Source of the DNA: Microbacterium sp.
GTDB lineage: Bacteria; Actinomycetota; Actinomycetes; Actinomycetales; Microbacteriaceae
Reading direction: 5' to 3'
Assembly: GCA_029239635.1 (NCBI GenBank)
Contig: JARBUN010000009.1
Coordinates: 1 to 41,116, forward strand
Length of the DNA stretch: 41,116 nucleotides
Below the pieces are notes generated by a model. The model worked only from the letters and a program-made list of their open reading frames with translations. It was not told the origin of the DNA and did not search any database. The stretch's first letter is position 1. Every line of letters starts with the position of its first letter. Shown one piece after another: positions 1 through 41,116 of this stretch. Made by a program: the position numbers and the translations under genes.

Positions 1-456
1 GAGCACGCGGATGGACGGTCTCCGCGCTTCGGGAGAGATCGCGGCCGTCACCGCGGCGCACGCGCACACGAGGGCGAGCGCGCCGACGCGGATCGTCGAG
101 GCCCCCTCCGCGGGCAGGAAGAGGGAGGTCACGGCGACGACCGCGACCGAGCCGAACGACACCACGACGCACGCCCTTGCCCCGCCCGAGGGGCGGATCG
201 CGTGGAAAGCGAGCGGGATCATGGCCGGACCCAGGACGAGCAGCGCGTTCGCCACCGCGAGTGTCGCCGATCCGCCCACATTGACCCACAGCAGGTACAT
301 CGCCGCCGCCCCCACCTCGACGACGCCCGCCGCGATCCCATACCGGACCGACGTGCCGGTGGGACCATGTCGTCCGGTGAGCCACAGCCCCGCGCCCAGG
401 AGCGCGCTCGTGACGACGAAGGCGGTCACGGAGAGGATGATCACCGAGAGGACCAC
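1..456 (-). CDS. Polytopic membrane protein, N-terminal part (cut by window edge)
   Basis: The minus strand is open from a GTG at 454-456 to the edge, 152 codons. GGAG lies 8 bases before the GTG, which decides the start. The product is almost entirely hydrophobic: it opens with a segment beginning VVLSVIILSVTAFVV. Further likely membrane spans follow around residues 38-58 (GIAAGVVEVGAAAMYLLW), 65-85, 95-112 and 120-138, joined by short charged loops such as GRHGPTG. No catalytic domain is reached. The spacing of helices and the AVANALLVLGPAMIPLAFHAIR stretch resemble the membrane sensor half of actinobacterial GGDEF (diguanylate cyclase) proteins, but this is only a resemblance. The function is unknown without the missing C-terminus. 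Confidence 0.55.
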   Translation of the reverse strand, partial: MVLSVIILSVTAFVVTSALLGAGLWLTGRHGPTGTSVRYGIAAGVVEVGAAAMYLLWVNVGGSATLAVANALLVLGPAMIPLAFHAIRPSGGARACVVVSFGSVAVVAVTSLFLPAEGASTIRVGALALVCACAAVTAAISPEARRPSIRVL

Positions 457-649
457 GGGGCGGACTCCAATGCTCGGCCCTGAGGGCTTGAAGTCAACGA
501 CGCCGGGGTTTTCACGGCAACCGCTCCGTCGGGGGTGCGCCTACCCGCTACTGTTGCTGCCCGGCTTGCGCCGGAGGCCACGGCGGCGCGAGGACGGGGA
601 AGCGTCCGCGCCGGCCGACTCGCGCCGGTCGTTGCGGCGGCGCGGCGAA

Positions 650-712
650 CGCAGAAACGCCCGTTCCCCGCAGAATCCGTGAGGAGAACTGCGAGGAACG
701 GGCGTTTCTGCG
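650..712. repeat. 18-bp perfect inverted repeat, 27-bp loop
   Basis: Arms at 650-667 and 695-712 are perfectly complementary (left arm CGCAGAAACGCCCGTTCC). The loop itself repeats a CTGCGAGG-like piece of the right arm. It is non-coding and lies downstream of mtnD. The long arms and absence of a T-run make it more like an intergenic palindromic repeat than a simple terminator. Confidence 0.75.
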
Positions 713-741
713 AGGTCTGGCCGGGGCCGGGGCCTCCGGTT

Positions 742-783
742 CGGGGCGCGATCCTCGCTCTGGGGTGGAAGAATCGCGCCCCG
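742..783 (-). terminator. Hairpin after mtnD, candidate terminator
   Basis: Arms CGGGGCGCGAT (742-752) and ATCGCGCCCCG (773-783) are perfectly complementary over 11 bp with a 20-base loop. It starts 26 bases past the mtnD stop on the minus strand. There is no clear T-tract, so termination is inferred from stem strength and position. Confidence 0.5.
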
Positions 784-808
784 GACCAGGCGACGCGGGC
801 GTCAGACG

Positions 809-1390
809 TCAGGCCAGCTGCGCGCGGCGCTCGGCGAGCTGGTCGAAGGACGCGAACGACTCGGCGATGGGGTTGCCGGTGAAGTGGCCGACCCAGCCGT
901 CGTCGTCGTGGAAGAAGCGGACGCTCACGTAGTGGGGTGCGGTGCCCATGTCGAACCAGTGCGTGGTGTTCGCCGGCACCGAGATCAGGTCGCCCGCCTC
1001 GCAGTACACGGCGTGCACCTTCTCGTTGGCGTGCAGGTAGAACACGCCAGCGCCCTTGGCGAAGTAGCGATCCTCGTCGTCGTCGTGCTTGTGCTCGGAG
1101 AGGAACTTCTGCCGCGAGGGCGTCTTCACCTCGTCGTAGTTCTCCTGGGCGGGGTCGAGGGCGACCACGTCGACCAGCGTGTACCCCTCGCGCTGCTTGA
1201 CCTCGCCGATCTCGTCGGCGTACAGCGCCAGCACCTCGTCCTGCGACGCCCCGGCGGGCACGTCGCGGACCTCCCAGCGCGAGAAGCGCGCGCCGAGCTC
1301 GGCCAGCGCCGCGCGGATCTCCGCCTCGTCGGTGGTCTCGAGCACGGGCGTGCTCGGGTCGGTCTCTTTCCAGACGGTCAGGAGCGTCAC
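809..1390 (-). CDS. mtnD: Acireductone dioxygenase
   Basis: A 193-residue cupin of the acireductone dioxygenase family, the usual length. In methionine salvage this enzyme uses O2 to convert the acireductone made by MtnC into the 2-keto precursor of methionine plus formate (Fe form) or into off-pathway products (Ni form). The metal ligands of the family are visible: H100-x-H102-x3-E106 in SEHKHDDDEDRYF and H144 in NTTHWFDMG. The GTG start at 1388-1390 is chosen because AGGAGGAGCC precedes it; an open frame continues upstream but is not conserved in character. It stands alone on the minus strand, divergent from the predicted methylthioribose importer operon across a 215-base gap, so both units may share control. 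No SAM riboswitch fold was recognised in that gap. Confidence 0.93.
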   Translation of the reverse strand: MTLLTVWKETDPSTPVLETTDEAEIRAALAELGARFSRWEVRDVPAGASQDEVLALYADEIGEVKQREGYTLVDVVALDPAQENYDEVKTPSRQKFLSEHKHDDDEDRYFAKGAGVFYLHANEKVHAVYCEAGDLISVPANTTHWFDMGTAPHYVSVRFFHDDDGWVGHFTGNPIAESFASFDQLAERRAQLA

Positions 1391-1605
1391 GGCTCCTCCT
1401 CTCGGCGCGATATGGGCGGAATGATCCGATTCTCTCGCCGATTCGCGTCGAGTGCCCACTTCCGAGGCGCGATCACCGGTGGCGGTGTAACAAAGTGCAA
1501 CCTCGAATAACCGGCGCTCGGTGGGTGCTGCTTGACTGCTCGACGGCCGACCGACACCGCACCCGGGCGGACCCTCGCACCCGACTCCTCGACGAAGGGG
1601 ACCCC

Positions 1606-2700
1606 GTGTCCGTTCGATCCCACCGCTGGGCGACGCTCCTCGCGACCGCCGGCATCGCCGCCCTCGCCCTCTCCGGCTGCGCGCAGCAGAACACCGCGGC
1701 CCCGGCGGCCTCAGCGGCTCCCGTGCAGAAGGTCGAGAACCTTCCCGCTCCGTTCGACGGCGCACCCGTGAAAGTCGCCCTCGTCCAGCAGTCCGGCGCC
1801 GGCGACTTCTTCACCGCGTGGACGGCGGGAGCGAAGGCCCAGGCGGCCGCGATCAACATCGACCTCACCGTCTACGACGCCCGCAACGACAACGCCAAGC
1901 AGGCATCCGACCTCGAGCAGGCGATCGCCTCGAAGCCCGCAGCGATCATCGTCGACCACGGCCAGACCGACACGATCGAGTCGCACGTGCACGACGCGGT
2001 GGCCGCAGGCATCCCGGTCATCGTGTACGACCTCGCCCTCAACGACCCGACCGGCGTCATCGTGACCTCGCAGTCCGACGCGTCGATGGCGCAGGGCGTG
2101 CTCGACCAGCTCGTCGCCGACGTGGGCGACGGGGCCAAGGTGGGCCTGGCCAGCACCGACGGCTTCGCCCCGCTGGAGCGCCGCAAGAAGGTGTGGGACG
2201 AGGTCGTCGCCGAGCACGACCTCGACCAGGTGTTCTTCACCGGCAAGGTCACCGAGTCGACCGCGACCGACAACATCCCCCTCATCGACGCCGCTCTGAA
2301 GGCGAACCCCGGGATCCAGGCGATCTTCGCCCCCTACGACGAGATCACGAAGGGCGTCGTGCAGGCCGTGCAGCAGAACAACCTGCAGGACAAGGTCAAG
2401 GTCTACGGCATCGACATCTCCAACGCCGACATCGAGGTCATGACCGCCGACGGCAGCCCCTGGGTGGCCACGAGCGCGACCGATCCCTCCGCGGTCGGCG
2501 CGGGCGTCGTGCGTGCCCTCGCGCTCTCGCTCGCCGGTCAGCTCGACGAGACGAGCGTCCAGTTCCCCGCGATCACGATCACGCGCGACTTCCTGATCGA
2601 GAAGGGCATCACCAACGTCGCCCAGCTGCGCGAGGCGGAGCCGTCGCTCCTGCTGAGCGACACCGTGGTGGCCGACTGGCTGCCCGCGATCTCGGGATGA
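1606..2700 (+). CDS. Sugar-type ABC substrate-binding lipoprotein, predicted 5-methylthioribose binder
   Basis: This is a 364-residue periplasmic-binding-protein-I type receptor. It has a signal peptide and lipobox LALSGC with the lipidated Cys at residue 25, followed by an Ala-rich linker and then the ribose-binding-protein fold (VKVALVQQSGAGDFFTAWTAG near 54; AAIIVDHGQTD; PVIVYDLAL). GAAGGGG lies 5 bases before the GTG start. It opens a four-gene operon in which each downstream start overlaps the previous stop by ATGA. The last gene is methylthioribose kinase and the whole is flanked by mtn genes, so 5-methylthioribose is the most likely ligand; a related 5-deoxypentose is possible. Family assignment is solid; the ligand is inferred from context. 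Confidence 0.85.
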   Translation: MSVRSHRWATLLATAGIAALALSGCAQQNTAAPAASAAPVQKVENLPAPFDGAPVKVALVQQSGAGDFFTAWTAGAKAQAAAINIDLTVYDARNDNAKQASDLEQAIASKPAAIIVDHGQTDTIESHVHDAVAAGIPVIVYDLALNDPTGVIVTSQSDASMAQGVLDQLVADVGDGAKVGLASTDGFAPLERRKKVWDEVVAEHDLDQVFFTGKVTESTATDNIPLIDAALKANPGIQAIFAPYDEITKGVVQAVQQNNLQDKVKVYGIDISNADIEVMTADGSPWVATSATDPSAVGAGVVRALALSLAGQLDETSVQFPAITITRDFLIEKGITNVAQLREAEPSLLLSDTVVADWLPAISG

Positions 2701-4259
2701 CCTCACCCCTTCCCGCCGACGCCGCTCCGGCCGACGACACCCCCGTCGTCCGCCTGAGCGGCGTCGGTGTACGCTTCGGCAGCAATCAGGTGCTGCGGGA
2801 CGTCTCGCTCGCCCTGCGTCCCGGCACCATCACCGCCCTGCTCGGGACGAACGGCGCGGGCAAGTCCACCCTGATCGGGGCGATCTCGGGAGCCAACGCG
2901 GCCTACAGCGGCGAGATCGCGGTCGGCGGTTCGACCCAGCGCCTGGGATCCCCCGCGCGCGCCCGCCGCGCGGGCATCGAGACCGTGCACCAGCGCATCG
3001 CGGACGGGATCGTCGCGGGACTCAGCGTGGCCGACAACCTCGGGCTCACCGACCTCTCGCGCGGAGGGCACCGCCTCGTCCGCCGCGCCGCCGCCGAGCG
3101 TGTGGCGCGCGCCGCCCTGGAGCGGCTCGGGCTGTCGTGGTCCGACGAGGTCCTCCGAGCGGATGCCGCGCGCCTGGGCACCTCCGACGCCCAGCTCGTC
3201 GTGCTCGCCCGCGCCCTGCGCTCGACGCCGCGTCTGCTGATCCTCGACGAGCCCACTTCGGCCCTCACCGCCGCCGAGGCCGATCGGCTGTTCGCCGTCC
3301 TGCGGGTCCTGCGCGACGAGGGGCTGGCGATCCTGTTCGTCAGCCATCGCTTCGGCGAGATCGAGCGACTCGCCGACCGTATCGTGGTGCTCCGCGACGG
3401 CCGGATCGAGCTCGAGGCGGAACGTCCGTTCGACTGGCACGCGGCGCTTTCGGCGATGCTCGGCGTCCCCACCGAGCTCCAGCAGCACGTGGAGGAGCCA
3501 CTCCCGGCGGCCGCCGAGGTCCTCGCGGTCGAGGGGGCGCGTCTCGTCCCGGGTAGCGCGCCGCTCGACCTCCGGGTGCACGGGGGCCAGGTCACCGGCA
3601 TCCTGGGTCTGCTCGGAGCGGGCAAGACCGAGCTCGCGGAGCTCCTGTCGGGGGTGCGCACGGACGCCGAGGCGCGCCTGCGACTCGACGGCACCGCGTA
3701 CCGCCCGGCCGACCCCGGCGCCGCGCAGGCCGCGGGCGTCGTGCTCGTGCCCGAGGACCGCCAGCGCCAGGGCATCCAGCCCGGGTGGTCGATCGCCCAC
3801 ACCGTCGGGCTGCCCGTGCTGCGGACGCTGTCGCGCTTCGGTGTCATGGTCCCGGGCCGCGAACGCGCGGCCGCCGACGCCGTGGTCGCGGACTACGACG
3901 TCGTCACCCCCTCGATCGAGACGCGCGTCGACGATCTCTCGGGCGGCAACCAGCAGAAGGTCGTCGTCGGGCGCTGGCTGCGGACCGAACCGCGCGTCGC
4001 CGTGCTCGACGAGCCGTTCCGCGGCGTCGACATCGGCGCGCGTCGACGCATCGGCGCGGCCGTGCGCGAGCGGGCCACCACCGGCGCCGCCGTGCTCGTG
4101 CTCTCCAGCGACGTCGACGAGATCCTCGAGGTCGCCGATCGCATCGTGGTGCTCGTGTCGGGCCGCGTCGTCCTCGATACCCCCGCCGGACAGCTCGACC
4201 GCGCGCGCATCGTCGCGGCGCTGCTCGATGACCCCGGCCACCGGAAGGAAACCGCATGA
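2697..4259 (+). CDS. Sugar-type ABC transporter ATP-binding protein (two ATPase domains)
   Basis: A 520-residue RbsA/MglA-like protein with two fused nucleotide-binding domains. Domain 1 has Walker A GTNGAGKST (residues 50-58) and Walker B LLILDEPTSALT. Domain 2 has the weaker P-loop GLLGAGKTE and a canonical signature [15 protein letters not shown] followed by VAVLDEPFRGVD. The first-domain signature is degenerate (LGTSDAQLVVLARAL), in line with the asymmetric sites usual in this family. The ATG at 2697 overlaps the stop of the binding-protein gene (ATGA). It energises the adjacent permease at the inner face of the membrane. The substrate is inferred as methylthioribose from the linked kinase. 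Confidence 0.9.
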   Translation: MTSPLPADAAPADDTPVVRLSGVGVRFGSNQVLRDVSLALRPGTITALLGTNGAGKSTLIGAISGANAAYSGEIAVGGSTQRLGSPARARRAGIETVHQRIADGIVAGLSVADNLGLTDLSRGGHRLVRRAAAERVARAALERLGLSWSDEVLRADAARLGTSDAQLVVLARALRSTPRLLILDEPTSALTAAEADRLFAVLRVLRDEGLAILFVSHRFGEIERLADRIVVLRDGRIELEAERPFDWHAALSAMLGVPTELQQHVEEPLPAAAEVLAVEGARLVPGSAPLDLRVHGGQVTGILGLLGAGKTELAELLSGVRTDAEARLRLDGTAYRPADPGAAQAAGVVLVPEDRQRQGIQPGWSIAHTVGLPVLRTLSRFGVMVPGRERAAADAVVADYDVVTPSIETRVDDLSGGNQQKVVVGRWLRTEPRVAVLDEPFRGVDIGARRRIGAAVRERATTGAAVLVLSSDVDEILEVADRIVVLVSGRVVLDTPAGQLDRARIVAALLDDPGHRKETA

Positions 4260-5149
4260 CCACCGCTCTCGCCCCCTCGCGGATCGCCGGTCTCGGCGTG
4301 ACGCTCGCGATGACCGTCGGCGGCCTCGACCTCTCGGTCGGCGCGAACGCGGGGTTCGCCGTGTCGATCGCCGCGTGGACGATGGTCATCGGCAATCAGG
4401 TCGGCGGCATCGCCGTCGGCGTCGTGCTGCTCTCGGGAGCGCTCATCGGGGCGATCAATGCCGCGCTCATCGTCTTCGCACGCATTCCCGACCTGCTGGC
4501 GACGCTCGCCACGATGTTCACCGTCGTGGGGCTGAAGCTCATCATCGTCGACGGCAAGTCCATCTCGTCGCAGATGACCCTCGACGACGGCACGACCGCC
4601 CCCGGACGCTTCACGCCCGACTTCGTGTGGTTCGACCGTGGCGCGATCGGGCCCGTGTCCGTCCCCGTCGTGCTCTTCCTCGGGCTCACGGTCGTCCTGT
4701 GGTTCGTGCTCGACCGCACCCGCTGGGGCCGTGCGCTGTTCGCGGTGGGCTCGAACCCCGAGGCCGCACGGCTGGCCGGCATCCGCGTCACGGTCTACCG
4801 GGCCACGGCGTACATCGGGTGCGGCATCCTGGCCTCCATCGCGGGACTCGTCCTGGCCGCGCGCATCGGACAGGGAGACGTCACGGCCGGGAACAGCCTG
4901 TTGCTGGATGCCGTCGCCGTCGCGCTCGTGGGAGTCTCGGTGCTCGGCATCGGACGGCCGAACGCGTGGGGCACGGCGCTCGGTGCGGTGCTCATCGCCG
5001 TCATGGTCACGGGCTTCTCGATGATGGGGCTGCCGTACTACATCCAAGACTTCGGGAAGGGACTCGTGCTGCTCGTCGCCCTGCTGTTCAGCTTCACGTT
5101 CCGCCGCCGCAAGACCACCATCGTCGCCGGGAGCACCACCGCATCATGA
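4256..5149 (+). CDS. Sugar-type ABC permease, N-terminally short
   Basis: A 297-residue RbsC/BPD_transp_2 family permease. The hallmark GGLDLSVGANAGF appears at about residues 22-34, whereas in full-length relatives roughly 60-80 residues, including one membrane helix and an N-x-x-N-I/V-L region, precede it. The later helices and the cytoplasmic ATPase-contact loop (GSNPEAARLAGI) are intact. The start is firm: GGAAGGAAACCGC precedes the ATG, the ATG overlaps the ATPase stop, and no in-frame upstream start exists. The sequence jumps from MTTALAPS straight into RIAGLGVTLAMTVGG, which looks like an in-frame internal deletion. It may be a defective or unusual permease, or an assembly error. Confidence 0.85.
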   Translation: MTTALAPSRIAGLGVTLAMTVGGLDLSVGANAGFAVSIAAWTMVIGNQVGGIAVGVVLLSGALIGAINAALIVFARIPDLLATLATMFTVVGLKLIIVDGKSISSQMTLDDGTTAPGRFTPDFVWFDRGAIGPVSVPVVLFLGLTVVLWFVLDRTRWGRALFAVGSNPEAARLAGIRVTVYRATAYIGCGILASIAGLVLAARIGQGDVTAGNSLLLDAVAVALVGVSVLGIGRPNAWGTALGAVLIAVMVTGFSMMGLPYYIQDFGKGLVLLVALLFSFTFRRRKTTIVAGSTTAS

Positions 5150-6342
5150 CTTCTCTCACCGATCAGTTGACCGTCGAGTCGGTCCCCGCCTACCTCGCCG
5201 CTCGCCCGCACCTGGCGGGGCCGGTGGACCCGGCATCCATCGTCTCGGTCGTCGAGGTCGGCGACGGAAACCTGAACCTCGTGTTCATCGTGACGGATGC
5301 CGCCGGGCACGGCGTCGTGGTGAAGCAGTCGCTCCCGCACGTCCGCGTCGATCCGTCGTGGCCGCTCACGCGGGAGCGCGCGGCGCGCGAAGCCGTGGTG
5401 CTCGCGGCGCACGAGCGGATCGACCCCGCGCACGTCCCGGCGTTCTACGGCTTCGACGTCGAGGCCCTCGCACTGTCGATCGAGGACCTCAGCGATCACG
5501 CGGTCTGGCGCGGCGAGCTGATCGCCGGGCGCCTGCACCCCTATGCCGCCGCCGAGCTGGGGCGCTACGTCGGGGCCGTCGGGTTCGCGACGAGCGTGTT
5601 CGGCACGCCGGGGCCCGAGCGCCGCCGCCGCATCGCCGAGGCGACCAACCCCGAGCTCAGCGAGATCACCGAGGACCTGGTGTTCACCGAGCCCTATGTC
5701 GACCACGAGCACAACGGCTGGCTCGCGGCGAACGAGGATGATGTACGCGAGCTCCGCGCGGATCGCGTGTTCGTGCGCGAGATGGGGCTGGCGAAGCAGC
5801 GGTTCCAGGAGAGCACGCAGAGCCTGATGCACGGCGACCTCCACACCGGGTCCGTGTTCGTCCGTGCCGAGGGGGCGTCGGTGCGGGCGTTCGACTCGGA
5901 GTTCGGCACCTACGGCCCCACCGGCTTCGACCTCGGCGCCGTGTGGGCGAACCTCGTGATCGCGGCGGCACGGGCACACGTGCTCGGGCGTTCGTCCGAC
6001 GCGGAGACGCTCCTGCGGCTCCCGGTCGAGCTCGTCGACGCGTTCGAGCTCGAGTTCCGCCGCCGGTGGCCCGAGCGCGTCGACCCGCGCGTGTACGGCG
6101 ACGAGGTGCTCGAGCACGCGCTCGGTCAGGTGCGATCGGATGCCGCCGCCTACGCCGCGGCGAAGGCGGTGCGCCGGATCGTCGGGTTCTCGAAGGTCGC
6201 CGACATCCAGACGCTCCCCGAGTCGGAGCGGGCTCTCGCGTCGCGCCTGGTGCTGCGCCTCGCGCGCACGCTCGGCACCGCGCGTCTCGACGACGCCGAC
6301 CCGCGGGTGCTCACCGAGCGCACGGTCGCGCTGCTCGGCTGA
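5146..6342 (+). CDS. mtnK: S-methyl-5-thioribose kinase
   Basis: 398 residues, the usual length for MtnK, an APH-fold kinase that phosphorylates 5-methylthioribose at O1 to feed MtnA. Visible motifs are the nucleotide loop GDGNLNLVF (39-47), Lys60 in VVVKQSLPHVR, the catalytic loop LMHGDLHTGS (227-236) and the metal-binding DSEF (D250, E252) within FDSEFGTYGPTGFD, all characteristic of MTR kinases rather than aminoglycoside enzymes. The ATG overlaps the permease stop (ATGA), making it the last gene of the importer operon. It is followed by convergent mtnB. MtnK homologues also act on 5-deoxyribose, so a dual role is possible. Confidence 0.93.
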   Translation: MTSLTDQLTVESVPAYLAARPHLAGPVDPASIVSVVEVGDGNLNLVFIVTDAAGHGVVVKQSLPHVRVDPSWPLTRERAAREAVVLAAHERIDPAHVPAFYGFDVEALALSIEDLSDHAVWRGELIAGRLHPYAAAELGRYVGAVGFATSVFGTPGPERRRRIAEATNPELSEITEDLVFTEPYVDHEHNGWLAANEDDVRELRADRVFVREMGLAKQRFQESTQSLMHGDLHTGSVFVRAEGASVRAFDSEFGTYGPTGFDLGAVWANLVIAAARAHVLGRSSDAETLLRLPVELVDAFELEFRRRWPERVDPRVYGDEVLEHALGQVRSDAAAYAAAKAVRRIVGFSKVADIQTLPESERALASRLVLRLARTLGTARLDDADPRVLTERTVALLG

Positions 6343-6460
6343 GGCTCGGACGGCTCCGGGCGGTTGCGGCTCCGGGGGGTCTCGGTGGCGGCGGTCGTCT
6401 CCGCGAGCGTTCCTCCGGGCAGGGGCGTTTATCGATGGTGGGGCAGCGGATGCCGGAGGC

Positions 6461-6956
6461 TCAGCGCGTCGCGACGGCGAAGCGCAGCAACCACTCGGCG
6501 ATCTCGAGGTGGCGGCGGGCTGCGGCGACGTCGGCGCCCCACGCGTAGATGCCGTGGCTCGCGACGATCAGCGCGGGTACCTCGGGCGCCTCTGCCGCCG
6601 CGGGGCGATAGACCTCGTCGAACCAGGCCGCCTCGACCGTCATGTCCTGGTGGTTGCGGATGACCGGGATCGTCACGGTCTCGTCGTGTGCGAGGTGGCC
6701 GATGCCCTTGAGCATCTCCATGTCGCGGATCTCGACACCGCCCGGCCAGCGGTACCCCGCGACCACGGCGTCGAAGGCGTGCACGTGGAACACGGCGTTC
6801 GCCCCGGTCCGCGCCGCGATGTGGGCGTGCAGGCCCGCTTCGGCCGACGGAGGTGCCGGAGGTCCCGCGCATCCAGCCGTAGCCCGAGAAGCGCAGGGCC
6901 TCGGCCGCGAGGGCGGCGCCGGCCGCGCGCACGCGGTCGGGGGCCGGCAGGGTCAT
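6461..6956 (-). pseudogene. mtnB: Methylthioribulose-1-phosphate dehydratase, internal deletion with frameshift
   Basis: The gene starts at the ATG at 6954-6956, overlapping the mtnC stop (ATGA), and reads MTLPAPDRVRAAGAALAAEA then GYGWMRGTSG. Just after GTSG, near 6870, homology jumps one frame to SAEAGLHAHIAARTGANAVFHVH and continues to the stop at 6461. About 500 bases remain (496, not divisible by 3) against about 600 in an intact gene. The missing piece is the Asn-Leu-Ser / T-x-SG-x-DKG segment that forms the substrate phosphate pocket in this class II aldolase-like family. The zinc ligands HVH and the late His in VASHGIYAWG survive in the second frame. ACCTCCG occurs twice at the junction. 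Either a real inactivation or a sequencing/assembly gap. Confidence 0.8.
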
Positions 6957-7654
6957 CGCGCGAGCTCGATCTCGTCGAAGGATGCCACGGTCTCGGTGCC
7001 GAAGTCCGACCCCGCCCACGGCTCCCCGGCGCGGTCCAGCGCCACGACCTGCCACCCGGCGGCGCGCGCCGCGGTGACCTCGTCGGGGTGGTCGGTGAGG
7101 AAGAGCGCGCGCTCGGGGGCGACGCCGAGCGCGGCGGAGATGCGCTCGTATGACGCGGCCTCCTTCTTGGGGCCGGCGCTGACGGTGTCGAAGAAGTCCT
7201 CGATGAGGGGCGTCAGGTCGCCCTGCGGGGCGTGACGGAACCACGGCACCTGCGAGGCGATCGACCCCGACGAGTACACGGCGAGACGGATGCCGCCCTC
7301 GTGCCACGCGCGCAGGCGCGGGGGGACGTCCTCGAAGAACTGCGAGTGGATCTCGCCCGCGGCGAAGCCCTCGGCCCAGATGATCCCCTGCAGGGTCTTC
7401 AGCGGCGTCGACTTCACGTCGGAGGCCATGAGCCCGCGCAGCGCCTCGGCGACCTCGGCGTCGGTGGCGTCGGCATCCAGGCCCGTCTCGGCGATCGCGG
7501 CGGCCCGGGCCGTGCGGACCGTCTCGTCGTCGCGGCCGAGCACCTCGTCCAGACGCGGGCGCGCGTAGTCGTACAGGTCACCCAGGATGAACCCGGCCTC
7601 GCTGGTGGTGCCTTCGATGTCGAGTACGACCACGTCGGCGGAGAGGGAGGTCAT
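6953..7654 (-). CDS. mtnC: Acireductone synthase (enolase-phosphatase E1)
   Basis: 233 residues, a HAD-superfamily enzyme that enolises and dephosphorylates 2,3-diketo-5-methylthiopentyl-1-phosphate to acireductone, the substrate of MtnD. All HAD motifs are visible: motif I VLDIEGTTS (nucleophile D12, E14 as typical of E1), motif II YSSGS, motif III Lys in GPKKEAASY and motif IV FLTDHPDEV. The ATG at 7652-7654 overlaps the mtnA stop by ATGA and its own stop overlaps the mtnB start the same way, so mtnA-mtnC-mtnB are translationally coupled. It appears intact although its neighbour mtnB is broken. Confidence 0.93.
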   Translation of the reverse strand: MTSLSADVVVLDIEGTTSEAGFILGDLYDYARPRLDEVLGRDDETVRTARAAAIAETGLDADATDAEVAEALRGLMASDVKSTPLKTLQGIIWAEGFAAGEIHSQFFEDVPPRLRAWHEGGIRLAVYSSGSIASQVPWFRHAPQGDLTPLIEDFFDTVSAGPKKEAASYERISAALGVAPERALFLTDHPDEVTAARAAGWQVVALDRAGEPWAGSDFGTETVASFDEIELAR

Positions 7655-8835
7655 TCGGGGTCCTCGTCGGTTCGGGCGCTCACGGGACGGAACGCGATGG
7701 TCTCGGGCTGAGCGGTGGATGCCACGGGGGCGGGGTTCTCGCGAGAACGACGTCGGCGCAGCGGCGGGGCGGGAGGCTCCGCGGCGCGCGCGTCGGGATC
7801 GGTCGAGAAGTGCTCGCCGACGCGCGCGGGCTCGAAGGTGCCCCGGCTGGTCGCGATGCGGGTCACCAGCCGCGGCGGGGTCACGTCGAAGGCGGGGTAC
7901 CAGGCGTCGGTGACGAGCGGGCTGGCGGTGCGCCGCCCCAGGACCTCGAGCACCTCGCTCGGGTCGCGGTCCTCGATGACCACGTCGTCGCCGGTCGGCG
8001 CGCCCGGATCCGGGGCCTCGACCATCGCGTAGTACGGGATGCCGAACGCCGACGCCGCGGCTGCGAGCGCGAGCGTCCCCACCTTGTTCACGACCGAGCC
8101 GTCGAGGGCCACACGGTCGGCGGCGGTGACCACGCCGTCGATCGGCCCCGTGCCGACTCCGCGCGGGGAGGACAGGGCGGCGGCGGCCATGCCATCGGTG
8201 ATGAGGGTGACGCGCTGGCCGAGCTCGCGGAGCGAGTGCGCGGTGAGTCGGGCCCCCTGGAGGTAGGGCCGCGTCTCGGTCGCGACCCACTCGATCTCGC
8301 GTCCGGCCTCGCGCGACGCGGCGACGAGACCGAAGAGGTAGGCGTCGGCCCAGCAGTGCGTGAGGATGCGGGGCGACTCCGGCAGCAGCGAGAGCGTCGC
8401 CCGGCCCAGGCGCAGGCTCGCCTCGCGGTAGTCGCGGTCCACGGCCGCGGCGGTCTCGAGGGTCGCGGCCACGAGGGCGTCGGTGTCGTCGGCATCCCTC
8501 CCCGCTTCGAGGATGCGGGCGACCGCGTCGCGCGGGTGGGCGTTCGTCGGACGGGCGGTGGCCAGCGCGCGGCCCGCGCGGCCCAGTGCCGTGCGCGCGT
8601 CCCCGAGCGGCAGCCCCCGCGCCTGCAGCGCCGCGAGCGCCATGCCCGCGGTGGCCGCGTACAGCGGACCCGAGCTCTGGGTGACCATGTCGCGGATGGC
8701 TCCGGCGACCTCGTCGGGGGTGGCGGCATCCACCCATTCGATGCGGGCGGGGAACACCCGCCGGTCGAGGATGCGGACGACACCGGCGGTCTCGTCGAGG
8801 ACGACGGAGTGCTCGAGGGTGGCAGTGGGGGACAT
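7651..8835 (-). CDS. mtnA: S-methyl-5-thioribose-1-phosphate isomerase
   Basis: 394 residues, about 45 longer than typical MtnA. It converts methylthioribose-1-phosphate (from MtnK) to methylthioribulose-1-phosphate. Family features seen are RPTNAHPRD (95-103), the catalytic-Cys segment ILTHCWADAYL (C161), ETRPYLQGARLT, the acid D214 in LITDGMAAA, and AADRVALDGSVVNKVGTL (from 238). The enzyme core ends near YPAFDVTPPRLVTRIATSRGTFEP; residues after about 344 form a Pro/Arg/Ala-rich tail that looks disordered. The start is taken as the ATG at 8833-8835, since an ATG three codons earlier leaves no room for the GGGAAG ribosome site. It is the first gene of mtnA-mtnC-mtnB. Confidence 0.9.
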   Translation of the reverse strand: MSPTATLEHSVVLDETAGVVRILDRRVFPARIEWVDAATPDEVAGAIRDMVTQSSGPLYAATAGMALAALQARGLPLGDARTALGRAGRALATARPTNAHPRDAVARILEAGRDADDTDALVAATLETAAAVDRDYREASLRLGRATLSLLPESPRILTHCWADAYLFGLVAASREAGREIEWVATETRPYLQGARLTAHSLRELGQRVTLITDGMAAAALSSPRGVGTGPIDGVVTAADRVALDGSVVNKVGTLALAAAASAFGIPYYAMVEAPDPGAPTGDDVVIEDRDPSEVLEVLGRRTASPLVTDAWYPAFDVTPPRLVTRIATSRGTFEPARVGEHFSTDPDARAAEPPAPPLRRRRSRENPAPVASTAQPETIAFRPVSARTDEDPE

Positions 8836-9188
8836 CCCGGTCATCTTCCCACGTGCGGCCGGGCGGGGACCGGTGCGTGACGCCGCGCGACGCCCGGGGC
8901 GGGGTGACGGGCGCGGTTCGGTGGGACGAACTCGGAGTTCCGCGCCGAACTCGCAGATGTGCGCCGTGATTCTCCGAGGTTCGTGCGTTCTTGCGAGGTT
9001 GGTGCCGCCCCGCCTGCTCCCGCTCGCCCACGCGCGCGCCCGCTCGCCCCGCCCGCGCGCCCGTGCGAGAATGAGCGCGGCGTGCTCGGACCGACCTTTC
9101 CCCGCACGGTGCTCCGGCACCGACGGGTTCGAAGGGCCACCGAGCCCCAGGACAGCGTCCGCCGCACCTTTTCTCCCGAGGAGCAGAG
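8836..9188. other. Divergent intergenic region between mtnA and the dimethylargininase gene
   Basis: This 353-base gap must carry both outward promoters. It contains the perfect 13-base palindrome GAACTCGGAGTTC (8928-8940), with a second GAACTC half-site 7 bases on (CGAACTCGCAG), which could be an operator. Around 8950-9000 it is rich in TTCGTGCGTTCTTGCGAGG-like words, similar to the right arm of the hairpin at 650-712. No gene or structured RNA was recognised. GAGGAG lies just before the ATG at 9189. Confidence 0.5.
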
Positions 9189-10073
9189 ATGTCCGCTACC
9201 CCCTCCGCCGCCGCCGTCGAGACCTCACCGGTCGAGCGCGTCCAGCAGCACCGCCGGTACCTCATGTGCCGGCCCGAGCACTTCACGGTGAGTTACAGCA
9301 TCAACCCGTGGATGGAGCCCTCGCGCCCCACCGACACGAACCTCGCCGTGCAGCAGTGGCAGTCGCTGTACGACACCTACACCGAGCTCGGCCACGAGAT
9401 CGAGCTGATCGACCCGCTCGAAGGGCTGCCCGACATGGTCTACACGGCCAACGGCGGCTTCGTCATCGACGGCATCGCGTACGGCCCGAAGTTCCGTTTC
9501 CGCGAGCGCGCCGCCGAGGCCCCCGCGTTCATCGACTGGTTCGCCGCCAACGGCTTCGAGGTCGCCGAGCCGGTCGAGGTCAACGAGGGCGAGGGCGATT
9601 TCCTGCTCGTGGGCAACACGATCCTCGCGGGCACCGGCTTCCGCTCGACGGGTGACAGCCACCGCGAGGTCGGCGAGGTCTTCTCGCGCGAGGTCGTCTC
9701 GCTGACGCTCACCGACCCGCGCTTCTACCACCTCGACACAGCGATCGCCGTGCTCGATCCGGTCGAGGGCCCCGGCGGCGTCGAGAAGGCGAACATCGCC
9801 TACCTGCCGAACGCCTTCGACGAGCGCAGCCAGGCAATCCTGCGCGAGCGCTACCCTGACGCGATCCGGGTGTCGGATGCGGACGGCGCGGTGTTCGGCC
9901 TGAACTCCGCGAGCGACGGCAAGAACGTCATCATCTCGCCCCGCGCCGTGGGCTTCGAGGCGCAGTTGCGCGAACGCGGCTACACCCCCGTCAAGGTCGA
10001 CCTGTCGGAGCTCCTGCTCGGCGGCGGCGGCATCAAGTGCTGCACGCTCGAACTGCGCGGCGGTGCCCGATGA
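9189..10073 (+). CDS. Dimethylargininase-family guanidino hydrolase
   Basis: 294 residues of the guanidino-modifying enzyme superfamily (DDAH, arginine deiminase, amidinotransferase). The catalytic His lies in YHLDTAIAVLD (H181) and the nucleophilic Cys in GGGGIKCCTLEL (C284 or C285); the substrate-side acids D83 in GLPDMVYTANGG and E133/E135 region fit the family. GAGGAG precedes the ATG by 5 bases. Its stop overlaps the start of rocD (ATGA). DDAH would give citrulline and dimethylamine. Coupling to ornithine aminotransferase suggests instead, or as well, a route from arginine or citrulline toward ornithine, as reported for citrulline-hydrolysing members of this superfamily. The family is secure; the substrate is not. 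Confidence 0.85.
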   Translation: MSATPSAAAVETSPVERVQQHRRYLMCRPEHFTVSYSINPWMEPSRPTDTNLAVQQWQSLYDTYTELGHEIELIDPLEGLPDMVYTANGGFVIDGIAYGPKFRFRERAAEAPAFIDWFAANGFEVAEPVEVNEGEGDFLLVGNTILAGTGFRSTGDSHREVGEVFSREVVSLTLTDPRFYHLDTAIAVLDPVEGPGGVEKANIAYLPNAFDERSQAILRERYPDAIRVSDADGAVFGLNSASDGKNVIISPRAVGFEAQLRERGYTPVKVDLSELLLGGGGIKCCTLELRGGAR

Positions 10074-11287
10074 GCGCCACCGTCGACGACCTCGGTCTCG
10101 CTCTGATCGAGGCCGAGAGCGCGCACGTCGCGCACAACTACCACCCGCTCCCCGTCGTCGCCGCGCGCGCCGAGGGCGTCTGGATCACCGACGTCGAGGG
10201 CAAGCGCTACCTCGACCTGCTCTCGGCGTACTCCGCTCTGAACTTCGGTCACGGACACCCCGCGATCCTCGCCGCCGCCCGCGAGCAGCTCGAGCGGCTC
10301 ACGCTCACGAGCCGCGCGTTCCACAACGACCGGCTGGGCCCGTTCGCCACGGCGCTGTCGCAGCTGTGCGGCAAAGACCTCGTGCTGCCGATGAACACCG
10401 GCGCGGAGGCGGTCGAGACCGGCATCAAGGTGGCGCGGGCCTGGGGATACCGCACCAAGGGCATCCCCGCGGATGCCGCGACGATCATCGTCGCGAACGG
10501 CAACTTCCACGGCCGCACGACCACGATCGTCGGTTTCAGCGACGACCCCACCGCGCACGACGATTTCGGCCCCTACGCCCCGGGCTTCGTGCACGTCCCC
10601 TACGGCGACGCGGATGCCGTCGCCGCGGCGATCGACGAGAACACCGCCGCGGTGCTCCTGGAGCCGATCCAGGGCGAGGCGGGTGTCGTGGTCCCGCCGG
10701 ACGGGTTCCTCACGCGGGTGCGCGAGATCTGCACGGAGAACAACGTGCTCTTCATCGCCGACGAGATCCAGTCGGGCCTCGGACGCGTGGGGGAGACGTT
10801 CGCGTGCGACCGGGAGGGTGTCGTCCCCGACGTGTACCTGCTCGGCAAGGCGCTGGGCGGCGGCATCCTGCCCCTGTCCGCCGTCGTGGCGAACGAGGAC
10901 GTGCTCGGTGTGATCCGGGCCGGGGAGCACGGCTCGACGTTCGGTGGCAATCCGCTGGCGGCTGCCGTGGGGCTCCGGGTCGTGGAGATGCTGGCATCCG
11001 GAGAATTCCAGACCCGTGCGAAGGCGCTCGGCGAGCACCTCGAAGCGGCCCTGCGGGCGCTCGTCGGTCACGGGATCGCCGCGGTGCGCATCGCGGGCCT
11101 GTGGGCCGGCGTCGACATCGACCCCGCGTACGGCACGGGACGCGAGATCGCCGAGAAGCTGCTGGCGCGCGGCGTGCTCGTGAAAGACACGCACGGCCAG
11201 ACGATCCGCATCGCGCCGCCGCTGACGATCCGCGCGACCGAGCTGGACTGGGCGGTCGAGCAGCTGCGGCACGTTCTGTCGGCCTGA
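10070..11287 (+). CDS. rocD: Ornithine--oxo-acid aminotransferase
   Basis: 405 residues of the class III PLP aminotransferases. It transfers the delta-amino group of ornithine to 2-oxoglutarate, giving glutamate semialdehyde. Visible landmarks are NYHPLPVV near the N-terminus, the cofactor loop NTGAEAVETGIKVAR (109-123), GNFHGRTTT (144-152), EPIQGEAGV (198-206), the DEIQSGLGR acid (231) and the Schiff-base Lys260 in YLLGKALGGG. The ATG at 10070 overlaps the preceding gene's stop, so the two are co-translated. Together they form a small arginine/ornithine catabolic unit. Length and motifs match RocD rather than acetylornithine or GABA aminotransferases, though annotation within this class is never absolute. 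Confidence 0.9.
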   Translation: MSATVDDLGLALIEAESAHVAHNYHPLPVVAARAEGVWITDVEGKRYLDLLSAYSALNFGHGHPAILAAAREQLERLTLTSRAFHNDRLGPFATALSQLCGKDLVLPMNTGAEAVETGIKVARAWGYRTKGIPADAATIIVANGNFHGRTTTIVGFSDDPTAHDDFGPYAPGFVHVPYGDADAVAAAIDENTAAVLLEPIQGEAGVVVPPDGFLTRVREICTENNVLFIADEIQSGLGRVGETFACDREGVVPDVYLLGKALGGGILPLSAVVANEDVLGVIRAGEHGSTFGGNPLAAAVGLRVVEMLASGEFQTRAKALGEHLEAALRALVGHGIAAVRIAGLWAGVDIDPAYGTGREIAEKLLARGVLVKDTHGQTIRIAPPLTIRATELDWAVEQLRHVLSA

Positions 11288-11295
11288 GCGCCCCG

Positions 11296-11377
11296 CCCGA
11301 GATCGCACGAACGGGCCCAGCGCACCCGATCGTTCCGCGTCTGAGCGAGCGAGCTCGTACGAACGCGTGATCTCGGG
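11296..11377. repeat. Inverted repeat between rocD and toxin gene, possible bidirectional terminator
   Basis: CCCGAGATC (11296-11304) pairs perfectly with GATCTCGGG (11369-11377), and the adjoining inner bases (GCACGAACG against CGAACGCGT) are partly complementary. It starts 9 bases after the rocD stop and lies before the convergent toxin stop at 11471. The loop is long, so it may be an intergenic repeat rather than a terminator. Confidence 0.45.
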
Positions 11378-11470
11378 TGCGCGAGCGGGGCCCGTGTGAC
11401 GCCACGCGGGTGCGGGTTTCGCTCGTCTCACCCCGCCCGCAGGGGCGCACGTCGATCGCATCGCGGAGCG

Positions 11471-11788
11471 TCAACCGCGATGCCGCGCGATCCAGTAACC
11501 CGGGGCACGGCGCTCGTGCGCGTAGGCGAGGATGAGGATCTCGTCCGAATCGACGGTGTAGATGATCCGATAAGGGAACCCGTGGATGGTTCGCATGCGG
11601 ATCACGGTCCCGTCGCGGGTCGTGAGGTAGGGCGCCCCCGCATCGGGCCAATCGGCGATGTCGCGGAGGGCACGCTCGGCCCGGTCTACGAGCAGCAGGC
11701 CCAGTCCGGGACGTTCGCCCTGGTACCAGTGGACCGCGGCATCGAACTCCTCAGCGGCGTCAGGATGCTCGCGCTGGCGGGACGTCAC
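11471..11788 (-). CDS. RelE/ParE-family toxin
   Basis: 105 residues with the type II RelE/ParE toxin layout: a helical start (HPDAAEEFDAAVHWYQGERPGLG), an RAERALRDIADWPDAG second helix, then a beta-rich half with IRMRTIHGFPYRIIYTVDSDEILILAYAHERRAPGYW. The AHERRAPGYW ending is typical of ParE-like plasmid stabilisation proteins that accompany TIGR02574-type antitoxins. ParE members poison gyrase and RelE members cleave mRNA; I cannot tell which from sequence. Its ATG overlaps the antitoxin stop (ATGA), so antitoxin is made first and translation is coupled. Confidence 0.87.
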   Translation of the reverse strand: MTSRQREHPDAAEEFDAAVHWYQGERPGLGLLLVDRAERALRDIADWPDAGAPYLTTRDGTVIRMRTIHGFPYRIIYTVDSDEILILAYAHERRAPGYWIARHRG

Positions 11789-12021
11789 TCCGCGAGCGAC
11801 GCACGCAGACGCGCGTAGTGATCGTCGGCATCCACGAGCTCGGCGGCGCCTTCGCGGACGTCACGGAACCGTCGCTCGACCTCGGACCGCCACGTGTCGT
11901 CGGTGTCGTCTGCAGCGATCGACGGGTGGAGGCTGGCGAGCAGGGAATGGGCGACCACAGCGCGCTGGTCTGCATCGAGTGCGAGCGCATCTCGAAGAAG
12001 GGCACGTGTGTCCGGTGTCAT
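11785..12021 (-). CDS. Addiction-module antitoxin (TIGR02574-like)
   Basis: 78 residues, acidic, with the pattern of the 'putative addiction module component' family: DALALDADQRAVVAHSLLASL near the N-terminus, then an extended acidic part with WRSEVERRFRDVREGAAELVDADD. It is the first gene of the two-gene module and overlaps the toxin by 4 bases. TACACT lies 6 bases before the ATG, which fits a -10 box of a leaderless transcript; there is no ribosome site. The antitoxin presumably neutralises the adjacent toxin by direct binding. Confidence 0.82.
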   Translation of the reverse strand: MTPDTRALLRDALALDADQRAVVAHSLLASLHPSIAADDTDDTWRSEVERRFRDVREGAAELVDADDHYARLRASLAE

Positions 12022-12027
12022 GCGGCG

Positions 12028-12033
12028 AGTGTA
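12028..12033 (-). promoter_or_regulatory. Candidate -10 box, leaderless antitoxin transcript
   Basis: On the minus strand TACACT is followed by 6 bases and the antitoxin ATG. Transcription would begin at or next to the start codon. No -35 box was identified with confidence. Confidence 0.45.
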
Positions 12034-12105
12034 CGACCAAAGAACCAGGACCAGCAGCGGTTGTCCACATCCCCCTTACCGCGAGCGGCGAAAGGCTGCC
12101 CCCTG

Positions 12106-13644
12106 TCAGGCGACCGAGAGCGTCAGCTCGTCCCACCCCGTCGCGCCGTCGGGGGCCGGGGGAGCCTGGGCGGAGGTCTGCGTCTCCCCGGTCGCGGAGA
12201 TCGCGCGGCAGCGCACGGTGTGCGAACCGCTCGTCGCGGTCCACGGCAGACTCCACTGCACCCACGTGTCGGTCGAGATCGCGGTCGCGAGCTTCGCGGG
12301 CTGCCACGGTCCGTCATCGACCTGCACCTCGACCCCCGAGACGCCGACGTGGGTCTGCCAGGCGACGCCCGCGATGACCGCGTCTCCCGCGGCGATCCGC
12401 GCTCCCGCCCGGGGGACGTCGATGCGGGACTGGAGCTTCACCGGCCCGCGCTCCGACCACCCGCGCGAGGTCCAGTACCCCTCGGCGCGGTCGTAGCGCG
12501 TGACCTCGAGCTCGCTGACCCACTTCGTCGCCGAGACGTAGCCGTACAGGCCGGGCACGACCATGCGCACGGGGAAGCCGTGCTCGAGGGGCAGCGGATC
12601 GCCGTTCATACCGATCGCCAGCAGCGCGTCGCGGTCGTCGGTGAGCGCCTCGAGGGGAGTCGATGCCGTGAACCCGTCGATCGAGTGCGAGAGGACCATG
12701 TCGGCCTCGGCCGTCGGCTGGGCACGGGCGAGGATGTCGCGGATCGGCACGCCGAGCCAGCGGGCGTTGCCGATGAGCGATCCGCCGACCTCGTTCGATA
12801 CGCACACGAGCGTCGCGACCGTCTCCTTCTGCGGGAGGGCGACGAGGTCGTCCCACCGCAGGACGACTTCCTGCTCCACGAGGCCGTGGACGCGCAGGCT
12901 CCACGTCGCCGGGTCCACCTGCGGCACCACGAGGGCGGTGTCGATGCGGTAGAAGTCGGCGGTCGGGGTGAGGACCGGGGAGAGCCCGTCGATGCCGAGG
13001 TTCGCGGTCGCGGGCACCGCGGTCGTCGTCGCCGGGGCCGGCAGACGCAGGGCCGAACGCACCGCGCTGACGGCCCGGGCGCCGCTGCTCAGGGCGACGG
13101 ACCCGGCCGCGGCGAGAGCGCCGGCCAGCACGGCCACGCCCGAGAGCGCGAGAACCCCGCGGCGGGTGGGGCCGGTGGAGGTCTCCGCGGCGACCGTCGC
13201 GGGTCGGAGCCGGCCGATGAGCAGCCCAGCGCCCAGGGCGGCCGCGGCGCCCGCGACCAGCGACGGCACCGGAGACAGCAGCCCCGAGTCGGGACGGACG
13301 AGCGAGACGAAGGCACCGACCACGCCGACCAGCAGCAGGGCCACCCGCCCCCACGGCGGCCGACGCCGTTCGAGGGCGCCGGCGGCTCCGGCGACCGCCA
13401 GCAGGAGCACCGCGATGCCGACGAGCAGGGCGGTCTTGTCCGCGGTCCCGAAGAGGCTGATCGCGAGGTCTTTCGCCCACGCGGGGGCGAGGTCGATCAT
13501 GCCCCCGCCGATGACGGCGAAGGGACTGGCCGAGGGAGAGATGATCGCGGCGGCCAATTCGCCGAGGCCCGCACCGAGAACGGTCGCGGCGATCGCCGCG
13601 ACGATCGCCGGGAGATCGCGCGTGCGGGAGGATGCGGAGGCCAC
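12106..13644 (-). CDS. Membrane-anchored sulfite-oxidase-family molybdopterin oxidoreductase
   Basis: 512 residues. The N-terminal 200 residues hold about five membrane helices (10-35, 70-90, 100-116, 124-145, 164-185), with a twin-arginine-like TRRGVLALSG at 160-169 before the last helix. From about 225 the sulfite oxidase / YedY molybdopterin domain follows: FYRIDTALVVPQVDPATWSLRVHG, the Mo-ligand Cys281 in LVCVSNEVGG, and GFPVRMVVPGLYGYVSATKWVSELEV. The C-terminus (about 405-510) is the Ig-like Mo-co dimerisation domain (GVAWQTHVGVSGVEVQVDDGPW). It probably works outside the membrane as a reductase or oxidase of an unknown sulfur or oxidised substrate. The start is a GTG without a clear ribosome site, so it is the least certain part. 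Confidence 0.85.
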   Translation of the reverse strand: MASASSRTRDLPAIVAAIAATVLGAGLGELAAAIISPSASPFAVIGGGMIDLAPAWAKDLAISLFGTADKTALLVGIAVLLLAVAGAAGALERRRPPWGRVALLLVGVVGAFVSLVRPDSGLLSPVPSLVAGAAAALGAGLLIGRLRPATVAAETSTGPTRRGVLALSGVAVLAGALAAAGSVALSSGARAVSAVRSALRLPAPATTTAVPATANLGIDGLSPVLTPTADFYRIDTALVVPQVDPATWSLRVHGLVEQEVVLRWDDLVALPQKETVATLVCVSNEVGGSLIGNARWLGVPIRDILARAQPTAEADMVLSHSIDGFTASTPLEALTDDRDALLAIGMNGDPLPLEHGFPVRMVVPGLYGYVSATKWVSELEVTRYDRAEGYWTSRGWSERGPVKLQSRIDVPRAGARIAAGDAVIAGVAWQTHVGVSGVEVQVDDGPWQPAKLATAISTDTWVQWSLPWTATSGSHTVRCRAISATGETQTSAQAPPAPDGATGWDELTLSVA

Positions 13645-13693
13645 GAGGGGAGCCTACGGAGCGCTGGAGGCCGCGGCGCCGGAGGCGCGGGAT

Positions 13694-14635
13694 TCATAGC
13701 GAACCGGCATGCACCCCCGCGAGCCGGAGCGAGGTGTCCCACACCCGGGCGGCCTCGTCGAGGTCGCGCAGCGGACGGTAGAGCGCGTGGGTGCCGGGGG
13801 CTCCACCGAGATGCCCGAAGCCACTCGGACCGTAGAGCACGTCGCTGCGCGGGTCGTCGGTGGTGGCGGCCAGGAGAGCCGGAAGCCCGGCCGATTCGAC
13901 CGTGCCCAGCAGCAGGCCCCGTGTCGACAGCCACCGCACCACCCGGATGCCCGTCGTGTCGGCCGCTCGCCCGATCTCGGGACGTGCCGCGAGAAGGTTC
14001 GTCGGGGCGACGCCCGGGTGCGCCACGAGGCTGCGGATGCCCCACCCCTCACGTCGCGCGCGTTCGTCGAGCTCGCGGGCGAACAGTCCGAGGGCGATCT
14101 TCGACGCCGCGTAGGCGCGCTGCCCGTCGTAGCGGCGTTCGCTGTCGAGGTCGTCCCACGCGATGCGGCCGCGGGCGGCGGCGACGCTCAGCTGCGTCAC
14201 GACCCGCGCCCCACCGGCTCTCAGGAGCGGGAGGAGATGTCCGACGAGCGCGACGTGACCGAGGTGGTTCGTCCCGAACTGCAGCTCGTGCCCGTCGACG
14301 GTCGTCTGCCGCTCCGGCGGGGTCATGACCCCGGCGTTGTTGAGGAGCAGGTGCACCGGCATCCCTCCCTCCCGCAGGGCACCGCCGAACGCCGCCACCG
14401 ACGCGAGAGAGGCGAGGTCGAGATCATGCACCTCGATCCGCGCGGAGGGGTGACGATCCCGGATGCCGCGCGCCGCACGCTCGCCCTTCTCGCGGTTGCG
14501 GACGGGGAGCACCAGCTCGGCCCCGGCCGCCGCGAGGCGCTCGGCCATGACGAGTCCCATCCCGTCGCTGCCGCCGGTCAGGACGACGCGGCGGCCGGAG
14601 AGGGAGGGGAGGGGGAAGGCGATGTCGCGGGTCAT
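13694..14635 (-). CDS. Short-chain dehydrogenase/reductase
   Basis: 313 residues, classical SDR size with a C-terminal extension like retinol-dehydrogenase-type members. It has the NAD(P)-binding TGGSDGMG (20-27), LLNNAGVM (97-104), catalytic Ser150, and Y175-x3-K179 in RAYAASK. VRN at 45-47 after the second strand suggests NADPH preference. GAGGAGACCCC precedes the ATG. It is divergent from the MmyB-type regulator at 14790 with 154 bases between, a common regulator-target arrangement. The substrate is unknown. Confidence 0.9.
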   Translation of the reverse strand: MTRDIAFPLPSLSGRRVVLTGGSDGMGLVMAERLAAAGAELVLPVRNREKGERAARGIRDRHPSARIEVHDLDLASLASVAAFGGALREGGMPVHLLLNNAGVMTPPERQTTVDGHELQFGTNHLGHVALVGHLLPLLRAGGARVVTQLSVAAARGRIAWDDLDSERRYDGQRAYAASKIALGLFARELDERARREGWGIRSLVAHPGVAPTNLLAARPEIGRAADTTGIRVVRWLSTRGLLLGTVESAGLPALLAATTDDPRSDVLYGPSGFGHLGGAPGTHALYRPLRDLDEAARVWDTSLRLAGVHAGSL

Positions 14636-14776
14636 GGGGTCTCCTCGTCGGTTCGATCTCGCTCCAGCATCGCGAGGTCGACGGTGCGGAGGCAGGGCCT
14701 GTCGATCCCCGGCTCGCGAGACCGCGGCTCGTCAGAGGGGGATCGGCGCGCCCTGGTTCCGGGCGCCCCCGGACGG

Positions 14777-14782
14777 TAGACA
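14777..14782 (+). promoter_or_regulatory. Candidate -10 box, leaderless regulator transcript
   Basis: TAGACA is followed by 7 bases and the GTG start of the MmyB-type regulator. The last base departs from TANNNT, and AGGA in the spacer could instead act as a weak ribosome site. Confidence 0.35.
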
Positions 14783-14789
14783 GGACACC

Positions 14790-15629
14790 GTGATCGATCG
14801 AGCCGCGCTGGCGGACTTCCTGCGCACGCGACGCGAGGCGCTCCAGCCCGAGGACGTGGGGCTGCCCCGCGGCGCGCGGCGGCGCACCCGCGGACTGCGA
14901 CGCGAAGAAGCCGCCGCGCTCAGCCACATGTCGACCGATTACTACGCCCGCCTCGAGCGGGAGCGCGGACCCCAGCCGTCGGAGCAGATGCTGGCATCCA
15001 TCGCGCAGGGCCTTCATCTGTCGCGGGCGGAGCGCGATCACCTGTTCCACCTGGCCGGACACGTGCCCTCCGCGCACGGACTCGGCGGGGAGCACATCAG
15101 CCCCGGGCTGCTCCGCGTGCTCGATCGCCTCGACGACACCCCGGCGGAGGTCGTCACCGAGCTGGGTGAGACGCTGCGACAGTCGCGCCTCGGCCTCGCT
15201 CTGACGGGCGACGCGGCCCTGCGCCGCGGGCCGATGCGGAGCCTCGGCTACCGCTGGTTCGCCGACCCGGCCTCGCGCGCGCTGTACGCCCCCGACGACC
15301 ACGCTTTCCTCAGCCGCCTCTTCGCCTCGGGACTGCGCGAGATCGTCGGTCGACGCGGACCCGGCTCGCGCGCCGCGGATCTCGCCGACGACCTGTTGCG
15401 CCGCAGCGACGAGTTCCGCGCGCTGTGGGCCCGTCACGAGGTGGGGCTCCGCCCGAAGGACACCAAGCACCTCCTGCATCCGGCGGTGGGCGAGATCGAG
15501 GTGCACTGTCAGACGCTGATCGATCCCGGAACGAGCCACTCGCTGCTCGTCTACACGGCGGCGCCGGGGACCGAGAGCGCCGAGAAGCTGCGACTGCTGG
15601 CCGTGGTGGGGCCCGCTGTCCCCGCGTGA
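14790..15629 (+). CDS. XRE-family regulator with MmyB-like ligand domain
   Basis: 279 residues. The N-terminal helix-turn-helix spans about 8-70: LADFLRTRREALQPEDVGLP, RRRTRGLRREEAAALSHMSTDYYARLERERGPQPSEQML, the signature of this actinobacterial group. The C-terminal half (about 105-275) is the MmyB-like PAS-type domain, with GYRWFADPASRALY and VGEIEVHCQTLIDPGTSHSLLVYTAAPGTES. Members usually sit divergent from an oxidoreductase they control, exactly as here with the SDR gene. The domain can bind fatty-acid-like ligands in one studied relative; the ligand here is unknown. GTG start chosen at the first codon of the conserved region. Confidence 0.9.
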   Translation: MIDRAALADFLRTRREALQPEDVGLPRGARRRTRGLRREEAAALSHMSTDYYARLERERGPQPSEQMLASIAQGLHLSRAERDHLFHLAGHVPSAHGLGGEHISPGLLRVLDRLDDTPAEVVTELGETLRQSRLGLALTGDAALRRGPMRSLGYRWFADPASRALYAPDDHAFLSRLFASGLREIVGRRGPGSRAADLADDLLRRSDEFRALWARHEVGLRPKDTKHLLHPAVGEIEVHCQTLIDPGTSHSLLVYTAAPGTESAEKLRLLAVVGPAVPA

Positions 15630-15666
15630 GATCACCGCCCGCGCCCGCGAGGGCCGTGCGGGCGGG

Positions 15667-15672
15667 TAGCGT
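15667..15672 (+). promoter_or_regulatory. Candidate -10 box, leaderless hydrolase transcript
   Basis: TAGCGT is followed by 6 bases and the ATG at 15679. No ribosome site is present, so transcription probably starts at the codon itself. Confidence 0.5.
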
Positions 15673-15678
15673 GCTGGC

Positions 15679-16845
15679 ATGCGCGAGAACGTCCGCCGGG
15701 TGCGGCGCCCGGCCCTCGGCGGCGCCCCGGCGTTCGACCTGAGCTACGTGCGCTCCGGGCCGCGCGGGGCGACGCCCGTGCTCGTGATCCCGGGCGGTCC
15801 GGGGCTCGCCTCGGTGCTGCCGTATCGCGGCCTCCGACGCTGGGCGGCGCGCGGCGGGCTCGACCTGATCATGGTCGAGCACCGCGGCGTCGGTCGCTCC
15901 CGCAACGACCTCGCCGGCGATCCCCTTCCGCCCGAGGCCATGCGCATCACGGCGGTGCTCGACGACCTCGCCGCGGTCCTCGACGCCGAAGGCGTCGATC
16001 GCGCGGTGATCGTCGGCTCGTCGTACGGGAGTTACCTCGCCATGGCGTTCGGGGCTCGGCATCCGGAGCGGGTCCGGGCCATGCTGCTCGACTCCGCCCT
16101 GCAGTCGGCGCACGACATCGATCTGGAGCGTGCGTGCCTCCGGCAGTTGTTCTGGGATGCCGACGACGACATGGCGCGCGGGGTGAAGCGCCTCGTGTCC
16201 GCCGGGGTCTCGGAGCGGGTCGTGCTCGACATCGTCCGCGCCGCCTACGAGCTCGGCGGAACCGACCTCGTGCACCCCCTCGTGCGGCATCGGCCCGGCT
16301 TCGCGTGGCGCGCGCTCGGCGCCTACGCCACCCGCGACGCCGAGATCGCCCGGTTCCCCGGCATCTACGAGTTCGACCTCGTGGGCACGATCGCCTTCCG
16401 GGAGCTGGGGTACGGAGGCACCCCCGACGGGCATCCGCTCGACCCCGCGCGCACCTACCTCCCGCTCGCGCCCCGGTACCCCGGCTTCGTCGGCGAGCCG
16501 TACGACCTCGTGGAGGCGGTGCGCTCCTTCGACTGGCCGCTCGTGGTGCTGTCGGGCGACCGTGACCTGCGCACTCCGCCGGCGATCGCCGAGCGCGTGG
16601 TCGCGGCGGCACCGGATGCCACCCTCGTGCGCATCCACAACGGCCACAGCGCTCTCGACACCCACCCGATGGCCCTGCTGAACGCCATCCGTCGGTTGGT
16701 TCGGGGCCAGCAGGATCGCCTGCCCGGCGACGAGCCCGCTCTCGATCGCCTGCCCCGGAAGGGCCTGTCGGCCGCGTTCCCGGGCCTGCTGCTGCACGTG
16801 GCGCGCCTCGACGCCCTGCTCCGCCGTCGCGTGCTGCGCCGCTGA
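15679..16845 (+). CDS. Alpha/beta hydrolase, proline iminopeptidase-like
   Basis: 388 residues. It has the oxyanion motif PGGPGLASVLPYRG (38-51), MVEHRGVGRS (65-74), the nucleophile elbow GSSYGSY (Ser115), a helical cap (about 135-250), the acid in VLSGDRDLRTP and the His in IHNGHSALD. The HGGPG-like motif together with the cap places it near the S33 proline iminopeptidases. About 50 extra residues at the C-terminus are basic and unassigned. The substrate could be a peptide or an ester. It is downstream of the MmyB regulator by 49 bases but has its own leaderless-type -10 box. Confidence 0.85.
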   Translation: MRENVRRVRRPALGGAPAFDLSYVRSGPRGATPVLVIPGGPGLASVLPYRGLRRWAARGGLDLIMVEHRGVGRSRNDLAGDPLPPEAMRITAVLDDLAAVLDAEGVDRAVIVGSSYGSYLAMAFGARHPERVRAMLLDSALQSAHDIDLERACLRQLFWDADDDMARGVKRLVSAGVSERVVLDIVRAAYELGGTDLVHPLVRHRPGFAWRALGAYATRDAEIARFPGIYEFDLVGTIAFRELGYGGTPDGHPLDPARTYLPLAPRYPGFVGEPYDLVEAVRSFDWPLVVLSGDRDLRTPPAIAERVVAAAPDATLVRIHNGHSALDTHPMALLNAIRRLVRGQQDRLPGDEPALDRLPRKGLSAAFPGLLLHVARLDALLRRRVLRR

Positions 16846-16971
16846 TCCGGGACGGCGGGGCGCGGCATCCGGATGCCGTCCGTGACGTGCGTGGCTGGGC
16901 CGTCCTGCCCGGGACCGGCGACCGTGTCAAGGATCTGGCCCGATCCGACCACACCGCACAAGCTGGCGCGC

Positions 16972-18018
16972 GTGACCGACGGCGACCATCCCCCCTTCCC
17001 CCTGCTGCTCGCGCCCGATACGGCCGGCCTCGAAGACGTGCTCGCGGCGCTGAGGGGAGCGGATGCCGTCGACGACCTCGGCACCGATGTTCCCGCCACG
17101 CTCGCCTGGGTGACGGGCTTCGCCCGGCCTTCCTCGCTGGCGGCGACCTGGGAGCTGCTGGCCTCGGTCGCCGCGCGCGACGTCGCCGCGGCCCGGATGC
17201 TGGAGCCGCACCTCGACGCGCTCGCGATCCTCGACGAAGCCGCCGCGGCCGGCTTCGCGCCGATGCTCGACACGAGCGGGTCATGGGGGGTCTTCGCCGC
17301 CGAGGGACCGGGGATGCGGCTCGAAGCGACACAGGATGCCGGAACCTGGACGCTGCGCGGCACGAAACCCTGGTGCTCGCTCGCCGCCGACCTCGACCGT
17401 GCGCTGGTGACCGCCTGGGTCGACGACGAGCGCCGGCAGCTCTTCGCGCTCGACCTGCGCGACCCGGCCGTGACGGCGCGCTCGGGACCGTGGCACGCCC
17501 GCGGACTCGATCGCGTCGTCAGCGCACCGATCGACGTCGACGGCGCTCCGGCCGTCCCGGTGGGGGAGGCCGGGTGGTACCTGCGCCGCCCGGGGTTCGC
17601 GCACGGCGGCGTGGGCGTCGCGGCGTGCTGGTGGGGCGGCGCCGTTCCCCTGCGCGACGCGCTCGCCGCGGCGGCGGCGGGGGAACGCGCCGACCAGCTC
17701 TCCCGCGTGCACCTCGCCCGCGCCGACGTGGCCCTGTGGGCCGCGCGGGCCGTGCTCGTCGAGACCGCGACGGTGTTCGGCGCCGGGGGGTCGGCATCCC
17801 AGGGCCTGCGGGCGAACCGTGCGCGCACCGTCGTCGCCGACGCGGTCGAGACGGTCGTCGCCGAGTCGGCGCGCGCCCTCGGCCCCGCCCCGCTCGTCGC
17901 CGACGAGGCGCACGCCCGCCGGGTCGCGGATCTGCAGGTCTACGTCCGGCAGCACCACGCCGATCGTGACCTCGCGAGGATCGGCGCCGACATCGCGGCG
18001 GGAAACGCCGCATGGTGA
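16972..18018 (+). CDS. Acyl-CoA dehydrogenase-like protein
   Basis: 348 residues with the acyl-CoA dehydrogenase fold: a helical N-terminal half, then the FAD-contact beta domain at about 100-190 (GSWGVFAAEGPGMRLEATQDAGTWTLRGTKPWCSLAADLDRALVTA), and a helical C-terminus with a VYVRQHHADRDLARIG ending typical of the family. It is shorter than catalytic members, and the usual active-site Glu is not evident. The GTG at 16972 is the most plausible start, but an ATG at 16873 is in frame, so the N-terminus is uncertain. Its stop overlaps the next gene by 7 bases. It opens the PIG-L/NodS/glycosyltransferase cassette and presumably oxidises or binds an acyl or polyketide-like substrate made there. 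Confidence 0.78.
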   Translation: MTDGDHPPFPLLLAPDTAGLEDVLAALRGADAVDDLGTDVPATLAWVTGFARPSSLAATWELLASVAARDVAAARMLEPHLDALAILDEAAAAGFAPMLDTSGSWGVFAAEGPGMRLEATQDAGTWTLRGTKPWCSLAADLDRALVTAWVDDERRQLFALDLRDPAVTARSGPWHARGLDRVVSAPIDVDGAPAVPVGEAGWYLRRPGFAHGGVGVAACWWGGAVPLRDALAAAAAGERADQLSRVHLARADVALWAARAVLVETATVFGAGGSASQGLRANRARTVVADAVETVVAESARALGPAPLVADEAHARRVADLQVYVRQHHADRDLARIGADIAAGNAAW

Positions 18019-19406
18019 GCTTCGACCACCGCGACCCCGGCACCCCCGAGGACGTCTGGACCGCCGCCCTCGCCCGCGACCTCCCCGTCCTCGACCTCGA
18101 CGTCGATCAGGTGATCGTGGTGGCCGCGCACCCCGACGACGAGAGCCTCGGAGCGGCGGGACTCCTCGCCATCGCCGCGGCGCGCGGCATCCCGATCGCC
18201 CTCATCGTCGTGACCGACGGAGAGGGCTCGCACCCCGATTCGCCCACCCACACTCCCGCGGCCCTGGCGGTGCGCCGCCGCCGCGAGCTGCTCGCCGCGA
18301 CCGGGATCCTCGGCCTGGCGGAGCCGCCGATCTTCCTCGGCCTGCCCGACGGCCGCACGGACGAGCACCGGGATGCCATCTCCGCGGCCCTCCGCGACGC
18401 CCTCGACCACGCGGGGCGGCAGCGCGTGCTCGTGCTCTCGCCGTGGCGCGGCGACGGGCACCGCGATCACCGCGTGGTGGGCGAGATCGTCGAGCAGGTC
18501 TGCGCCGCGCGCGCCCTCGAGCAGCGCTCCGGCACGGTCCGCTCGCGCGCGTTTCCCATCTGGCTGTGGCATTGGGGCGCCCCGGACGACGTGCCGTGGG
18601 AGCAGGCCGAGCGCCTGCCGCTCAGCCCGGAGATCCAGGATGCCAAGACCCGCGCGCTCGCCGCGCACACGAGCCAGATCCTCCCGCTGTCCACCGCGCC
18701 CGGCGACGAGGAGATGATCCACGCCCGCATGCGCGCGCACTTCACCCGAGACGTCGAGGTGTTCTTCGCTCCCGACGCGACCCCGACCGCCGGCAGCGTC
18801 GGGAGCGTCGGTCAGGAGTACTTCGACGACATGTACGCCCGCCACGACGATCCCTGGGGCTTCGATTCGCGCTGGTACGAGCAGCGCAAGCGAGCGGTCC
18901 TGCTCGCCGCTCTGCCCCGACAGCGGTACCGCGCGACGTTCGAGGCGGGGTGCTCGACGGGGGCGCTGACCGCAGCCCTGGCGGAGCGGAGCGATCGGGT
19001 GCTCGCGGTCGACCTCGCCCCCGCCGCCCTCGACCGGGCCCGGGCGCGCGTGGCGGCCCGGGAGCACGTCGAGCTGCGCCGCGCGACGCTCCCCGGCGAC
19101 TGGCCCGAGGGCGCGTTCGACCTCGTCGTGCTGTCGGAGGTGGCGTACTACTGGGCCGGTCCCGACCTCGACCGCGGTCTCACCGCGAGCGTCGGCTCGT
19201 TGAGCGAGGACGGTCATCTCGTGGCCTGTCACTGGCGGCATCCGGTCGCCGAGTACCCGCGGACCGGTGACGAGGTGCACGACGCGCTCGCCGCGCGTCC
19301 CGATCTGGTGCGGCTCGTCCGGCACGAGGAGGAGGACTTCGTGCTCGAGGTCTTCGCCCGCCCGGGGGCGCGGTCGGTGGCGGCCGAGGCGGGGCTTCTC
19401 GCGTGA
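18012..19406 (+). CDS. Bifunctional PIG-L deacetylase / NodS-like SAM methyltransferase
   Basis: 464 residues, two enzymes in one chain. Residues 30-255 are a PIG-L (LmbE) zinc N-deacetylase with AHPDDE (39-44) and the third zinc ligand region GHRDHRVVG (149-157). Residues 267-445 are a class I methyltransferase of NodS type: YFDDMYARHDDPWGFDSRWYEQRK, the SAM-binding FEAGCSTGALT (310-320), and FDLVVLSEVAYYW. NodS proteins N-methylate deacetylated chitooligosaccharides, so the pair suggests deacetylation of an N-acetyl sugar followed by N-methylation; this is inference. It overlaps both neighbours (7 bases upstream, GTGA downstream). Confidence 0.9.
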   Translation: MVSFDHRDPGTPEDVWTAALARDLPVLDLDVDQVIVVAAHPDDESLGAAGLLAIAAARGIPIALIVVTDGEGSHPDSPTHTPAALAVRRRRELLAATGILGLAEPPIFLGLPDGRTDEHRDAISAALRDALDHAGRQRVLVLSPWRGDGHRDHRVVGEIVEQVCAARALEQRSGTVRSRAFPIWLWHWGAPDDVPWEQAERLPLSPEIQDAKTRALAAHTSQILPLSTAPGDEEMIHARMRAHFTRDVEVFFAPDATPTAGSVGSVGQEYFDDMYARHDDPWGFDSRWYEQRKRAVLLAALPRQRYRATFEAGCSTGALTAALAERSDRVLAVDLAPAALDRARARVAAREHVELRRATLPGDWPEGAFDLVVLSEVAYYWAGPDLDRGLTASVGSLSEDGHLVACHWRHPVAEYPRTGDEVHDALAARPDLVRLVRHEEEDFVLEVFARPGARSVAAEAGLLA

Positions 19407-20122
19407 GGGCGGTGGCGGTGGTGATCCCCGCGCACGACGAGGAGGCGCTGATCGGGCGCTGCCTCGCCGCGGTGACCCGCGCGGTAGCGCGCGCCCGCGA
19501 GCGGGAGCCGGGTCTCGTCGCGACCGTCGTGGTCGTGCTCGACGCCTGCACCGACACGACCGCCCCGCAGGTGCGGCGTTGGCCGGTGGACGTGCTCGAG
19601 ATCTCGGCACGGAACGTCGGCACCGCCCGGCGCGTCGGCATCGCGCACGCGCTGGCGTCCCTCGGTTCGGCGCCGGAGGGCACGTGGATCGCGATGACGG
19701 ATGCCGACACGCTCGTGCCCCGGGACTGGGTCACCCACCAGCTCGACCTGATGGATGCCGGGATCGACCTCGTCCTCGGAACGGTCCGCCCCGACTTCGC
19801 CGACCTCAGCGCCCGCCACGCGGCGTACTGGCGCGCGACGCACCCGCGCGGTCGGCCGCCGGGCAACGTGCACGGGGCCAATCTCGGCGTGCGGGCGAGC
19901 ACCTACGCCGAAGCCGGCGGCATCCGGGATCTCATCGAGCACGAGGATGTCGCGCTCGTTCGCGCGGTGCGCGCCCTCGGCGCGCGCGAACACGCCAGCG
20001 ACGTGCACGAGGTCGAGACCTCGGGGCGCTTCACGGGGAGGACTCCGGGCGGGTATGCCGCGTTCCTCCGGCGCGTGCACGCCTGGGTCGACGCGGAACC
20101 GCTCGCCGCTCCCGGCGCCTGA
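19403..20122 (+). CDS. Family 2 glycosyltransferase
   Basis: 239 residues, a soluble GT-A fold. It has AVVIPAHDEEALIGRCL (5-21), VVVLDACTDTTA (44-54), the metal-binding DAD (100-102) in AMTDADTLVPRDWV, and an acceptor-side NVHGANLGVRASTYAEAGG plus EHEDVALVRAV. There is no membrane helix. The GTG start overlaps the preceding stop (GTGA). As last gene of the cassette it would transfer a sugar to, or build, the molecule handled by the deacetylase/methyltransferase. Donor and acceptor are unknown. Confidence 0.9.
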   Translation: MRAVAVVIPAHDEEALIGRCLAAVTRAVARAREREPGLVATVVVVLDACTDTTAPQVRRWPVDVLEISARNVGTARRVGIAHALASLGSAPEGTWIAMTDADTLVPRDWVTHQLDLMDAGIDLVLGTVRPDFADLSARHAAYWRATHPRGRPPGNVHGANLGVRASTYAEAGGIRDLIEHEDVALVRAVRALGAREHASDVHEVETSGRFTGRTPGGYAAFLRRVHAWVDAEPLAAPGA

Positions 20123-20208
20123 CCCATCGACGGGGGGTTCGTCAACCACCTCGGCTGCGCCAGGTGGTCCGCGCAGACTGGCTGTCCCCCGGAATGAGAG
20201 GCACCACC

Positions 20209-21390
20209 ATGAAGGCACTGACCTGGCAGGGCACGCGCAACGTGAGCGTCGAGGAGGTCCCCGACCCCGAAATCCTCGAGCCGACCGACGCGATCGTCAA
20301 GATCACCTCGACCGCGATCTGCGGCTCCGACCTGCACCTGTACGAGCTCTTCGGACCCTTCATCGACAAGGGCGACGTGCTCGGCCACGAGCCGATGGGC
20401 GTGGTCGTCGAGGTCGGCTCGGCCGTGACGAACCTCGCCGTGGGCGACCGGATCGTCGTGCCGTTCAACATCTCGTGCGGCCACTGCTTCATGTGCCGTC
20501 GCGGACTGCAGTCGCAGTGCGAGACGACGCAGGTGCGCGAGTACGGCAGCGGTGCCGCCCTCTTCGGGTACACCAAGCTCTACGGCCAGGTGCCGGGCGG
20601 TCAGGCGGAGTACCTGCGCGTGCCGCTGGCCGACTACAACCACATCCGCGTCGGCGACGACCTGCCCGACGACCGCTACCTCTTCCTCAGCGACATCGTG
20701 CCCACGGCGTGGCAGGGCGTGCAGTACGCCAACGTCCCCGAGGGTGGCACGCTCGCGGTGATGGGCCTCGGCCCCGTCGGACAGTTCGCCGCCCGCATCG
20801 GCGTGCACCTGGGCTACAGGGTGCTGGCGATCGAGCCCGAGCCCGAGCGGCGCGCGATGGCCGAGCGCCACGGCATCCTGACGTACGACCTCACCGACAC
20901 GGTCGTCGACGAGCTCGTCGACCTCACCGAGGGGCGCGGCGCCGACGGCGTCGTGGATGCCGTCGGCATGGAGGCCCACGGCAACGGGGCGATCAAGCTC
21001 GCGCAGAACGCGGTCGGTCTGCTCCCCGATGCCCTCGCGCAGAAGCTCATGGACAAGGCGGGGCTCGACCGTCTCGCCGCGGTCTACGCCTCGATCGACC
21101 TCGTGCGTCGCGGCGGCACGGTGTCGCTGAGCGGGGTGTACGCCGGTGAGGCCGACATCCTGCCGATGAAGACGATGTTCGACAAGCAACTGAACCTGCG
21201 CATGGGCCAGTGCAACGTCAAGCGATGGATCGACGACCTGCTCCCGCTCGTCGAAGACCCCGCCGACCCGCTCGGCGTGATGGACCTCGTCACCCACCAC
21301 GCCCCGCTCGAGGACGCTCCCCGCCTCTACGAGACCTTCCAGAAGAAGGAGGACGACTGCATCAAGGTGGTCCTCCGCCCCGGTGCCTGA
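20209..21390 (+). CDS. Zinc-dependent alcohol dehydrogenase
   Basis: 393 residues, medium-chain dehydrogenase. Catalytic zinc ligands are C38 (AICGSDLHLY), H60-E61 (LGHEPMG); the structural zinc has C90, C93, C96 and C104 in SCGHCFMCRRGLQSQC. The Rossmann GLGPVGQFAARIG follows, with E at the end of its second strand (AIEPEPERR), which fits NAD. The 20-residue insertion after GMEAHGNGA resembles the glutathione-independent formaldehyde dehydrogenase branch. GAGAGG lies 7 bases before the ATG at 20209; another ATG at 20194 has no ribosome site. It has its own 86-base upstream gap and probably is not part of the preceding cassette. Confidence 0.9.
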   Translation: MKALTWQGTRNVSVEEVPDPEILEPTDAIVKITSTAICGSDLHLYELFGPFIDKGDVLGHEPMGVVVEVGSAVTNLAVGDRIVVPFNISCGHCFMCRRGLQSQCETTQVREYGSGAALFGYTKLYGQVPGGQAEYLRVPLADYNHIRVGDDLPDDRYLFLSDIVPTAWQGVQYANVPEGGTLAVMGLGPVGQFAARIGVHLGYRVLAIEPEPERRAMAERHGILTYDLTDTVVDELVDLTEGRGADGVVDAVGMEAHGNGAIKLAQNAVGLLPDALAQKLMDKAGLDRLAAVYASIDLVRRGGTVSLSGVYAGEADILPMKTMFDKQLNLRMGQCNVKRWIDDLLPLVEDPADPLGVMDLVTHHAPLEDAPRLYETFQKKEDDCIKVVLRPGA

Positions 21391-21436
21391 CGGCCGGTGC
21401 GGCCGCGGTCGGCCGGAGACTCCGGATGCCGAAGGG

Positions 21437-22660
21437 TCAGGCGCGGCCCGCGTGCACGGCCTCGAGGGCCTCGGCATCCGCGTCGCTCATGCCCTCGATC
21501 GGCTCGCCGTTCCAGACGATGTCGTCGCCGAGCGCCGCGAGGATCTCTTTGCGGTCGCCGTGGGAGATCTTCGCGCCGTGCACGATCGTGGCCGGGCTCC
21601 AGAGCATCGCCGCGCCGTCCCACCAGCCGGCTCCCACATCGCGCACGTGCAGCAGGTCGTGCAGGGTCTTCGGGAGGTGCGACAGCGGCTCGGTGAAGGC
21701 GTCCGCGAGCACGGCGAGCGTGATCTGGCGCTCGGTGCCGGGGATCGCGACCACCGGTTCGGCGAGTTCGCCCTGGATGGCCTTCGACACGTCCTCGGCC
21801 TCGAGCATGATCACGCCGTTCGTCGGGCGCGGGTTGCACTCGATGATCTTGTAGTCGGGGGCCGCCTCGGTGCCGTGGTCGACGAAGTCGAACGAGATCT
21901 GGCCGGTGAAACCCGGGTCCAGGGTGTCGACCAGCTGCTGGGTGTAGCGCAGGGTGTCGGTGCTGTCGATGGCGATGAACGCGATCGCCGTCGAGTGCGC
22001 CCACTGCTCGGCGGCCTTGTACGTCGTGTGCGCCTGGACCGTGCCGTCGACGACGACGCTGTAGGTGCAGATCATGGGGCCGTCGACGAACGGCTGCACG
22101 AGCCACGGCTGCTCGACGGTCGGCACGCACTCCTCGACGGGGATCTTCCCGGCGAGGGGGCCCGTGTTCGTGAGCAGGCCCACGCCGCCGCGCGAGAACG
22201 CCGCACGGGCGAAGTAGCGGGGGAAGCTCTCGATCGCGGTGCGCAGCTCTTCGGGAGAGGTGACGATGACCGTCTCGGGGATGGGCACCCCGGCATCCTG
22301 AGCCAGCCGCTGGAAGCTCGCCTTGTCGTGAAGGCGGGCGAGGTCGGCGAAGCTCCCGGAGAACAGGCGGACGCCGGCGGGGAGATCGGCCACGCGCGCG
22401 GCGAGGTAGAAGACCTCCTCGAACGTGGGGATGATGAGGTCGATGTCGTGCTTGTCGACGAAGTCGCTCACCGTCGCGATGAAGGCGTCGGTCTCGAAGC
22501 GCGGCGACGGGGTGGCGAGATGCCCGGCGAGGAAGCGCGAGTGGTTGCCCACCGCTCCGTCGTAGGTGTCGCTCGCGAAGACCGTGTGGCCGACGCTCCC
22601 GAGCTTGCGGATGAGGTCGAGAGCGAACGTGTTGCGGGAACTGGTGACGAGCACGCGCAT
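21437..22660 (-). CDS. ATP-grasp family ligase
   Basis: 407 residues. It starts MRVLVTSSRNTFALDLIRKLG with a pre-ATP-grasp Rossmann domain, then LIIPTFEEVFYLAA, the HDKASFQRLAQDAGVPIPETV entry to the ATP-grasp fold (from about 111), an FARAAFSRGG loop, and the metal-binding IIECNPRPTNGVIM near 290. This is the carbamoyl-phosphate-synthase-like/biotin-carboxylase type used to join a carboxylate to an amine. The ATG at 22658-22660 is chosen by homology; the frame stays open upstream. It is divergent from the circularly permuted ATP-grasp operon with 118 bases between, so the two may be co-regulated. The substrate is unknown. Confidence 0.85.
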   Translation of the reverse strand: MRVLVTSSRNTFALDLIRKLGSVGHTVFASDTYDGAVGNHSRFLAGHLATPSPRFETDAFIATVSDFVDKHDIDLIIPTFEEVFYLAARVADLPAGVRLFSGSFADLARLHDKASFQRLAQDAGVPIPETVIVTSPEELRTAIESFPRYFARAAFSRGGVGLLTNTGPLAGKIPVEECVPTVEQPWLVQPFVDGPMICTYSVVVDGTVQAHTTYKAAEQWAHSTAIAFIAIDSTDTLRYTQQLVDTLDPGFTGQISFDFVDHGTEAAPDYKIIECNPRPTNGVIMLEAEDVSKAIQGELAEPVVAIPGTERQITLAVLADAFTEPLSHLPKTLHDLLHVRDVGAGWWDGAAMLWSPATIVHGAKISHGDRKEILAALGDDIVWNGEPIEGMSDADAEALEAVHAGRA

Positions 22661-22766
22661 GGAGGCACCCTTGGTCGTGGCGGCAGACGTAGGCGTCACT
22701 CTATCCATCCGCTGTGCCCTTGCGGCAGACGGCGGTGGGGAAACGTGTCGGCAACACGGCCCTGAG

Positions 22767-22772
22767 TAGAGT
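22767..22772 (+). promoter_or_regulatory. Candidate -10 box, leaderless ATP-grasp transcript
   Basis: TAGAGT is followed by 6 bases and the ATG at 22779, with TGTCGG 16 bases upstream as a poor -35. No ribosome site precedes the ATG. On the other strand another TAGAGT (22698-22703) could serve the divergent ligase gene. Confidence 0.5.
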
Positions 22773-22778
22773 CGTCGC

Positions 22779-24557
22779 ATGGGTGACCTGTTCGACGGCT
22801 ACGGCTCCACGCTGGCGCCGCGCAAGACCGCTTCCGGCATCCCGGCCTACGACGAGATGTTCGGCAGTCCGGCGGGCCCGGGCGATGCCGCACCCTCGCG
22901 AGAGGCGTATCGGGAGCTGTACCAGACGCTCGCCAAGATGACGCAGGAAGAGCTGCGCGGTCGGACCGAGTCCCTCGCCAGCTCGTACCTCGCGCAGGGC
23001 GTGACGTTCGACTTCGCCGGCGAGGAACGGCCCTTCCCGCTCGACGCGGTGCCCCGCGTCATCGCGTACGACGAGTGGTCCCGGATCGAGGCGGGCGTGA
23101 AACAGCGCGTCCGCGCGCTCGAGGCCTTCCTCGACGACGCCTACGGCAATCAGCACTGCGTGCGCGACGGCATCCTGCCCGCCGGTCTCATCTCGTCGTC
23201 GCAGTACTTCTATCGCCAGGCGGCCGGCATCCGCAGCGCCAACGGCGTGCGCATCCAGGTCTCGGGGATCGACCTCATCCGCGACGAGCACGGCGAGATG
23301 CGTGTGCTCGAAGACAACGTGCGCGTGCCCTCGGGCGTCTCGTACGTCATCTCGAACCGTCGCGTCATGGCGCAGACCCTGCCCGAGCTGTTCGTCTCGA
23401 TGCGGGTGCGCCCGGTCGGCGACTACCCCAACAAGCTGCTCGCCGCCCTCCGCGCGTCGGCCCCGCCCGGGATCGACGACCCGAACATCGTCGTGCTCAC
23501 CCCGGGTGTCTACAACTCGGCCTACTTCGAGCACACGCTGCTCGCGCGCCTCATGGGCGTCGAGCTCGTCGAGGGCCGTGACCTGCTCTGCATCGGCGGC
23601 AAGGTGTTCATGCGCACCACCCGCGGGCCGCAGCGCGTGGACGTGATCTACCGCCGCGTCGACGACGACTTCCTCGACCCGCTGCAGTTCCGCGCCGACT
23701 CGATGCTGGGTGCTCCCGGCCTCATGCTCGCCGCGCGCCTCGGCAACGTCACGATCGCCAACGCGGTCGGCAACGGCGTCGCCGACGACAAGCTGCTCTA
23801 CACCTACGTGCCCGACCTCATCCGGTACTACCTGGCCGAGGAACCGATCCTCAAGAACGTCGACACCTGGCGCCTCGAGGATCCGGGCGCCCTCGAAGAG
23901 GTGCTCGACCGCCTGCCCGAACTGGTGGTCAAGCCCGTCGACGGGTCCGGGGGCAAGGGACTGGTCGTGGGACCGGATGCCTCGCCCGCCGAGCTCGACG
24001 CGCTCCGCAAGCGCCTGCTCGCCGACCCCCGCGGGTGGATCGCGCAACCGGTCGTCATGCTCTCGACCATCCCGACGCTGGTGGAGGACGGGATGCGTCC
24101 GCGCCACGCCGACCTGCGTCCCTTCGCCGTGAACGACGGCGACGACATCTGGGTGCTGCCCGGCGGCCTCACGCGGGTCGCGCTCCCCGAGGGGCAGCTC
24201 GTCGTGAACTCCAGCCAGGGCGGCGGGTCCAAGGACACGTGGGTCGTCGGCGGTTCCGCCCCCTCGCACGTCGAGTACGGCCAAGGCCAGGGCGTCTCGG
24301 GTCTCGTCGCCGATCAGGCGGCGGTGACGGAGTCGATCCCGATCATCTACGACGGCCAGCCGGCTCCCGCCACCGCTCCCCGCGATCCGCGCGCGGGCGG
24401 TCGCGAGCAGCAGGAACAGCAGCAGCAGGACGCCGCCGTGGAGCACGGCCCGCAGGCCGAGCAGCAGCAGCAACAGGCCGAGCGACGGGTCCCGGACCCT
24501 TCGACGAGCTCAGGGTCCTCGACCGGCTCGGGGATCGAGGAGGTCGGGTCATGCTGA
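22779..24557 (+). CDS. Circularly permuted ATP-grasp type 2 protein with low-complexity tail
   Basis: 592 residues; relatives of this COG2308 (DUF404/DUF407) family end near 520. Family marks are YDEMFG (23-28), SRIEAGVKQRVRALEAFLDDAYGNQHC, YFYRQAAGI, DLIRDEHGEMRVLEDNVRVPSGVSYVISNR, and VVKPVDGSGGKGLVVGP (the nucleotide-binding Lys/Gly loop). These are predicted amidoligases that add amino acids to peptides or small molecules. Residues after about 527 are Gln-rich (EQQEQQQQ, EQQQQQAERR) and then encode DPSTSSGS from a palindromic DNA repeat. The stop overlaps the alpha-E gene by 7 bases. Confidence 0.9.
   Translation: MGDLFDGYGSTLAPRKTASGIPAYDEMFGSPAGPGDAAPSREAYRELYQTLAKMTQEELRGRTESLASSYLAQGVTFDFAGEERPFPLDAVPRVIAYDEWSRIEAGVKQRVRALEAFLDDAYGNQHCVRDGILPAGLISSSQYFYRQAAGIRSANGVRIQVSGIDLIRDEHGEMRVLEDNVRVPSGVSYVISNRRVMAQTLPELFVSMRVRPVGDYPNKLLAALRASAPPGIDDPNIVVLTPGVYNSAYFEHTLLARLMGVELVEGRDLLCIGGKVFMRTTRGPQRVDVIYRRVDDDFLDPLQFRADSMLGAPGLMLAARLGNVTIANAVGNGVADDKLLYTYVPDLIRYYLAEEPILKNVDTWRLEDPGALEEVLDRLPELVVKPVDGSGGKGLVVGPDASPAELDALRKRLLADPRGWIAQPVVMLSTIPTLVEDGMRPRHADLRPFAVNDGDDIWVLPGGLTRVALPEGQLVVNSSQGGGSKDTWVVGGSAPSHVEYGQGQGVSGLVADQAAVTESIPIIYDGQPAPATAPRDPRAGGREQQEQQQQDAAVEHGPQAEQQQQQAERRVPDPSTSSGSSTGSGIEEVGSC
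24406..24479 (+). repeat. CAG-rich imperfect repeat tract inside coding sequence
   Basis: Two clusters of CAG/CAA/GAA codons encode the Gln-rich tail of the ATP-grasp protein. Such tracts vary in length between strains. Positions are approximate at the edges. Confidence 0.6.
24494..24518. repeat. Palindromic repeat with CTTCGACGAGCTCAGG core, inside a gene
   Basis: GGACCCT (24494-24500) and AGGGTCC (24512-24518) are perfect arms around TCGACGAGCTC. Elements with this core (CCTTCGACaAGCTCAGG type) are scattered through many GC-rich genomes, normally between genes. Here it is read through in frame as DPSTSSGS near the C-terminus of the ATP-grasp protein. Confidence 0.75.
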
Positions 24558-25483
24558 GCCGCATCGCAGAGAGCCTGTTCTGGATCGGGCGGTACATCGA
24601 GCGCAGCGACGGCACGGCGCGCATCCTCGACGTGCACCTGCAGCTGCTCCTCGAAGACCCGTGGATCGACGAGGACACCGCGTGCCGTTCGCTGCTGAGC
24701 GTGATGGGCTCGGCCTGGCCCGAGAACGTCGACTCCGTTCGCCGCGACGACGTGCTGGCCCGCCTGGCGGTCGACCGCATGAACCCGTCGAGCATCGCGT
24801 ACTCGATCACGGCGGCGCGCGAGAACGCCCGCCGCGCGCGCGAGATCGTCTCGACCGAGCTGTGGGAGATCCTCAACACCACGAACTCGCGGATGCCACG
24901 GCGCCTGCAGACCGAGAAGGTGCACGAGTTCTTCCAGTGGGTGCGCGAGCGCGCCGCCCTGGCGATCGGCATCGTCGACTCGTCGACGAACCGCGACGAG
25001 GCCTGGCAGTTCTTCACCCTCGGGCGCAGCATCGAGCGCACCGACATGACCGCCCGACTTCTCGCGACGCGGTCGCTCACCGAGGTCTCCGGGCCCTCGT
25101 GGACGACCATCCTCCGCTCGTGCGGCGCGTACGAGGCCTACCTGCGGACGTATCGCGGGATGCCGAGCGCCCGCAACGCGGCCGAGTTCCTGCTGCTCGA
25201 CCGCTTGTTCCCGCGCTCGATCATCTACTCGATCCAGCGCGCCGAGGACTGCATGAGCGCGATCGACCCCCGCGCCGACCGCGTCGGCCACTCCAACACG
25301 GTGCTGCGCGCCCTCGGCCAGATCCGCAACGACCTCGAGTACCGGCCCGTGAGCGACGTGCTCACGGATCTCCCCGAGCACATGCAGCGCGTGCAGACGG
25401 TGACGCGCGAGGCGTCGGAGGCGATCCGCTCGCGCTTCTTCCCGACGCAGGCCGAGCCCAGCTGGATCGGGGAGATCTCATGA
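24551..25483 (+). CDS. Alpha-E domain protein
   Basis: 310 residues, the typical size of the all-helical alpha-E family (COG2307). The hallmark opening MLSRIAESLFWIGRYIERSDGTARILDVH is present, as are NPSSIAYSITAARENARRAREIVSTELWE and the second ER-x-D motif GRSIERTDMTARLL (about 167-180). It contains no recognised catalytic site. The family is nearly always encoded with circularly permuted ATP-grasp and transglutaminase-like genes, as here. It starts 7 bases inside the upstream gene. Its biochemical role is unresolved; a partner or acceptor-binding role for the ligase is inference. Confidence 0.92.
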   Translation: MLSRIAESLFWIGRYIERSDGTARILDVHLQLLLEDPWIDEDTACRSLLSVMGSAWPENVDSVRRDDVLARLAVDRMNPSSIAYSITAARENARRAREIVSTELWEILNTTNSRMPRRLQTEKVHEFFQWVRERAALAIGIVDSSTNRDEAWQFFTLGRSIERTDMTARLLATRSLTEVSGPSWTTILRSCGAYEAYLRTYRGMPSARNAAEFLLLDRLFPRSIIYSIQRAEDCMSAIDPRADRVGHSNTVLRALGQIRNDLEYRPVSDVLTDLPEHMQRVQTVTREASEAIRSRFFPTQAEPSWIGEIS

Positions 25484-25529
25484 TGGATGCCATGTCCGCG
25501 GCGTTCGCGGTCGTTCCGGGAGGCCGACG

Positions 25530-26375
25530 ATGAAGCGTCTGCGCATCGAGCACCAGACTGGCTTCGCCTACCCCGGCGACGTGTCGGCGTCGTACAACGA
25601 GGCGCGCATGCTGCCGCACTCGACCGACAGCCAGTTCGTGCTGAGCTCGTCGCTCGACATCGAGCCGTCGACCTCGGTCAACCAGTACGTCGACTACTTC
25701 GGCACGCGCGTGGCGGCCTTCGACGTCCTCTCCCCGCACGCCGCCCTCACGATCACGGCGCGCTCTCTCGTCGAGGTGCGACCGCGCCCGATCGAGCACG
25801 CCGACATCACGTGGGAGCAGCTCGCCGTCGAGGCCGCGGGATCGATCGCCACCGTCGAACAGCTGACGCAGACGCGTCGCACCACCCCGCACCCCGAGGT
25901 CGTCGAGCTGGCGCGCTCCATCGCGGCGCAACACGACCGCCCCGGCCCCGCCGCGCACGCCATCGCCGAGGCGATCGGCGACGCGATCGAGTACATGCAG
26001 GGCGTGACCGGCGTGCACTCGACCGCGGTCGACGCCTGGGAGGCGCGCAAGGGCGTCTGCCAGGACATCGCCCACATTGCGATCGGGGCGCTGCGCGAAG
26101 TCGGCATCCCGGCCCGCTACATCTCGGGGTACCTGCACCCGAAGCCGTCCGCCGAGGTCGGCGAGGCCGTGACGGGGGAGTCGCACGCGTGGGTCGAGTG
26201 GTTCGCCGGCGACTGGCAGGGCTTCGACCCGACGAACAACATCGAGATCGGCGACCGCCACGTGCTCGTCGGCCGGGGACGCGACTACAACGACGTGCCG
26301 CCGCTGCGCGGGGTCTACGCCGGTCCCGGGAAGAGTCAGCTCAAGGTGAAGGTCACGATCACGCGCGAGACGTGA
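25530..26375 (+). CDS. Transglutaminase-like cysteine protease family protein
   Basis: 281 residues, the COG1305 type with an N-terminal beta domain (MKRLRIEHQTGFAYPGDVSASYNEARMLP, family mark) and a C-terminal transglutaminase core. The catalytic triad is visible: C177 in KGVCQDIAH, H219 in ESHAWVEW, D233 in GFDPTNN. No signal peptide, so it should act in the cytoplasm as a peptidase, amidase or cross-linking enzyme. GGGAGGCCGACG precedes the ATG. It is 46 bases after the alpha-E gene and completes the operon. Its last 17 bases overlap the convergent TetR gene. Confidence 0.92.
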   Translation: MKRLRIEHQTGFAYPGDVSASYNEARMLPHSTDSQFVLSSSLDIEPSTSVNQYVDYFGTRVAAFDVLSPHAALTITARSLVEVRPRPIEHADITWEQLAVEAAGSIATVEQLTQTRRTTPHPEVVELARSIAAQHDRPGPAAHAIAEAIGDAIEYMQGVTGVHSTAVDAWEARKGVCQDIAHIAIGALREVGIPARYISGYLHPKPSAEVGEAVTGESHAWVEWFAGDWQGFDPTNNIEIGDRHVLVGRGRDYNDVPPLRGVYAGPGKSQLKVKVTITRET

Positions 26376-26982
26376 CGGCGCGGCTCAACCGCGCCTGCAC
26401 CTCGCGGTGGAGGTCTTCGAGGGTGCTCGTCTCGCCGACGTCGTAGCGGCGAGCCCACTCGTCGAGCGTGGTGCGCATCTCGAGGCCGGCGACGCCGAGG
26501 GCCGTGCGGACGTCGAGCTCGGCGAGGCCGATCCGTTGGGCGATCTCGGGCACGAAGCGATCGGCCGACGTGACCTCGCGACGGACGGCGGCGCCGAGCA
26601 GCGCGGGTTCGTGGGCGATGAGCCGGCGCACGCGGAGGAAGCGCTCGCGCGCCCGGACATCGGCATCCAGAAGCTCCAGCTCTCGGGCGAACACCTGACG
26701 GAGCGCGGTCAGGAGCGCGGCGACGTCGTCGCCGGCCTCGGCCACCCCGGACAGCGCATCGGCGAAGCGCCCGTCGTCGATGAAGACGGCGTCTTCCTTG
26801 GTGCCGGCGAGGCGGAAGAACGTGCGCGGGGAGACGCCGGCGCGTGCGGCGATCTCGTCGACGGTGGTGCCCGTGACGCCCTTCTGTTCGAACAGGTCGA
26901 GGGCCGCGGCGCAGATCTCCACCGCGGTCTCGCGGCGTCGACGCTCGCGCAGACCCTCGACGGGGGCGGCCGGGGTGCTCAT
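26359..26982 (-). CDS. TetR-family repressor
   Basis: 207 residues. The helix-turn-helix is at about 15-60: LRERRRRETAVEICAAALDLFEQKGVTGTTVDEIAARAGVSPRTFFRLAGTKEDAVF, with FFR in place of the more usual FYxHF. The rest is a variable helical ligand domain. ATG at 26980-26982 chosen because the conserved part begins there and a TACTGT -10 box sits 7 bases before it. It is divergent from an MFS exporter, with a perfect palindrome between them, so it most likely represses the exporter and itself and is released by a transported compound. Confidence 0.9.
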   Translation of the reverse strand: MSTPAAPVEGLRERRRRETAVEICAAALDLFEQKGVTGTTVDEIAARAGVSPRTFFRLAGTKEDAVFIDDGRFADALSGVAEAGDDVAALLTALRQVFARELELLDADVRARERFLRVRRLIAHEPALLGAAVRREVTSADRFVPEIAQRIGLAELDVRTALGVAGLEMRTTLDEWARRYDVGETSTLEDLHREVQARLSRAVTSRA

Positions 26983-26989
26983 ATCCGAT

Positions 26990-26995
26990 ACAGTA
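26990..26995 (-). promoter_or_regulatory. Candidate -10 box, leaderless TetR transcript
   Basis: On the minus strand TACTGT is followed by 7 bases and the TetR ATG. TTACTG 16 bases upstream could be the -35, and it lies within the palindromic operator. Confidence 0.45.
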
Positions 26996-27007
26996 GTCCA
27001 TGCCTTA

Positions 27008-27024
27008 TTGGCAGTAACTGCCAA
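27008..27024. promoter_or_regulatory. 17-bp perfect palindrome, likely TetR operator
   Basis: TTGGCAGTAACTGCCAA has 8-bp perfect arms around a central A. It lies between the TetR gene and the divergent MFS gene, covering the likely TetR -35 region and 30 bases before the MFS start. Size and symmetry are those of TetR operators. Confidence 0.8.
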
Positions 27025-27054
27025 CTTGCCCGTCTCTGCTCAGATTGGTCGACC

Positions 27055-28524
27055 ATGGTCTCCACCGGAACCGTTCCCGCCGCCGCCCCGCCCGGCAAGG
27101 CCGCCGCTCGCCCGGGCGCCGTCATCGCCCTGCTCGTCATCGCCGCCTTCGTCGTCATCCTCAACGAGACGATCATGGGTGTGGCGCTGCCCGAGCTGAT
27201 GCGCGAGCTCGACATCACCGCCGCCTCGGCGCAGTGGCTGACGACCGCGTTCCTGCTCACGATGGCGGTGGTCATCCCCACGACCGGCTTCCTCATCCAG
27301 CGCTTCCCGCTGCGGACGCTGTTCTTCACCGCGATGGGCCTCTTCACCCTCGGCACGGTGATCGCGGCGACCGCGCCCGGGTTCGGCGTGCTGCTGATCG
27401 GCCGCATCGTCCAGGCCTCGGGCACCGCGATCATGATTCCGCTGCTGTTCACCACGGTGCTGAACGTCGTCCCCGCCCACCGACGCGGGCGCATGATGGG
27501 GCTCATCTCGATCGTCATCTCGGTCGCCCCGGCCGTCGGTCCCACCGTGTCGGGCCTCATCCTGTCGGTGTTCCCCTGGCGCGCGATGTTCATCGTCATG
27601 ATCCCCATCGCGCTGATCGCGATCGCGCTCGGCGCCCGCTGGGTGCAGAACCTCACCGACACGCGACGCGTCACCCTCGACGTGCTCTCGGTGGTGCTCT
27701 CGGCGCTGGCCTTCGGCGGCCTCATCTTCGGCCTGTCGAGCATCGGCGAGGCGGCGAGCGGGCACGAGATCGTTCCGGTCTGGATGCCGCTGGCCCTCGG
27801 CGCGATCGCCCTGGCGGCGTTCGTCGTCCGTCAGGTGCGCCTCGGCTCGACCGATCGGGTGCTGCTCAACCTCGGGGTCTTCCGGCACTCGTCGTTCACC
27901 GTCGCGGTGATCCTCGTGGTGGTCGCCATGACGACGCTGTTCGGCGTTCTCATCCTGCTGCCGCTGTACCTGCAGAACGTCCTCGGACTCGGCACGCTCC
28001 CCACCGGGCTCATGCTGCTCCCCGGCGGACTGCTGATGGGGCTGATGGCGCCGCTCGTCGGTAACCTCTTCGACCGCTTCGGCGCCCGTCCGCTCGTGCT
28101 CCCGGGCGCTGTCGTGGCCGGCGTGGCGCTGTGGGGCTTCGCGACGCTCTCGGTCTCGACGCCGATCGGCTTCGTCATCGCCGTGCATTGCCTGCTGAGC
28201 CTGGGCCTGGCGTTCATGTTCACCCCGCTCATGACCTCGGCGCTCGGCTCGCTTCCGCGCGAGCTCTACCCGCACGGCTCCGCGATCGTCTCCACCGTCC
28301 AGCAGCTCGCGGGAGCCGCGGGCACGGCGGTGTTCGTGACGCTGATGACGGTGGGCGCCGCGTCGGCGGCGAGCGGGGGAGCGAGTGTCGTGGATGCCAC
28401 GGCCTCCGGCATCCACACCGCCTTCTTCGTTGCGGCGTGCCTGTCGATCGCGGTGATCGTGCTCGCGGCGTTCGTACGGACGCCGAAGCAGGTCGAGGGC
28501 GTGGAGGGGGTGCCGGCGCACTGA
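27055..28524 (+). CDS. MFS exporter, DHA2 (14-helix) type
   Basis: 489 residues with about 14 hydrophobic spans. Family marks: VVILNETIMGVALPELMRELDITAASAQWLTTAFLL (34-69, motif D1 type), the GRIVQASGTAIMIPLL loop, RRGRMMGL, and PAVGPTVSGLILSVFPWRAMF (motif C, antiporter). Such EmrB/LfrA-like proteins expel drugs or metabolites using the proton gradient. The ATG at 27055 has no strong ribosome site. Control by the divergent TetR protein is inferred from the shared operator. The ligand cannot be read from sequence. Confidence 0.92.
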   Translation: MVSTGTVPAAAPPGKAAARPGAVIALLVIAAFVVILNETIMGVALPELMRELDITAASAQWLTTAFLLTMAVVIPTTGFLIQRFPLRTLFFTAMGLFTLGTVIAATAPGFGVLLIGRIVQASGTAIMIPLLFTTVLNVVPAHRRGRMMGLISIVISVAPAVGPTVSGLILSVFPWRAMFIVMIPIALIAIALGARWVQNLTDTRRVTLDVLSVVLSALAFGGLIFGLSSIGEAASGHEIVPVWMPLALGAIALAAFVVRQVRLGSTDRVLLNLGVFRHSSFTVAVILVVVAMTTLFGVLILLPLYLQNVLGLGTLPTGLMLLPGGLLMGLMAPLVGNLFDRFGARPLVLPGAVVAGVALWGFATLSVSTPIGFVIAVHCLLSLGLAFMFTPLMTSALGSLPRELYPHGSAIVSTVQQLAGAAGTAVFVTLMTVGAASAASGGASVVDATASGIHTAFFVAACLSIAVIVLAAFVRTPKQVEGVEGVPAH

Positions 28525-28533
28525 CGCGCGGTG

Positions 28534-28560
28534 CGGGGGTGTCGGGCTACGGCACCCCCG
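28534..28560. terminator. Bidirectional hairpin between MFS gene and LacI gene
   Basis: CGGGGGTG (28534-28541) pairs perfectly with CACCCCCG (28553-28560), loop 11 bases. It lies 9 bases after the MFS stop and overlaps the stop codon of the convergent LacI gene. No T-run; assignment rests on position and stem. Confidence 0.5.
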
Positions 28561-29557
28561 TCGATGCCCGGGCCACCAGCTCCGGCGCGAAGACCGTCTG
28601 CCGCGTCGGTCGCTCGGGGTCGTCGGCCTCGTCGAGCAGGATGCGCATCGCCGTCCCCCCGATCAGCGCGCTCGGCTGGCGGACGGAGGTCAACGGCACC
28701 GCCGCGGCCGCGGCGAAAGGGATGTCGTCGAAGCCGACCACGGCGATCTCGTGGGGGACGAGCATGCGCCCGTCGACGACGAGACCCTGCAGCAGTCCGA
28801 GCGCGACGAGGTCGTTGCCGGCGAACACGGCGTCGGGGCGGTCGGAACGGTCGCGTGCGAGCAGGCGCCGCGCGGCGGCCACCCCCTCGTCGACGGTCAA
28901 GGCGTGCGTGGGGACGACCTCGAGCGTGGCTCGATGGGTGCTGTTCTCGACGGCGCTGCGCGCCCCGGCGAGGCGGTCGGTGACCTGACGGATGTCGAAA
29001 CCGCCGCCCACGAACGCGAGGCGACGGCGACCCCGTTCCAGCAGGTGTTCCGCCGCGAGTCGCCCGCCTGCCACGCTGTCGACCGAGACCGAGGAGAACT
29101 GCGCGTCGCCGGAGAAGCGGTCGATGAGAACGGACGGGATGCCGCGGGCCCGAAGTCGCTTGAGGCGTGCCGTCACGTCGCCGAAGGGGGCGATGAGCAG
29201 GCCGCGCACCATCTGCTGCTCGAAGAGATCGATGTACAGCGTCTCGCGGGCGGCATCCTCGTCGCTGTTCCCGTGCAGGACGGCGAGACCGCGGGCCGTG
29301 GCCTCGTGTTCGGCGCCGCCCACGACGTCGGCGAAGAAGGGGTTACGGCCGTCGAGGGCGACGAAGCCCACGGTCGTGCTCACCCCCGCGCGCAGCTGAC
29401 GGGCCGCGTCGTTGCGGACGTAGCCCAGCTCCTCGATGGCGTTGTTGACGCGTTCGATCGACGAGGCGGAGACGGTGTCGGGGCGGTTGAGGACGTTGGA
29501 GACGGTCCCGACCGAGACGCCCGCGAGGGTCGCGACATCGCGGATGCTGATCGACAC
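28547..29557 (-). CDS. LacI-family repressor of the rhamnose importer operon (predicted)
   Basis: 336 residues. The helix-turn-helix and hinge are ISIRDVATLAGVSVGTVSNVLNRPDTVSASSIERV up to about residue 38 and LGYVRNDAARQLRAG (44-58); the periplasmic-binding-protein-like effector domain follows (TVGFVALDGRNPFFADV onward). AGGAGG lies 4 bases before the GTG start at 29555-29557. It is divergent from the rhamnose ABC operon, whose promoter is followed by a LacI-type palindrome (29643-29660), so it probably represses that operon until a rhamnose-derived inducer binds. The effector is inferred from gene neighbourhood. Confidence 0.9.
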   Translation of the reverse strand: MSISIRDVATLAGVSVGTVSNVLNRPDTVSASSIERVNNAIEELGYVRNDAARQLRAGVSTTVGFVALDGRNPFFADVVGGAEHEATARGLAVLHGNSDEDAARETLYIDLFEQQMVRGLLIAPFGDVTARLKRLRARGIPSVLIDRFSGDAQFSSVSVDSVAGGRLAAEHLLERGRRRLAFVGGGFDIRQVTDRLAGARSAVENSTHRATLEVVPTHALTVDEGVAAARRLLARDRSDRPDAVFAGNDLVALGLLQGLVVDGRMLVPHEIAVVGFDDIPFAAAAAVPLTSVRQPSALIGGTAMRILLDEADDPERPTRQTVFAPELVARASTGVP

Positions 29558-29600
29558 GGCGCCTCCTCACGTCACGATCCGGTCTCGACGCGATCCCGAC

Positions 29601-29630
29601 TTGACCACGTCGTCGGGCTCACCCTACAGT
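29601..29630 (+). promoter_or_regulatory. Promoter of the rhamnose importer operon
   Basis: TTGACC (29601-29606) and TACAGT (29625-29630) are separated by 18 bases, a good vegetative sigma promoter. Transcription would begin near 29637, just before the operator. Confidence 0.7.
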
Positions 29631-29642
29631 GACTGGCATCAG

Positions 29643-29660
29643 ATCTGAAACGTTTCAGAT
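29643..29660. promoter_or_regulatory. 18-bp perfect palindrome, LacI-type operator
   Basis: ATCTGAAACGTTTCAGAT is perfectly symmetric about a central CG, the hallmark of LacI-family operators. It covers roughly +6 to +24 of the predicted transcript, where a bound repressor would block initiation or early elongation. Confidence 0.85.
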
Positions 29661-29700
29661 TTGACCGGGAAACCGGATCGACCCTCAATGAGGAGGCCGC

Positions 29701-31233
29701 ATGGCTGACGCGACGGACGCGACACCCGCCCCGCCCGATCACGCGCTCGAGCTGCGACGCGTGATGAAGTCGTTCGGCCCCGTGGTGGCCCTGCGGTCGG
29801 GGAGCCTCGTGCTCGACCGCGGTTCGATCCACGCCCTGATCGGGGAGAACGGCGCGGGGAAGTCCACGCTCGTGAAGATCATCGCGGGGCTGTACCGCCG
29901 CGACGACGGGGACTTCCTGCTCGACGGCGCGAGCGTCGACTTCGCCAGCACGGCGCAGTCGAAGGCCGCCGGCATCGCGGTGATCTACCAGGAGCCGACG
30001 CTCTTCCCCGACCTCTCGGTCACCGAGAACATCTTCATGGGCCGCCAGCCCACCGGGCGTCTCGGCCGCATCGATCGCGCCGCGATGCGCGAGGAGGCGA
30101 CGCGCATCTTCCAGCGTCTCGGCGTCGCCCTCGACCCCGACCGGGTGACCGAGGGTCTCTCGATCGCCGACCAGCAGATCATCGAGATCGCCAAGGCCAT
30201 CTCGCTCGATGCTCGCGTGCTCATCATGGACGAGCCGACCGCCGCCCTCAGCGGCGTCGAGGTCGAGCGTCTGTTCGCGGTCGCGCGGAGCCTGCGCGAC
30301 GAGGGCCGCGCCCTCCTGTTCATCTCGCACCGTTTCGACGAGGTGTTCGCCCTCTGCGACACCGTCACCGTGATGCGCGACGGCGCGTACGTGCACACCA
30401 CCCCCCTGGCCGACACCACGGTCGACGACCTGGTCCGCCAGATGGTGGGACGCGACGTGACCGAGCTCTTCCCCAAGCTCCCGTCCGCACCCGGCGATGT
30501 CGTGCTCGAGGTCGAGGGGCTCACGCGACCCGGAGTATTCCGCGACGTGTCGTTCTCGCTGCGTGCCGGTGAGATCGTCGGGCTCGCGGGGCTCGTCGGC
30601 GCCGGACGCAGCGAGGTCGCCCGCGCGATCTTCGGCGTCGACGCGTACGAGTCGGGGACGGTTCGGCTGGGTGGCACCGTGCTCCCCAAGAGCAGCGTCC
30701 GTCAGGCGACCGCGCGCGGTCTGGCCCTCGTGCCCGAGGACCGCCGCAAGCAGGGCCTCGTGCTCGACGAGGGCGTCTCCCGCAACATCACCCTGGCGAT
30801 CCGCTCGAAACTCTCCCGCTGGGGGCTGTTGCGCACGACCGACGAGAACCGCGCCGCCCGCGAGTGGGCGAGCCGCCTCGAGGTCAAGACGGCGGCTCTG
30901 GATGCCACGACGGGAACGCTCAGCGGCGGCAACCAGCAGAAGGTCGTCATCGGGAAGTGGCTCGCCACTCAACCCCGCGTCCTCATCGTCGACGAACCCA
31001 CCCGCGGCATCGACGTGGGCACGAAGTCCGAGGTGCACCGCCTGCTCTCCGAGCTCGCCCAGCAGGGGTTGGCGATCCTCATGATCTCGAGCGAGCTGCC
31101 CGAGGTGCTCGGCATGGCCGACCGCGTCCTCGTCATGCGCGAAGGGCGACTGACGGGGGAGTTCGCCCGAGCGGATGCCACCCCCGAGGCCGTCATGTTC
31201 GCGGCGACCGCCGAGGCGGGGGCATCGCTGTGA
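29701..31233 (+). CDS. rhaT: Rhamnose ABC importer ATP-binding protein
   Basis: 510 residues, two fused ATPase domains. Domain 1: Walker [10 protein letters not shown] (48-56), [18 protein letters not shown], signature [26 protein letters not shown]. Domain 2: [29 protein letters not shown], signature [46 protein letters not shown] before the ATG supplies a strong ribosome site. First gene of the importer operon with two permeases and a binding protein. Named for the rhizobial RhaTPQS system (not the E. coli symporter of the same symbol); assignment to rhamnose comes from the linked catabolic genes. Confidence 0.9.
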
Positions 31234-31285
31234 GCGCGGCCTTCTTCCTCGTCCTCCCGACCACCCCTGAAGCGGAGAGCCTCCG

Positions 31286-32320
31286 ATGAGCACCGCCACC
31301 CCCGTCCGTCCGGGCACGAGCCCCGCGGCGAAGCTGGTCTCCCACGTCGCCACGGCGCGTGAGAGCGGCATCGTCCTCGCTCTCGTGCTGATCGTCGTCG
31401 TCGCGACGCTGAACAACCCGACGTTCCTCTTCTCTCCCGACGGCTTCCGCGACCTTCTGCTGACCCCGTCGCTGCTCCTGCTCGTGGCCGTCGGCCAAGC
31501 GATCGTCATCATCACGCGCAACGTCGATCTCTCGGTCGGTTCCGTGGTGGGCATCACCGCCTACCTGACCGGGCGGCTGTTCATCGACGTCCCCGGTCTG
31601 CCCCTCGGGGTCGTCTTCCTCGCCGGCATCGTCGTCGGTGGCATCCTGGGTCTCGTCAACGGCGCGCTGGTGGCGTACGCGAAGGTGCCCGCGCTGGTCA
31701 TCACGCTCGGCACGATGTACATCTACCGCGGCATCAACGTGGCGTGGGCGGGCAGCAACCGGGTCAACGCGTCCGACCTACCCGCGGACTTCCGCGGGCT
31801 CGGCACGGGCCAGGTGCTCGGCATCCCGATCCTGACGATCCTCGCGGTCGTGGTCCTCATCGGCGCCGCCTGGTATCTGCGCAACCTCCGCAGCGGGCGC
31901 GAGCTGTACGCGATCGGGTCCGACCCGGCCGCCGCGCACCTTTACGGCCTCAAGGTGAACCGCCGCATCATCGGCGCGTTCGTCACCAGCGGCGCCCTCG
32001 CGGGACTCGCCGGCGTGCTCTACGCGGCGCGCTACGGCACCGTCGCCTCCAACGCCGGGTTCGGCTGGGAACTGCAGGCCATCGGTGCGGCCGTGATCGG
32101 CGGTGTCGCCATCTCCGGCGGCGTCGGAACCGTGTGGGGCGCAGCGATCGGCGCCTACCTGCTGCTCACGATCAACCGCGCCCTGCCGATCCTCGGCATC
32201 GACGACTTCTGGCAGCGGGCCGTGGTCGGTGCGCTCATCCTCGGCGCCATCGTGCTCGACCGCGTGCTCGCCGTCCGACAGTCCCGCAAGCTCACCGCAG
32301 AGAGGGAGACGGGCCGATGA
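31286..32320 (+). CDS. rhaP: Rhamnose ABC importer permease 1
   Basis: 344 residues, BPD_transp_2 family, with a complete N-terminal helix ([21 protein letters not shown]), then [45 protein letters not shown] and the ATPase-contact loop [18 protein letters not shown]. Contrast with the permease at 4256, which lacks the first helix. It lies 52 bases after rhaT, with GGAGAG before the ATG, and overlaps the second permease gene by ATGA. Two different permeases imply a heterodimeric channel. Confidence 0.9.
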
Positions 32321-33381
32321 CCTCCACCGCCGTCGACGACCGCGCCCGCACCTACCGCGCGCACGCCCGCCCGTTCTGGCGCCGCGCCGTGCTCACGCGC
32401 GAGGCCGCGATCATCGGCATCCTGTTGCTGGTCATCGTCGTGTCGCTCGCGACCGTGCGCAACTTCGACAGCCCGCTCACGGTCACGTACCTGCTGCGGG
32501 ACATCGCACCGATCCTCCTGATCGCGCTGCCGATGACGCTCATCATCATCACCGAGGAGATCGACCTCTCGGTCGCCAGCATCGTGGGGCTGTCGAGCGT
32601 CACGGTGGGCGTGCTCACGCAGTCCGGCTGGCCCTTCGAGCTGGCCGCGCTCGCGGCGATCGTCGTCGGCCTCGTCGCCGGGGCGATCAACGGCTTCCTC
32701 GTCACGGTCGTGGGGCTGCCCTCGCTCGCCGTCACGATCGGAACGCTCGCGCTCTTCCGTGGCATCGCCGTGGGCCTACTCGGCACCGAGGCGGTCACGG
32801 AGTTCCCCGAGACGTGGACCGACGTGGCGAAGGCGAACATCCCCGGTACCCCGCTGCCGCTGATCATGATCCCCTTCGTCGTGCTCGCGATCGTGTTCGC
32901 CGTGCTCCTGCACCTCACCGCCTTCGGTCGCTCGCTGTACGCCATCGGCCTGAACAAGGAGGCGGCGCAGTTCTCCGGGATCGACGTCGCCCGCACCAAG
33001 TTCGTGCTGTTCGTCATGAGCGGCACCGTCTCGGGCTTCGCCGGGGTGTACTTCACGCTGCTGTACAGCAACGCACGCGGCGAGAACGCCATGGGAATGG
33101 AACTGCAGGTCATCGCGGCGGTGCTGCTCGGCGGGGTGTCGATCTTCGGCGGCCGCGGCGCCCTCCACGGCGTCATCGCCGGCGTGCTGCTCATCGGCAC
33201 GCTCGGCAGCGCCCTGCGTCTCGCCGGAGTCACGAGCGACATCATCAACGTCATCACCGGGCTGCTCCTCGTGCTCTCGGTCGTGTCCGCCAGCCTCCTC
33301 GCCTGGCTGCAGGCCCGCCGCGTCACCGCGCTCGGCAAGAGGAAGAACGCGCGGTCGGCCGCTCCGGCGCCGACCGTCTGA
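32317..33381 (+). CDS. rhaQ: Rhamnose ABC importer permease 2
   Basis: 354 residues, same family as its neighbour but diverged: first helix AAIIGILLLVIVVSLATVRNF, then ALPMTLIIITEEIDLSVASIVGLSS with E-E-I-D-L-S in place of the common G-G-I-D-L-S, as seen in rhamnose permeases, and AIGLNKEAAQFSGIDVARTK. The ATG overlaps the upstream stop (ATGA). Ends with a basic cytoplasmic tail. P and Q designations follow gene order and could be exchanged. Confidence 0.9.
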   Translation: MTSTAVDDRARTYRAHARPFWRRAVLTREAAIIGILLLVIVVSLATVRNFDSPLTVTYLLRDIAPILLIALPMTLIIITEEIDLSVASIVGLSSVTVGVLTQSGWPFELAALAAIVVGLVAGAINGFLVTVVGLPSLAVTIGTLALFRGIAVGLLGTEAVTEFPETWTDVAKANIPGTPLPLIMIPFVVLAIVFAVLLHLTAFGRSLYAIGLNKEAAQFSGIDVARTKFVLFVMSGTVSGFAGVYFTLLYSNARGENAMGMELQVIAAVLLGGVSIFGGRGALHGVIAGVLLIGTLGSALRLAGVTSDIINVITGLLLVLSVVSASLLAWLQARRVTALGKRKNARSAAPAPTV

Positions 33382-33432
33382 CCCCGTCCACCACCCGCAC
33401 CACCACCACTTGCATCACGGAAGGAAACAACG

Positions 33433-34473
33433 ATGTTCGCATTCACCCGTAAGACCCGCGTCGGCACCGCTGCCGCCGCTCTGACCCTGGCGGTCACCCT
33501 CCTCGCCACCGGCTGCTCCGGCGGCGCCGGCGGCGGCTCCGGATCGGGGGGTGACGGGGGGAACCTCTCGATCACCTTCCTGCCGAAGAACCTCGGCAAC
33601 CCGTACTTCGAGACCTCGAACAAGGGTGGCGAAGAGGCCATCAAGGAGTTCGGCGGCACCTTCGAGCAGGTCGGGCCCAGCGAGGCGACCCCGACCTCGC
33701 AGGTCCAGTACATCCAGACCGCCGCTCAGCAGGGCGTCGGCGGCCTCGTCATCTCGGCCAACGACCCCTCGGCCATCTGCGATGCTCTCGACGAGGCCCG
33801 CAGCGCCGGCGTGAAGGTCGTCACGTTCGACTCCGACACCGACGCCAAGTGCCGCGACCTCTTCATCAACCAGGCCACGGCCGAGGGCATCGCCAAGGTG
33901 CAGGTCGACCTGGTCGCGAAGCAGATCGGCGACGCCGGTCAGGTCGCCGTCCTGTCGGCGGCCGCGAACGCGACGAACCAGAACGCCTGGATCGAGCTGA
34001 TGAAGAAGGACTTCGCCGCCGATCACCCGAACATCGAGCTCGTCGACGTCGTGTACGGAGACGACGACGACCAGACCTCGTTCGACCGCACCGCGGCCCT
34101 GCTGCAGACCTACCCGAACCTCAAGGGCATCGTCTCGCCGACCACCGTCGGCATCGCCGCGGCCGGTCGCTACCTCTCGACCTCGGAGTACAAGGGCAAG
34201 GTCGCGCTGACCGGTCTGGGCACGCCGAACCAGCTGCGCGAGTACGTGCAGGACGGCACCATCACGTCGTTCGCCCTGTGGAACCCGGCGGACCTCGGCT
34301 ACCTGAGCGCCTACGCCACCAAGGCGCTCATCGACGGCACCATCACCGGCAAGGAAGGCGACTCCTTCGACGCCGGCAAGCTCGGGAAGTTCACGGTCGG
34401 TGCCGACGCCACCGTTCTCCTGGGCGACCCCTACGTGTTCGACGCCTCGAACATCGGCAACTTCGACTTCTGA
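33433..34473 (+). CDS. rhaS: Rhamnose-binding lipoprotein
   Basis: 346 residues. Signal peptide with lipobox LLATGC (Cys28), a Gly/Ser linker, then the sugar-binding fold beginning LSITFLPKNLGNPYFETSNKGGEEA, with LVISANDPSAICDALDEARSAGVKVVTFDSDTD and NQLREYVQDGTITSFALWNPADLGYL typical of RhaS receptors. GGAAGGAAACAACG precedes the ATG. It ends the importer operon and is followed by a strong hairpin. Not to be confused with the AraC-type RhaS of E. coli. Confidence 0.92.
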   Translation: MFAFTRKTRVGTAAAALTLAVTLLATGCSGGAGGGSGSGGDGGNLSITFLPKNLGNPYFETSNKGGEEAIKEFGGTFEQVGPSEATPTSQVQYIQTAAQQGVGGLVISANDPSAICDALDEARSAGVKVVTFDSDTDAKCRDLFINQATAEGIAKVQVDLVAKQIGDAGQVAVLSAAANATNQNAWIELMKKDFAADHPNIELVDVVYGDDDDQTSFDRTAALLQTYPNLKGIVSPTTVGIAAAGRYLSTSEYKGKVALTGLGTPNQLREYVQDGTITSFALWNPADLGYLSAYATKALIDGTITGKEGDSFDAGKLGKFTVGADATVLLGDPYVFDASNIGNFDF

Positions 34474-34490
34474 GTCGACGCCCCGCATCG

Positions 34491-34519
34491 GCCCCGGCCG
34501 CCCCCGTGGCGGTCGGGGC
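34491..34519 (+). terminator. Terminator hairpin of the rhamnose importer operon
   Basis: GCCCCGGCCGCC (34491-34502) pairs with GGCGGTCGGGGC (34508-34519) with one G-T wobble and a 5-base loop, 18 bases after the rhaS stop. Only a short TT follows. Further on, GTTCCACGGGCGCGC is repeated twice in tandem (34542-34556, 34560-34574). Confidence 0.7.
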
Positions 34520-34753
34520 TTCGGCCGTTCCGGGGCCCGGCGTTCCACGGGCGCGCCGGGTTCCACGGGCGCGCGGGGGTTCCCGGGAGGAGATCTGGGG
34601 AGCGGAGGGCGGGGAAGGCGCAGATGGTCCTCCCGTCCCGGGGAGTCCTCCGTTCGGGGAGTGGGGCCGGTGCCCACGGAGTCCGCGCCGGGAGTCCGCG
34701 GCACGAGCCGGCGGCCGGGCGCGGGAAGCGCCGCCCCTCCGGTATGGCGTGCT

Positions 34754-35752
34754 CTACCCGCTCGACGCCCGCACCACGAGCTCGGGGCGGAACCGCACCC
34801 GCCGCTCGGCGGAGTCGACGCCGCCGTCGAGCTGGCGGAGCAGAAGGTCGACCGCGGTCGAACCGAGGGCCTCGGCGGGCTGGCGCACCGAGGTGAGGGG
34901 GACGACGGTCGCCGCGGCGAAGTCGATGTCGTCGTAGCCGACGAGGGCGATGTCGTCGGGCACACGGATGTCGCCGAGCATGGTCAGGGCCTGCAGCACG
35001 CCCACGGCCAGAAGATCGTTGGCCGCGAAGACGGCGTCGGGGCGGTCGGAGCGCTCCCGCAGCCCCTCACCGGCGGCGCGACCGGCGAGGACGGTCATGG
35101 CATCCGTCTCGATGATCTCGAGCGCCGCGTCCGCGACCTCGGTCACCGCGCGGCGCGCACCCGCGAGGCGGTCGGCCACCTGGCGGGTGGTGAGCGGGCC
35201 GGCGACGAAGGCGATGCGGCGGCGTCCCTGGGCGAGAAGGTGCGCGACCGCGAGGTAGCCCCCCTCGACGTCGTCGACCGACACCGTGCAGGCGTCCTCG
35301 CCGGGCGTCTGCTCGTCGACGAGGACGACCGGGATGCCGGCGGCGGCGAGGTGCTCCACGACGTCTCCGTCGGCGTCGGCCGGGGTGAGGAGAACCCCGG
35401 CGACCCGCTGCTCGCGGAACTGGTCGAGATACAGGCGTTCCTGGTCGGCGTCGGCTCCGCTGGACCCGAGGAGGACGACGTACCCGTCGGCGGCGGCGCG
35501 CGCTTCGGCGCCGCGGGCGACGGCCGCGAAGAAGGGGTTGCCGACGTCGAGCACGATCAGCGCGATCGCCCGGCTCCGTCCCGCGCGCAACTGACGGGCG
35601 GCGTCGTTGCGCACGTAGCCGAGAGCGTCGATGGAGGCGCGGACGCGCTCGACGACCCCGGGCGACACCGTGTCGCGACCGTTGAGCACATTCGAGACGG
35701 TGCCCACCGAGACGCCGGCGTGGGCGGCGACGTCTTTGATTTTGACCGCCAT
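34754..35752 (-). CDS. LacI-family repressor of the rhamnose catabolic operon (predicted)
   Basis: 332 residues. DNA-binding part VKIKDVAAHAGVSVGTVSNVLNGRDTVSPGVVERV, hinge LGYVRNDAARQLRAG, effector domain from ALIVLDVGNPFFAAVARGAE. Its recognition helix VSVGTVSNVLN is identical to that of the other LacI protein here, so both should read the same operator core. ATG at 35750-35752 chosen at the conserved start; there is no good ribosome site. It is divergent from rhaM-rhaI-aldolase-rhaB with an operator-like TGAAACGATTCA in between. Stop is TAG. Confidence 0.9.
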   Translation of the reverse strand: MAVKIKDVAAHAGVSVGTVSNVLNGRDTVSPGVVERVRASIDALGYVRNDAARQLRAGRSRAIALIVLDVGNPFFAAVARGAEARAAADGYVVLLGSSGADADQERLYLDQFREQRVAGVLLTPADADGDVVEHLAAAGIPVVLVDEQTPGEDACTVSVDDVEGGYLAVAHLLAQGRRRIAFVAGPLTTRQVADRLAGARRAVTEVADAALEIIETDAMTVLAGRAAGEGLRERSDRPDAVFAANDLLAVGVLQALTMLGDIRVPDDIALVGYDDIDFAAATVVPLTSVRQPAEALGSTAVDLLLRQLDGGVDSAERRVRFRPELVVRASSG

Positions 35753-35800
35753 GATCCGACGACGATATCGCACGCGTCCGCGCATCGTGCTACCGTGACG

Positions 35801-35812
35801 TGAAACGATTCA
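35801..35812. promoter_or_regulatory. LacI-type operator before rhaM
   Basis: TGAAACGATTCA is symmetric except for one central pair and shares TGAAACG with the operator at 29643-29660. TACCGT (35794-35799 region) lies just upstream as a possible -10, so the operator again falls at the transcription start. Confidence 0.7.
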
Positions 35813-35834
35813 TTCTCGAGGAGGAGAACGCCCC

Positions 35835-36254
35835 ATGCCCGCCCGTGTCTGCTTCGAACTCCGCGTTCGGCCCGAGCTGATCGACGAGTACGTCGCCCGG
35901 CACACGCCGGTCCGCGCCGAGATGCTCGCCGAGATCGCTGCCGCCGGACGACGCAACTACTCCCTGTTCCTCGGCGAGGGCGGACGGCTCATCGGCTACT
36001 ACGAGACCGACGACGACGCGGCCGCCCAGGCCTACCTCGCCGCCTCTCCGATAGCCGCCGCGTGGGAGGCCGAGATGGCCCCCTTCTTCCTCGACCTCGA
36101 GGGCCGCCCCGACCAGGCGGCGACCCCGCTCACCGAGGTCTTCCACCTCGCCGACCAGCTCGGCGCGAGCGTACGCCCGGCGTCCGCCCCCTCCGACCAT
36201 TCCGCGAGCGCCGAGTCCTCGGCATCCGCCCCGACCGAAAGCACCCGTTCATGA
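35835..36254 (+). CDS. rhaM: L-rhamnose mutarotase
   Basis: 139 residues; the family is about 105. It interconverts alpha and beta L-rhamnose so that the isomerase receives the right anomer. Family marks: RVCFELRVRPELIDEYVARHTPVRAEMLAEI with the active-site His23, NYSLFLGEGGRLIGYYETDD, and WEAEMAPFF. Residues after about 110 are an Ala/Ser-rich tail without family counterpart. GGAGGAG precedes the ATG by 8 bases. It opens the catabolic operon and overlaps rhaI by ATGA. Confidence 0.92.
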   Translation: MPARVCFELRVRPELIDEYVARHTPVRAEMLAEIAAAGRRNYSLFLGEGGRLIGYYETDDDAAAQAYLAASPIAAAWEAEMAPFFLDLEGRPDQAATPLTEVFHLADQLGASVRPASAPSDHSASAESSASAPTESTRS

Positions 36255-37417
36255 CGACGCTGTCTCCCGAGATCCTCTCGACCCTCCAAGCCCAGGCCAT
36301 CGAGCTGCCCTCCTGGGCCTTCGGCAACTCCGGCACGCGCTTCCGCGTGTTCCCCACCGCCGGCACCCCGCGCGACCCGTTCGAGAAGATCGCGGATGCC
36401 GCCGAGGTCAATCGCCTGACCGCCCTCGCCCCCACGGTGGCCCTGCACATCCCGTGGGACCTCGTCGACGACTACACGGCTCTCCGCCGCCACGCCGAGG
36501 ACCTGGGCGTGAAGCTCGGCACGGTGAACTCGAACACCTTCCAGGACGAGGACTACAAGTTCGGCGCCCTCACCCACCACGACGAGCGCATCCGTCGCAA
36601 GGCCATCGACCACCACCTCGCCTGCATCGACGTGATGGATGCCACGGGCTCGCGCGACCTGAAGATCTGGCTCGCCGAGGGCTCGAACTACCCCGGTCAG
36701 AACGACATGCGCGGACGTCAGGACCGCCTGCAGGACTCGCTGCAGCAGATCTACGCGCGCCTCGGCGACGACCAGCGGCTCGTGCTCGAGTACAAGTTCT
36801 TCGAGCCGTCGTTCTACCACACCGATGTTCCCGACTGGGGGACCTCCTATGCCCAGGTCGCCTCGCTCGGCGACAAAGCGATGGTCTGCCTCGACACGGG
36901 TCACCACGCGCCCGGCACGAACATCGAGTTCATCGTCATGCAGCTCCTGCGTCTCGGAAAGCTCGGCTCGTTCGACTTCAACTCGCGCTTCTACGCCGAC
37001 GACGACCTGATCGTCGGGGCGGCCGATCCGTTCCAGCTGTTCCGCATCCTCACCGAGGTCGTGCGCGGTGGAGGCCTGAACAACCCCGACGTGGCCTTCA
37101 TGCTCGACCAGTGCCACAACATCGAGGACAAGATCCCCGGCCAGATCCGCTCGGTGCTCAACGTGCAGGAGATGACGGCGCGCGCGCTCCTCATCGACCG
37201 TCAGGCTCTGGATGCCGCGCAGCAGGCGAACGACGTGCTCGGCGCCAACGCGGTCCTCATGGACGCGTTCTACACCGACGTGCGTCCGGCCCTCGCGGAG
37301 TGGCGCGAGTCGCGCGGCCTCCCCGCCGACCCGATGGCCGCGTTCGCGGCATCCGGTTACCTGCCCCGCATCGCCGAAGAGCGCGTCGGCGGCACCCAGG
37401 CCGGCTGGGGCGCCTGA
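36251..37417 (+). CDS. rhaI: L-rhamnose isomerase (RhaI type)
   Basis: 388 residues of the Pseudomonas stutzeri/RhaI-like group rather than E. coli RhaA. It converts L-rhamnose to L-rhamnulose with divalent metal. Visible: IPWDLVDDY, VNSNTFQDEDYKFG, WLAEGSNYPGQNDMRGR, LEYKFFEPSFYHTDVPDWGTSYAQV (metal Glu), CLDTGHHAPGTNIEFIV (metal Asp, catalytic His) and FDFNSRFYADDDLIVGAADPFQLF (metal Asp residues). The ATG overlaps the mutarotase stop. A long hairpin separates it from the next gene. Confidence 0.93.
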   Translation: MTTLSPEILSTLQAQAIELPSWAFGNSGTRFRVFPTAGTPRDPFEKIADAAEVNRLTALAPTVALHIPWDLVDDYTALRRHAEDLGVKLGTVNSNTFQDEDYKFGALTHHDERIRRKAIDHHLACIDVMDATGSRDLKIWLAEGSNYPGQNDMRGRQDRLQDSLQQIYARLGDDQRLVLEYKFFEPSFYHTDVPDWGTSYAQVASLGDKAMVCLDTGHHAPGTNIEFIVMQLLRLGKLGSFDFNSRFYADDDLIVGAADPFQLFRILTEVVRGGGLNNPDVAFMLDQCHNIEDKIPGQIRSVLNVQEMTARALLIDRQALDAAQQANDVLGANAVLMDAFYTDVRPALAEWRESRGLPADPMAAFAASGYLPRIAEERVGGTQAGWGA

Positions 37418-37435
37418 CCTGTTTCTGCCCCGGCG

Positions 37436-37497
37436 GTCGAGTGTCCAGAACACGCCGTATCCGGGCACCCCGATACGGCGTGTCTTGGACACTCGAC
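37436..37497. repeat. 26-bp inverted repeat in the rhamnose operon
   Basis: Arms 37436-37461 and 37472-37497 match at 24 of 26 positions around a 10-base loop; outer arm GTCGAGTGTCC, inner arm ACACGCCGTATC. It sits between rhaI and the aldolase gene, 18 bases after the rhaI stop. Such a stem would form in mRNA on either strand. It has the look of a dispersed intergenic palindrome rather than a gene-specific signal. Confidence 0.85.
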
Positions 37498-37541
37498 AAC
37501 CACCACGCGCGAAACCCGACGACTGAGATGAACGGAAGACC

Positions 37542-39578
37542 ATGACCAGCTCCACCGCCGCCGACCTCGTCGCGCGCAGCAACCGCCTCGGCTCCGACCC
37601 CAAGGTCACCAACTACGCCGGCGGCAACACCTCCGCCAAGGGCACCGACATCGATCCCGTGACCGGCGAGCCGGTCGAGCTGCTGTGGGTCAAGGGCTCC
37701 GGCGGCGACCTCGGCACCCTCACCGAGAAGGGCCTCGCGGTCCTGCGGCTCGACCGCATGCGCGCTCTCGTCGACGTCTACCCGGGCATCGAGCGCGAAG
37801 ACGAGATGGTCGCCGCGTTCGACTACTGCCTGCACGGCAAGGGCGGTGCCGCCCCCTCGATCGACACCGCGATGCACGGACTCGTGGATGCCGCGCACGT
37901 CGACCACCTGCATCCCGATGCGGGTATCGCGATCGCGACCGCGGCCGACGGCGAAGAGCTGACGACGACCATCTTCGGCGACAAGGTCGTGTGGGTGCCG
38001 TGGCGCCGGCCCGGGTTCCAGCTGGGCCTCGACATCGCCGCGATCAAGGAGAAGAACCCGCAGGCGATCGGTACGATCCTCGGCGGCCACGGCATCACGG
38101 CGTGGGGCGACACCTCCGAGGAGGCCGAGCGCAACAGCCTCTGGATCATCGACACCGCGCAGGCCTACATCGACGAGCACGGCGCGGCCGAGCCGTTCGG
38201 CGGGGTGCGCGACGGCTTCGCGGCTCTGCCCGAGGCGGAGCGCCGGGCGAAGGCGGCGGCCCTCGCCCCGACCATCCGCGGCCTCGCCTCGACCGACAAG
38301 CCGATGGTCGGCCACTTCGCCGATGCCGAGGTCGTGCTGGACTTCCTGGCATCCGAGAAGGCTCCCGTCCTCGCCGCGCTCGGGACGAGCTGCCCCGACC
38401 ACTTCCTGCGCACGAAGGTCAAGCCGCTCATCCTCGATCTGCCGGCCGACGCCTCGGTCGAGGATTCGATCGCGCGCCTGAAGGAGCTGCACGTCGCGTA
38501 CCGCGAGGACTACCAGGCGTACTACGACGCGCACGCGGATGCCGACTCCCCGGCGATCCGCGGCGCCGACCCGCTCATCGTGCTCGTGCCGGGGGTGGGC
38601 ATGTTCTCGTACGGCGCGAACAAGCAGACCGCGCGCGTGGCGGGCGAGTTCTACGTCAACGCCATCAACGTTATGCGCGGAGCCGAGGCCCTTTCGACGT
38701 ACTCCCCGATCTCGGATGCCGAGAAGTTCCGCATCGAGTATTGGGCGCTGGAGGAGGCCAAGCTCCAGCGCATGCCGAAGCCCAAGACCCACCAGGGTCG
38801 TATCGCGTTCGTCACGGGCGCGGCATCCGGAATCGGCAAGGCCATCGCGACCCGCCTCGCCGCCGAGGGCGCGTGCGTCGTCGTCGCCGACCTCGACCTC
38901 GAGAAGGCCCGGGCCGTCGCCGCCGAGCTGGGCTCGACCGACGTCGCCATCGGGGTCGCCGCGAACGTGGCGGATGCCGACGGCGTGCAGGCCGCGATCG
39001 ACGCCACCGTGCTCGCCTTCGGCGGCATCGACCTCGTCGTCAACAACGCCGGGCTCTCGCTGTCGAAGCCGCTGCTGGAGACCACCGAGAAGGACTGGGA
39101 CCTGCAGCACGACGTCATGGCCAAGGGGTCGTTCCTCGTGTCGAAGGCCGCGGCCAAGGCGCTCATCGAGCAGAAGATGGGCGGAGACGTCATCTACATC
39201 TCGTCGAAGAACAGCGTGTTCGCCGGCCCGAACAACATCGCGTACTCGGCGACCAAGGCCGACCAGGCGCACCAGGTGCGTCTGCTCGCGGTCGAGCTGG
39301 GCGAGCACGGCGTGCGCGTGAACGGCATCAACCCCGACGGCGTCGTGCGCGGCTCGGGCATCTTCGCCGCCGGCTGGGGCGCCAACCGCGCCGCCACCTA
39401 CGGCGTCGAGGAGAAGGACCTCGGGCAGTTCTACGCGAACCGCACGATCCTCAAGCGCGAGGTGGTTCCCGAGAACGTCGCCGACGCGGTGTTCGTGCTG
39501 ACCGGTCCCGAGCTCTCGCGCACCACCGGCCTGCACGTGCCCGTCGACTCGGGCGTCGCCGCGGCCTTCCTGCGATGA
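37542..39578 (+). CDS. rhaEW: Bifunctional rhamnulose-1-phosphate aldolase / lactaldehyde dehydrogenase
   Basis: 678 residues in two domains. Residues 1-400 are a class II aldolase with NYAGGNTSAKG (24-34), zinc-binding H122 and H124 in HVDHLHPDAG, and H183 in GGHGITAWG. Residues 415-678 are a short-chain dehydrogenase with VTGAASGIG (424-432), NNAG (501-504), and Y568-x3-K572. The aldolase yields DHAP and L-lactaldehyde; the dehydrogenase oxidises the latter to L-lactate. This fusion is known from Bacillus (YuxG) and Chloroflexus. GGAAG precedes the ATG, and the stop overlaps the rhaB start (ATGA). Confidence 0.94.
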   Translation: MTSSTAADLVARSNRLGSDPKVTNYAGGNTSAKGTDIDPVTGEPVELLWVKGSGGDLGTLTEKGLAVLRLDRMRALVDVYPGIEREDEMVAAFDYCLHGKGGAAPSIDTAMHGLVDAAHVDHLHPDAGIAIATAADGEELTTTIFGDKVVWVPWRRPGFQLGLDIAAIKEKNPQAIGTILGGHGITAWGDTSEEAERNSLWIIDTAQAYIDEHGAAEPFGGVRDGFAALPEAERRAKAAALAPTIRGLASTDKPMVGHFADAEVVLDFLASEKAPVLAALGTSCPDHFLRTKVKPLILDLPADASVEDSIARLKELHVAYREDYQAYYDAHADADSPAIRGADPLIVLVPGVGMFSYGANKQTARVAGEFYVNAINVMRGAEALSTYSPISDAEKFRIEYWALEEAKLQRMPKPKTHQGRIAFVTGAASGIGKAIATRLAAEGACVVVADLDLEKARAVAAELGSTDVAIGVAANVADADGVQAAIDATVLAFGGIDLVVNNAGLSLSKPLLETTEKDWDLQHDVMAKGSFLVSKAAAKALIEQKMGGDVIYISSKNSVFAGPNNIAYSATKADQAHQVRLLAVELGEHGVRVNGINPDGVVRGSGIFAAGWGANRAATYGVEEKDLGQFYANRTILKREVVPENVADAVFVLTGPELSRTTGLHVPVDSGVAAAFLR

Positions 39579-41008
39579 GCGGGGAGACCGCGGGCTCCCC
39601 GGCGCGCGGCGGCGTCCGTGCCGTCGCCGCCGTCGACCTCGGCGCCACGAGCGGTCGCGTGATGATCGGACGCGTCGGGGACGGGGTGCTCGAGCTCGAG
39701 CAGGTCGCCCGCTTCCCGAACGGGCCGGTCGAGCGGGCCGACGGGTGGCACTGGGATCTCGAGGCGCTGTGGGGACACGTCCACGCGGGCCTCACGGAGG
39801 CGCTGCGCCGCGAGCCGGGCATCGAGAGCGTCGGCATCGACTCGTGGGCCGTGGACTACGGGCTGCTCTCGCGCGACGGTGAGCTCGTCGCCGAGCCGTT
39901 CCACTATCGCGACGAACGCACGGCGCGCGGAGTGGATGCCGTGCACGGCATCGTCCCGTTCGAGGAGCTGTACCGCCGCAACGGTCTGCAGTTCCTCCCG
40001 TTCAACACCCTGTACCAGTACGCCGCCGACGCCCGCGTGGCGGACGCCGAGACGAGCCTGCTCATCCCCGACCTCCTCGCCGAGCGGCTCACCGGCCGCC
40101 GGGTGGCCGAACGGACGAACGCGTCGACCACCGGGCTGCTCGACGCGCACACGGGGGAGTGGGATCTCGCGCTCGCCGAGGCTCTCGGCATCCCGGGTCG
40201 CGTGCTCCCTCCGCTCGTCGATCCGGGCGAGACGATCGGGCACACGCCCCCCGGGATGGGCGGTGTGCCCGTGATCGCAGTGGGGTCGCACGACACGGCG
40301 TCGGCGATCGTCGCGGTTCCGCTCTCGTCGCCGAACGCGGCGTACATCTCCTGCGGGACGTGGGGCCTCGTGGGCCTCGAGGTCGCGGAACCGATCGTGA
40401 CGGATGCCGCCCGCGCGGCGAACTTCACGAACGAGGGTGGAGTGGACGGACGCGTGCGGTTCCTCCACAACGTCACCGGGCTGTGGTTGCTGAGCGAGAC
40501 GGTGCGCGCGTGGTCCGAGCGCGACGGCGCCCCGATCGACCTCCCGGCGCTGCTGGCCGAGGCGGCGACCGTTCCGACTCCCACCCGGTTGTTCGACGCG
40601 GACGACGCCTCGCTCGCCGCCCCGGGAGACATGCCGACGCGCATCGCGGCCCTGCTCGGGATGCCGGAGCCCGGCGCGGCTGAGCGCGCGGCCTTCGCCC
40701 GGGTCATCGTCGAGAGCATCGCCGACGCCTTCGCCCGGACCCTGCGCACGGCGGGAGAACTCGCCGGCCGCGGGATCGACGCGGTGCACCTGGTCGGTGG
40801 GGGAGCGCTCAATGCGCTGCTGTGCCAAGCGACCGCGGACCGCAGCGGACTCCCGGTGCTCGCGGGGCCGATCGAGGCGACCGCTCTCGGCAACGTCCTC
40901 GTCCAGGCGCGCGCCCTCGGCTGCTTCGGGGCCGACGCGTCGCTCGAGGATCTGCGCGTCCGCGTGGCATCCGCCTTTCCCACGGCGAGATTCGATCCCC
41001 GTCCCTGA
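39575..41008 (+). CDS. rhaB: Rhamnulokinase
   Basis: 477 residues, FGGY kinase family, phosphorylating L-rhamnulose at O1. ATPase motifs: phosphate 1 AAVDLGATSGRVMIGRV (18-34), VGIDSWAVDYGLL, adenosine/phosphate 2 GSHDTASAIVAVP and AAYISCGTWGLVG, and the C-terminal LVGGGALNALLCQATADRSG. The ATG overlaps the aldolase stop. It is the last gene of the catabolic operon; in the pathway it acts before the aldolase. GCCCGCGGG after the stop is a weak hairpin. Confidence 0.94.
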   Translation: MSGETAGSPARGGVRAVAAVDLGATSGRVMIGRVGDGVLELEQVARFPNGPVERADGWHWDLEALWGHVHAGLTEALRREPGIESVGIDSWAVDYGLLSRDGELVAEPFHYRDERTARGVDAVHGIVPFEELYRRNGLQFLPFNTLYQYAADARVADAETSLLIPDLLAERLTGRRVAERTNASTTGLLDAHTGEWDLALAEALGIPGRVLPPLVDPGETIGHTPPGMGGVPVIAVGSHDTASAIVAVPLSSPNAAYISCGTWGLVGLEVAEPIVTDAARAANFTNEGGVDGRVRFLHNVTGLWLLSETVRAWSERDGAPIDLPALLAEAATVPTPTRLFDADDASLAAPGDMPTRIAALLGMPEPGAAERAAFARVIVESIADAFARTLRTAGELAGRGIDAVHLVGGGALNALLCQATADRSGLPVLAGPIEATALGNVLVQARALGCFGADASLEDLRVRVASAFPTARFDPRP

Positions 41009-41044
41009 AAACCCGGCCCGCGGGAAGACCGTCAGGCCTTATGC

Positions 41045-41059
41045 TGTGGTCAGACCACA
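41045..41059. promoter_or_regulatory. 15-bp palindrome, FadR/LldR-type operator
   Basis: TGTGGTCAGACCACA has perfect 7-bp arms and contains TGGTCAGACCA, the TNGTNNNACNA form bound by FadR-subfamily GntR repressors, which include LldR. It overlaps a possible -10 TATGCT (41040-41045) before the final gene. Confidence 0.7.
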
Positions 41060-41075
41060 CGAAAGCGAGACACCC

Positions 41076-41116
41076 ATGGTGCAGCGACAGCTCCCCAAAG
41101 TCGGCGAGCTCCTCGA
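41076..41116 (+). CDS. Start of a probable FMN-dependent L-lactate dehydrogenase (cut by window edge)
   Basis: Only 13 residues are visible, MVQRQLPKVGELL. This resembles the beginning of actinobacterial alpha-hydroxy-acid (L-lactate) dehydrogenases. The LldR-like operator just upstream and the lactate-producing rhamnose operon next door agree. The identification is inference from a very short piece and context. Confidence 0.45.
   Translation, partial: MVQRQLPKVGELL

Follow-up and report, generated by a model that had tools for sequence, protein, structure and literature searches.

A window of 41,116 nucleotides from Microbacterium sp. (contig JARBUN010000009.1, the whole stretch of DNA analyzed here) carries three overlapping genes for four enzyme types: an ACAD-fold flavoenzyme, a PIG-L deacetylase fused to a NodS-like SAM methyltransferase, and a family 2 glycosyltransferase (GT2). 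These four enzyme types are inherited together. Our tentative reading, at a probability of about 0.4, is that the cassette encodes a pathway that glycosylates, de-N-acetylates, N-methylates, and oxygenates a small molecule.

All three open reading frames lie on the + strand. The flavoenzyme (348 aa, GTG start) is encoded at 16972..18018, the fusion protein (464 aa) at 18012..19406, and the GT2 (239 aa) at 19403..20122; the first two frames overlap by 7 bases and the last two by 4. Within the fusion, the PIG-L core (PF02585) spans 18114..18500, with the HPDDE and HxDH motifs intact, and the NodS-like methyltransferase domain (PF05401, Pfam) spans 18843..19226. The GT2 has a GT-A fold with DxD and ED motifs. 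The original prediction, that three overlapping genes encode four activities and that PIG-L is fused to a NodS-type methyltransferase, was borne out by the reading frames and the domains. An alternative ATG at 16873 would give a longer flavoenzyme. Position 16972 is the likelier start because the open frame of one relative (G024) begins just four codons before the counterpart of 16975.

The window's order was represented by 58 genomes, and all three genes co-occur in the same 16 of them. One genome (G007) bears a scar consistent with a single deletion inside the cassette, between the conserved upstream hydrolase and downstream ATP-grasp genes. For distant loci, the best 80 of at least 590 confirmed methyltransferase loci were taken in named genomes; they were ranked by similarity to a Deinococcus methyltransferase and are not a random sample. 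All four activities were found within the fetched stretch in 64 of these best 80. The 64 complete loci span five phyla and a plasmid adds Deinococcota, the cassette phyla being Actinomycetota, Bacteroidota, Cyanobacteriota, Verrucomicrobiota, Pseudomonadota, and Deinococcota. Over 84 loci, the four cassette proteins show correlated pairwise distances (r 0.89-0.95; maximum of 500 permutations, 0.18), a measure that ignores species kinship. Chance association is excluded by the shared 16 of 58 genomes together with the 64 of 80 distant loci. Gene order, which was expected to extend beyond close relatives if the system is real, does so over six phyla; outside the window's phylum, the glycosyltransferase is often oriented opposite to the other cassette genes.

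At least one cassette family was not detected in 16 of the 80 named loci (best 80 of at least 590). In three of them, a contig end cuts the relevant side (L062, L071, L119), and a Granulicella MAG (L072) has 9 kb upstream of the methyltransferase without flavoenzyme or PIG-L. Within the fetched stretch, the flavoenzyme was not detected in L073 and L088, the glycosyltransferase in L094, L103, and L108, and PIG-L in L075 and L102. Five Methylobacterium loci (L082, L092, L095, L100, L106) have flavoenzyme and methyltransferase, with PIG-L and glycosyltransferase not detected. In two of these (L100, L092), genes for cytochrome b561 and a molybdopterin oxidoreductase come next. Elsewhere, G039 has a cassette-type flavoenzyme with the other cassette genes absent within about 5 kb, and G026 gave a weak glycosyltransferase match only. 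In the window's phylum, the 1.5-kb flanks held the methyltransferase only in L135 and L148, and PIG-L was absent from those of L146 (genome G193).

PIG-L is an optional member of the cassette. One family within the window's phylum combines flavoenzyme, methyltransferase, and GT2 with a reductase and lacks PIG-L. Eight of the 80 named loci (best 80 of at least 590) yielded no PIG-L, and neither did 18 of 28 from the window's phylum; contig or stretch ends cut some of these loci. Next to the methyltransferase, 14 of the 28 loci carry a homolog of oxygenase-type ferredoxin-NAD reductases, and the same type lies beside the cassette in one verrucomicrobial and one Caulobacter locus. The four-gene form has no such reductase as a constant member: the f34 type turned up in just 2 of loci L034-L121.

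The flavoenzyme alone matched the ACAD middle domain of Pfam and no other (25.0 bits, below the 33.3 cut-off), and no NCBIfam model, equivalogs included, matched the window protein by itself. Its AlphaFold model (mean pLDDT 92.8) contains the whole ACAD fold. Using VIA-align, the model matched ACADs and DszC/TdsC with Z 31-32.5 over about 330 residues. The result is a tie (classical ACADs, Z up to 32.5; TdsC, 31.7; DszC, 31.1), and this comparison of a predicted structure does not separate the ACAD class from the monooxygenase class. The first two Foldseek matches were the nitrososynthase DnmZ and the sugar N-oxygenase KijD3, with nitrososynthase and ACAD E-values within tenfold in the top ten.

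The glutamate of the EGT motif in the C-terminal domain, which we take to be the catalytic base of acyl-CoA dehydrogenases, occurs in 0 of 47 flavoenzyme sequences. Gln327, present in all 47, aligns with that glutamate in two FadE proteins from the same genome; His80, Lys132, and Tyr203 are each likewise present in 47 of 47. Among solved structures, the 47-member profile matched DszC chains best (E 4e-31, full length), and the best putative acyl-CoA dehydrogenase reached E 1.8e-26. The NCBIfam DszC model matched 33 of 47 flavoenzymes (best E 2e-24) and ranked above the acryloyl-CoA reductase model (21 of 47, best E 1.9e-17). As controls, four FadE proteins of the same genome matched CoA-enzyme models best (E 2e-64 to 8e-106) and the DszC model at 1.5e-11 or worse. 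The SfnB model is non-discriminating, since it matched 36 of 47 flavoenzymes (best 2.5e-24) and one FadE control (L150) at 3.2e-27. The DszC-like motif is partly general: its Cys is found in 34 of 47 flavoenzymes, and KxFxSGA also occurs in L150. The position of the C-terminal His of DszC, presumably a catalytic residue, is not conserved (Pro in 30 of 47, His in 13 of 47). Judged from sequence, the "ACAD" probably belongs with the group D-type flavin monooxygenases and not with the acyl-CoA dehydrogenases. A dehydrogenase role is unlikely because the glutamate is absent throughout, the profile lies nearest DszC, and an oxygenase-type reductase adjoins in some lineages. The acyl step at which the ACAD-like partner had seemed to hint was set aside as first choice because that glutamate is absent; clustering of neighbors, with 8 cluster representatives inspected, also revealed no acyl-handling family among the common ones.

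The PIG-L domain scored 92.7 bits in Pfam (cut-off 28.2), and the NodS domain in the same 464-aa protein scored 54.9 bits. Among relatives, the HPDDE-like motif was found in 93 of 96 and HxDH in 96 of 96. A single open frame encodes both PIG-L and methyltransferase in 27 of 104 loci. Besides the window's order and further actinobacteria, these include Lewinella-type, Mucilaginibacter, and Pedobacter loci and a Gloeobacterales (cyanobacterial) MAG. Such a fusion is a Rosetta-stone sign of consecutive steps. Against solved chains, the profile of methyltransferase relatives (A1) matched 4isc best (E 4e-65), followed by NodS 3ofj (5e-29).

The GT2 matched Pfam Glycos_transf_2 with 52.5 bits, and its catalytic motifs are conserved across relatives. 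In its model, GT-A elements span residues 3 to 231 of 239. The TIGR04283 family was matched by 48 of 49 cassette glycosyltransferases, which also gave weak matches to exopolysaccharide and hopanoid glycosyltransferase models. Structural comparison was tried as a guide to donor and acceptor and returned nothing specific, only near-tied GT-A matches (WrtF, Z 22.7; 6p61, 22.4; TarS, 20.8; and others).

Clustering of neighbors at 88 loci found no non-cassette family common to most of them, and no fixed lipid, polymer, or transport gene among the common neighbor families. Neighbors that recur across phyla belong to generic families only (SDR, kinases, ABC-type), in 20 or fewer of the 88 loci. The flavoenzyme of one Deinococcus plasmid carries a fused domain similar to a GH1-like neighbor, which links it to sugar chemistry. 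Deinococcus and two Spirosoma loci have GH1-like, SDR, and additional glycosyltransferase genes near the cassette. On proteobacterial plasmids, stress genes lie beside the cassette (catalase, Dps, trehalose, Ku/LigD, and similar). Catalase and Dps each occur in 3 of 88 loci, query loci counted, and the other markers were seen only in the locus from which each was taken; a general stress-island role was dropped on these counts, which also leave the case for a protectant product weak.

In the pathway we favor, the GT2 would join a small acceptor to a sugar that is probably an N-acetylhexosamine. Once the PIG-L domain had removed the acetyl group, the fused NodS-like domain would methylate the freed amine. 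The flavoenzyme would act last and oxygenate the product; the methylated nitrogen is a plausible site. Where PIG-L is missing, a different sugar would be donated or a different site modified, and the oxygenase would be served by a reductase of its own. Because the cassette includes no lipid, polymer, or transport gene as a regular member, its product is probably of low molecular weight and perhaps a protectant. A narrower version seems rather doubtful, namely that the product is an N-methylated, N-oxygenated (hydroxylamine, nitrone, or nitroso) amino-sugar conjugate and that a second form of the cassette replaces the deacetylase with a dedicated oxygenase reductase.

Four other explanations were weighed. 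The GT2 could branch a surface glycan, with the other enzymes modifying the branch sugar, as the weak exopolysaccharide and hopanoid matches and the GH1-like, SDR, and glycosyltransferase genes near the Deinococcus and two Spirosoma cassettes might suggest. Such envelope or exopolysaccharide decoration is unlikely, given that the predicted GT-A fold fills the 239-aa protein and that no polymerase, flippase, or transport family recurs in most loci. A DszC/SfnB-like oxygenase, aided by helper enzymes, could instead break down or detoxify an amino-sugar or sulfur compound of external origin. This would agree with DszC and SfnB as the flavoenzyme's nearest named families and with group D enzymes, many of which are described as acting on xenobiotics in PMC5481743. 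It is quite unlikely, because glycosyltransferase and methyltransferase are building steps and the families shared by most loci include no degradative or uptake family. A Nod-factor-like glycolipid, in which the ACAD-like enzyme would desaturate an acyl chain placed on the deacetylated amino sugar before N-methylation, could account for the domain names that parallel NodC, NodB, and NodS, the ACAD fold, and the NodS 3ofj match. We consider it highly unlikely: the dehydrogenase glutamate is missing, the methyltransferase reaches 65.3 bits with the NodS equivalog (cut-off 300), and, with no neighbor family common to most loci, there is no fixed acyltransferase, acyl carrier, or exporter. Mycothiol and bacillithiol synthesis, in which a glycosyltransferase is followed by a PIG-L deacetylase (MshA/MshB, BshA/BshB), would provide the logic for a third low-molecular-weight thiol pathway based on glucosamine, and the PIG-L domain does match BshB2. 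This reading is most improbable: PIG-L is optional and scores far below the BshB2 and MshB cut-offs, and the cassette has no cysteine ligase.

Full-text searches of open-access papers found no description of the cassette or its product and one related mention. In PMC9948694, LmbE, a glycosyl transferase, and a SAM methyltransferase are STRING gene-neighborhood partners of BlsA of Acinetobacter baumannii; section 5 of that paper proposes no function for them, and among the STRING nominees, blue light induced only bipA, katE, and otsB. In an A. baumannii record, a BLUF-domain ORF lies 0.8 kb downstream of the four-gene cassette, and the BlsA partners named in the paper appear to be cassette genes. 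A unit kept together across six phyla probably makes a product of general use, and its genes carry misleading names (acyl-CoA dehydrogenase, nodulation methyltransferase). If the N-oxygenated amino-sugar reading is true, the cassette, present on chromosomes and plasmids of at least six phyla, would make an unnamed class of small metabolite. The unit is compact enough to be expressed whole in a laboratory host.

Compared with the Nod enzymes, the cassette would share the sequence of glycosyltransfer, N-deacetylation, and N-methylation, and its methyltransferase belongs to the NodS Pfam family. The order of steps in the proposed parallel fits the PIG-L/methyltransferase fusions, but the proteins are not NodB, NodC, or NodS by models and cut-offs. 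The deacetylase has the PIG-L fold (PF02585), unrelated to NodB as anticipated, and the Pfam scan of cassette proteins found no NodB-type polysaccharide deacetylase domain; moreover, one family of the window's phylum and some other loci lack this enzyme, on which the parallel centers. Judged from its modeled fold, the 239-aa GT-A protein is not a membrane NodC, and the NodC model was absent among its NCBIfam matches. The cassette also lacks NodA, falls short of the NodS equivalog (NF041650), and spans six phyla. MshB and BshB, the deacetylases of mycothiol and bacillithiol synthesis, belong to the same PIG-L family with HPDDE/HxDH motifs, whereas the cassette domain scores far lower than their cut-offs (BshB2, 45.5 of 195 bits; MshB equivalog, 23.9 of 224) and pairs with a methyltransferase instead of a cysteine ligase. 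PDB 4isc, which matches the cassette methyltransferase profile over all 164 residues of its chain, is named only "Methyltransferase". The group D flavin monooxygenases (DszC, KijD3/DnmZ) share with the flavoenzyme the ACAD fold and the absent dehydrogenase glutamate; DszC is its profile's best match, and an oxygenase-type reductase lies near the cassette in some lineages. Relative to these enzymes, the cassette flavoenzymes appear to form a separate subfamily with invariant His80, Tyr203, and Gln327.

In the window, the cassette consists of three genes on the + strand, each overlapping the next. The first (16972-18018) is an ORF encoding a flavoenzyme of the acyl-CoA dehydrogenase (ACAD) fold, for which only a sub-threshold Pfam match, to the ACAD middle domain, was obtained. 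The second (18012-19406) encodes a fusion matching Pfam PIG-L (deacetylase) and NodS (methyltransferase), and the third (19403-20122) a glycosyltransferase (GT) matching Glycos_transf_2. No NCBIfam match above cut-off was found for any of the three proteins, and the flavoenzyme had none at all. The window is an entire contig of a 3.57-Mb assembly (207 contigs, 85% completeness), in which two more PIG-L genes lie close together on contig C117 (63229-65374). Judging by its relatives, the source is probably an actinobacterium close to Microbacteriaceae. Beyond the cassette, 21437-22780 (-) encodes an apparent ATP-grasp enzyme that has no Pfam match at E 0.01. Beside it are 22779-24557, whose product reads as a circularly permuted ATP-grasp, and an alpha-E-like protein. 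Both ATP-grasp-like genes and the alpha-E-like gene are also adjacent in the relatives G007 and G024 (92-96% identity).

Conservation near the window was assessed in 58 genomes (its own, 34 of the genus, and 23 of the order). The fused protein had strong matches in 16 (E 1.4e-63 or better), and the flavoenzyme and GT were both found in the same 16. Two genomes outside these 16 matched the flavoenzyme (G039, and G007 over residues 1-79 only), and two matched the GT (G007 over residues 99-238 only, and G026 weakly, at 36% identity). G007 carries the scar of a cassette deletion: at 4266-4898 of its locus, the flavoenzyme start is joined in frame to the GT end, flanked by the upstream hydrolase and downstream ATP-grasp genes. 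The downstream alcohol dehydrogenase was undetected within the 10 kb retrieved for this locus. G024 and G027 have the same adjoining hydrolase and alcohol dehydrogenase as the window; in G015, the window's flanking genes were all undetected within 15 kb. The GT of G038 is on the opposite strand, about 2.5 kb from the other cassette genes, and the flavoenzyme of G048 is on a separate contig.

The cassette is a real, widely conserved biosynthetic unit of known enzyme families. A methyltransferase alignment was compared with 84,980 species genomes, giving at least 590 confirmed relatives; the best 80 were retained, with up to 10 kb fetched on each side. All four families were present in 64 of these best 80 of at least 590 loci. 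The GT was undetected in 5, the flavoenzyme in 3, and PIG-L in 2; 5 loci, all Methylobacterium, had the flavoenzyme and methyltransferase only, and 1 the methyltransferase alone. Outside the window's phylum, the GT is usually opposed to the other three genes; within it, the methyltransferase was detected at E ≤ 1e-20 in 27 of 246 genomes. When neighbouring ORFs of 88 loci were clustered (8 of the first 40 clusters being identified through representative ORFs), the cassette families each occurred in 77 to 88 loci. The two other largest inspected clusters (63 and 24 loci) were antisense shadow ORFs of the cassette. The remainder covered at most 20 of the 88 loci, mostly Hymenobacter only, and those spanning phyla were generic families (SDR, histidine kinase, ABC-type). 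Distances among the four proteins, uncorrected for species phylogeny, correlated at 0.89-0.95 (84 loci), showing shared descent.

The fused protein also matched 68 plasmid records (tblastn), ten of which were examined for gene content. By annotation, all four families lie side by side in the Deinococcus, Acinetobacter, Pandoraea, Bradyrhizobium, Sulfitobacter, and Komagataeibacter records. The Kitasatospora record has an annotated flavoenzyme, PIG-L, and methyltransferase, its GT being located by search; all four were located by search in the unannotated Nostoc record and in the Streptomyces and A. baumannii records. Three Acinetobacter "plasmids" (H15, H19, and H20; 3.7-4.1 Mb) look like mislabelled chromosomes. 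On the Deinococcus AJ005 plasmid, the flavoenzyme (L034, 5560-7923) has an extra N-terminal domain of about 400 residues. This domain matched no Pfam or NCBIfam model and resembles a neighbouring protein (4.7e-15) that itself weakly matches GH1 beta-glucosidases; two other loci (L066 and L070) have free-standing relatives of the domain at a distance of 5-7 kb from their cassettes. Close to the cassette, this plasmid and two Spirosoma loci all have an SDR, two GH1-like proteins, and a GT. In one A. baumannii record, a BLUF-domain ORF (L167, 11649-12140) lies 0.8 kb downstream of the four-gene cassette, an arrangement that fits the blsA neighbourhood named in PMC9948694. The Bradyrhizobium plasmid also has a BLUF gene, about 6 kb upstream of its cassette.

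Gene content was further compared, within 1.5-kb flanks, in 28 loci from the window's phylum. All four families occurred in 8, and the flavoenzyme, methyltransferase, and GT without PIG-L in 14; the GT was absent from 2, 2 had the flavoenzyme and methyltransferase, and 2 the methyltransferase only. Altogether, 14 of these 28 loci (f34 family, 13; f25, 1) have a pyridine-nucleotide flavoprotein adjoining the methyltransferase; in 13, the GT lies on the flavoprotein's far side. The two flavoproteins scanned best matched ferredoxin-NAD reductases of ring-hydroxylating oxygenases (1e-59 and 3e-60, under the equivalog cut-off). PIG-L was absent from the stretch in all 14 flavoprotein-bearing loci, and over 19 kb in the five examined. 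In a genome-wide search with the cassette PIG-L profile, 11 of 13 f34 genomes had no match at 1e-5 and two had weak ones (1e-7 and 1e-6); the f25 genome reached 1.9e-15, against 7e-67 to 8e-75 in four control genomes. A verrucomicrobial locus has the same PIG-L-free form (methyltransferase then reductase), and a Caulobacter locus has both reductase and PIG-L. These PIG-L-free, reductase-bearing loci suggest a core made up of the flavoenzyme, methyltransferase, and GT, with the deacetylase as a common yet replaceable member. In two Methylobacterium loci (L100, 8633-12037; L092, 3239-6552), cytochrome b561 and a molybdopterin oxidoreductase come after the flavoenzyme and NodS-like methyltransferase, and PIG-L and GT were not detected. 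Among 104 loci, PIG-L and methyltransferase share a single open frame in 27 and occupy separate frames in 69; PIG-L was undetected in 8. The window's order contributes 16 of the fused forms, and the others are in three more actinobacteria, five Lewinella-type loci, and one each of Mucilaginibacter, Pedobacter, and a Gloeobacterales MAG; we infer that the fusion arose more than once.

Whether the flavoenzyme is a dehydrogenase or a monooxygenase was assessed with 47 sequences. In an alignment with two FadE proteins from the window's genome, all 47 have Gln at the dehydrogenase Glu position, and His80, Lys132, and Tyr203 are invariant. Against solved structures, the 47-sequence profile matched DszC chains best (full length, 4e-31), then TdsC (9e-28) and a putative acyl-CoA dehydrogenase (1.8e-26); the sugar nitrososynthases were weaker (KijD3, 3e-18; 3mxl, 8e-16). 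NCBIfam matches were SfnB (36/47), DszC (33/47), 3-sulfinopropanoyl-CoA desulfinase (29/47), and acryloyl-CoA reductase (21/47). Four FadE-type controls from the window's genome matched CoA-enzyme models best (2e-64 to 8e-106), with DszC at 1.5e-11 or worse; one control reached 3e-27 with SfnB, a model that therefore does not discriminate. A fifth ACAD-like protein of this genome (L154, contig C87) matched FadE16 at 2e-31 and SfnB and DszC at 1e-22 in place of the usual CoA dehydrogenase models, and is itself monooxygenase-like. With the flavoenzyme structure model (pLDDT 92.8), Foldseek placed DnmZ and KijD3 first with ACADs nearly tied, and VIA-align tied ACADs with DszC/TdsC. Aromatic and N-hydroxylation are known for group D enzymes (PMC5481743). 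Taken together, these observations favour a monooxygenase, short of proof.

No published description of the cassette was found in the literature searched. In the proposed pathway, the GT would act first, followed by the PIG-L deacetylase and then the methyltransferase; this order is based on the fusions and on chemistry, since NodS methylates a freed amine. The flavoenzyme would then oxygenate the product, as its family affinity suggests. Compared with the Nod factor enzymes, the likeness of the cassette lies, by analogy, in part of the reaction order: the parallel with NodC, NodB, and NodS drawn in the original prediction is useful to that extent and is not valid as a family assignment.
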